NCBI GenBank assembly: GCA_024639645.1
Contig: JAHEIB010000004.1
Coordinates: forward strand, 1-42,763
Reading direction: 5' to 3'
DNA: 42,763 nt
Origin: Deltaproteobacteria bacterium
Lineage (GTDB): Bacteria; Desulfobacterota; Desulfobacteria; Desulfobacterales; B30-G6
The position numbers were made by a program, and so were the translations under genes. Positions 1 through 42,763 of the stretch are shown here, piece after piece. How positions within the stretch are numbered: the first letter of the stretch is position 1; every line of letters starts with the position of its first letter. Below the pieces are notes generated by a model. It had not been told where the DNA came from. It saw only the letters and a list, made by a program, of their open reading frames with translations, and ran no database searches.

Positions 1-930
1 ATTGATGGCCATAGAAACCAGCCAGGCTGCCTTCTTTCCGGTTCGGCGGCTGATGAATATCCAAAACGGCAGAAACAGGATGCCGCTCGTAAAGTAAAGT
101 AACAGGAAAAAGTCGGCCAGGTCAGACTGTAGTACGTACTCTACGTAAAAAAGAATCAACGTTGCCGGCAGGTTGTTGCCGATGGCGCTGATGGTGTACG
201 CAACCAGAAGAATCACAAAGGGACGGTTTCGAGCGACTTGCCGGATACCTGAAAACAGGCCCAGCGGTGATCGACCGGGCTGGGGGTGGCGCTCTTTGAT
301 AGATATTACACACCACCAGGCCGTTCCTATCAACAGCGGAGCGTACAGGACGGATATCCAGAAAAATTTGGCTCTCTCGCCTGCTGCATTGTCCGGTAGA
401 CCAAACAGCCACTGCACCAAAGCAGGTGCGCTGGCCGCCGCCAGGGTCCCTGCTATCAGGAAACCGTCGCGCATCCCGAAAAGGGAGGTGCGTTCGTGAT
501 AGTCGAAGGTAATTTCGGGACCCAAAGACTCATAAGGAACTGTAACAATGGTCCAGAAAAGGAAAAGGGCGTAGATGAATACACCAAACCATAGGGTCTC
601 AGCAGATGGTGATGCTTGTGGCGGATTGAAAAGCAAAAACATCGCTACCGCTATGAAGATAGTCCCTACGGCGATGTATGGGCGCCGCCGGCCAAAACGG
701 GTTTGGGTACGATCGGATATGTAGCCGATAACCGGATCAGTCACAGCATCGAAAATTCGCACACTAAAGAGTATATATCCCAGAAAGACAACATTGATCC
801 CTACAACATCGGTATAAAATTTGGGGAGGTATACATACACGGGAATACCGATAACAGCCAGAGCATAGGCTGGCGCCGCGTAGGCAACCTTCTTCCAAAA
901 AGGAACCTCGGATAGATGATCATGACTCAT
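1..930 (-). CDS. MFS/GPH-family (MelB-like) cation:sugar symporter, 3' end truncated by window edge
   Basis: Reading the minus strand from ATG at 930 gives MSHDHLSEVPFWKKVAYAAPAYALAVIGIPVYVYIPKFYTDVVGIN...DAVTDPVIGYISDRTQTRFGRRRPYIAVG..., including the D-x-x-x-x-R-x-G-R-R-R-P signature of the GPH family. Absent from the ORF track because it runs off the window. ATGA overlap with the upstream gene. Confidence 0.85.
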   Translation of the reverse strand, partial: MSHDHLSEVPFWKKVAYAAPAYALAVIGIPVYVYLPKFYTDVVGINVVFLGYILFSVRIFDAVTDPVIGYISDRTQTRFGRRRPYIAVGTIFIAVAMFLLFNPPQASPSAETLWFGVFIYALFLFWTIVTVPYESLGPEITFDYHERTSLFGMRDGFLIAGTLAAASAPALVQWLFGLPDNAAGERAKFFWISVLYAPLLIGTAWWCVISIKERHPQPGRSPLGLFSGIRQVARNRPFVILLVAYTISAIGNNLPATLILFYVEYVLQSDLADFFLLLYFTSGILFLPFWIFISRRTGKKAAWLVSMAIN

Positions 931-1499
931 GATGACCCCAGGAGCTGACGTTTGAAGGATTTGTTCATGGGTTTTTTCCCCAGCCACATGGCATAGAGGG
1001 CGGATGCAAAGTCAGCACCTTGGATGACGCCCAGCGACTTTCCATTTAATGCCAGTTCGGTCCCTTTGCCGGGCACATAGCTGATCGAATATCTATCACC
1101 CGGTTGAACATCTTTATAAAGTGCGTTTTGTTGTTCAAGGCGGGATTTCAACCTTTCAAATTCTTCAGCGCCGACATTCTGAGCTATTATTTTGTTTGAC
1201 GCAGAACCAAAATCTTCCGCTTTGATAGCGTGAAAATACTCGATTTCCAATCGTTTGGGTGTATCGGTAAGGACATTTTCAGAGGGTATTCCTTCCAACA
1301 TGTACAATGCGCCGACATAGGCTTTGATAACGCGCATGAATCGAAAAAGACCCGCACCCCGTATCTGAAGTTTTGTCCCATCGACGGCGACGCTGTCCTT
1401 GAAATATACGCCTTGGATCTCAACACCAAAAGCACTCGTTCCTGAAAGCAGCAGCGTCGGGGTCAGCAAGACAACCAACAATTTAGATAGTGTTTTCAC
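927..1499 (-). CDS. chalcone isomerase-like family periplasmic protein
   Basis: 190 aa; N-terminal signal peptide; VEIQGVYFKDSVAVDGTKLQIRGAGLFRFMRVIKAYVGALYM pattern typical of the bacterial chalcone isomerase-like domain. Confidence 0.75.
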   Translation of the reverse strand: MKTLSKLLVVLLTPTLLLSGTSAFGVEIQGVYFKDSVAVDGTKLQIRGAGLFRFMRVIKAYVGALYMLEGIPSENVLTDTPKRLEIEYFHAIKAEDFGSASNKIIAQNVGAEEFERLKSRLEQQNALYKDVQPGDRYSISYVPGKGTELALNGKSLGVIQGADFASALYAMWLGKKPMNKSFKRQLLGSS

Positions 1500-1775
1500 A
1501 AATATTTCCTTTCATTCTTTTGGTCTGCATCGAATACCATGAACAATAGAGTTAGCATTCTGTAAGCAAAACACAACATGGGATGAATAGGGGGCTAACA
1601 ATAGTAAATACCTATTATAAAAAAGATGCACAGAAACAGCAAATAATTCCCTTAATCTGGTTATGATTTCGGTCAAGCAAAGCTGACAGGTTCTTGGAGG
1701 GAAACGTCCCTTGCTTTTTCTGACAGCAATGTCCTATGATTGAACCACAATCTGAAATGGGTTTATCAAGGCGGG

Positions 1776-2189
1776 ATGAATATGAATCTTTTATTTTTTC
1801 TAAAGCTTTATCTACTGACAGTCCCAATCTTTTTCCTGTTGGACATCATTTGGCTGGGAGTTGTTGCCAAGGGTTTTTACCGTAAACATCTGGGATTTAT
1901 ATTGAGCCCAGAGGTAAACTGGCCGGCGGCAATTACATTTTACCTGATCTACATTGCCGGCATACTGTTTTTCGCAGTGGCCCCGGCTATTGAGCGGACA
2001 TCATTGCTGAGGGCCCTTGTCTGGGGAGGCCTCTATGGCTTTTTCACATACGCAACCTATGATCTGACCAATATGGCTTTGATCAAAGGTTGGCCTATAA
2101 AAATTGTGGTGGTAGACATCTTGTGGGGTATGGTTTTGTGCGCCGTGGTAGCCATGTCAAGTTTCGGTGTTGCCAGATGGCTCACTTAA
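1776..2189 (+). CDS. DUF2177 family membrane protein
   Basis: LLDIIWLGVVAKGFYRKHLG...TYDLTNMALIKGWPIKIVVVDILWG motifs; four hydrophobic segments; start placed at the internal Met (track ORF starts at 1740). Confidence 0.75.
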   Translation: MNMNLLFFLKLYLLTVPIFFLLDIIWLGVVAKGFYRKHLGFILSPEVNWPAAITFYLIYIAGILFFAVAPAIERTSLLRALVWGGLYGFFTYATYDLTNMALIKGWPIKIVVVDILWGMVLCAVVAMSSFGVARWLT

Positions 2190-2246
2190 TCCAAGCCGGT
2201 TTCTGAATCTTAATCATGAAATCGATTCCTCCTGTATGGAAGAGTA

Positions 2247-2266
2247 CCCTGCAGCAAGCTGCAGGG
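2247..2266. repeat. Perfect palindromic hairpin CCCTGCAG-CAAG-CTGCAGGG
   Basis: 8-bp perfect stem, 4-nt loop, read directly from the sequence downstream of the DUF2177 gene. Confidence 0.6.
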
Positions 2267-2441
2267 AATGCGCTCGCTATTGCCGTTCAAACAGCAATCA
2301 TGCAACGTTGAAAATTCCTTGAGGCAAGACGTGCTGGCAAGAGCCTTTCAGCCTTTGTCAAAGATCGAAGACAAGTTGATACGTTAGGTGGGACAAAGTT
2401 AAAGTTATTTATTAATATTTTTTCGTAACAGGCAGATAATA

Positions 2442-4112
2442 ATGGACATATGGTTTTTTATTATGGAGCTGGTGATGCTGTTGGGCAGCGCCTTTCTTTT
2501 GGGCGCCCTGGCCCAACGTCTGGGACAGAGTCCCATACTGGGATATCTTCTGGCAGGCACGATTGTCGGCCCCCTGCTCTTTAATACCGCAACTGTCAGC
2601 CAGGCTTCCGAACTGGGGGTTGCCCTGCTGCTGTTTGCCATCGGCCTGGAGTTCAGCTTCAAGCAGCTGATGAAAATGGGTCGTATGGCTTTTGGAGGCG
2701 GTACGCTCCAGGTGGTGCTGACCATGCTGGTGGTGACCCTGGTCATGTTTTCCATGGTGGGTCTCCCCCGCGCCCTCACGCTGGGAGCCATTCTGGCATT
2801 GAGTTCCACCACCGTGGTGCTGCGGATGCTGGTGGACCGAATGGAAATGGATTCGGTCAAAGGCCGGGCCTGTCTGGCCATTCTTCTGCTCCAGGATATC
2901 GCCATCGTGCCCCTGGTGATGATGGTCAGCTTTTTTACACCGACTGCGGCAGAAATGAATATTGCTCTACACATCCTCAAGGTGATCCTGTCGGTCACCG
3001 GCCTGGCAGGTGTTTTTTACCTGCTACTATACCATCTGACCCCGATATTGCTGAGTGAAGCCAAACTCTTTGCCAATCGGGAATTAACCGTCCTGCTGAG
3101 CATCGCTGTGGGTCTGGGTGCCGCCTGGACTGCCCACACGCTGCACATTTCCCCGGCACTGGGTGCATTTGTCGCCGGAATGCTTTTGGGAGAATCTCCC
3201 TTTGCCACCCAGATCCGGGCCGATATCGGTTCCATGCGCATTATCATGGTCACCCTGTTTTTTGCCTCAGTAGGCATGCAGGCCAAGCCCATGTGGTTTG
3301 TCACACACCTGCCCTGGATCGTTCTTGTGTCCCTTGTCGTGCTGATGCTGAAAACCGTGATTATTTATGGTGTAACCCGCCTGTTCAACCTCGACAACCG
3401 CCAGGCCCTTACAACGGGTATCACACTGAGCCAGGTGGGCGAGTTTTCCTTTGTGCTGGCTGCCACTGCCGCCAGCGGCGGTGTGCTGGCAACCGACACC
3501 GTGGACCTGCTGATCTCGGTGATAATTGTATTGATGCTGGTCACCCCATACCTGATCAGCCATGCAGACACTTTGGCAGAGCGGATTCTGGCACTAATTT
3601 CCCACCGCAAGCCATTGGCCGCAGATTCCTACTCATCCTTAGAGTCTTCAACCAGCCGGGTGCTGGTGATCGGGCTTGGACCTGCCGGACGACAAGTCGT
3701 GCAGATGCTCCTGACGCACCGACTGGAACCTCTTCTTATGGATGTAAATCCAAAAAGTCGTGAATACGCCCGTGAACAAAAACTTCGTTTACACCTTGGC
3801 GATGCCAGTCACGAGGAAATACTAATGCATGCCGGTTTGGCAGATGTGTGCATGGCGGTTGTGACGGTTCCTGACCCACATGCTGCGGCCCGGATTGTTG
3901 CCATGATCCGGCGGCTGCGACCCAAAATCACCATTGCTGCACGGTGCCGGTATAACAGGCATATGGATAGTCTTCATAAAGCCGGCGCCGACATCGTCGT
4001 AGACGAAGAGATCACCATGGGTGATATGCTGAGCCGGCGTATCGTAGAACATCTGACCGATGAATCAGGTGTTCTGATTGCTTGCCGCCTTGGCGGTCAA
4101 ACGCCGAAATAA
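2442..4112 (+). CDS. CPA2 monovalent cation:proton antiporter with C-terminal TrkA-N domain (KefB-like)
   Basis: 556 aa; GYLLAGTIVGPL, ALLLFAIGLEFS, SPALGAFVAGMLLGES motifs plus Rossmann VLVIGLGPAGRQVVQMLL at the C-terminus. Confidence 0.9.
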   Translation: MDIWFFIMELVMLLGSAFLLGALAQRLGQSPILGYLLAGTIVGPLLFNTATVSQASELGVALLLFAIGLEFSFKQLMKMGRMAFGGGTLQVVLTMLVVTLVMFSMVGLPRALTLGAILALSSTTVVLRMLVDRMEMDSVKGRACLAILLLQDIAIVPLVMMVSFFTPTAAEMNIALHILKVILSVTGLAGVFYLLLYHLTPILLSEAKLFANRELTVLLSIAVGLGAAWTAHTLHISPALGAFVAGMLLGESPFATQIRADIGSMRIIMVTLFFASVGMQAKPMWFVTHLPWIVLVSLVVLMLKTVIIYGVTRLFNLDNRQALTTGITLSQVGEFSFVLAATAASGGVLATDTVDLLISVIIVLMLVTPYLISHADTLAERILALISHRKPLAADSYSSLESSTSRVLVIGLGPAGRQVVQMLLTHRLEPLLMDVNPKSREYAREQKLRLHLGDASHEEILMHAGLADVCMAVVTVPDPHAAARIVAMIRRLRPKITIAARCRYNRHMDSLHKAGADIVVDEEITMGDMLSRRIVEHLTDESGVLIACRLGGQTPK

Positions 4113-4201
4113 AATTCAATAAAAGATTTTATCAAACGCGACGTTATCGCTTCAAAAGGATGTTAGGCCGCTCCCCAAAAAGCGGGAAAGAAGCAAATTC
4201 C

Positions 4202-4906
4202 ATGCTTGAAAAGGACAGTGTCTTTTTGACGATGGAACAGGCTATTTCAGCCGTGTGTCTGGATTTTCGGCAGTACGAGTCCCAGGTTCTCCTTTTCAGC
4301 GAAATTATTGGCGTGCTATCAAAAGGGGACATCATCGCCAGACGCGAGATGGGCAAGGAAGGCATCTGGATCCGCAGGACTGGTGATCGGAAAATGCGTT
4401 GGCTGGAAGGGCCCCAACTGATCGATGGCATGTGTGACATTCTTTCTGACAGCCGGCCGGATCCCTCGGTACTGGCTGCCGTTTGCGCCCGGGTGTTCCA
4501 GACACGCGCCTTTCCGGACAAAGATCCCACCACCGGCCAGCCAGGCATTCGAATACTGACGGGCATGGAAGGCTTTACCTGTCGTCAATGCGGCAAGTGC
4601 TGTCAAAGGCTTGATTATCACAACGAAGTCACGGCCGGCGATGTTGCGTATTGGGAGCAGGCAGGTAGAAGCGATGTCCTGGAATGGGTGGGCGCTTTTG
4701 AAAAAGACGGCCAAGCGACTATCTACCGGATCTGGATGAAACCGGGCACCCGAACAGTTGCTGAAACATGCCCTTTCTTACAGAAAATATCAGATGAAAA
4801 CAAGTGGATATGCCGTATCCACGATGTCAAGCCACGTATCTGCCGTGAATATCCAGTCAGCCGCAAACACGCCGTCATGACCGGGTGCCCGGGGTTTGGG
4901 AATTAG
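4202..4906 (+). CDS. YkgJ-type cysteine cluster protein
   Basis: CRQCGKCCQRL...CPFL...WICRIHDVKPRICREYP is the classic YkgJ/CxxCxxCC signature; start placed at the internal Met (MLEKDSVFL). Confidence 0.85.
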   Translation: MLEKDSVFLTMEQAISAVCLDFRQYESQVLLFSEIIGVLSKGDIIARREMGKEGIWIRRTGDRKMRWLEGPQLIDGMCDILSDSRPDPSVLAAVCARVFQTRAFPDKDPTTGQPGIRILTGMEGFTCRQCGKCCQRLDYHNEVTAGDVAYWEQAGRSDVLEWVGAFEKDGQATIYRIWMKPGTRTVAETCPFLQKISDENKWICRIHDVKPRICREYPVSRKHAVMTGCPGFGN

Positions 4907-4990
4907 GGTCTTGAACTTGAAAATTTCTGCACTATATTATTTGTCCTGAGGCTTGATAATATATTATGACAACCCATAAAAGGTGGACCA

Positions 4991-5287
4991 ATGAAAAATA
5001 CACATTTAATCATAGGCGTGATGATTCTGATAATGGCGGTAGCCGGCTGCGCAAAAGATAACAGATATCACAAATCGGCATTGCCCGACCCTGCGTCATT
5101 TAAAGCACATTTCGGAGATATGGATTTAGATGGAGACGATCTGGTGAACTGGGAAGAATTCAAGTCCTATTTCCCCCAGGCCACACCTGATATTTTTAAA
5201 GCACTGGATGGAAATGAAGACAGCCAGGTGGATCACGACGAGTGGCATGAGTTTAAAGAAGCACACGGGATGAGAGATCACGACTGA
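4991..5287 (+). CDS. EF-hand domain lipoprotein
   Basis: Lipobox VAGC; two EF-hand-like loops (DMDLDGDDLVNWEEF and DGNEDSQVDHDEW). Confidence 0.8.
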   Translation: MKNTHLIIGVMILIMAVAGCAKDNRYHKSALPDPASFKAHFGDMDLDGDDLVNWEEFKSYFPQATPDIFKALDGNEDSQVDHDEWHEFKEAHGMRDHD

Positions 5288-5316
5288 TCTCCTCTGCATT
5301 GCCACAGCTTTCATTC

Positions 5317-5352
5317 ACGCCACTCTTCGTGGAAGTCCGCGCTGAGTGGCGT
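5317..5352. repeat. Inverted repeat acgccactc ... gagtggcgt
   Basis: 9-bp perfect arms separated by 18 nt in the gap between the EF-hand gene and metY. Confidence 0.5.
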
Positions 5353-5536
5353 ATTACATCGATTCCAAATCTTTGACCATAAGAAGAGCTGCAGGGTTCT
5401 TTAATCTTTCGGCTAACGCCCACAAACCTTCCTCATTTCATCCCTGTGAAGGTGTGTATGTCTTTTCTTTTCGGAATTTTATCGTCCCCAAGCCTTGATC
5501 ATACCGCAATCATTCTTAGTATTGATCTATAGCGAG

Positions 5537-5551
5537 CATTGTGTCACAATG
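5537..5551. promoter_or_regulatory. Perfect palindrome CATTGTG-T-CACAATG, candidate operator upstream of metY
   Basis: 7-bp arms with 1-nt spacer, about 105 nt upstream of the metY start. Confidence 0.4.
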
Positions 5552-5593
5552 TAGCATTTTCAACTATCAACAACATTGCTGTTTAGGCAACGA

Positions 5594-5639
5594 CCACCCG
5601 TGAAGCGGGTGGCTTGGATTTCCCCCAAAATGGGGGAAA
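5594..5639 (+). promoter_or_regulatory. Two tandem hairpins in the metY leader
   Basis: CCACCCG-TGAAG-CGGGTGG (5594-5612) followed by TTTCCCCCA-AAA-TGGGGGAAA (5619-5639), just upstream of the metY Shine-Dalgarno (aaaggag). Confidence 0.55.
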
Positions 5640-5656
5640 AACAAAGGAGACGATAT

Positions 5657-6946
5657 ATGAACGATACCTATCAATTTGAGACACTGTGCCTCCACTCCGG
5701 CCAAGGACCTGACCCGGCCACCAATGCCCGGGCAGTACCCATACATAGAACATCCTCCTATGTTTTCAACAGTACCGAGCACGCCGCAAACCTGTTTTCC
5801 CTAAAAGAACCCGGCAACATATACACCCGCATCATGAATCCAACTCAGGAGCAGTTGGAAAATACCGTGGCAGCCCTTGAAGGCGGCGCCGCTGCATTGG
5901 CTTTGTCTTCGGGAACATCCGCCATCTACTACGCCATTATCAATATCTGTTCATCAGGGGACGAGATCGTTTCGGCCAACAATCTGTATGGCGGCACCTA
6001 CACCATGTTTGATAGTATTTTACCTCAGTTTGGCATCCAAACCCGATTCGTGGACCCACACGACCCACAGAATTTTGAGATAGCCATCAATGAGCGCACT
6101 CGGGCGATATTTATTGAAACCATCGGAAATCCGGCCCTCGATTTCACCGATATCGACGCCGTGGTGACCATTGCCCGACGCTACAACCTGCCCTTGATCG
6201 TGGATGCCACGTTTACGACACCTTATTTGTTCAGAAGTATCGAGCACGGGGCCGACATCGTTGTCAATTCACTGACAAAATGGATGGGGGGTCATGGAAC
6301 AGGCATCGGCGGCATCGTTGTAGACGCAGGAAAATTCAACTGGCAGGACCCCAAATTTGACCTGTACAATCAGCCCGACGCAGGTTATCACGACATTCGA
6401 TTTGCCCATGACCTGGGAGATCTCAACCCCCTGGCCTTTATCATGCGTATGCGACTGGTACCATTGCGCAATCTGGGCGCTTGTATTTCCCCGGACAATG
6501 CATGGCTGTTTCTGCAAGGATTGGAAACCCTGCCTTTGCGCATGGAACGGCATTCAGATAATGCCATGCAGGTTGCCGGGTATTTGAAAAACCATCCGAA
6601 TGTAACCTGGGTGCGTTATCCAGGACTGAAAGACGATCCCACTCATACCACGGCTGAAAAATACCTCAAAAAGGGGTTCGGCGGTATGGTTGTCTTTGGT
6701 ATTCAAGGTGGATTCGATGCCGGTCATACCTTTGTGGACAACCTGAAGCTGTTTTCACATTTGGCCAATGTTGGAGATGCCAAGAGTCTGGTGGTGCACC
6801 CTTCCAGCACGACCCATTCACAATTGTCTCAAGAAAGTCAAAAGGCCGGCGGCCTGACACCGGATCTCATTCGTCTCTCCATCGGCATTGAACATATTGA
6901 TGATATCATCGCAGATCTTGACCAGGCTTTTAAAAAAATATCATGA
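5657..6946 (+). CDS. metY: O-acetylhomoserine aminocarboxypropyltransferase / sulfhydrylase
   Basis: TLCLHSGQGPDPATNARAVPIHRTSSYVF, YTRIMNPTQEQLENTVAALEGG, PLP-lysine region NSLTKWMGGHGTGIGG. Confidence 0.95.
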   Translation: MNDTYQFETLCLHSGQGPDPATNARAVPIHRTSSYVFNSTEHAANLFSLKEPGNIYTRIMNPTQEQLENTVAALEGGAAALALSSGTSAIYYAIINICSSGDEIVSANNLYGGTYTMFDSILPQFGIQTRFVDPHDPQNFEIAINERTRAIFIETIGNPALDFTDIDAVVTIARRYNLPLIVDATFTTPYLFRSIEHGADIVVNSLTKWMGGHGTGIGGIVVDAGKFNWQDPKFDLYNQPDAGYHDIRFAHDLGDLNPLAFIMRMRLVPLRNLGACISPDNAWLFLQGLETLPLRMERHSDNAMQVAGYLKNHPNVTWVRYPGLKDDPTHTTAEKYLKKGFGGMVVFGIQGGFDAGHTFVDNLKLFSHLANVGDAKSLVVHPSSTTHSQLSQESQKAGGLTPDLIRLSIGIEHIDDIIADLDQAFKKIS

Positions 6947-8112
6947 GCGAATATATCGAAAATGACAGACACGGCCTCTCGGTCGGCATAATTGAGAAGA
7001 GATTCCACATCACGGCGGAGCCTCCCCATGAGATGTTGCTGGAATGCGATGCAAGGCTGGGACCCATAACGATTGCCTACGAAACCTACGGAACCTTGAA
7101 TCCCGATAAAAGCAATGCTGTCCTGATTTTACACGCCCTTTCCGGTGATTCTCATGTGGCCGGCTACTACAGTGAAAAAGATAAAAAGCCTGGATGGTGG
7201 GACAGCATGGTGGGCCCGGGAAAAGGGATAGACACCGACAAGTATTTTGTCATTTGTTCCAATATTATCGGAAGCTGCATGGGTTCCACCGGCCCCAACA
7301 CCCTTAATCCCAAAACGGCCAAGCCTTATGGATTGGAATTTCCTGTGGTGACCATCGGGGATATGGTCAGGGCCCAGAAATTTCTGATAGACGCGCTGGG
7401 GATCGAAAAACTCCTGTCCGTGGTAGGCGGCTCCGTAGGCGGCATGCAGGTGCTGGAATGGTGTGCACGATACCCTGAAATGGTGGATTCGGCCATCCCC
7501 CTGGCCACGACTACCAAGCATTCCGCCCTTGCCATCGCCTTTAATGAAATTGCCAGACAGGCGATTATGACCGATCCCAACTGGAACGGCGGCGATTATT
7601 ATTCCGGTTCCCGACCCGAAACCGGATTGGCAGTCGCCCGTATGATCGGTCATGTCACCTATCTTTCAGACCAGTCCATGCGATTGAAGTTCGGCCGCCG
7701 ACTACAGAATAAAAATGACTTTTCATTCAATTTTGATCCTGAATTCCAGGTTGAGAGCTATCTTCGTCATCAGGGCAGACGTTTTGTGGAACGATTTGAT
7801 GCCAACGCATTTTTATATATTACCAAGGCGGCCGACTATTTTGACCTGGCAGAACAGCATGGCAATGGCTCCATGGTAGAAGCATTCTCAAAAACAAATG
7901 CCCGTTTCCTGGTAGTCTCTTTTACATCCGACTGGCTTTATCCAACCTATCAGTCCCGTGAAATGGTAAAGGCCATAAAAAAAACCGGTCAGGATGTCAG
8001 TTTCTGTGAAATAGAGGCCAAGTGGGGACATGATGCTTTTTTGATACCCAACCCTCGCTTATCGAGTATTATAGGAGGATTTTTAAATCGTGTCTTCAAC
8101 GAAACCACCTGA
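6943..8112 (+). CDS. metX: homoserine O-acetyltransferase
   Basis: ITIAYETYGTLN, HALSGDSHVAGYY, VVGGSVGGMQVLEW nucleophile elbow; ATGA overlap with metY. Confidence 0.95.
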   Translation: MSEYIENDRHGLSVGIIEKRFHITAEPPHEMLLECDARLGPITIAYETYGTLNPDKSNAVLILHALSGDSHVAGYYSEKDKKPGWWDSMVGPGKGIDTDKYFVICSNIIGSCMGSTGPNTLNPKTAKPYGLEFPVVTIGDMVRAQKFLIDALGIEKLLSVVGGSVGGMQVLEWCARYPEMVDSAIPLATTTKHSALAIAFNEIARQAIMTDPNWNGGDYYSGSRPETGLAVARMIGHVTYLSDQSMRLKFGRRLQNKNDFSFNFDPEFQVESYLRHQGRRFVERFDANAFLYITKAADYFDLAEQHGNGSMVEAFSKTNARFLVVSFTSDWLYPTYQSREMVKAIKKTGQDVSFCEIEAKWGHDAFLIPNPRLSSIIGGFLNRVFNETT

Positions 8113-8716
8113 TAATCCATTGCGGTTTGACCTTCATTTGATCGCCTCGTGGATAGAAGCAGGCGCCAGAGTGCTGGATCTGGGCTGCGGTGAAGGAAGC
8201 CTTTTGGAACACCTGGTCCAACACAAAAAGGTGATCGGTTCCGGCATAGAGAAAAACGAAAGCAGGGCTGCAACATGTATCCAAAAAGGATTGACTGTGC
8301 TGCAGGGCGATATCAACAAGGAAGTCGAGGACTATCCAGACAACAGCTTTGATTACGTCATCTTGAGCCAGACCTTGCAGCAGGTGTATGCACCGGATGA
8401 TCTGATTCGATCCATGCTGCGCATCGGCAAAAAGGGAATCGTCAGCTTCCCCAATTTCAGTCACTGGCGTGTGAGGCTGCAACTCCTGACAACCGGTCAT
8501 GCACCGGTAACCCGGCAGCTTCCCTACCAGTGGTATGATACGCCCAACATCAGGGTGATCACCTTAAGAGATTTCAGACGGTTTGCACGTAAGGTGGGTT
8601 ATCGCATAATTAAAGAAATCGCCATTGAAACCCAGACACCCAACAGACAGGGAAACATCGTCCGTGTATTGCCAGACATCAGAGCCACCTATGGCATCTT
8701 TTTGATAGGCAACTGA
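8090..8716 (+). CDS. metW: methionine biosynthesis protein MetW
   Basis: LRFDLHLIASWIEAGARVLDLGCGEGSLLEHL SAM-binding motif, NIRVITLRDFRRF; overlaps the metX 3' end. Confidence 0.93.
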   Translation: MSSTKPPDNPLRFDLHLIASWIEAGARVLDLGCGEGSLLEHLVQHKKVIGSGIEKNESRAATCIQKGLTVLQGDINKEVEDYPDNSFDYVILSQTLQQVYAPDDLIRSMLRIGKKGIVSFPNFSHWRVRLQLLTTGHAPVTRQLPYQWYDTPNIRVITLRDFRRFARKVGYRIIKEIAIETQTPNRQGNIVRVLPDIRATYGIFLIGN

Positions 8717-8805
8717 GCGGGTTGTTTCTTTAGATAATTTCTAAAGCCGAATATCTCTGATATAGCCCAAAGGATCAGATTTTAAATGACGGAACAAACC
8801 CAGCC

Positions 8806-10251
8806 TTATCCTTCAATGAACATTTCGAGCGTGGTCATCCCGATGTGGCAGGCCGATACCGGATTCCACTGACACTGGGCACTAATTTCAACCCCTTCCT
8901 GAATAATCGAAATGGGTCGGTCCGAAGATACAACGACCACGAGAATGTTTTTATGTTCTTGGGTAAAGCGTAGGGCGGAATTATACCGGGCGCCCCTTGC
9001 CCGGTCTTCTCCGGGAATGGATCGCCCGTCCAGCAGACACGCAAAAGCATGCAGCTTTAAATCCTGGCCAATGTGCAATGCGCCATCCACCTTGGCCAGA
9101 GACATGGCTAACTCAAGATGGCAGTCTTCCCTGAGATCCAGGGCAGGCAACAGGTTTTGGCCAACAATATTTTCGGTTTTCTTGTTTAAGTCGATGATCA
9201 GGGTGCAGCCGAATTTTTGACCCTCTGCATGATGAACAATACTGCAAACGATTTTATAAAGCTGATTGCCGATCTCGGAATCGAGGGGCGTTTCCAATAA
9301 AGCTTCTTCCACCTGTACCAGCTTGGCCTGGTGGGTGGTGGATTTGTATACGCCGTCTGAAAAACTGCAGACCGCCTCGCCATTGAGCCGGATAAAACCA
9401 TGACGCCCCCTGAAATCTGCAACGATACAAAAATCCTTGATGATCTCGTTTGATATACCGACAATGGTGGACCCTTGTGAGACAAGCTTTCTTTCTGAGT
9501 ATTCCACCGCCTGAAGCAGTTTACGGACATGTTTGAAGTTTTCGATATTCGGCTGCTCCATTTCCGGAAAACGGGCCACAAAACGCATGTGCGATAGTGC
9601 GGACGGATCCATAAAAATGAGCTGCCCCCTGGGCCAGGCGCCTTCCTCTCTTGTGTTGAAAATACCCAGAATTGTATCGAGTATGGGATAGACACGCAAT
9701 TGGGTATCCCAGCCCAGCTTCAGGTTCATTTCATCGACGATATAGTCCCGAACAGCATGGGTGGCATATTCCCGTAAAAAGCTGCCGGAAATACCCGTAT
9801 AAAGATGCTTCTCGTTGGCAATGTCGTGGGAAAATCGCCAGGCAGCATGTTCCAGCCACCTTTCAGCGGGACCTACGGAGCACATGTCCGGATGATGTTC
9901 GCTGAACCACATCTGGTAAAACACAGAACTCGAGCGTCCGCCACATGAAATAATACCTGCCAGCTGCAGGCTTTTTTCAGGCACCATGTGAAAGGATCCG
10001 TTTTTCAAAAAAGACCTGGTAGGTCGATTCCGCCAATCATCCGTGTCGATAAAAAGTTCTTTTAGCCTGGGTTCATGACCCTTTAAAAGGTTTTGCGGAT
10101 CATATATGCAGATAGGGGAATCGGGCTCAATGGCGTAAATGACGGCTGTGCGGCTGGGGCCACAGAAATGGGACAGACCGTCCCGCAAACCATCTGCGGT
10201 GTCGGCAATGCAATTGCAGATAAACGTTTCTTCCAACAGAGAACCTTCCAA
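8806..10251 (-). CDS. DisA_N (DAC) domain protein, DACNV-sensor-like; putative diadenylate cyclase
   Basis: 481 aa; C-terminus contains VDGALHIGQDLKLHAFACLL...RGARYNSALRFTQEHKNILVVVVSSDRPISIIQEG, matching the DGA and (R-H-R-like) motifs of DAC domains; track start is TTG. Confidence 0.75.
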   Translation of the reverse strand: MEGSLLEETFICNCIADTADGLRDGLSHFCGPSRTAVIYAIEPDSPICIYDPQNLLKGHEPRLKELFIDTDDWRNRPTRSFLKNGSFHMVPEKSLQLAGIISCGGRSSSVFYQMWFSEHHPDMCSVGPAERWLEHAAWRFSHDIANEKHLYTGISGSFLREYATHAVRDYIVDEMNLKLGWDTQLRVYPILDTILGIFNTREEGAWPRGQLIFMDPSALSHMRFVARFPEMEQPNIENFKHVRKLLQAVEYSERKLVSQGSTIVGISNEIIKDFCIVADFRGRHGFIRLNGEAVCSFSDGVYKSTTHQAKLVQVEEALLETPLDSEIGNQLYKIVCSIVHHAEGQKFGCTLIIDLNKKTENIVGQNLLPALDLREDCHLELAMSLAKVDGALHIGQDLKLHAFACLLDGRSIPGEDRARGARYNSALRFTQEHKNILVVVVSSDRPISIIQEGVEISAQCQWNPVSACHIGMTTLEMFIEG

Positions 10252-10496
10252 TGCGTGTTTGACGTTTTTTCACTCCTAGTCTATAGGGGGTTGTCATAAA
10301 AACGTTCCGATTGAGGACCGTTTTTCCGCTACAAACCCTTATGCCGCCATCCTATTTTCGGAGCATTCTTATGACAAGCGGTATAAAATGGTTCACCAAC
10401 GATATCATATGACAAGGGAAATCGCAATTGGAGGGACCACGTGCCCCACTTGACTTTTGGCTAGCACTATATTCTAAGAAAGGAGAGCCTGAAAAA

Positions 10497-10865
10497 ATGA
10501 ACATCATCATATCGGTCGAGAATGTCTCAATGAAGGCGGAGGTCTTTGACACGCCAACCGGGCGAGCAATTCTGTCGGCACTGCCCTTTGAGTCCTCCGC
10601 AAATGTCTGGGGCGATGAAGTCTATTTCGACATACCAATCAAAATGGATCCGGAACCCGACGCAAAAGAAACCGTTGCAGTGGGCGATCTGGGATACTGG
10701 CCTGTGGGGTCTGCTTTCTGCATATTCTTTGGCCCCACACCGGTGAGCCAGGGGGACACGCCCCGCGCATACAGTCCCGTCAATGTTTTCGGCAGGATTA
10801 TCGGAGATGCCAAACTATTTAAACAGGCAGGAGCCGGTTCATTGGTGCGTGTTGCCAAAGCGTAA
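10497..10865 (+). CDS. cyclophilin-like fold protein (TM1367/DUF369-like)
   Basis: AEVFDTPTGRAILSALPFESSANVWGDEVYFDIP...GDLGYWPVGSAFCIFFGPTP...VNVFGRIIGD; start at ATG following aaggag. Confidence 0.8.
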   Translation: MNIIISVENVSMKAEVFDTPTGRAILSALPFESSANVWGDEVYFDIPIKMDPEPDAKETVAVGDLGYWPVGSAFCIFFGPTPVSQGDTPRAYSPVNVFGRIIGDAKLFKQAGAGSLVRVAKA

Positions 10866-10900
10866 TCAACACTTACCGCAGCCACCCTGCTCCGCTACCA

Positions 10901-11182
10901 TTATTGGGAAATCAGACGGTCGAACACTTCAACCTTTATTGCCGGGCAAGTGTGAAATGATATGCCGGTCAATTGGGCCAAGGATATAGAGGCCTTGGTG
11001 GCCACTTCTACATCGGGCAGGTCCACGCAGAACAAAAGATCATATTGACCCAGCAGTGCATACAGGCCTTTGACCTCACCACCTAGCTCCGCAATGATAT
11101 CGATGGCTTTTTCTGTTCTATTGATGCTGATCTGCTTGACGGCATCGGGTGTGTAGTTACCAAACATGAAAAAGATTGCCAT
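10901..11182 (-). CDS. GYD domain-containing protein
   Basis: MFGNYTPDAVKQIS...IIAELGGEVKGLYALLGQYDLLFCVDLPD typical GYD/dimeric alpha-beta barrel pattern. Confidence 0.8.
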   Translation of the reverse strand: MAIFFMFGNYTPDAVKQISINRTEKAIDIIAELGGEVKGLYALLGQYDLLFCVDLPDVEVATKASISLAQLTGISFHTCPAIKVEVFDRLISQ

Positions 11183-11291
11183 ATCTATTCTCCTTTTTAT
11201 TGATCATTATGATTGTTTTAGATCGTATCCGAGACCTGAATCGAGATGCACCCGCTATCAAGAGGTTTCAAAATCCCTAATGACAATTTCC

Positions 11292-12803
11292 TCAAAAAGG
11301 CGCTATCACCGATTGAAGCAAGACCAAAACCGGTTGAGGAAACAATCCCAATACAATGGCGAGCATCGCCAAAACCAATAGCGGTATGCTCATAGTCAAT
11401 GGCGGGTCTTTGGGAATCCGGTCTGCAATTTCCTTTTTGAGAGGTCCAAAAAAGATCCGGAAACCCGTTAGAAAAGTATAAACCAGCGTTAAAATGGTTG
11501 AAAGAACTGCGACGATAACGAGAACAAGGCCCATGGGATGTCCTTGCACGCTTTGGAAAGCGCCCGTAAAAAAAAGCCATTTACCCACAAATCCGCTGGT
11601 GGGTGGCAGTGCGGAAAGAATCAGTGCCGAGGCAAACCAGAGCACTGCTGTCAAGGGCATCTTATGCCAAAGCCCCCCCATTTTTTGAAGATCTCTTGTT
11701 TCCATGGTAAAAACCAGAATGCCCGCGGTGGAGAACAGAATAGCCTTGCCCAGTATATGGCTTAAAAAATAGAAGATGCCTCCTTCAATCCCCACGATTG
11801 TCATGGCCCCCACACCAAATACCGAGTAAGATATCTGGCTGATGGTGGAGCATGCACAAAAACGTTTGGCGTCAGACTGTGCTAATGTCAATAAAGCACC
11901 ATAGACCATGGTAATCAGCGCCAGGGTCATGATGGGCATTGAAAATACCAGCATGTCGTTTTGTAAAGGTAAAATCAGCACCCTGACGATCACATAAACA
12001 GCAATGTTGGCATAAACCGCCAGCAGTCCGGCAATGCAGGTTGGATGCTCGGCATGAACCCACGGCATCCAGACATGCAGGGGAACCAGAGCCAGTTTGG
12101 TTGCCATACCCGTTAAGATCAGCAGTGCGATCCAAAATGTCTTTGGATTTCCGGAAAGTCGGGTCAGTTCCGAAATTTCAAAACTTCCGATCAGGGTGAA
12201 GCATAGCAGAATTCCGATTAGAAACAGCATGGCACCGGCAACACCCCAATAGAGACACATCAGGGCTACCTTGTAACGGGAAATATAGTCTGAGTACCCG
12301 AATTGCGCCATGATGAAATAGAGAGGAACGATGGTCAGAAGCTCCAGGAAAAAATAGATACTGATGAGGTTGGTACTGAAAGCAACCCCCATAAAACCGG
12401 CGGGGAAAAACAGATAAAGAAAGAAAAATCTTTTAAAGTACAGGTTCCGGGTATCCGCATCGGCCTCAGGATAGATGATGTCGATTCTATGCTCGACATA
12501 GTGCAATGAATAACTGGCAAGAGCGATGCAGATGATGTTGATTATAAGCCCCACGGGAAGGCTCAAACCATCGGCCAGAAGGTTCAAACTCACATCCGGT
12601 CCAATAGCATGCTGCTCGAGGATATGGCCATCGGCATACACGCGAAACCCTGCTATGATCATGAGCACCGTGGTATAAACCAGCGAGGCAATGCTAATCC
12701 AACCGAATAGAAAGTTACTGCGAGATCGGACCAGAAGGACAATCATCGCTGCGACCAACGGAATTAATACGATTTGTAACAACAGATAAGGCATTACAAA
12801 CAC
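11292..12803 (-). CDS. proton-conducting antiporter-like membrane subunit (NuoM/MrpD-like), copy 4
   Basis: ~500 aa, many TMs; GMATKLALVPLHVWMPWVHAEHPTCIAGLLA, FCACSTISQISYSVFGVG; start GTG 12803 or ATG 12794. Confidence 0.9.
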   Translation of the reverse strand: MFVMPYLLLQIVLIPLVAAMIVLLVRSRSNFLFGWISIASLVYTTVLMIIAGFRVYADGHILEQHAIGPDVSLNLLADGLSLPVGLIINIICIALASYSLHYVEHRIDIIYPEADADTRNLYFKRFFFLYLFFPAGFMGVAFSTNLISIYFFLELLTIVPLYFIMAQFGYSDYISRYKVALMCLYWGVAGAMLFLIGILLCFTLIGSFEISELTRLSGNPKTFWIALLILTGMATKLALVPLHVWMPWVHAEHPTCIAGLLAVYANIAVYVIVRVLILPLQNDMLVFSMPIMTLALITMVYGALLTLAQSDAKRFCACSTISQISYSVFGVGAMTIVGIEGGIFYFLSHILGKAILFSTAGILVFTMETRDLQKMGGLWHKMPLTAVLWFASALILSALPPTSGFVGKWLFFTGAFQSVQGHPMGLVLVIVAVLSTILTLVYTFLTGFRIFFGPLKKEIADRIPKDPPLTMSIPLLVLAMLAIVLGLFPQPVLVLLQSVIAPF

Positions 12804-12810
12804 CCATCCA

Positions 12811-14580
12811 TTAACGGTACACCATCAAGATGGCTATAAATAACAGAATAAATGGCACTAAAATATAGACCACATTCCATGACAGTTCCGATTTCTCAGT
12901 CTTCAGTGGTCGAACAAGCTGCGCAATCCGGTCCGGAAATTCCACCAGAAGGGTGTGGAAAAACCAATCCATGCGCTTTTCGATTTCCAAGGACCGGAAC
13001 GGCGCCGACCTGAATCCCGTGACGACAGACCCGACCCAGCTAGCCACGACCCTGGCAATGGCCTGTAATGGCCGGTGACAGAAGCGCACAAACACCCGTC
13101 CTGGCATTCGGACAAACCAGTCGGTATCAAGGTTCACGGCCCGCTGTTCCGCGGGATAAAACCCGGAGAGGATCAGCATGGTAAATGCGAGGGCGCCGAA
13201 CATCAGAAGCTGTAACATTCCCACCACATGAAAGGCCGTATAAGGAACGAAATCGACTGGATAAGGCAAAATACTATACAGCGGGGCGGGGTAAACGCCC
13301 AAAAAAATACAGATGAAAGCCGCCATTCCCATGGCAATGCGCATATTAAAGGGCGGCTCCTTACTCCGGATGCCCGAGTCATGGCCGAAAAAGATAAAAA
13401 ATGGAACTTTGATACCCGCATGATGAAATACGCCGGCAGAGGCGAAAAGCAGCATAAACCAGACAATGACATGGTGCGATTCAGCCACGGCTGCGACGGT
13501 CAGCGATTTGCTTACAAAACCGCTAAACAGGGGAAAGGCTGAAATGGAAGCGGCCCCGACCATGCAGCACACCGCCGTGAAGGGCATGGTCTTGTACAAT
13601 CCACCCAGATCGGTACCCCTGATCTTTCCGGTCATGTAAAGGACCGCTCCGGTGGACATAAACAACAAGGCTTTATATATGATGTGGCAAAAGGCATGGG
13701 CGACCACGCCGTTAATAGCCAATTGACTGCCGATCCCAATTCCGCAAACCATAAACCCCACCTGGTTAATCAGGCTGTAGGCCAGGACCCGGCGCATATC
13801 ATTGACGATGACCGCATAAAATATCGGGAAACAGGTCATAAACGCCCCTGCCCATAGAAGAATGTCATTTCCCGGAAATGTCCGAGCCAAAATGTAGACG
13901 GCGCTTTTGGTCGTGAGGGCGCTCATGAAAACCGCCCCCGTAACGGTCGCCCTGGGATATGCATCCGGCAGCCAGGAATGGAATGGGAAAACAGCGGCAT
14001 TCAGACAAAACCCGATAAAGATCATCAGGGAGGCCGTATCGGTCAGGCCAATAAAATTGAACTCAGTGGTTCCACGAGTAATAACAAATAGGATAATGCC
14101 CGCCAGTAGACAAAGCCCGCCAAAAAAATGCCACATGAAATATCGGAAAGCCGCCTTACGTGAGTCTTCTGTCCTACGCGCTAGTATTAGAACCACAGAT
14201 GCCAGAGCCATCAGTTCCCAGAAAATGTACAGGGAGAATAGGTCACCCGCAAAGGTGACACCCAGCGCCCCACCGGCATAACTCAAGGCTGCCACATGTT
14301 GAACATCGTCCTTGACATGCAGGGAATAAATCGTCCCGATAAATGAGATCAAAACGAATACATATCCAAAAGCCAGACTGAGGCGGTCTACCCGGCACAA
14401 AATCAATGAATAATCAAGAAATGCTGTGGTCCATGATTGTCCATCGGGGAGATACAATAAATCCAGACCGGCAAGCACTGGTAAGGTCAACAGGTATAAC
14501 TGCTTCGCACGTCCCCTGAAGAGAGGTACCAATACGGCACCGACCAGAAAGATCATCGCAGGTGGCAACGCGCTAGTCAT
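12811..14580 (-). CDS. proton-conducting antiporter-like membrane subunit (Mrp/NuoL-type), copy 3
   Basis: 589 aa; LNAAVFPFHSWLPDAYPRATVTGAVFMSALTTKSAVYILAR, RVLAYSLINQVGFMVCGIG. Confidence 0.88.
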   Translation of the reverse strand: MTSALPPAMIFLVGAVLVPLFRGRAKQLYLLTLPVLAGLDLLYLPDGQSWTTAFLDYSLILCRVDRLSLAFGYVFVLISFIGTIYSLHVKDDVQHVAALSYAGGALGVTFAGDLFSLYIFWELMALASVVLILARRTEDSRKAAFRYFMWHFFGGLCLLAGIILFVITRGTTEFNFIGLTDTASLMIFIGFCLNAAVFPFHSWLPDAYPRATVTGAVFMSALTTKSAVYILARTFPGNDILLWAGAFMTCFPIFYAVIVNDMRRVLAYSLINQVGFMVCGIGIGSQLAINGVVAHAFCHIIYKALLFMSTGAVLYMTGKIRGTDLGGLYKTMPFTAVCCMVGAASISAFPLFSGFVSKSLTVAAVAESHHVIVWFMLLFASAGVFHHAGIKVPFFIFFGHDSGIRSKEPPFNMRIAMGMAAFICIFLGVYPAPLYSILPYPVDFVPYTAFHVVGMLQLLMFGALAFTMLILSGFYPAEQRAVNLDTDWFVRMPGRVFVRFCHRPLQAIARVVASWVGSVVTGFRSAPFRSLEIEKRMDWFFHTLLVEFPDRIAQLVRPLKTEKSELSWNVVYILVPFILLFIAILMVYR

Positions 14581-14821
14581 AGTAATCTTCCCTTCGTTTC
14601 ACCAGCAGTCTCAGGAGTTTGGCCACAAAAATTAGACTCACACAGGCAATGAAACCGTATACCGCATAGAAACAGGGTGCCTTCTCCCAAGAAAAGTGGA
14701 CATGCTTGTGTAAAAAGAAATCAATGATCAATAAAACCACCAGTGAGACATAGAAATACTTCCTCACCTTTAATCGGTTTCGTTCGGAATCAAGAAAGGT
14801 CAGTTCTTTTTGGGGTTTCAT
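14573..14821 (-). CDS. small membrane protein (82 aa), two predicted TMs, in Mrp operon
   Basis: Overlaps the downstream antiporter gene start by 8 nt; hydrophobic segments YFYVSLVVLLIIDFFL and FYAVYGFIACVSLIFVAKLL. Confidence 0.7.
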   Translation of the reverse strand: MKPQKELTFLDSERNRLKVRKYFYVSLVVLLIIDFFLHKHVHFSWEKAPCFYAVYGFIACVSLIFVAKLLRLLVKRREDYYD

Positions 14822-14864
14822 TAATCGTTCCTTTTTAATAAAACCTGAATTATGTGATTTTTAT

Positions 14865-14950
14865 CTCGATCTGCACGGATCTCTTGCGGATCGAGGGCTC
14901 GCAAAAAGCCTCGACAGATCCACGGGTATGCCTGTGTTTTTTACGAGCCC
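14865..14950 (-). ncRNA. Candidate structured intergenic element with mutually exclusive hairpins
   Basis: Arms ctcgatc/gatcgag (14865-14871/14889-14895), ggatct/agatcc (14877-14882/14916-14921), tcgagg/cctcga (14891-14896/14909-14914), gggctcg/cgagccc (14895-14901/14944-14950). Confidence 0.4.
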
Positions 14951-14992
14951 TTATCCATCAAGATTTCGGCACACCTCTTCGGGAAAAATCCC

Positions 14993-15190
14993 TCAGTTCA
15001 GGTTAAAGATGAAAACCACCGAGAGATAGAAAATACCCAAGGCAACAAGCAGGTAAAAAATCCGCTTGAATTTCGGCGAACTCTCGTGGACCAGTTCCAT
15101 CTTCTCCTCGAACCCGGTCAGCCAGGCGGTAGTTTCACCATCCGCCTGCCGGTATACCGTTTCATCCCCGTCTACAACGATTTTGCCCAT
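14993..15190 (-). CDS. small single-TM protein (~65 aa), in Mrp operon
   Basis: MGKIVVDGDETVYRQADGETTAWLTGFEEKMELVHESSPKFKRIFYLLVALGIFYLSVVFIFNLN; the track ORF begins at 15211. Confidence 0.65.
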   Translation of the reverse strand: MGKIVVDGDETVYRQADGETTAWLTGFEEKMELVHESSPKFKRIFYLLVALGIFYLSVVFIFNLN

Positions 15191-15230
15191 TTTATTTCCT
15201 TTTATCCACACGGTTCATCATGAAAAGAAC

Positions 15231-16742
15231 TTATGGGAACAACCCTCTGATCGCCAAATTCGCCAGATCGATAATATAAAACATTCCCGGGAAAAAGCAG
15301 AACACGATGGAGAATATCGCCGTGATGGTCAGCGGAATCACCATAAACAGATATAAGGGGCGCCCTCTTTCACTGTTGCTGGCAGAATCCCCATACGATC
15401 CCTCGGTAGCCGCCGGTTCATCAAAATAAGCCGTTTTTACGATCGGAAAAAAATAAATCACATCCAGGAGGGAGCTGACCAGGATGACAACCAGAAAAAC
15501 CAGATATCCCGTCTGTATCGTTCCCAGACACAAATACCATTTGCTGATAAAGCCGGCTACCGGCGGAGCGCCGGCCATGCCCACAGCACCAACGGTAAAA
15601 GCAGCCATAGTGATCGGCATCCGACGTCCAATGCCGGCCATCTGGCTGATCTGCTTTTTGCCGCTGATAACCATCACCGCCCCGGCGCATAAAAAGAGGG
15701 TGATTTTCATGAACCCATGAAACGGGATGTGAATCATGGCCCCTTTCACCCCGTACGAACTGAGCAGGGCCGCCCCAAAAAGAATGTATGAGAGCTGACT
15801 GATTGTCGAAAAAGCGAGACGCCGTTTGAGATTATCCTCCCCTATAGCGAAGAAAGACCCCACGAGCATGGTAACGGAAGCCACCGTGCCGAGCATGAGA
15901 CCGAGCCCGAGGGCCTGCATCAGATCAACACCGAAAACATAACAGACGATCCGTACGAACCCGAATACCCCGGCCTTGACTACCGCAACCGCATGCAGCA
16001 AAGAGCTGACGGGTGTCGGGGCCACCATGGCTGCCGGCAACCAGGAATGAAACGGCATCCAGGCTGCCTTCATTGAACCCAGGGCAAACAGAACGAACAA
16101 CAGTATCAAGACACCGGCGGATGCCGTATCTTTAGAAAGGATCCCGCCATCGGTAAAAGCGGTTGTACCCGTGAGGGCGTATGTCATCACGACCGCGGCA
16201 AACAAAAACCATCCGGACACAAGCAAGTATGATAAATATTTCCGGGTGGCGGCAAAGGCCTCCTGATCTTCGTGGTGGGCAACCAGCCAGTAGGTAGAAA
16301 GCGTCAGGGCTTCGTAAAAGATGTAAAAGGTTACCAGATTGGCGGACAGCGCGATGCTAACAGCGGAAAAGATTGCTATTGCAAACATAAAATAATAACG
16401 GGTCTGAGCGTGTTCGTGCAACGCGCGCATATAGCCGATGGAATAAACCGAAACCAGGATCCATAAAAAAGAAGATGTAATCGCAAATATAAGGCCGAAG
16501 GCATCCACCCGATATCCGACTTCCAGACCGGGGGCAATGGTGATGATATGGCTGACAATCACCTTACCGTCCAGGATGATGGGCGCCATGGAGATAATCA
16601 CGGCAAACTGGGCCACGCCCGCAGCAAGCGTGCAGCCTTCTCTGATATTGGGTCGGTTGCGAAAGAGGAAAACAAGCAAAGCACACCCTAAAGGGAAAGC
16701 AAGGGCTAACAATGGCTGGAAGGAGTGGATCACAGGGCTCAT
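15231..16742 (-). CDS. proton-conducting antiporter-like membrane subunit (MrpD/NuoL-type), copy 2
   Basis: True start MSPVIHSFQPLLALAFPLGCALLVF at 16742 (ATGA overlap with the upstream gene); KAAWMPFHSWLPAAMVAPTPVSSLLHAVAVVKAGVFGFVR, LAFSTISQLSYILFGAALLSS. Confidence 0.9.
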   Translation of the reverse strand: MSPVIHSFQPLLALAFPLGCALLVFLFRNRPNIREGCTLAAGVAQFAVIISMAPIILDGKVIVSHIITIAPGLEVGYRVDAFGLIFAITSSFLWILVSVYSIGYMRALHEHAQTRYYFMFAIAIFSAVSIALSANLVTFYIFYEALTLSTYWLVAHHEDQEAFAATRKYLSYLLVSGWFLFAAVVMTYALTGTTAFTDGGILSKDTASAGVLILLFVLFALGSMKAAWMPFHSWLPAAMVAPTPVSSLLHAVAVVKAGVFGFVRIVCYVFGVDLMQALGLGLMLGTVASVTMLVGSFFAIGEDNLKRRLAFSTISQLSYILFGAALLSSYGVKGAMIHIPFHGFMKITLFLCAGAVMVISGKKQISQMAGIGRRMPITMAAFTVGAVGMAGAPPVAGFISKWYLCLGTIQTGYLVFLVVILVSSLLDVIYFFPIVKTAYFDEPAATEGSYGDSASNSERGRPLYLFMVIPLTITAIFSIVFCFFPGMFYIIDLANLAIRGLFP

Positions 16743-18253
16743 GGCGTCCCTCCAAATCCGAATCCGGTATTGATCGCATAAAGCAGCGGATGGAAGGTTC
16801 CGGATATCCACACGACACCCAAAACAAACGACAGAATCCCCAGCAATAATCCGGGTATCAACATACTTGCCGGAATTTCGTTGACCCCGGGTTTGCCGGG
16901 AAAGGTGTTTTCTTTTTCCGGGCGGATATACATGATCTCGATGACTCTCCAAAAGTAGATGATCATCAGCAACGTGCTGATAAAGATCACGACCACAAAC
17001 ACGTACCCGCGGGCTTCCAGCGCTGCCAAAATGAGATACCATTTGGTAATAAACCCGACCCCTGGCGGCATGCCGATCATCGCCAGTGCCGCCAGGATCA
17101 TGGCCAGACTTGTATAGGGCATTCTCCGGCCAAGACCGGTAAATTGACGAATATCCCACATATTGTAGCGGTAAATGAAACCACAAGCAGCCATGAACAT
17201 GCAGCCCTTGATCACCGCGTGGTTCACTATATGCATGACGGCCGGCGTCAATCCCAGTGTGGATGATGGGGCCAGGCCGATGGCCAGCACGATATATCCC
17301 ACATTGGCGATACTCGAGTAAGCCAGCATTCGTTTTAGATTGGTTTGTTTGATGGCAAAAATAGAGCCCATGATCATAGCCAGGGCGGCCACCCAGCAGA
17401 TGAAACCAAATACAGGCAGGATTTCCTTGATGAAATTCAGCGTAAATACGGAAAAAATGATACGGATCAGGGCATAGACAAATGTCTTGGCCACGGCAGT
17501 GGAGATAAGCACACTGACTGCCGAAGGCGCAAACGTATACGCATCCGGCTGCCAGCTGTGCAGGGGAAACAGCGCAATTTTGATGGCGAACCCAATGAAA
17601 ATAAAAACGAAAGCTGTCTGAACCACGCGTGAACCGTACATGCCAGGCAGAAGCAGACGTAAATCCTCCATGTTCAGTGAACCGGTAGCGATGTACAAAT
17701 AACCGATTCCTATCAGATAAAACGAAGCTCCGACGGTGCCGATAATGAGATAGCGCAGGCTGGCTAAGGGAGCCTTTGACCCCCCGATGGCAACCAGTGC
17801 ATAACTGGTAAGTGAAGCGACCTCGAGAAGGACAAACAGATTGAACATATCAGCGGTAATAATAATCCCCAGCAACCCGGTCATTAAAAGCATGAAAAGG
17901 CTCCAGAACAGACATATTTTCTCAGGCAGTTCCTTTTCGATGCTCTTTTTGGCATACATTGCCGCCAGCCATCCGACCATGGAGACCAGGCATAGCATGA
18001 ACGCGGTCAGATGATCCACGCGATATTCGATACCCCAAGGGGGTGCCCATCCGCCCAGACGATATTGAATCGTTCCTTGCCGGATGACGGTATCAAGAAT
18101 AGCAATAGCCGATACCACGCACACCGACACCCCCCCCATGGCCATAGGGAAAGCCAAATGTTTGTTCCGCCAACCGAAAAAAAAGACAAAGAAAGAGGCG
18201 AAAAGAGGAGCGACAACAATGATGGCAGGTAACTGTTGAACCATGTGTTCCAA
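16739..18253 (-). CDS. proton-conducting antiporter-like membrane subunit (MrpD-type), copy 1
   Basis: 504 aa; IALFPLHSWQPDAYTFAPSAVSVLISTAVAKTFVYALIR, LKRMLAYSSIANVGYIVLAIGL. Confidence 0.92.
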   Translation of the reverse strand: MEHMVQQLPAIIVVAPLFASFFVFFFGWRNKHLAFPMAMGGVSVCVVSAIAILDTVIRQGTIQYRLGGWAPPWGIEYRVDHLTAFMLCLVSMVGWLAAMYAKKSIEKELPEKICLFWSLFMLLMTGLLGIIITADMFNLFVLLEVASLTSYALVAIGGSKAPLASLRYLIIGTVGASFYLIGIGYLYIATGSLNMEDLRLLLPGMYGSRVVQTAFVFIFIGFAIKIALFPLHSWQPDAYTFAPSAVSVLISTAVAKTFVYALIRIIFSVFTLNFIKEILPVFGFICWVAALAMIMGSIFAIKQTNLKRMLAYSSIANVGYIVLAIGLAPSSTLGLTPAVMHIVNHAVIKGCMFMAACGFIYRYNMWDIRQFTGLGRRMPYTSLAMILAALAMIGMPPGVGFITKWYLILAALEARGYVFVVVIFISTLLMIIYFWRVIEIMYIRPEKENTFPGKPGVNEIPASMLIPGLLLGILSFVLGVVWISGTFHPLLYAINTGFGFGGTP

Positions 18254-18254
18254 C

Positions 18255-18737
18255 CTAAAATAAGGCGCCGAGATCCGGATGATCCTTGATGGCTTTTATA
18301 AACTGCTCCGTGCGCACGTCATAACGCTTCTTGACGACATGCAACAACCGTTGACTCATGATGTATCCCAAGTGGTGGTTCTGCTCGAAAAGTGTTTTTA
18401 ATTTTTTTGCTCTAAAGGAAAGCAACTGGGTTGGTTCTGCACAAATGGCATCCGTACTGTAGTTTTCCTCGCTGCCATCCAACATGGCTGACCATCCGAT
18501 GGAATAGCCCCGTTTTATCGAGCTTAAGGAAATGGTTATCCCGGAACCTATTCGCTGTTCCAGCAACACCATCCCCTGAAGAATAGAATAGTATCGATCG
18601 GCTTTGTCTCCCTGGTGGAAGACGTACTCTTTCTCATCATACTGTAGCAATTCGGTTATCGGAATCAGTTCGTCAAGCATGTCATCGGTTAGATAGGTCA
18701 GCATGACGATTTGTTTTAGATTTTCTCTGGTTATCAT
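18255..18737 (-). CDS. cyclic nucleotide-binding-fold protein without DNA-binding domain
   Basis: KEYVFHQGDKADRYYSILQGMVLLEQRIGSGITISLSSIKRGYSIGWSAMLDGSEENYSTDAICAEPTQLLSF; 160 aa, ends without an HTH. Confidence 0.85.
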   Translation of the reverse strand: MITRENLKQIVMLTYLTDDMLDELIPITELLQYDEKEYVFHQGDKADRYYSILQGMVLLEQRIGSGITISLSSIKRGYSIGWSAMLDGSEENYSTDAICAEPTQLLSFRAKKLKTLFEQNHHLGYIMSQRLLHVVKKRYDVRTEQFIKAIKDHPDLGALF

Positions 18738-18768
18738 TGGTACTCCTTTGTACCCCGCGTTCAGAGTT

Positions 18769-19164
18769 TCAGGTTTCCTGGATCCTCTTAAGAATCTCCT
18801 CTTCTTCCAGGGTGTGATACTGCTGATGAATTCTGATCACCAGCGCCAATGCCACGCCCAGGGTAGCCACGGCTACGACAATGGCGGTCAACATCAGCAC
18901 ATGTGGCAGCGGATTGATATAGTGGCTTGCCGATACCGCTGCATGGACGGTATCATTTCCATGCTCGATGATGGGAATAGTGGCTTTTTCCTTGGCACCA
19001 ACGGAAATAAAAAAAAGAATAACGGCTGTTTGAAGAATGTTCAGGCCGATAATCTTTTTGACCAGATTTTTCTTGACCATGATACCGTAAAGACCAATCA
19101 TCATCAGGATAATATATAACCAGTAGTTAGCCTTTGAAATCAGAATATTCAGTAGCGCATCCAT
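18769..19164 (-). CDS. mrpC: Na+/H+ antiporter subunit C (MrpC/NuoK-like)
   Basis: LYIILMMIGLYGIMVKKNLVKKIIGLNILQTAVILFFIS...PLPHVLMLTAIVVAVATLGVALALVIRI. Confidence 0.92.
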   Translation of the reverse strand: MDALLNILISKANYWLYIILMMIGLYGIMVKKNLVKKIIGLNILQTAVILFFISVGAKEKATIPIIEHGNDTVHAAVSASHYINPLPHVLMLTAIVVAVATLGVALALVIRIHQQYHTLEEEEILKRIQET

Positions 19165-19166
19165 GG

Positions 19167-19997
19167 TTACAACCCCTCGTCGTGTCTTCCGGCCGAGGCC
19201 AGGTTGTAGTACAATGTCACGATAACGGCCATGACGGCAATGCCAACACCTATTTCGACGATCAGTATCCCATGGGAGCGGGCTGTGACCGGATCAACAC
19301 CCAGAAGACCGGCCAGCGCACTGTAATCTAAGTAGTTCAACCCAAATAACATGCATAATGCGCCTGTACCCGCATAGATGAAGACGCCCAACGAACTCAA
19401 CATCACGGCTGAACGTTCGCTCATCCGGCGAATGGCTGACCGCAGGTTGAACGCAATGGCATAGATGATCATGGCTGCTCCCAGGATGACGCCACCCTGA
19501 AAACCGCCTCCCGGACTGTGGTGGCCGTGGGCAATGACGTACAATGCGAATATCTGGATAAACGGCACGATCAGTCGGCAGGTTGTCTTAACGATAAGAT
19601 CATGGGGAACCCAATGTGAATCGATCCGTTCGAAGACCACCGAGTCCTCTGGAAAGCGACCCTTTTTATCGATCTTGAGGGTGATACCGGTGGGGATGTG
19701 ACGGTAGAGCCTACTCCCGGATTCCGTTTCCTTGAACGTTCGCAATAGAACGATGCAGGCAATACCAGCCGCAAAGATAACGATGGTTTCAAACATGGTA
19801 TCGTATCCGCGATAATCGGCCAATACAGCGGTGACAAGATTAGGTACAGAGGTGTCTTCCATAGCTTTTTCGATATAGTATGGTGATAAATGGCTGCTGG
19901 CAGGCGACGCCGGGTCTCCCCACGGTGGAAACGCTAGCGATCCGTAGAACAGCACGCTTCCTAGAATGACAACCAGAATCAGTCCAACTATTCTCAA
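19167..19997 (-). CDS. mrpB: MrpB-domain subunit with N-terminal MbhE-like extension
   Basis: C-terminal FALYVIAHGHHSPGGGFQGGVILGAAMIIYAIAF (MnhB motif); N-terminal ADYRGYDTMFETIVIFAAGIACIVLL (MbhE/MrpA C-terminal-like). Confidence 0.9.
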   Translation of the reverse strand: MRIVGLILVVILGSVLFYGSLAFPPWGDPASPASSHLSPYYIEKAMEDTSVPNLVTAVLADYRGYDTMFETIVIFAAGIACIVLLRTFKETESGSRLYRHIPTGITLKIDKKGRFPEDSVVFERIDSHWVPHDLIVKTTCRLIVPFIQIFALYVIAHGHHSPGGGFQGGVILGAAMIIYAIAFNLRSAIRRMSERSAVMLSSLGVFIYAGTGALCMLFGLNYLDYSALAGLLGVDPVTARSHGILIVEIGVGIAVMAVIVTLYYNLASAGRHDEGL

Positions 19998-20272
19998 TCT
20001 TCTGTCCTCCGCGATGTTCGAAACACGGCCGCTACGAACATGACCGTGCTGACGCCGGCCCCTACCGATGCTTCGGTAAAAGCCACATCAACCGCTCCCA
20101 TAATGGCCCATAGCAGGCACATCATGAAGCTGTAGGCCCCGAACAGAATGGCAGCCCCCAGTAGATCCTTAACACCCAAGGCACCGACGGCCAGGATGAT
20201 GACAATGATCAGGATAGTAATTTCAATCTGCCAGATCATGTCTGGTCCTCTCCTGAAGATGGTTTCGTCCAA
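19994..20272 (-). CDS. DUF4040-domain subunit (MbhD / MrpA C-terminal-like)
   Basis: IVIILAVGALGVKDLLGAAILFGAYSFMMCLLWAIMGAVDVAFTEASVGAGVSTVMFVAAV. Confidence 0.88.
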   Translation of the reverse strand: MDETIFRRGPDMIWQIEITILIIVIILAVGALGVKDLLGAAILFGAYSFMMCLLWAIMGAVDVAFTEASVGAGVSTVMFVAAVFRTSRRTED

Positions 20273-20562
20273 GGCTTCAATCCGGCCCTGACACCGGCGT
20301 CGACAATGGCGTGGGTTGCCGTTGGACTTGTGATAAAGACAAACACAATAATCAAACCGATTTTCAAAGCCGTTAAAAACAAGCCCTGCACAAAAGCAAT
20401 ATACAGCGCAAGGGCGCCGACGGTGGTCACCAATCCGAAAGTGTCAAGTTTACCGGCCGGATGCAGGCGGGAATAAAAATCCGGAAATCGGAGAATACCC
20501 AGGGTACCACCAGTAAAAAAAATCAGACCGCATATTAAAAGAAGTGTAATAAAGATATTCAT
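20236..20562 (-). CDS. mrpG: Na+/H+ antiporter subunit G
   Basis: FFTGGTLGILRFPDFYSRLHPAGKLDTFGLVTTVGALALY...FITSPTATHAI. Confidence 0.93.
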   Translation of the reverse strand: MNIFITLLLICGLIFFTGGTLGILRFPDFYSRLHPAGKLDTFGLVTTVGALALYIAFVQGLFLTALKIGLIIVFVFITSPTATHAIVDAGVRAGLKPWTKPSSGEDQT

Positions 20563-20579
20563 TAAGCGTTATCTCCATT

Positions 20580-20864
20580 TCAGTCCGTGTTTTCATCATA
20601 CAAACCTTTTCGTTTCTGAAAATATCGCGAAGCTGCCAGTACGGTGATAAAATTTAACATGGCATAGGCCAGAGCTATATCAACGAACATCTCGACTCGA
20701 TGATACATCAGCCCGATCAGAATCAACAGCGAGGTGGTTTTGCTGCCGATGGCGTTGGTACCGATTAAACGGTCAAGTATCGTAGGCCCGGCTACCGCCC
20801 TGTATAGCGACAGAAACATCAGTAGGCACAGATACAAACCAGCATATAAGAAAACATGTTCCAT
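20580..20864 (-). CDS. mrpF: Na+/H+ antiporter subunit F
   Basis: LYRAVAGPTILDRLIGTNAIGSKTTSLLILIGLMYHRVEMFVDIALAYAMLNFI. Confidence 0.93.
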   Translation of the reverse strand: MEHVFLYAGLYLCLLMFLSLYRAVAGPTILDRLIGTNAIGSKTTSLLILIGLMYHRVEMFVDIALAYAMLNFITVLAASRYFQKRKGLYDENTD

Positions 20865-21388
20865 TATTCTTTAAATATGCGCTCGATTTGGCGTTCCATT
20901 TCACCGGGTAGCGGGTCACCCGAGGCTACATCGATACAATGAACCGTAAAGCGTCCCATTGCGGAAACATTTACGGTTATAGTTCCAGGAGTCAGCGTGA
21001 TAGAATTGGCAAAGGTTGTTCGTGCGATATCGCTTTCCAGATGACTGTTGAACTCGATGATATGCGGATCGATTAACGCCATCATACGCGGATGAAAGGA
21101 CAAACGGAGTACGTGCAGGTTGGCCAGCAAAATTTGATAGAGTAACCAGGGAACATACAACGCAAATCTAACCCAGCAGGCCAAAAAATCAGTTTTCAAT
21201 CCGGTGGGAAACAGCAGGTCACTGGAGAAAAAGGTGACCAGCAGGCAGGAAACGACACCCAAGGAGAGATGAAACAGATCAAATTTACCCGAAAAGATCA
21301 GCCAGAAACCGATCATGATAACAAATGTAATGATAAAGGGTAATGTAGCTGTCCGTTTTTCAGAGTCGATTTGTGATTGATTCCGCAT
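20864..21388 (-). CDS. mrpE: Na+/H+ antiporter subunit E
   Basis: FANSITLTPGTITVNVSAMGRFTVHCIDVASGDPLPGEMERQIERIF. Confidence 0.93.
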   Translation of the reverse strand: MRNQSQIDSEKRTATLPFIITFVIMIGFWLIFSGKFDLFHLSLGVVSCLLVTFFSSDLLFPTGLKTDFLACWVRFALYVPWLLYQILLANLHVLRLSFHPRMMALIDPHIIEFNSHLESDIARTTFANSITLTPGTITVNVSAMGRFTVHCIDVASGDPLPGEMERQIERIFKE

Positions 21389-21579
21389 TGAGACACTCTA
21401 GTCCGGCTCCAGCGTCGATACCATTTTCTTGCCAGCAGGCGATGAGACATTTAACCCATAACGAAGAACCGCTCCTTTTTAAGTAAATATGCTTGGATGA
21501 ATCTGAACAAGAAGGTCGAGGACGCAATAAACGTTTTGCGGTTGGATCCTTTTATTACCTGGGTCCCGGTGTCGACCCA

Positions 21580-22248
21580 TTAACCCCTAACCATTTGATA
21601 ACTGGCCGATTTATATCCCTTCACCTTTCGGATGTGAAATGCAAGGATCCGGCTTTCATACTTGTCGATATAATTTTTAAGCTTCTTTTTGCCTTTTCGA
21701 AACCGTGCACCCTGAAGATTCAAGATCAGGCTGCCTACGTCGTTGACCCTTCCTTCGCAGAGTAGACGCGGACCATCACCGATTAACACTTCCCATTCCC
21801 CGGCAACCAAGATACCCAAATCTTCAAGCATCGGATAGAACTCTTCCATGACATACCGGGCATACTCGTCGTAGTCTTGTTTGCTTTCGGTAGTGACGTT
21901 CCACATCTGATTAAATTTAACAGTGTCTTCACGAATATCGGTGGAATAGGCGTCCTTCTTTCCAGTTGTAACCAGAACCTTGGTCTTGTAATTGGTGATA
22001 TGGTGTTGCAGTTCCGACATCAGCTTTCGATATTTATCACTCCTGAGCGCCTCTTCGAGAAGATCGAGGTCATTGCTGACTGTTTCGAGAATGAAATCAC
22101 TGTAAGCTCCCACCATCACTGACCACGCCGCCACAACATGCATGTTCAATCGATTCACGCCGGGGATAAACTTATTTATGACAAATTTTTCGTAATCATC
22201 TCTTTTGCGTGGATTGACCGTCCAGTAGTGATCAAATTTAACCGGCAT
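21580..22248 (-). CDS. tandem-duplicated dimeric alpha/beta-barrel-like protein, function unknown
   Basis: 222 aa with two ~90-aa halves: FDHYWTVNPRKRDDYEKFV...WSVMVGAYSDFILET...KTKVL and FNQMWNVTTESKQDYDEYA...WEVLIGDGPRLLCEG...ESRIL. Confidence 0.6.
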   Translation of the reverse strand: MPVKFDHYWTVNPRKRDDYEKFVINKFIPGVNRLNMHVVAAWSVMVGAYSDFILETVSNDLDLLEEALRSDKYRKLMSELQHHITNYKTKVLVTTGKKDAYSTDIREDTVKFNQMWNVTTESKQDYDEYARYVMEEFYPMLEDLGILVAGEWEVLIGDGPRLLCEGRVNDVGSLILNLQGARFRKGKKKLKNYIDKYESRILAFHIRKVKGYKSASYQMVRG

Positions 22249-22323
22249 AGTTGACCCTCCTTCATACTTATTTCATCGCATTGATATGGAATAACAAATA
22301 CTTAAAGAAATACAATCTTACCA

Positions 22324-22827
22324 CTACCAGCCAAACATCAAATCCTCACCCATGTTTCTGGCGACATGATCTTGAAACTGGTGGAACCGAAACCCCACCA
22401 CCTGAATCATATAGGACATAAAGAGATAGCCCATCTGGAAATCCTGACTGAACAGCTGTAAAAGATCCGATTTAAGCACGCGAACGATATTGCAGGTATC
22501 TGTGACGCAGTAAGCAGAGAGTCTCATTTTATACGGTGGCACAAAACACGACCATCCCAAGACTTTGGCCTCAGGCACTTTGTCTGCTACTTCAATGCTG
22601 TTAACGGTCATATCAGGAGATGTGATTCGTCTATCCGGCAATTCAAAACGAAGATCCACGTTGCCGTCCCTGACAATCCAGAGATGCAGGGCGTCATCAT
22701 TCTGGGTAAACAGCTTATCCCCCCTCTGAAACTCGATTTCTTCACAGTTGGCCTGAAGCTTTCTTAAATGATCCTCATTCATACTTTGGAAAGGCTTTAA
22801 CTGCTGCAAGTCTTTGATTTGTATCAT
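22324..22827 (-). CDS. cyclic nucleotide-binding-fold protein without DNA-binding domain
   Basis: DLQQLKPFQSMNEDHLRKLQANCEEIEFQRGDKLFTQNDDALHLWIVRDGNVDLRF...VLGWSCFVPPYKMRLSAYCVTDTCNIVRVLKSDLLQLF. Confidence 0.82.
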   Translation of the reverse strand: MIQIKDLQQLKPFQSMNEDHLRKLQANCEEIEFQRGDKLFTQNDDALHLWIVRDGNVDLRFELPDRRITSPDMTVNSIEVADKVPEAKVLGWSCFVPPYKMRLSAYCVTDTCNIVRVLKSDLLQLFSQDFQMGYLFMSYMIQVVGFRFHQFQDHVARNMGEDLMFGW

Positions 22828-23089
22828 GATACACCTCCTGTTTAGAGATGATGCAAATGAACTTGAAGCTATAAACAGTATGCTGAAACCAGGGCTATAT
22901 ATGGGTTGAAATTAAAATTAGTACGGATAAGATTTCAGATGTCGATTTCAAAGCATAACTGGTGAGTTCAGCTTCAGAGACATGAGTTGGATGCAAACCG
23001 ACATTTACATATGGTGGCAGTAACAACTAGCAAGCACCATAATTTGAGATACTTATAAAATAATCCAATGATCATCAAAAGTCAAACGA

Positions 23090-23116
23090 TAATAAATTCG
23101 CATTGCGAATTTATTA
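23090..23116. promoter_or_regulatory. 27-bp near-perfect palindrome TAATAAATTCGCA-T-TGCGAATTTATTA, candidate operator
   Basis: 13-bp arms with 1-nt spacer in the ~800-bp divergent intergenic region. Confidence 0.55.
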
Positions 23117-23628
23117 AAATCTAAGTCCTGTGATTTTCGAAGTTATCGTAGTTATAAAGAAGGTGCTGTTTTTCTGGCGTGATCTATGTGGTATGGCACC
23201 TGACGCCGTAGATATGTTAAAATCAGCAAGCCCAACGGGTTTCAAATGTTAATTGGAAGTTCCGGTATGACCCGTGAATAAAACTTACGCTTCACCCCAG
23301 GCCTAGATTAACCAGAGTTTTCTGCCAGAATCGAAATTCTCTTTTTTTGCTCGCTACAGCGGCTCAGATATACTTGAGAATACACTCAAACCCCTCGATT
23401 TTTCAACAAATTACCGCTTGACATACCTCCCGGCTTGTGATCTTCTTATTTTCACTCATCGCCAGGTTATACATTGAAGACAAACCCTTTATCCTATACA
23501 CTTTGTCCGTATTCTTGACACGCGGTTTTATAAAACAGGAACATGGTTCATTGAGTTAGGTATAAATCAAGCATCACACCCGAACAGATTTTCTTATCAA
23601 TCATTTCAGGTAAAAGGAGGGTCTAAAA

Positions 23629-24900
23629 ATGAAAACCAGACAGTGGAAGATTTTATTGATTCTTTTAACCTTAGTGTGTTTTCTCTTACCGTCCCAACAG
23701 GTCCTGGCAGAAGAACCGATTGTTCTGGGTTGTCCGCTCTCAACTGCTTTTCTATATGGGTGGGCTGCGGAGAGGGGCTTCAAACTGGCTGTCGATGAAA
23801 TTAATGCAAAAGGAGGTGTAAACGTCGGTGGCTCAAAACGCTTACTCAAAGTAGAAGTCATTGATACCCGGGACCTGGAACCGGGTGTACCCGTCAGTGA
23901 AGCCCTCCTGGCTGTGGAAAAGCTGATTCTGAACAAAAAAGCTGATTTTATCATGGGTGGCCCCGTACGTTCCGAGGCTGCGCTGGCGACCATGTCACTG
24001 CTCAACAAGTACAAAAAAGTCTCCATCGTCACCACCGGCGTCCTGACACCCAACTATCACGCCATGGTGGCCAAAGAGTATGACAAGTATAAATACTGCT
24101 TCCGTATCCACGGTGAGGCAAAAAACCTTGTGGGTGAAATGTTTGCCAATTTTTCTGATCTGAAAGAAAAATATCAATTCAATAACCTGTTCATCATCGC
24201 CCAGGACGTTTCCCATGCCCGGGGCGCTGCCAAAGTCATGAAAGCGGTAGCTGAGAAAAAAGGCTGGAATGTGACCGGTGTTGAGATTTTTCCCACCGGG
24301 GCAACCGATTTCTCCATGGCTTTGCTTAAAGCAAAGAAAACCAATACTGAAATCATCAACATCTGGATGGACATGCCGGAAAGCGCTATCCTGCTCAAGC
24401 AATGGTATGAGATGAAGATACCCGCCCTGCCCTTTGGATCGACCCTCGCAGCCGCCGAACAACCCGGTTTCTGGGAAGCAACGGACGGCAAGGGAGAATA
24501 CACCCTGTGCAATGTGGTCAATGCCGGGAATGCCCCATCCAATGCCACCCCTTGGACCATGGAATTTTATGAGGCCTATACCAAGAAGTGGGGGGTGGAA
24601 CCCGAAGGCCTGGGGACCTCCAGTAGTTACATGGCCGTCTACGTGCTCAGGGACGCCATCGAGCGTGCCGGCAGCCTGGATCCGGACAAGGTCATTTCGG
24701 AATTGGAAAAAACTGATTTAATGGGGGTATACGGGCGTCTGCGCTTTGATCCAAAGAGCCACCAGGTTATTCCGGCCAACGACCCAAAAGAGGGCGTTGT
24801 GGGAAGCATCCTGCAATGGCAGGACGGGAAACGGGTTGTCGTGTATCCCAAGAGTATCGCCACAGGGGCTATCCAACTGCCGCCCTGGATGGGAAAATAA
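23629..24900 (+). CDS. branched-chain amino acid-type ABC transporter substrate-binding protein (LivK family)
   Basis: Signal peptide; EPIVLGCPLSTAFLYGWAAERGFKLAVDEINAKGGVNVGG; Peripla_BP_6 pattern. Confidence 0.9.
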   Translation: MKTRQWKILLILLTLVCFLLPSQQVLAEEPIVLGCPLSTAFLYGWAAERGFKLAVDEINAKGGVNVGGSKRLLKVEVIDTRDLEPGVPVSEALLAVEKLILNKKADFIMGGPVRSEAALATMSLLNKYKKVSIVTTGVLTPNYHAMVAKEYDKYKYCFRIHGEAKNLVGEMFANFSDLKEKYQFNNLFIIAQDVSHARGAAKVMKAVAEKKGWNVTGVEIFPTGATDFSMALLKAKKTNTEIINIWMDMPESAILLKQWYEMKIPALPFGSTLAAAEQPGFWEATDGKGEYTLCNVVNAGNAPSNATPWTMEFYEAYTKKWGVEPEGLGTSSSYMAVYVLRDAIERAGSLDPDKVISELEKTDLMGVYGRLRFDPKSHQVIPANDPKEGVVGSILQWQDGKRVVVYPKSIATGAIQLPPWMGK

Positions 24901-24922
24901 ATCAAAGATTATATTATAGCTT

Positions 24923-25789
24923 ATGGAAATACTGATTTACGGAACCATTAACAGCGTCGCGCTTGCCCTGTACGCCTTGGGATTTGCCATGGTGTACGGG
25001 GTGAGCCGTCTTCCCAACTTCGCCCACGGTGCTCTTTATGTCCTCAGCGGGTTCATTACCTGGAGTTTTCTTAATTCCCTGGGTTTGAATTACCTGATAA
25101 GTATCCTTCTGGCCATGCTTGCCACCGGACTTATCGGTGCATTGATCTACCAGTTCGTGCTTATCCGCGTCCGGGGAATGGAGATATCCGAAATCATGGC
25201 TTCCTACGCCATCGGGCTGGCGATCCTGGAAGGCCTCAGGTGGGGTGGATTCAAGGGCATGACCTATACCTTGCCGGCCTTTATATCCGGCAGCACTGAA
25301 ATTGCCGGGATCCCTGTGGACTACCAGCGCTTGCTGGTCGTGGGGATCGGCATCGCTGTAGTCGGGCTCCTGTGGTTGTTCACACGCTACACGCGTATCG
25401 GGTTGGCGCTCAGAGGAATGGCCCAGGATGAAAGGGCCGCCATGATGCTGGGTATCGACTCCGATCTGATGGCGGTAACCGCCATGGGATTTGGCTCCAT
25501 GCTGGCTGCACTGGCAGCAGTTCTACTGCTCCCACTGGGCAATATCGTGGTTGAGTCCGGCTACAATATCCTGATCCTGGCTATTGCCGTTTGTATCGTC
25601 GGTGGTCTGGGTAGCTGGATGGGGGCAGTGCTGGCTGCATTTCTGATCGGATTCGCGCAGATACTGACGGTTGTTTATCTGGGTTCCCATTTCCAGATGG
25701 TTGTCGCACTGGCAGCCATTATATTGACACTCATCATCAAACCGTCGGGGCTCTTCGGCCGGCAAAAGGAACTGGAGGAAAGGGTGTGA
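24923..25789 (+). CDS. ABC transporter permease, LivH family
   Basis: INSVALALYALGFAMVYGVSRLPNFAHGALYVLSG, GLALRGMAQDERAAMMLGID. Confidence 0.93.
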   Translation: MEILIYGTINSVALALYALGFAMVYGVSRLPNFAHGALYVLSGFITWSFLNSLGLNYLISILLAMLATGLIGALIYQFVLIRVRGMEISEIMASYAIGLAILEGLRWGGFKGMTYTLPAFISGSTEIAGIPVDYQRLLVVGIGIAVVGLLWLFTRYTRIGLALRGMAQDERAAMMLGIDSDLMAVTAMGFGSMLAALAAVLLLPLGNIVVESGYNILILAIAVCIVGGLGSWMGAVLAAFLIGFAQILTVVYLGSHFQMVVALAAIILTLIIKPSGLFGRQKELEERV

Positions 25790-26805
25790 CATTACCCAGC
25801 GAACAGGAGCGTAAGGAACGGATCGATCGGGGTATCAAAATCCGTTCCGACAGTATTTACGCAATGATGTCCCACAGAGAATTGTCGTATCTGACCCTGC
25901 CCAGACTGATTCTGATTGTCGGTATGCTCATGATACCGCTTGTCATTCCAAGTATGTACTGGCAGCGGGTTTTTACCATCAGTTGCATTTATGCGCTGCT
26001 GGCCATCAGTTTTGACTTTCTGGCCCACTATGTGGGTCTGGTATCCCTGGGCGGTGCTTTTTTTGTGGGTACCGGGGGATATCTTGCCGCCATTGCCAAT
26101 ACATCCCTCGGGCTACCTCCCTGGCTGACCGTGCCTTTGGCAACACTGGTCGGCGGCGGCCTCTGCACGCTTCTGCTGTTGCCCTGCCTGCCTTTAAGGG
26201 GGGTTTACTTCGCCATCGTCAGTCTCATGTATCCTCTTTTTCTGGCGCGTGTCATCGAGGCCCTCGACATTCTGGGCGGGACAGACGGCATCATGGGTAT
26301 CGACAGCTTTCCCAACCACTGGGTCGAACAGTACTTTATTATCTGCATTCTGCTGTTGATTCTGTTCGGTGCCAGGCGATTGGTTAACATGGATATCGGC
26401 CTGGTCCTGCGTGGTGTCAAAGACAACGATCAGGCCATCCGGGCATCAGGTATCAGTGTGACTTTTTATAAATCCGTGGCTGTTTTTATAGCATCAGCCA
26501 TGGGTTGCCTGAGTGGCGCTTGTCTGGTTCACATCTACATGTGGTCCGGGATTTCTCAGTTTGCACTCGATTTTTCCATCATCCCCATTGCAGCGACGGT
26601 TATAGGGGGAGGCGGAACCCTGGTAGGCCCTTTGCTGGGATGTCTGATCCTGGTCCCCATATCTGAATTGCTGAGAGATTTCGGGACACTTCGAATCGTT
26701 TTCTATGCCTTGATCCTTGTGGCCTTCATCATTTTCAGGAGTGAGGGAATCATGGTTTACGGACAGAGAAAATACCATCAATTTGAGAGGTGGATAAAAT
26801 ATTGA
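25786..26805 (+). CDS. ABC transporter permease, LivM family
   Basis: GTG start; AISFDFLAHYVGLVSLGGAFFVGTGGYLAA, GLVLRGVKDNDQAIRASGISVTFYK. Confidence 0.92.
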   Translation: MTLPSEQERKERIDRGIKIRSDSIYAMMSHRELSYLTLPRLILIVGMLMIPLVIPSMYWQRVFTISCIYALLAISFDFLAHYVGLVSLGGAFFVGTGGYLAAIANTSLGLPPWLTVPLATLVGGGLCTLLLLPCLPLRGVYFAIVSLMYPLFLARVIEALDILGGTDGIMGIDSFPNHWVEQYFIICILLLILFGARRLVNMDIGLVLRGVKDNDQAIRASGISVTFYKSVAVFIASAMGCLSGACLVHIYMWSGISQFALDFSIIPIAATVIGGGGTLVGPLLGCLILVPISELLRDFGTLRIVFYALILVAFIIFRSEGIMVYGQRKYHQFERWIKY

Positions 26806-27590
26806 GCAAAGAACCGATTCTCAAGGTGAGTGGCATCAGCAAGTCATTCGGGGGTATCAAGGCCCTGAACGATGTGAGTTTCGATGTCCATGCAGGTGAA
26901 ATCCTGGGGATAATTGGCCCCAATGGTTCCGGTAAGACCACGGTGGTCAACTGTATCACCGGATTTGTCAAAAAGAGCTCGGGACATGTGTTCTTTCGAG
27001 GAAAAGATATTTCAAGAAAACCGCCCCACAAGATTGCGGATATGGGTGTCACGAGAACGTTTCAAATCATGCGGCCTTACTATAGCCTGCCCGCATACAA
27101 AAACCTGGTTGTACCTCTGTTTTCGCCGCGTGCCAAGCGCACGGGTGGCTGGCGGGGTGGTGGCCGCCTGGGTGACCGCAACACCGTGGGAATCGATATT
27201 CTTGAAGAAATCGGGTTCGAGCGGGATTCTTATGTTCCCTACAAATTGGCAGCCACCCTACCCACCGGATATTTAAAACGTCTCGAACTGGCCAGGTGCC
27301 TGGCTTTGAAACCCGAAATAATCATCTGCGACGAAATTTTTTCAGGCCTCAGTATGAGTGAAATTGCCAGCATGGTACCCCTGATTGAACGTCTGCAAAT
27401 GGACGGCATCACCCTGATCATGATCGAACACCGACTACGAGAGCTGTTCCGGGTCACCGACCGGATCATGGTGCTAAACTTCGGGAAAAAACTGATGGAA
27501 GGACATCCGAAAACAGTCATGGCCAACGAAGCGGTCAAGGCAGCTTATTTTGGTTCGCAGACGGTGCAGGAGGTAATGGATCATGCTTGA
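26790..27590 (+). CDS. ABC transporter ATP-binding protein, LivG family
   Basis: Walker A GPNGSGKTT, LPTGYLKRLELARCLALKPEIIICDEIFSGLS; GTG start at 26790. Confidence 0.92.
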   Translation: MDKILSKEPILKVSGISKSFGGIKALNDVSFDVHAGEILGIIGPNGSGKTTVVNCITGFVKKSSGHVFFRGKDISRKPPHKIADMGVTRTFQIMRPYYSLPAYKNLVVPLFSPRAKRTGGWRGGGRLGDRNTVGIDILEEIGFERDSYVPYKLAATLPTGYLKRLELARCLALKPEIIICDEIFSGLSMSEIASMVPLIERLQMDGITLIMIEHRLRELFRVTDRIMVLNFGKKLMEGHPKTVMANEAVKAAYFGSQTVQEVMDHA

Positions 27591-28344
27591 AGCGAAGGGA
27601 CTGATGGTCTTTTACGAAAACATGCTGGCCTTGAACAATATCGACATTAAATGCGAAGCCGGTCAAATCGTGGGCGTTTTTGGTGCCAACAGTGCCGGCA
27701 AATCAACACTGATGTATACCCTGTCGGGCATTATGCAGGATATAAAAAAAAAGGAGGAGATGTCAGGCGGCGAAAGAATTACCGTTATGGGTGAAGTCAA
27801 ATATCAGAACGAGACAATTACCGATCTCAAACCGAGCCAACGAGCCAGAAAGGGCATCGTGCTCTGCCCGGAAAGACGTCGCATCTTCAGTGAAAGCAGT
27901 GTACTTGAAAATCTTAAAATAGGTGCTTACCTGGCTACCCGGTCCCAAGCAAAATATACTTTGGAGTATGTGTTCAAATTATTTCCAGCGCTTGAAAAGC
28001 TCAAAAAGCGAATCGGCGGCTTTCTAAGCGGTGGCGAGCAGCAGATGCTTGCCATCGGGCGGGCCTTGATGGCCCAACCCAAGGTGTTGCTGCTGGATGA
28101 ACCTCTTTTAGGTTTGAGCCCCCTGATGCAGGCCACCTTGATTCTTGCCACCCGGGAAATCAGGGACGAAATGAACATTTCGATCATCATTACCGAACAA
28201 TATGCCCGGCCAGTGATGCCCATCGTTGACTATGCGTTTATTCTCGAAAATGGATCGGCCGTTATGGAAGGTACAAAAGAGGAATTAATGGACAACCGGG
28301 ATATTCGGGCTGCCTATTTTGGTGTTGAGGAGTCGTATACCTAA
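27583..28344 (+). CDS. ABC transporter ATP-binding protein, LivF family
   Basis: Walker A GANSAGKST, LSGGEQQMLAIGRALMAQPKVLLLDEPLLGLSP. Confidence 0.92.
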   Translation: MLEAKGLMVFYENMLALNNIDIKCEAGQIVGVFGANSAGKSTLMYTLSGIMQDIKKKEEMSGGERITVMGEVKYQNETITDLKPSQRARKGIVLCPERRRIFSESSVLENLKIGAYLATRSQAKYTLEYVFKLFPALEKLKKRIGGFLSGGEQQMLAIGRALMAQPKVLLLDEPLLGLSPLMQATLILATREIRDEMNISIIITEQYARPVMPIVDYAFILENGSAVMEGTKEELMDNRDIRAAYFGVEESYT

Positions 28345-30008
28345 TGAAAACAAGTGACACCCACCAGCAAAATGAACTTACCTACACACGCTTTGATGGC
28401 ATGGTCGAAAAGTATCCGCGGCACACCGCCGTTATCTATCTGGGTGAACACTTTTCATATGCACGGCTGAGTGAATTGAGCCAAAGATTTGCCGGTGCCC
28501 TACAGGACCTGGGCATCCGCAAGGGTGATCGGGTGATGGTCTATATCACCAACTGCGTGCAGTGGGTCATCACCTTTCTGGGTATCCAGCGACTGGGTGC
28601 CGTGATCGTGCCGGTCTCGCCCATCTACACATCCCCTGAACTCAAATACATGATCAAGGATTCGGAAACCCGAACAGTGATCTGCATGGATACAAATTTC
28701 TGTTATGTCCAGGATGTCATGGAAAGCACAAATATCAAACAGGTTATCGTCACCAACCTGGTAGACCTCCTGCCGGCCTGGAAACGTTATCTGGGAGTTC
28801 TGTTCGATAAAATTCCCACCGGAAAGGTTGAGCGAACGACCGGTGTCTACAGTTTTAAATCTCTTCTGAAGCATGCACCCCTGGAAAACCCACCTGAGAT
28901 CGACCCCATGAAAGATCTCTCCTACATGCTCTACACCGGAGGGACCACAGGTTTTCCCAAGGGGGTTCCTGGAAATCACAGCGGGATGACATCCTATGTA
29001 AACGATGTGACCGACGATGTCGCCGGGGATCGGCTTCTGGAGGGTGAAGATGTCTACATTGCCGTCAACCCGTTGTTTCACATCATGGCCTTGGGGTTGT
29101 TCATGTCCGTCGGGTTGAACAAGGGCAACACGACGGTGTTGATGCCTGTGCCCCAGGTGGACGCTATCCTTGAAAGCATACAGCGATACAAGGTGAGATG
29201 GCTCCTGGGTGTGCCCGCTTTATACCGTATGATTCTTGATAACGACCGGCTGGATCGCTACAAGCTCGACTCCCTCAGGTACTGCTTCTGCGGTGGGGAT
29301 GTCCTTCCTGTGGAGATGTTCAACCGCTGGGAGACTCATTTCAATATCCCTATTTACCAGGTCTACGGATCCACGGAAGTGGGTCATGTCTGCTACAGCC
29401 GCATCGACAAATCTCCCAAACCAGGCACCATCGGGCTGCCACTGGGCAGCAGGGAGTGTGTTGTTGTCGATCCGAGCTCTTTGGAACCTGTCCCACAGGG
29501 CCAAAGCGGAGAACTGCTGGTTGCCTCACCCTACACCCTCAAAGGGTATTGGAACAAACCCGAGGAGACCGAAAGAACCTGTGTTGAAATTGACGGCAAA
29601 GTGTTCTGCCGGATGGGTGATTATGTTCGAGAGGACGAGGATGGCGAGTTTTACTATGTGGAGCGAAGCGCGGATATGATCAAGCACAAAGGATATCGAA
29701 TATCAGCCTCGGAGGTGGAGTCGGTTCTTCAGGATCACCACACCGTCATCGGTGCCTGCGTGGTGGGTGTTCCCGACGAACGTGTCGGCGAACGCATAAA
29801 AGCCATCGTGGTGCTCAAAGAAGATGCACGGGGTGTGGGCGGTGCAGATCTAATACGCTGGTGCTCGAAGCACTTGGCATCCTACAAAGTGCCCAGTTAC
29901 ATCGAGTTTAGGGACATGCTGCCAAAATCGAAAGTGGGCAAACTTCTTCGTCGGGAAGTCAGAGATGAAGAAAAGCGCCGGGCTGAAAAAACGGAAAGCC
30001 AGACTTGA
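28344..30008 (+). CDS. AMP-dependent acyl-CoA synthetase/ligase
   Basis: MLYTGGTTGFPKG, YQVYGSTEVG, FCRMGDYVREDEDGEFYYVERSADMIKHKGYRISASEVE; TAATG coupling to livF. Confidence 0.92.
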   Translation: MKTSDTHQQNELTYTRFDGMVEKYPRHTAVIYLGEHFSYARLSELSQRFAGALQDLGIRKGDRVMVYITNCVQWVITFLGIQRLGAVIVPVSPIYTSPELKYMIKDSETRTVICMDTNFCYVQDVMESTNIKQVIVTNLVDLLPAWKRYLGVLFDKIPTGKVERTTGVYSFKSLLKHAPLENPPEIDPMKDLSYMLYTGGTTGFPKGVPGNHSGMTSYVNDVTDDVAGDRLLEGEDVYIAVNPLFHIMALGLFMSVGLNKGNTTVLMPVPQVDAILESIQRYKVRWLLGVPALYRMILDNDRLDRYKLDSLRYCFCGGDVLPVEMFNRWETHFNIPIYQVYGSTEVGHVCYSRIDKSPKPGTIGLPLGSRECVVVDPSSLEPVPQGQSGELLVASPYTLKGYWNKPEETERTCVEIDGKVFCRMGDYVREDEDGEFYYVERSADMIKHKGYRISASEVESVLQDHHTVIGACVVGVPDERVGERIKAIVVLKEDARGVGGADLIRWCSKHLASYKVPSYIEFRDMLPKSKVGKLLRREVRDEEKRRAEKTESQT

Positions 30009-30031
30009 TCTGAAAGGAAAAGACCTTTTAT

Positions 30032-30184
30032 CGCGAAACACGAAAGTACGAAATCACGAACGAACCATTATAATTTTCGTGTTTTTCAAATTTCGTGTTT
30101 TCGTGATTGCTTTCATTTTTTTCTATAAAATACAGAAGTATTGTCATTGGGTATTGTTTCGTATTTAGAATTTCGCGATTCGTA
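30032..30184. repeat. Degenerate CACGAAA/TTTCGTG inverted and direct repeat cluster
   Basis: acacgaaagtacgaaatcacgaa followed by ttttcgtgtttttcaaatttcgtgttttcgtgatt and tttcgtatttagaatttcgcgattcg. Confidence 0.6.
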
Positions 30185-30223
30185 TGTATACAAAACGTTT
30201 GTGCAACACGAGGAGGAATCAAC

Positions 30224-30796
30224 GTGGATTTAATGACCGCAATTAAAGAGAGAAGAAGCTGCAGAAGCTTTTCAGACGAACCAATCGAAAAAGAACACCT
30301 GGAGAAAATTTTGGATGCGGCCACCTGGGCACCCTCCCCCCTGAATGCCCAGCCCTGGAGCTTTATTGTCATTTCCAATAGCGAAGTGAAGAAAAACATT
30401 TTCACGGAAGCAGAAAGAAGCCGGGAACAGGGTGTCCAAAAAAGTGGTTGGGGATGGCTGGGGAAGTACCGAATGGATTTTCTGATGTCGGCCCCCGCAA
30501 TCATTGCAGTCGCCGGGAATCCTAAAAAATCGGGTGTCGATCAGTTTATGGAAGAAGGTGCAAGAGCCTACGAACACGCCTGTGCGGCTGCGATACAAAA
30601 CATGATGCTGACCGCACATGCCCTGGGTATAGGTTCCGTCTGGTTCACCCTGTTTGACAGAGAAAAACTTTCGGAAATCCTCGATCTGGCCTCAGACAAA
30701 ATCCCCCTGGCGCTGGTGTGCCTGGGAAAGGCTGCTGCGGACCCCACGCCCACGCCCAGAAAGGGTTTTGCAAATAAAACGACCTATATAGCGTGA
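30224..30796 (+). CDS. nitroreductase family protein
   Basis: AIKERRSCRSFSDEPIEKEHLEKILDAATWAPSPLNAQPWSFIVI; GTG start preceded by gaggag. Confidence 0.9.
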   Translation: MDLMTAIKERRSCRSFSDEPIEKEHLEKILDAATWAPSPLNAQPWSFIVISNSEVKKNIFTEAERSREQGVQKSGWGWLGKYRMDFLMSAPAIIAVAGNPKKSGVDQFMEEGARAYEHACAAAIQNMMLTAHALGIGSVWFTLFDREKLSEILDLASDKIPLALVCLGKAAADPTPTPRKGFANKTTYIA

Positions 30797-30871
30797 TGCT
30801 CTCTGCGTCTATGCAAAGGGCATTTTCATAACGTTATAAATAGGGGTCACAATGTTTACAGGGCTAGCTAA

Positions 30872-32449
30872 TTACACCTTTCTGACATAGTAATTGCGCA
30901 TCATTCCCATGTCTTCATGTTCCAGGTTATGGCAGTGGTAAAGAAACAGCCCCGGGTAATCATCAAATGCCACCTGGATCCGGATACCCTCCCCCGGCAT
31001 CAACAGAACCGTGTCTTTCCAACCTTCATCTACGTAGCCTTGATGTCTCACACCATTTCGCCCGATGACCCGGAATTGTTTGCCATGCAGATGGATGGGA
31101 TGCGGCATACGCATCATGCCGCCGCCAGTGTTATGGAACTCCCAAATCTCTTTCGATCCCAGCTGAACGATCTCTTCATCAGCCACCCCTTGCATTTGAA
31201 ACACGCGGCCATTGATGGTCCACTGCATATGCCCCATGTTGAGATAAAATTGTCGCGGGCGTTCATAATTGTCGGCGCCAGTTTCTTGAATGGCGCTCAT
31301 TTCAGAAAGCCTCTGTGGCAGCACTCTTTTGATGTTCACAGATTTGGTAACCTTTATGCTGAATATTGAGACATTCGCACCATTGGGAATGCTTTGATTG
31401 GAACCCATCCTGCCACCCATCATCATGCCACGCCCCATGGCCCCGCCGTCAAAAGGGAGGCTGATAAGAGCCGTTTCATACCCAACCGGGCGGTCGCTGA
31501 AGTCAGACCAGAGCTCTATCCTTTCGCCGGGAGCCAGGAATACATATCCACGGGAAACAGGCTTTTCCAGTAATCCACCGTCTGAACCGATGATGGTAAG
31601 CGAATGGCCGTCCTGCCATGCCAACCTGTAAATGCGGGAATTGGAACCGTTTAACAGGCGTAACCGATAGGCAGTGGTTGATACGGGCAGCGTAACATCG
31701 GGTCTCCCATTCACCAGAATCGAGTCCCCCAGAAATCCGGTCATCTGCGCCATCCTGTTCCCGGGCATATAGAGTAGTTGGTTGTCGCCATCAAAGGCCC
31801 GGTCCTGAATCACCAGAGGAACATCATATTCTCCATCGGGCAATCCCAATGATTGCTCTTGGGCGTCAGACACCAGAAAAAGACCTGCAAGGCCACCATA
31901 TACCTGAGGCCCTGTTCTCCCGTGGGGGTGGGGGTGATACCAGTAGGTACCCGCTCTGTTTTTAACCTCAAACTCATAGAGGTAAGACTCTCCCTGAGGA
32001 ACGACATACCGCGGATGCCCATCCATAACAGCAGGGACATGCAGGCCGTGCCAGTGCACAATGGACGGCTCTGGAATTGAATTGGTAAATCGAATCCGTA
32101 TCTTCTCTCCCCGATGCGCTTTTATAATCGGGCCAAGGTAGCTTCTTGGGAGCTCAACCACCCGGTTTTTATCACCCTTGATAACCTTGGCATGATATTG
32201 CCATATTTGTGTAGCCGCTCCCGGAAACATTGCTAAATCACCCGGTTTGGCCACAAGAGAAATATCGATATCCGGCACAAACCCTGTCTTTGAAATGACA
32301 TCTCCATGCTGTCCTGCGGCTGCCTGATCTAGTAATGGCCGGAAACCACCTGCCATCAGGCCAAGGGCTCCATAACCGGCTATCTTCAGAAACTGCCGTC
32401 TACCGTTCCCGGCTTCAAATCTTATATCTTTAAGTAACTTTTTCATCAT
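30872..32449 (-). CDS. multicopper oxidase with Tat signal
   Basis: Twin-arginine GRRQFLKIAGYG; HWHGLHVP, YWYHPHPHGRTGPQVYGG, HPIHLHGKQF, YHCHNLEHEDMGMM copper-binding motifs. Confidence 0.93.
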   Translation of the reverse strand: MMKKLLKDIRFEAGNGRRQFLKIAGYGALGLMAGGFRPLLDQAAAGQHGDVISKTGFVPDIDISLVAKPGDLAMFPGAATQIWQYHAKVIKGDKNRVVELPRSYLGPIIKAHRGEKIRIRFTNSIPEPSIVHWHGLHVPAVMDGHPRYVVPQGESYLYEFEVKNRAGTYWYHPHPHGRTGPQVYGGLAGLFLVSDAQEQSLGLPDGEYDVPLVIQDRAFDGDNQLLYMPGNRMAQMTGFLGDSILVNGRPDVTLPVSTTAYRLRLLNGSNSRIYRLAWQDGHSLTIIGSDGGLLEKPVSRGYVFLAPGERIELWSDFSDRPVGYETALISLPFDGGAMGRGMMMGGRMGSNQSIPNGANVSIFSIKVTKSVNIKRVLPQRLSEMSAIQETGADNYERPRQFYLNMGHMQWTINGRVFQMQGVADEEIVQLGSKEIWEFHNTGGGMMRMPHPIHLHGKQFRVIGRNGVRHQGYVDEGWKDTVLLMPGEGIRIQVAFDDYPGLFLYHCHNLEHEDMGMMRNYYVRKV

Positions 32450-32490
32450 AGACACCTTTATCGATAAACCAATCCATTTTATGAAATCAA

Positions 32491-32519
32491 ACAGGGCGGT
32501 CATTGGATGACCGCCCTGT
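32491..32519 (-). terminator. 13-bp perfect hairpin between the zraP-like gene and the MCO gene; possible partial terminator/attenuator
   Basis: acagggcggtcat-tgg-atgaccgccctgt; followed on the minus strand by a weak T-rich stretch (TTGATTTCAT). Confidence 0.6.
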
Positions 32520-32551
32520 CGCAAACAATCGCTCTATAACCATAAAGATGA

Positions 32552-33037
32552 CTACCAGCAGTAACCGCCTCCACCGTTATATCCAGATCCCATCCTGGGT
32601 CCCCTGGAGCCCATCATAGGGCTTCCAGACTTGTATCCACGGCCAGCATTTGGATTCAGTTTCCGCATTTCGACCATATGTTCGATGCGTTTCTGGTCAA
32701 ACTGGGATTGGAGATCAGAAATTTCTTTTTGTAATTTGGATGCCTGGGCCATATCCGGTTCATCCATGGCCAATTCGTTCTGCAACTCACGCTCTTTATC
32801 AAAAAGGCTGGTCCTGATATCCTGGGTCTCACTGAAAAACACTTTTCTCTTCTGTTCGAGCTGCTTGTATTCTTCCGGGCTCATTTGATCCATATACCTG
32901 TTACTGTAGCCGCCTTGATTATGCATATCTCCGCGATGGTGGCCCCAGCCCATACCACCGTGGGCAAATGCGTTGATGCCGATTCCAAGTACTGCGATTG
33001 AAGCGATGGTGATCAGAACATTTCTCAGTTTAAACAT
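32552..33037 (-). CDS. Spy/CpxP/ZraP-like periplasmic metal-responsive protein
   Basis: Signal peptide, HGGMGWGHHRGDMHNQGG, helical EEYKQLEQKRKVFFSETQDIRTSLFDKERELQNEL. Confidence 0.82.
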   Translation of the reverse strand: MFKLRNVLITIASIAVLGIGINAFAHGGMGWGHHRGDMHNQGGYSNRYMDQMSPEEYKQLEQKRKVFFSETQDIRTSLFDKERELQNELAMDEPDMAQASKLQKEISDLQSQFDQKRIEHMVEMRKLNPNAGRGYKSGSPMMGSRGPRMGSGYNGGGGYCW

Positions 33038-33103
33038 TTTTGTTTCCTCCTTGGGTTGTTTTGGTTCAATGTTTGTTAATTACATGATCTGTTGAGGTAA
33101 TAT

Positions 33104-33119
33104 AGCAAACAGCATGCCA
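33104..33119 (-). promoter_or_regulatory. sigma-54 (-24/-12) promoter TGGCATGCTGTTTGCT
   Basis: Reverse complement of agcaaacagcatgcca; GG-N10-GC spacing, near-consensus to TGGCAC-N5-TTGC; ~56-nt predicted leader to the ATG at 33037. Confidence 0.75.
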
Positions 33120-33384
33120 CACAAAAGAAAAAATCATGAGAAGTCTCTTAACATATAGTTATTATTTATTTATTTTATAAGCTGGCTGTCTTGTCTGGAT
33201 AACAAAGCGACTGGGATCGATATATAATCGTATAAAATATACCCGAGCAAACCTGTTAAATTTGATAGTGTGTCATTTTTACCCACCACAAGACTGTCAG
33301 CCTTACCGGAACCTTGTCGAATAGGAGCTGAAACTCTATAGGTAAAACTGAATAATCTTGTTTATCGGGGTTGGGGTGTCGTGG

Positions 33385-33708
33385 TTATACCGCTTGTGAG
33401 GGGTGTTGGCGTCCGAGAGCGGGAAAACAATCAATAGTGGTTATTGCTGTATCCCCTTCGTTGAAGCGTAAGGTCGGGCCGGGAATATTGCCATTGATGG
33501 TCATTCCTTCAGCGGTAGCGCCGGCAACAGATACCATTTCTTGAGCAATAGTGAGTTCAAAACCTACTATCTCAGCCCACACCAAACCTGGCACCCCAAT
33601 CATTATATAAAACAGTACTGGCAACAGCATATGCTGTCTTTTTTCTTTTCCCGTCATTACATGATTCCTATTTATATTTGGGGCGATATTTCTTTTGCTC
33701 GTTGTCAA
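33385..33708 (-). pseudogene. truncated multicopper oxidase N-terminal fragment
   Basis: LTIAQEMVSVAGATAEGMTINGNIPGPTLRFNEGDTAITT matches the start of an MCO cupredoxin domain, then diverges and stops (IDCFPALGRQHPSQAV*). Confidence 0.65.
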
Positions 33709-33896
33709 ATTTCTCTTGTGTTTCTATTATATCTCTGAGCGGCTTCTGATTGAACCGGTTTGGATCCTGAAGTTTTACTCGCTTTTTTGCCCTTTTTCGG
33801 GCCATGACACTTGGTGTTCTTCGATTGAAAGTCAAAGGTTTCAGAAATCAGGTTTCGGAGGTACGTTTCAATATCTCTTTGCCCAATATCGTTCAT
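33705..33896 (-). CDS. small Lys-rich hypothetical protein (63 aa)
   Basis: Lies in the SHOCT-YHS-MCO fragment series; ATG at 33896 and 4-nt overlap with the next ORF. Confidence 0.4.
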   Translation of the reverse strand: MNDIGQRDIETYLRNLISETFDFQSKNTKCHGPKKGKKASKTSGSKPVQSEAAQRYNRNTREI

Positions 33897-33935
33897 TTAA
33901 AATCTCCTTTATATAAATTTTCCAATATCTAAAAG

Positions 33936-34190
33936 TTAATGGCAGCAGGGGGGTTTTCCACCTGTTGCCTTGTTAAGTCTATCCAAATATCTTGCCCATA
34001 ATCCTTTCTTTTTAGGCATTTTTGTTTGTAAGTACTTGTCCGGGTTTGAAATGAATGCATCCCGACAAGCATCGGCACAAAAATGGTATATGTCAGAATG
34101 AAAAGTAAATGACCGCACGTCACCGGGCTTTGCTATTTTCATTCGACAAACCGGATCCACATAAATATGGTTATTCTTTTGGATTGCCAT
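33936..34190 (-). CDS. YHS domain-containing protein
   Basis: YVDPVCRMKIAKPGDVRSFTFHSDIYHFCADACRDAFISNPDKYL. Confidence 0.85.
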   Translation of the reverse strand: MAIQKNNHIYVDPVCRMKIAKPGDVRSFTFHSDIYHFCADACRDAFISNPDKYLQTKMPKKKGLWARYLDRLNKATGGKPPCCH

Positions 34191-34223
34191 GTCGCACCTC
34201 CAGGCATTATGTAAAAAATATAT

Positions 34224-34577
34224 TTAACCGGATAGATCACGCTGTTTTTCTTCAAATTCAATCTTTTCTATCTCGCCACGGGCATAACGCTTTTTAAGGA
34301 TTTCCAAAGGGCTTAACGCATCCTCTCGGTTTTGTTTAACCCCTCGCACCCCGTTGACCACTCCAGAAAACAGCAGAACAATCGCCGCTATAAGAATAAT
34401 CCAGAATATGATCATCACGATTCCCATACCGCCTAGCATCATACCATGGCGCCCCATTGCCCAGCGACCGTGCCCGGGCCAGACACCAAAACTGTGATTG
34501 TAAAGAAACCATACACCGACAGCGATAAGTACTGCAGACACGCCAATACTGATAAGTGTTGAAGTCGTTCGATTCAT
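34224..34577 (-). CDS. SHOCT domain-containing membrane protein
   Basis: Two TMs and C-terminal SPLEILKKRYARGEIEKIEFEEKQRDL. Confidence 0.85.
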   Translation of the reverse strand: MNRTTSTLISIGVSAVLIAVGVWFLYNHSFGVWPGHGRWAMGRHGMMLGGMGIVMIIFWIILIAAIVLLFSGVVNGVRGVKQNREDALSPLEILKKRYARGEIEKIEFEEKQRDLSG

Positions 34578-34642
34578 GTTAAGGCTCCCGAGTCCGCTGT
34601 TAAATAGTGTCGCTCATAATTTTCGTAGATAACTGACTTAAC

Positions 34643-34658
34643 TGCGAAGTCTGTGCCA
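34643..34658 (-). promoter_or_regulatory. sigma-54 (-24/-12) promoter TGGCACAGACTTCGCA
   Basis: Reverse complement of tgcgaagtctgtgcca; GG-N10-GC spacing; ~55 nt predicted leader to the SHOCT gene ATG. Confidence 0.7.
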
Positions 34659-34792
34659 AAGGGATCTATCGTAAATAGAAGACAGTTCTAACCCATTGAA
34701 TCAATAGCAATTTAATTTTTTTTATTGGTGTGAAAGATAGATGACTCAAGTGTACAAGGGAATGGGTTGCGTGTAAAAAAGACCCAGCGATA

Positions 34793-36175
34793 TCAAATCA
34801 TCCCATAATTTTTCAATTTATTGTGCAGGGTCTTACGGGTGACCCCTAAACGGCGAGCAGTTTCTGCTTTATTGCCGTCACTGGCTTTTAAGGTGGCCAG
34901 CACAGCCTCTTTTTCGATTTCCTCCAAGGAACGTGTGCCATCCGTTATGGGCGCTGCAATGATTGTCGATGCTACAAGGTCAGGATATTTTTCGGTAATA
35001 TTCAACGGCAACTGTTTCTCTGTAATATGCTCACCGGAAAGCAGAATCACAGCCCGCTCGATGGCGTTTTCCAGTTCTCTGACGTTTCCGGGCCAGTCAT
35101 AATTGAGCAGCATATTCATGGCCAAGGGGACAAAACCCTTGACCTCCTTGCGGTTCTTAACAGCATATTTTTCAAGGAAATGCTGTGCCAATAAGGGGAT
35201 ATCCTCCTGCCTGTCTCTCAGAGGCGGCACATTCAAAGGCATGACGTTTAAACGATAAAAAAGATCGTCCCGGAAATGCCCTTGGGCAACATCGAGTTCC
35301 AGATCACGGTTGGTGGCGGCAACAACCCTCACATCCACCTTTATCGTCTCCTCACCGCCGACCCGTTGGATCTCTCTTTCCTGAAGCGCCCGCAAAAGTT
35401 TGGCCTGCATCGTGGAAGGCATCTCACCGATTTCATCCAGAAAGATAGTGCCTTGATCGGCCTGGGCAAATCGGCCTTCGCGGCGTCTATCCGCACCCGT
35501 GAAAGAACCTTTTTCATGCCCGAAAAGCTCTGATTCCAGCAGTGTTTCCGCAATGGCTGCACAGTTGACCACCACCAGTGATTTTTCTCTGCGTGGGCTG
35601 TTAAAGTGCAACGAACGGGCAATCAATTCCTTACCGGTACCGCTTTCGCCGGTGATCAACACGGTCGCCTCGGAGGGTGCCACCATGGACACCATCTCCA
35701 ATAGTTTCTTCATGGGCTGACTCCTGCCGATGATATTATCAAGGACATAATCGCCCTGCAGATGTTCCTTTAATACCCTGTTCTCCTCTTTGAGTCCGGC
35801 ATGCTCGCTGGCTCTTTCGATGCTAAGTTTCAGAACCTCAAAATCCAGCGGTTTAATCAGATAATCGTAGGCTCCGGACTTCAATGCCTCCACAGCTGTA
35901 TCCACGGATGAAAAGGCCGTCATGATAATAACGGGAATCATGGGGTTGTAGGCTTTGATTTGCTTAAGCGCTTCGATGCCGCTCATGGCGGTCATACGAA
36001 CATCCATTAAAATGAGATCGATGGGCTCAGATTTCACCACATCCACAGCGACATTTCCATCGTCAGCGGTTTTAACCCTATAGCCCCAGCTTCGAATAAT
36101 GGTATTGACGGATACCAGATGGCCGGGATCATCATCCACGATTAAAATTCTAGTTGTTTTAGGCGATATCATCAT
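34793..36175 (-). CDS. sigma-54-dependent response regulator (ZraR/AtoC-like)
   Basis: Receiver LILMDVRMTAMSGIEAL, GESGTGKE Walker A, ESELFGHEKGSFTGA, C-terminal Fis HTH NKAETARRLGVTRKTLHNKLKNYG. Confidence 0.95.
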   Translation of the reverse strand: MMISPKTTRILIVDDDPGHLVSVNTIIRSWGYRVKTADDGNVAVDVVKSEPIDLILMDVRMTAMSGIEALKQIKAYNPMIPVIIMTAFSSVDTAVEALKSGAYDYLIKPLDFEVLKLSIERASEHAGLKEENRVLKEHLQGDYVLDNIIGRSQPMKKLLEMVSMVAPSEATVLITGESGTGKELIARSLHFNSPRREKSLVVVNCAAIAETLLESELFGHEKGSFTGADRRREGRFAQADQGTIFLDEIGEMPSTMQAKLLRALQEREIQRVGGEETIKVDVRVVAATNRDLELDVAQGHFRDDLFYRLNVMPLNVPPLRDRQEDIPLLAQHFLEKYAVKNRKEVKGFVPLAMNMLLNYDWPGNVRELENAIERAVILLSGEHITEKQLPLNITEKYPDLVASTIIAAPITDGTRSLEEIEKEAVLATLKASDGNKAETARRLGVTRKTLHNKLKNYGMI

Positions 36176-37965
36176 GACCTCTTGATTGTTTCACTGCTTT
36201 GACAGGGAATCCTAATAGTAAAAGAAGTTCCTTCACCGATAGCGCTATCGACTGCTATCTGTCCCTGATGAGCTTCTATAATTTTATGTACGATCGCTAA
36301 ACCCAGCCCGGTTCCCTGTTTTTTTGTTGTAAAGTAAGGATCAAAGATATTGCTAATCTGATCCGGAGAAATCCCCGGACCGCTATCTTTCACAACAACC
36401 TGCAAATAGTCGACACCGTCTGCGGTACATTGCACGGTCAGGGTGCCGCCGTTCTCCATCGCTTGTATGGCATTGATATAGAGGTTGAGCAGGCATTGGG
36501 CCAGCCGATCTGAATCTACCCATACGGGGCAGATGTCCATATCCACCAGCAGGGCGGTTTCGATGTTCTTATTTGATGCATCTTGCTGGATCAGTTTTAT
36601 GGAACGAGATAGCAGCGATCCCATATCTTGAGGCTGTCTGTTCAAATCCGAGGGTCTCGCAAAATCTAGCAATTCGGTAATCACCCTGTTCAGGCGATCC
36701 ACTTCCTGTACCATGACCCCGGCTGCTTCCTGGGCTTCGCTGCCGTCAGCAAACTGGCCGGTAAAAAATGTGGCCAAGGCTTTTATGGAACTCAATGGGT
36801 TTCTGACTTCGTGTGCCACGCCGGCAGCCAAACCACCCATGGCAGCCAGTTTTTCCTGTCGGTGAATTTGATCCTGCAATCGGCGAATTTCACTTAAATC
36901 CCTTATTATGAGAACCTGACCAACGAAGTCTCCCGAGTCATTCGTGATACGGGTGGCACTGACACTCACAGGTACACGCTTGGTTCCCGAGAAATTGCAT
37001 TCCATTTCCTGCTCGGAAATAGTTTCCCCGTGATCCAGCTTTTTTTGCAGACCACACAATCCAACCGGCAGGATTGTTTCCGGTTTTTTATTCAAGGCAA
37101 CTGTTTTTTTCAGACCGGTGATTTTTTCAGCTGCGGCATTGAAAAAAGTGATACGTTCCGACTGATCAGTGGCAATCAAACCCACAGGCAGATGACCGAC
37201 AACCTCGTCGGCAAAAGCACTGGTGTCCTGCAATGACTTTTTGGCACCCCGATAGCTGTACATCCAGAACAAGGAAACAAATCCGCCGAACCCCAAAACA
37301 AGCATGATAACAGACAATAACACCGTGGTCCGAATATCGCTTTGAATCGCCTCTTCATATGGGGTGACATCCAGCCCAATAATAATCAGCAGTTTTTGAC
37401 GCTTTTCCAGTGAAAACCAATCCTTGTTTGAATTGGATCGCATACCGTGCCGCTGCATCATTGACTGCATACGGCCAAAGGTTTTTTTTCCGCTGAACGT
37501 CAGCGGTCGAAAATGCCTATGAACTTCAAATATTCGTTGCTCATCAATCAGGGTTACCAATTCCCAATTTTCAAGTTCGTCCGGTCCAAGATGTGTTATC
37601 TGACGGTCCTGATCAAAGGGTTTATTAATCTTTATCGGGTTACTGTGAGCAACTGCCTTGCCATTCTCATCAATAACCGCCATATACAAAACATCCGGCA
37701 GACGAGCGGTTTCCTCCAGGAGTTGCTGGATCTGTTGGCCGCCCCACATCATTCCCATCATACCCGTCCGGGCACCTGCTTCCACGGCTCGAATGAGAGC
37801 CGCGCCCTTGGCACTCATAAGCTCAGACATATAGCGCCTCTCCCGGTTGGTGTTTTGAAATGCCAGCACCATAACGACAATCAATAAAATGACGGTCAAT
37901 CCCAGAATGATCCAAGGCGATGTTTGCATTCCTGCGCGTAGGCTGCCTTTGGATGGCTTCACCAT
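36172..37965 (-). CDS. membrane sensor histidine kinase with PAS domain (ZraS-like)
   Basis: MGGLAAGVAHEVRNPLSSIKALATFF H-box, PAS region, N/G boxes; start MVKPSKG at 37965; ATGA overlap with the response regulator. Confidence 0.92.
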   Translation of the reverse strand: MVKPSKGSLRAGMQTSPWIILGLTVILLIVVMVLAFQNTNRERRYMSELMSAKGAALIRAVEAGARTGMMGMMWGGQQIQQLLEETARLPDVLYMAVIDENGKAVAHSNPIKINKPFDQDRQITHLGPDELENWELVTLIDEQRIFEVHRHFRPLTFSGKKTFGRMQSMMQRHGMRSNSNKDWFSLEKRQKLLIIIGLDVTPYEEAIQSDIRTTVLLSVIMLVLGFGGFVSLFWMYSYRGAKKSLQDTSAFADEVVGHLPVGLIATDQSERITFFNAAAEKITGLKKTVALNKKPETILPVGLCGLQKKLDHGETISEQEMECNFSGTKRVPVSVSATRITNDSGDFVGQVLIIRDLSEIRRLQDQIHRQEKLAAMGGLAAGVAHEVRNPLSSIKALATFFTGQFADGSEAQEAAGVMVQEVDRLNRVITELLDFARPSDLNRQPQDMGSLLSRSIKLIQQDASNKNIETALLVDMDICPVWVDSDRLAQCLLNLYINAIQAMENGGTLTVQCTADGVDYLQVVVKDSGPGISPDQISNIFDPYFTTKKQGTGLGLAIVHKIIEAHQGQIAVDSAIGEGTSFTIRIPCQSSETIKRS

Positions 37966-38171
37966 GCTGTTTCCTTTCGCTTGAGTGGAATCCATTACGC
38001 AAGCTAAGACTTCCGTGTAAATTGTAAACACTTTTTCCTGAAATATAAAAATGCCGTGTAATATTTATACTAAATCAAACTGTCGAACCACATCCTGAAA
38101 CACGACATGGTCGTTCAGATACTGAAAATCAGATTGCCGGAACGAATAAGCGATTGGCATTTATTGATATA

Positions 38172-38279
38172 ATGTCAATCGATATCAAGCCTATAGCAGC
38201 ACGTAAAATCGATCTGAGTTCTATCGAAAGTCAAAGATGCGAAGAATGCGCCAGGAAAGTATGGTGCTACTCAATTTGA
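38172..38279 (+). CDS. candidate 35-aa Cys-rich peptide
   Basis: ATG...TGA gives MSIDIKPIAARKIDLSSIESQRCEECARKVWCYSI; no clear Shine-Dalgarno. Confidence 0.2.
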   Translation: MSIDIKPIAARKIDLSSIESQRCEECARKVWCYSI

Positions 38280-38347
38280 CCGTAATGAAATGGATGATTA
38301 ATTTTAGTCCCGTTGAGTGCTTTATGAATATCAGTAAAGGATGCTGC

Positions 38348-39121
38348 ATGTATAATTTGAATCGACTGAAAAACAAAGTTTTTGCCAGATTAGCAGGTTC
38401 GTTCCCGGCATTTGCTGAACGCCTTACAGCATCCTACACACCCCGGAAATCAGAGAACATTCCATGGACCCCTATTAAAAAACCATTGGCCGAGTCAAAA
38501 ATAGCACTGGTCACAACAGCCGGTATCCATCATCTTGACCAAAAGCCATTTAACATGGGTGACCCCACAGGAGATCCCACATATCGAACGATTGATGCAG
38601 AAACCATCGAAAAAACATATGTGATCACACACGACTACTATGGTCACCGGAATGCAGATAAAGATCTGAATATCATCTTTCCGATTTCAAGACTCAAAGA
38701 AATGGATACCAAGGGGATTGTGGGCAGTGTCTCCGGACATCATGTCAGTTTTATGGGTCATATCAAAGATACCCATATGGATAGTCTACTAAAAAGATAC
38801 GCACCGGAAGCCGCTACCTTTTTTGTCCAGAATCATGTTGATGCCGTTCTCCTGACACCGGGCTGAGGTCTGTGCAACCAATCCGTTGGATTGATTCAAA
38901 GGGAAATTGAAAGACAGGGCATTCCAACCATAGGGATATCCATCGTCAGATCCTATAACGAAAGGGTTCGACCCCCTAGATCCATATATCTGCGGCAGCC
39001 CTTTGGCCATCCATTGGGCAAACCTTTCAACGTTGATAAACAAACCACCATACTCGGAAATGCGCTTAACGCTCTTTACTCAATTTCAAAACCAGGAGAG
39101 ATAGTCGATATAGAACCTTAA
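38348..39121 (+). CDS. GrdB/PrdB-like (glycine/sarcosine/betaine/D-proline reductase) selenoprotein B family protein; in-frame UGA at 38864-38866 read as selenocysteine
   Basis: Upstream ORF ends ...HVDAVLLTPG-UGA; same-frame continuation GLCNQSVGLIQREIERQGIPTIGISIVRSYNERVRPPRSIYLRQPFGHPLG...EIVDIEP-TAA. LTPGUGLCNQ is the selenoprotein B active-site pattern (UxxC). Confidence 0.85.
38867..38896 (+). promoter_or_regulatory. bacterial SECIS-like hairpin
   Basis: CAATCC-GUU-GGAUUG (38879-38893); loop G is 18 nt after the UGA. Confidence 0.7.
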
Positions 39122-39167
39122 GGGGCACCAGTGAAGCACATCTTCAGGAACAAACCAAGCCACGATG

Positions 39168-40352
39168 TTAAGCCACATGGAACCAATGTCGGGTTTTCAG
39201 ACAGATCCTGACCAGCATCAGCATCACGGGAACTTCGATCAGAACACCCACTACCGTGGCAAGGGCCGCGCCCGACGACAAGCCAAAAAGCATGGTTGAT
39301 GTTGCAATGGCCACTTCAAAGTGATTGGAGGCGCCGATCATGGCCACCGGTGCTGCGTTTTCATAGGAAAGTTTTAGTTTTTTTGCCAGCCAATAGCCGA
39401 GGATAAAGATAAGCAGGGTCTGTATAAACAAGGGGATGGCAATCCACAAAATGGTCAATGGATTGGCCACGATCACCTCGCCCTTGAAAGAAAACAGCAA
39501 CACAAGCGTGAGCAGCAGGGCAATGATCGTAATGGGTGTCAGCACTTGCAAAAATGTCTGTTTGAACCATTCTTCACCCTTTAAGACGATAATCCATTTT
39601 CGGGACAGGTAACCGGCTATCAGTGGCAAGGCCACGTATATACCAATGGAAAGCAGCAGTGCCTGCCAGGGCACCGGCAGTCTTCCCACACCCAGAAGAA
39701 AACCGCCCAGTACGCCATAGAGCACCAGCATGGCAAGGGAGTTGATGGCCACCATCACCAGGGTGAGCCCGTCATTGCCCCGGGACAGATACCCCCAGAC
39801 CAGGACCATGGCGGTGCACGGTGCAATTCCCAGCAGAATGCAACCCGCCAGATAACTTCGCCACAAGGGCACCTGGAGCATTTTTACGCCATCGACCAGC
39901 ACTACCGTACCGGCGCCATGTGTTGCCCCTATCGACAAATCCAGACCAAAGGGCATTTTGACGATATCCACCGCATCCGGTCCGATGAAGCTGTAAAACA
40001 GCGTGCCAAGGAAAAACGAGGCAATGGCATACATGGTAAAGGGCTTGATGAGCCAGTTGATGACCAGCGTCAGAAACACCGGTTTTCCACTTTTGCCCGC
40101 CTGGATCACTTCACCAAAGTCGATCTTTACCATGATGGGATACATCATGAAGAACAGACAGATGGCAATGGGGATCGACACCACGGGGGCACCATTGACA
40201 TGGATGGCCAGACTGTCCAGATAACGGGCCAGGCCAGGAGCGATTTTTCCCAGTAAAATACCGGCGATAATGCACAGGATCACCCATACTGATAAATAGC
40301 GTTCAAACAGACTGGTCATTTTACGACTGTGGTTCTGTTCGCCATGATTCAT
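39168..40352 (-). CDS. acr3: ACR3 family arsenite efflux transporter
   Basis: [66 protein letters not shown]. Confidence 0.95.
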
Positions 40353-40443
40353 TTTATATCTACTCCTGTTTTGGTTTTTTTAAATAAATCATATGTTTGT
40401 CGAGTTTATCTCAAATACAAGGCAAATAATATCGCTGATGATG

Positions 40444-40677
40444 TTATGCAGCGATCCATGATTTTATTTCTTCGGGTTTGGGAACCTTACCCACGCTTTT
40501 CACCTCACCGTCCACAACCACGGCAGGTGTACCGAACACGCCGTAACCAGCGATTTCCATAATATCCGTGACCTTTTCCACAGATGCGTCTGCATCCATT
40601 TCCTGGACCACTTCCTTGACGATTTTCTCTGTCTGGCGACACTTGGGGCACCCCGGCCCCAATACCTTGATATCCAT
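40444..40677 (-). CDS. thioredoxin family protein (small redox-active disulfide protein 2 type)
   Basis: MDIKVLGPGCPKCRQTEKIVKEV...YGVFGTPAVVVDGEVKSVGKVP. Confidence 0.92.
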   Translation of the reverse strand: MDIKVLGPGCPKCRQTEKIVKEVVQEMDADASVEKVTDIMEIAGYGVFGTPAVVVDGEVKSVGKVPKPEEIKSWIAA

Positions 40678-40806
40678 TATGTTCTCCTTCTCTAATGAAA
40701 GCCCTTCCTTAAAACGATTACCCTAAATAAATCTATACTTTATCAAAACAAGGTTCGGGTTTCAGAAAACACGAAATGTGTGTTATTAACCTGAAAATTT
40801 AGCGGC

Positions 40807-40893
40807 CTGATGGGTTCTGGAGCAAGGCATTTCAGCCTGAAGCCCTAGAAAACTACTGCGAAGGCTGAATAACCCAGCACCGGAGCCCATCAG
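40807..40893. repeat. 87-bp imperfect nested palindrome overlapping the permease stop codon
   Basis: Outer ctgatgggttctgg/ccggagcccatcag, inner ttcagcct/aggctgaa. Confidence 0.6.
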
Positions 40894-42218
40894 ATGGCTA
40901 AATGCCCGAAAATGAGGCCGCTGATGCTCGCCATCACCACCACTAGACTCACGAATACAATTGTCTTTCCAGTCCCGATCACACTGCGAATAACCAGCAT
41001 GTTGGGAAGGCTCAATGCAGGACCGGCCAACAGCAGTGCCAGTGCCGGTCCTTTCCCCATACCGGCACCAATTAAACCCTGCAGGATCGGCACTTCCGTC
41101 AGCGTGGCAAAATACATAAAAGCACCCACCAGAGATGCAAACAGGTTGGACGCAAATGAATTTCCCCCCACCAGGTTGCTGACCCATTGGGAGGGAATCA
41201 AACCCTCGGAACCCGGACGCCCCAGAAGAAAACCGGCTGCCAGCACACCGGCCAGTAAAAGCGGTGCTATCTGTTTTGCAAAATCCCAGGATGATACAAA
41301 CCAGGTTTCGGTTTCTCCACGCGTGGTGGTGAGTAATATGGCAAAAGCAATGATACCTGCAGAAAAGGCAATGAGTGGTTTGTGGGGAGCAGCCAGAGCC
41401 AGGATCAGAACGACCGCAGCCGCAAGAAAAACCTTAACCGTTTTCACCCCCATCCACCGGATCATCATACCACCTAACAAGGCTGCGAAAACACCGCAAA
41501 ACCACCATTTCACGGTGAACACGGCATACCAGAATCCACTTGCATGCACGGGCTTACCCCAGGTGGCAAATATCAAAAGCAGTACCATGACGCCAAAAAA
41601 AAGCGTATTCTGCCAAAGAGGCCGTTCCACTTCCGGCTCAGGTAAATGCATGGCGGACTCTGCTTTTGCATTTTCCTCTTTTCGATAAATCAGATGCATG
41701 AAAAGCCCGATAACAATGCTGAACAGAATGGCACCGATGGCACGCGCCAGACCGATTTCAGGTCCCAAAATTCGCGCAGTTAAAATAATGGCCAGCACAT
41801 TGACAGCCGGACCTGAGTATAAGAATGCAACGGCGGGACCCAGTCCGGCCCCCCGCTGCCATATGCCTGCAAACAGCGGAAGGACCGTACAGGAGCAGAC
41901 CGCCAAAACAGAACCGGATACGCTGGCGACGCCATATGAAAGCATCTTGTGAGCACCGGCACCCAGATACTTCATCACAGCGGCTTGAGATACAAACACG
42001 GCAATGGCTCCGGCAATGAAGAATGCCGGCACCAGGCACAGCAGAACATGCTCCCGTGCATACCATCGGGTTAGAGCCAGTGCCTCATAAATTGAATTCG
42101 AAAACCGTGAACTCTCCAGGGGCAGGAAAAAAAAGACCAGAAAAGCACCCCCGATCAGGGTCAATGGCTTCCAGATGCTTTTCCAGTCCACCATGCTGGG
42201 CTCAATGTAGTTTTCCAT
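40890..42218 (-). CDS. permease (DUF318/ArsP-like)
   Basis: AAVMKYLGAGAHKMLSYGVASVSGSVLAVCSCTVLPLFAGIWQRGAGLGPAVAFLYSGPAVN. Confidence 0.9.
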   Translation of the reverse strand: MENYIEPSMVDWKSIWKPLTLIGGAFLVFFFLPLESSRFSNSIYEALALTRWYAREHVLLCLVPAFFIAGAIAVFVSQAAVMKYLGAGAHKMLSYGVASVSGSVLAVCSCTVLPLFAGIWQRGAGLGPAVAFLYSGPAVNVLAIILTARILGPEIGLARAIGAILFSIVIGLFMHLIYRKEENAKAESAMHLPEPEVERPLWQNTLFFGVMVLLLIFATWGKPVHASGFWYAVFTVKWWFCGVFAALLGGMMIRWMGVKTVKVFLAAAVVLILALAAPHKPLIAFSAGIIAFAILLTTTRGETETWFVSSWDFAKQIAPLLLAGVLAAGFLLGRPGSEGLIPSQWVSNLVGGNSFASNLFASLVGAFMYFATLTEVPILQGLIGAGMGKGPALALLLAGPALSLPNMLVIRSVIGTGKTIVFVSLVVVMASISGLIFGHLAI

Positions 42219-42280
42219 CTAAATCTTTATATCGCGATAAAGCAATACATCCTTTTTCAGATCGAAGCTTCAAGGGCGAA

Positions 42281-42640
42281 TCAACGCCGACCCAATATTT
42301 CACACCGGTCAATATGGGGCAATCTTTCCAGAATATGAGAAATCTCAGGATCTTCATCAAGCCAGTGGCGCAAATTGCCCAGAAGATTGGCAGCAAACGG
42401 ACTTTGAAGACCGTCTGCCAGGTGATAGTTCACCCACAATCCTTCCTTTTTTGACACCACCAGACCCGCATCTTCCAGTATTTTAAGATGTTTGCTGGCT
42501 GTAGATTGCGCAGTTCCCAATGCGGTTTGAATTTCACATACGCACATGACCCGCCGTCCCAATATCTTGATTATTTTAACCCGGGTCGGATCAGATGCTG
42601 CTTTCATGACTTTTAAAAACTCTTTCATATCTTTTTCCAT
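42281..42640 (-). CDS. arsR: ArsR family transcriptional regulator
   Basis: KVMKAASDPTRVKIIKILGRRVMCVCEIQTALGTAQSTASKHLKILEDAGLVVSKKEGLWVNYHL; start at MEKDMKEF. Confidence 0.93.
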   Translation of the reverse strand: MEKDMKEFLKVMKAASDPTRVKIIKILGRRVMCVCEIQTALGTAQSTASKHLKILEDAGLVVSKKEGLWVNYHLADGLQSPFAANLLGNLRHWLDEDPEISHILERLPHIDRCEILGRR

Positions 42641-42763
42641 ATCGTGATTTTGGAATATAGTGGCCCGGAAAACGCTTGTCAAGAATTGATTCTCACTTTT
42701 TACGATTTGGTGTGGAATTCGGGTATCGGTTTTCTGCACTCCCACCTGCACGGGAGTGGCGGG

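Follow-up and report, generated by a model that had tools for sequence, protein, structure and literature searches.

A predicted CNB-fold protein encoded within one type of Mrp antiporter operon across Desulfobacterota

Mrp (CPA3) antiporters are close relatives of the membrane arm of complex I. Mrp complexes have been described with six or seven hydrophobic subunits (PMC5703873), and neither "regulator" nor "Desulf" occurs in the text of that review. The operon considered here lies in a window of 42,763 nucleotides (the whole stretch of DNA that was analysed) from a draft genome, the relatives of which are Desulfobacterales-type sulfate reducers. As in described Mrp operons, B, C, D and E subunits are present, all four recognised by family models, but the type found in the window adds a soluble CNB gene, a fused MbhE–MnhB gene and three to four large antiporter-like subunits. 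A literature search, outside which many subscription papers lay, returned no description linking Mrp with such a CNB protein.

Domains of this kind have been reported as fused parts of other Na+/H+ transporters. SOS1, a plant Na+/H+ antiporter, carries a CNB-like domain in which the canonical Arg is replaced by Tyr, and which was judged unable to bind cyclic nucleotides (PMC10372031). The likeness to the present case is a CNB-like domain without cyclic-nucleotide contacts associated with a Na+/H+ antiporter (PMC10372031); the SOS1 domain is, however, fused to an antiporter of an unrelated family, whereas here the protein is separate and the antiporter is the multi-subunit Mrp. For the sperm Na+/H+ exchanger SLC9C1, the CNBD has been reported to control exchange (PMC6052114), but this domain is again fused, retains the key residues and is cAMP-sensitive. 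A CNB partner of Mrp would parallel these fused domains in plants and sperm.

The best match of the window protein in both sequence and fold was 3mdp, the structure of Gmet_1532 from Geobacter metallireducens, which is likewise a single CNB domain, has no known function and carries FG-x-S-S in place of FGE (sequence search E = 5.7e-7; Foldseek E = 1.1e-10, TM 0.74/0.88). Identity is 23%, however, and the alignment to the 142-residue 3mdp chain stops before the RTxQF...HPD tail described below. Proteins of the CRP/FNR type (E. coli CRP and GlxR) share the CNB fold and a long C-terminal helix, but the window protein is without the HTH and has lost the Glu and Arg of the phosphate-binding cassette.

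The CNB gene, its predicted fold and its cassette

The CNB gene (18255–18737, minus strand) encodes a single-domain protein of 160 amino acids, identified as an open reading frame with a PF00027 match, an AlphaFold2 model and a PDB match. It belongs to a minus-strand gene row, in which spacing is mostly small or negative. In order of reading, the row consists of a second CNB-fold gene (22324–22827), a gene at 21580–22248, mrpE (20864–21388; PF01899), mrpF (20580–20864), mrpG (20236–20562), a gene for an MbhD-like small subunit corresponding to the C-terminal part of MrpA (19994–20272), the fused MbhE–MnhB gene (19167–19997; PF04039 and PF20501, with the subunit B model NF009162 over cut-off) and mrpC, which is NuoK-like (18769–19164; PF00420, with the subunit C model NF005624 over cut-off). 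The labels mrpF, mrpG and MbhD-like were given by position, from open reading frames and synteny. After the CNB gene, the row continues with a MrpD-type antiporter subunit (16739–18253; PF00361, with NF009305 at E = 9e-129, below its cut-off), a second large antiporter-like subunit (15231–16742), two small open reading frames, and a third (12811–14580; subunit D model NF009310 over cut-off) and fourth (11292–12803) large subunit. For the last three large subunits the names NDH2, NDH3 and NDH4 were given in this analysis; NDH2 and NDH4 were found by a curated-model search, and the start of NDH2, read from the sequence, places its ATG in a 4-nt overlap with the MrpD-type stop codon.

The open reading frame positions confirmed an earlier reading, made from the sequence alone, that the CNB gene is flanked by mrpC and the antiporter genes, although the 2 nt given there for the distance to the next gene has to be corrected: the MrpD-type start follows the CNB stop after 1 nt if a TTG is used, or after 10 nt if an in-frame ATG is used. 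On the other side, the gap to mrpC is 31 nt and contains a Shine–Dalgarno-like AAAGGAG (18743–18749, minus strand) ahead of the CNB ATG, so that the protein has its own open reading frame and its own ribosome-binding site and is not fused to an antiporter polypeptide. Predicted promoters and terminators internal to the operon near CNB showed no excess over shuffled sequence, and searches for plasmid and phage-family matches returned none. The open reading frame is more than chance, because it is conserved across dozens of genera.

For the encoded protein, Pfam cNMP_binding (PF00027) matched residues 32–120 with E = 3e-14 and 53.2 bits against a cut-off of 27.5, and no other Pfam domain, hence no HTH, was detected over its 160 residues. 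The AlphaFold2 model, built with 21 relatives (pLDDT 90.1, pTM 0.80), shows a CNB beta-roll that leads into a long helix (residues 121–151) and a short tail, again with no HTH; its PDB matches were 3mdp, then GlxR, CRP and the CNB domains of PKG. A CNB fold is thus predicted with high confidence, and the 160-residue protein does not have the C-terminal HTH of a CRP/FNR transcription factor. Both the fold and the missing HTH had been proposed in the sequence-only reading.

That reading had also placed a GWS stretch where the usual phosphate-binding cassette should be, without the Glu and Arg contacts, and both observations were borne out. The sequence GYSIGWSAMLDGSEENYSTDAICAE is present in the protein, and profile alignments delimit a degenerate cassette at residues 77–99 (GYSIGWSAMLDGSEENYSTDAIC; 18441–18509, minus strand), where W82 aligns to the conserved Glu and no Arg aligns to the cassette Arg. 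Among 66 family members, the Glu column holds Trp in 62 and Glu in none, while the Arg column holds Arg in about 3; the canonical pair of Glu and Arg was therefore not found in the family. Residue 93 is Tyr, His or Phe in 63 members, and the profile alignment places residue 94 (Thr or Ser) on the cassette Arg. The two positions correspond to E72 (mature numbering) and R82 of CRP; the reference in the 66-member alignment was an E. coli CRP sequence entered by hand, and the same columns were seen against PKG chains.

The GWS motif is not the peculiarity it had been taken for. It was considered as a hallmark of the Mrp-linked members and rejected, since it also occurs in the second CNB protein of the row (LGWSCFVPP) and in CNB proteins away from Mrp (L115, L119 and L120), and 3mdp has FGVSS at this place. 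The degenerate cassette is common to a broader set of CNB proteins, among them the Geobacter protein of solved structure, so the canonical cassette disappeared earlier than, or independently of, the association with Mrp.

What sets the family apart from other CNB proteins lies further along the chain. The end of the C-terminal helix and the tail (residues 138–156, R...RTEQF...HPDL; 18270–18326, minus strand) are strongly conserved in the family alignment, with R138 in 64/64 members, R142 in 63/64, T143 in 61/64, Q145 in 64/64, H153 in 55/63 and P154 in 58/63, and the distinguishing residues are R142, T143, Q145, F146, H153 and P154. This stretch, which ends and follows the predicted helix, is largely absent from CNB relatives away from Mrp. 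Judged by the alignment, the R-T-x-Q-F...H-P-[DE] tail is a signature of the antiporter-linked family.

Linkage to one Mrp operon type

For analysis of gene neighbourhoods, homologues of 130 bits or more were counted as strong, giving 67 in 194 genomes of the order. Among homologues from 58 relatives, nearly every strong one mapped to the same operon. In total, 61 of the 67 lay within the same Mrp operon type: 53 on the same contig and strand as a fused MbhE–MnhB gene and downstream of it, and a further 8 on short contigs with Mrp subunits still adjacent. Four were not beside Mrp genes (G116, G062, G165 and G050), and G067 and G099 were left out of the neighbourhood inspection. Distances downstream of the fused MnhB fell into two ranges, 0.46–0.74 kb (position A, between mrpC and mrpD, as in the window) or 3.4–6.5 kb, mostly 5.4–6.3 kb (position B, after NDH3).

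Viewed from the antiporter side, a CNB gene was found within 10 kb of 54/73 fused MnhB genes (a tally that includes one weaker homologue, G094), as opposed to 0/47 stand-alone MnhB genes and 0/8 MrpA-fused MnhB genes, or 0/55 together (Fisher p = 3e-20, to be taken as a guide only, the genomes being related). This difference rules out a chance neighbour. Several of the fused-MnhB operons seemingly lacking CNB are explained by contig breaks, and the rest of those inspected are other operon types. Elsewhere in the phylum, outside this order, 15 same-strand matches were found at 5.4–6.2 kb downstream of MnhB, 14 of which mapped in Mrp operons. A scan of 11.3 million genome contigs, for which the tighter profile subset A2 was used because profile A1 was too variable, returned 37 loci, nearly all in Mrp operons; reach beyond the phylum was covered by one pattern scan, and contigs of metagenome-assembled genomes break operons. 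Linkage of CNB to one Mrp operon type is near-obligate across the phylum. The sequence-only reading, which had described an insertion in one operon, was right to place the gene inside an Mrp operon, but the same-operon homologues in the contig scan and in other orders rule out a single-genome insertion; the gene is part of one Mrp operon type throughout the phylum.

Presence in Mrp operons was not only conserved but lineage-true. Positions A and B were separated by exactly one change on the NDH2 tree (support 100/100) and on the MrpD tree (99/89), from which it follows that CNB travelled with the operon lineage. In one genome (G043), the two operon types occur together and a separate CNB gene accompanies each, the A operon being apparently split over two contigs. 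The order in which A and B arose is not firm, because the deep forks of the CNB tree are weakly supported.

The few copies away from Mrp genes (4/67 strong homologues) indicate that CNB can exist apart from Mrp, and a small set of loci joins it to other cation transporters. In L140 (1353–3205), CNB is followed after 2 nt by nhaA (identified by PF06965), and the same CNB-to-nhaA order, here beside Mrp genes, was found in L030 (5180–7041) and L057 (4437–6337), with gaps of 2 and 38 nt, respectively; in the order as a whole, four nhaA genes have a CNB gene no more than about 1.1 kb away. In L043 (8734–10361), a CNB gene outside Mrp lies directly downstream, on the same strand, of a K+-channel-like gene with Ion_trans_2, TrkA_N and TrkA_C domains. 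The copies in G116 and G062 had no transporter partner in the neighbourhood. Though few, the NhaA and K+-channel cases point to cation transport and not to Mrp structure alone. Broader CNB relatives adjoin redox and regulatory genes.

Candidate role and alternatives

Because CNB stays with antiporter genes so consistently, the protein is probably a helper or regulator of the antiporter that has gone unrecognised. Sharing an operon speaks for joint expression and not for physical contact, and CNB is not required for antiport as such, because only one Mrp operon type carries it. The reading that we consider somewhat favoured is that the protein assists or regulates cation/H+ antiport, acting post-translationally and without canonical cyclic-nucleotide binding. 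Of the earlier proposal of an antiporter regulator or scaffold, the part that ties the protein to the antiporter and not to DNA is well supported by the genomic linkage and the missing HTH.

Under the favoured reading, CNB would work in trans as an accessory or regulator dedicated to the cation/proton antiporter: a soluble CNB-fold protein, produced together with the Desulfobacterota type of Mrp and probably docked to it, that would tune antiporter activity or assembly after translation. It may form a CRP-like dimer via the long C-terminal helix, with the conserved R-T-x-Q-F...H-P-[DE] tail touching the membrane subunits. The cassette with W82 and Y93 would not bind cAMP in the canonical manner and could be either self-occupied or fitted to another ligand. 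A soluble partner of this kind, retained across Desulfobacterota, would give sulfate reducers a further means of controlling sodium/proton energetics; as a small soluble protein, it is also directly amenable to ligand and contact tests. More tentatively, stand-alone CNB proteins may serve several unrelated cation transporters (Mrp, NhaA and K+ channels) as interchangeable regulatory subunits that respond to something other than a canonical cyclic nucleotide, a broader proposal that we hold to be possible though doubtful; if true, no earlier case of a soluble regulatory subunit in a Mrp antiporter is known to us.

The alternative that survives best is that CNB serves purely in structure or assembly, as a subunit or scaffold, and senses nothing. 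Linkage that is near-obligate and true to lineage is what a stoichiometric subunit typically shows, and both the strong conservation of the C-terminal tail and the degenerate pocket agree with it. However, lone CNB genes occur by nhaA or a K+ channel, neither of which needs a Mrp scaffold, and Mrp complexes elsewhere assemble without CNB (PMC5703873); a purely structural role is possible but less likely.

The links to three unrelated transporter families, together with the broader GxS-type CNB relatives beside redox operons, could also be read as a sign that CNB regulates something else, for example as a small-molecule sensor in ion/pH homeostasis signalling, and is merely co-expressed with antiporters. 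Against this stands the lineage-true position in one operon type, with none at the 55 other MnhB operons, and we regard it as unlikely.

Quite unlikely, too, is that CNB has retained binding of a cyclic nucleotide, be it cAMP, cGMP or another, in a non-canonical manner and gates the antiporter as the SLC9C1 CNBD does, only as a separate protein. The high-confidence CNB model is close to cAMP-bound GlxR and CRP, and cAMP acting on the SLC9C1 CNBD can gate Na+/H+ exchange (PMC6052114). The key cassette positions, however, hold Glu in 0/66 and Arg in about 3/66 family members, the single substitution R1053Q abolished the cAMP effect in SLC9C1 (PMC6052114), and the degenerate cassette is common to relatives away from Mrp. 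A degraded CRP/FNR transcription factor minus its HTH, which would agree with CRP-type regulators being the closest curated NCBIfam models, is very improbable and largely refuted by conservation, single-domain members in which a conserved tail replaces the HTH being found in many genera.

Other genes beside the operons

Several further features of these loci were recorded. Two family members without Mrp neighbours (L121:9509–10033 and L082:918–1400) have other surroundings: one is near ATP synthase genes, in a genome that is a single long contig and has a partial Mrp cluster at another place, and the other comes before a gene for aldehyde ferredoxin oxidoreductase. The two small minus-strand open reading frames that separate large antiporter-like genes of the window encode 72 (14993–15211) and 82 amino acids (14573–14821), and neither has an NCBIfam match; the 82-residue frame recurs in most syntenic operons and the 72-residue frame in some.

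The second CNB-fold gene (22324–22827, minus strand; LGWSCFVPPYK) heads the same gene row, and relatives of it were found by Mrp operons in two other genomes (L022/L068 and L127), although this family occurs mostly elsewhere. The gene that follows it (21580–22248, minus strand) had no match over cut-off in Pfam and none in NCBIfam or PHROGs, and is conserved next to Mrp operons of the position-A kind, in some cases as two copies. Its AlphaFold2 model (pLDDT 88) resembles tandem dimeric alpha/beta-barrel proteins, the fold matches being putative monooxygenases and coproheme decarboxylase/chlorite dismutase.
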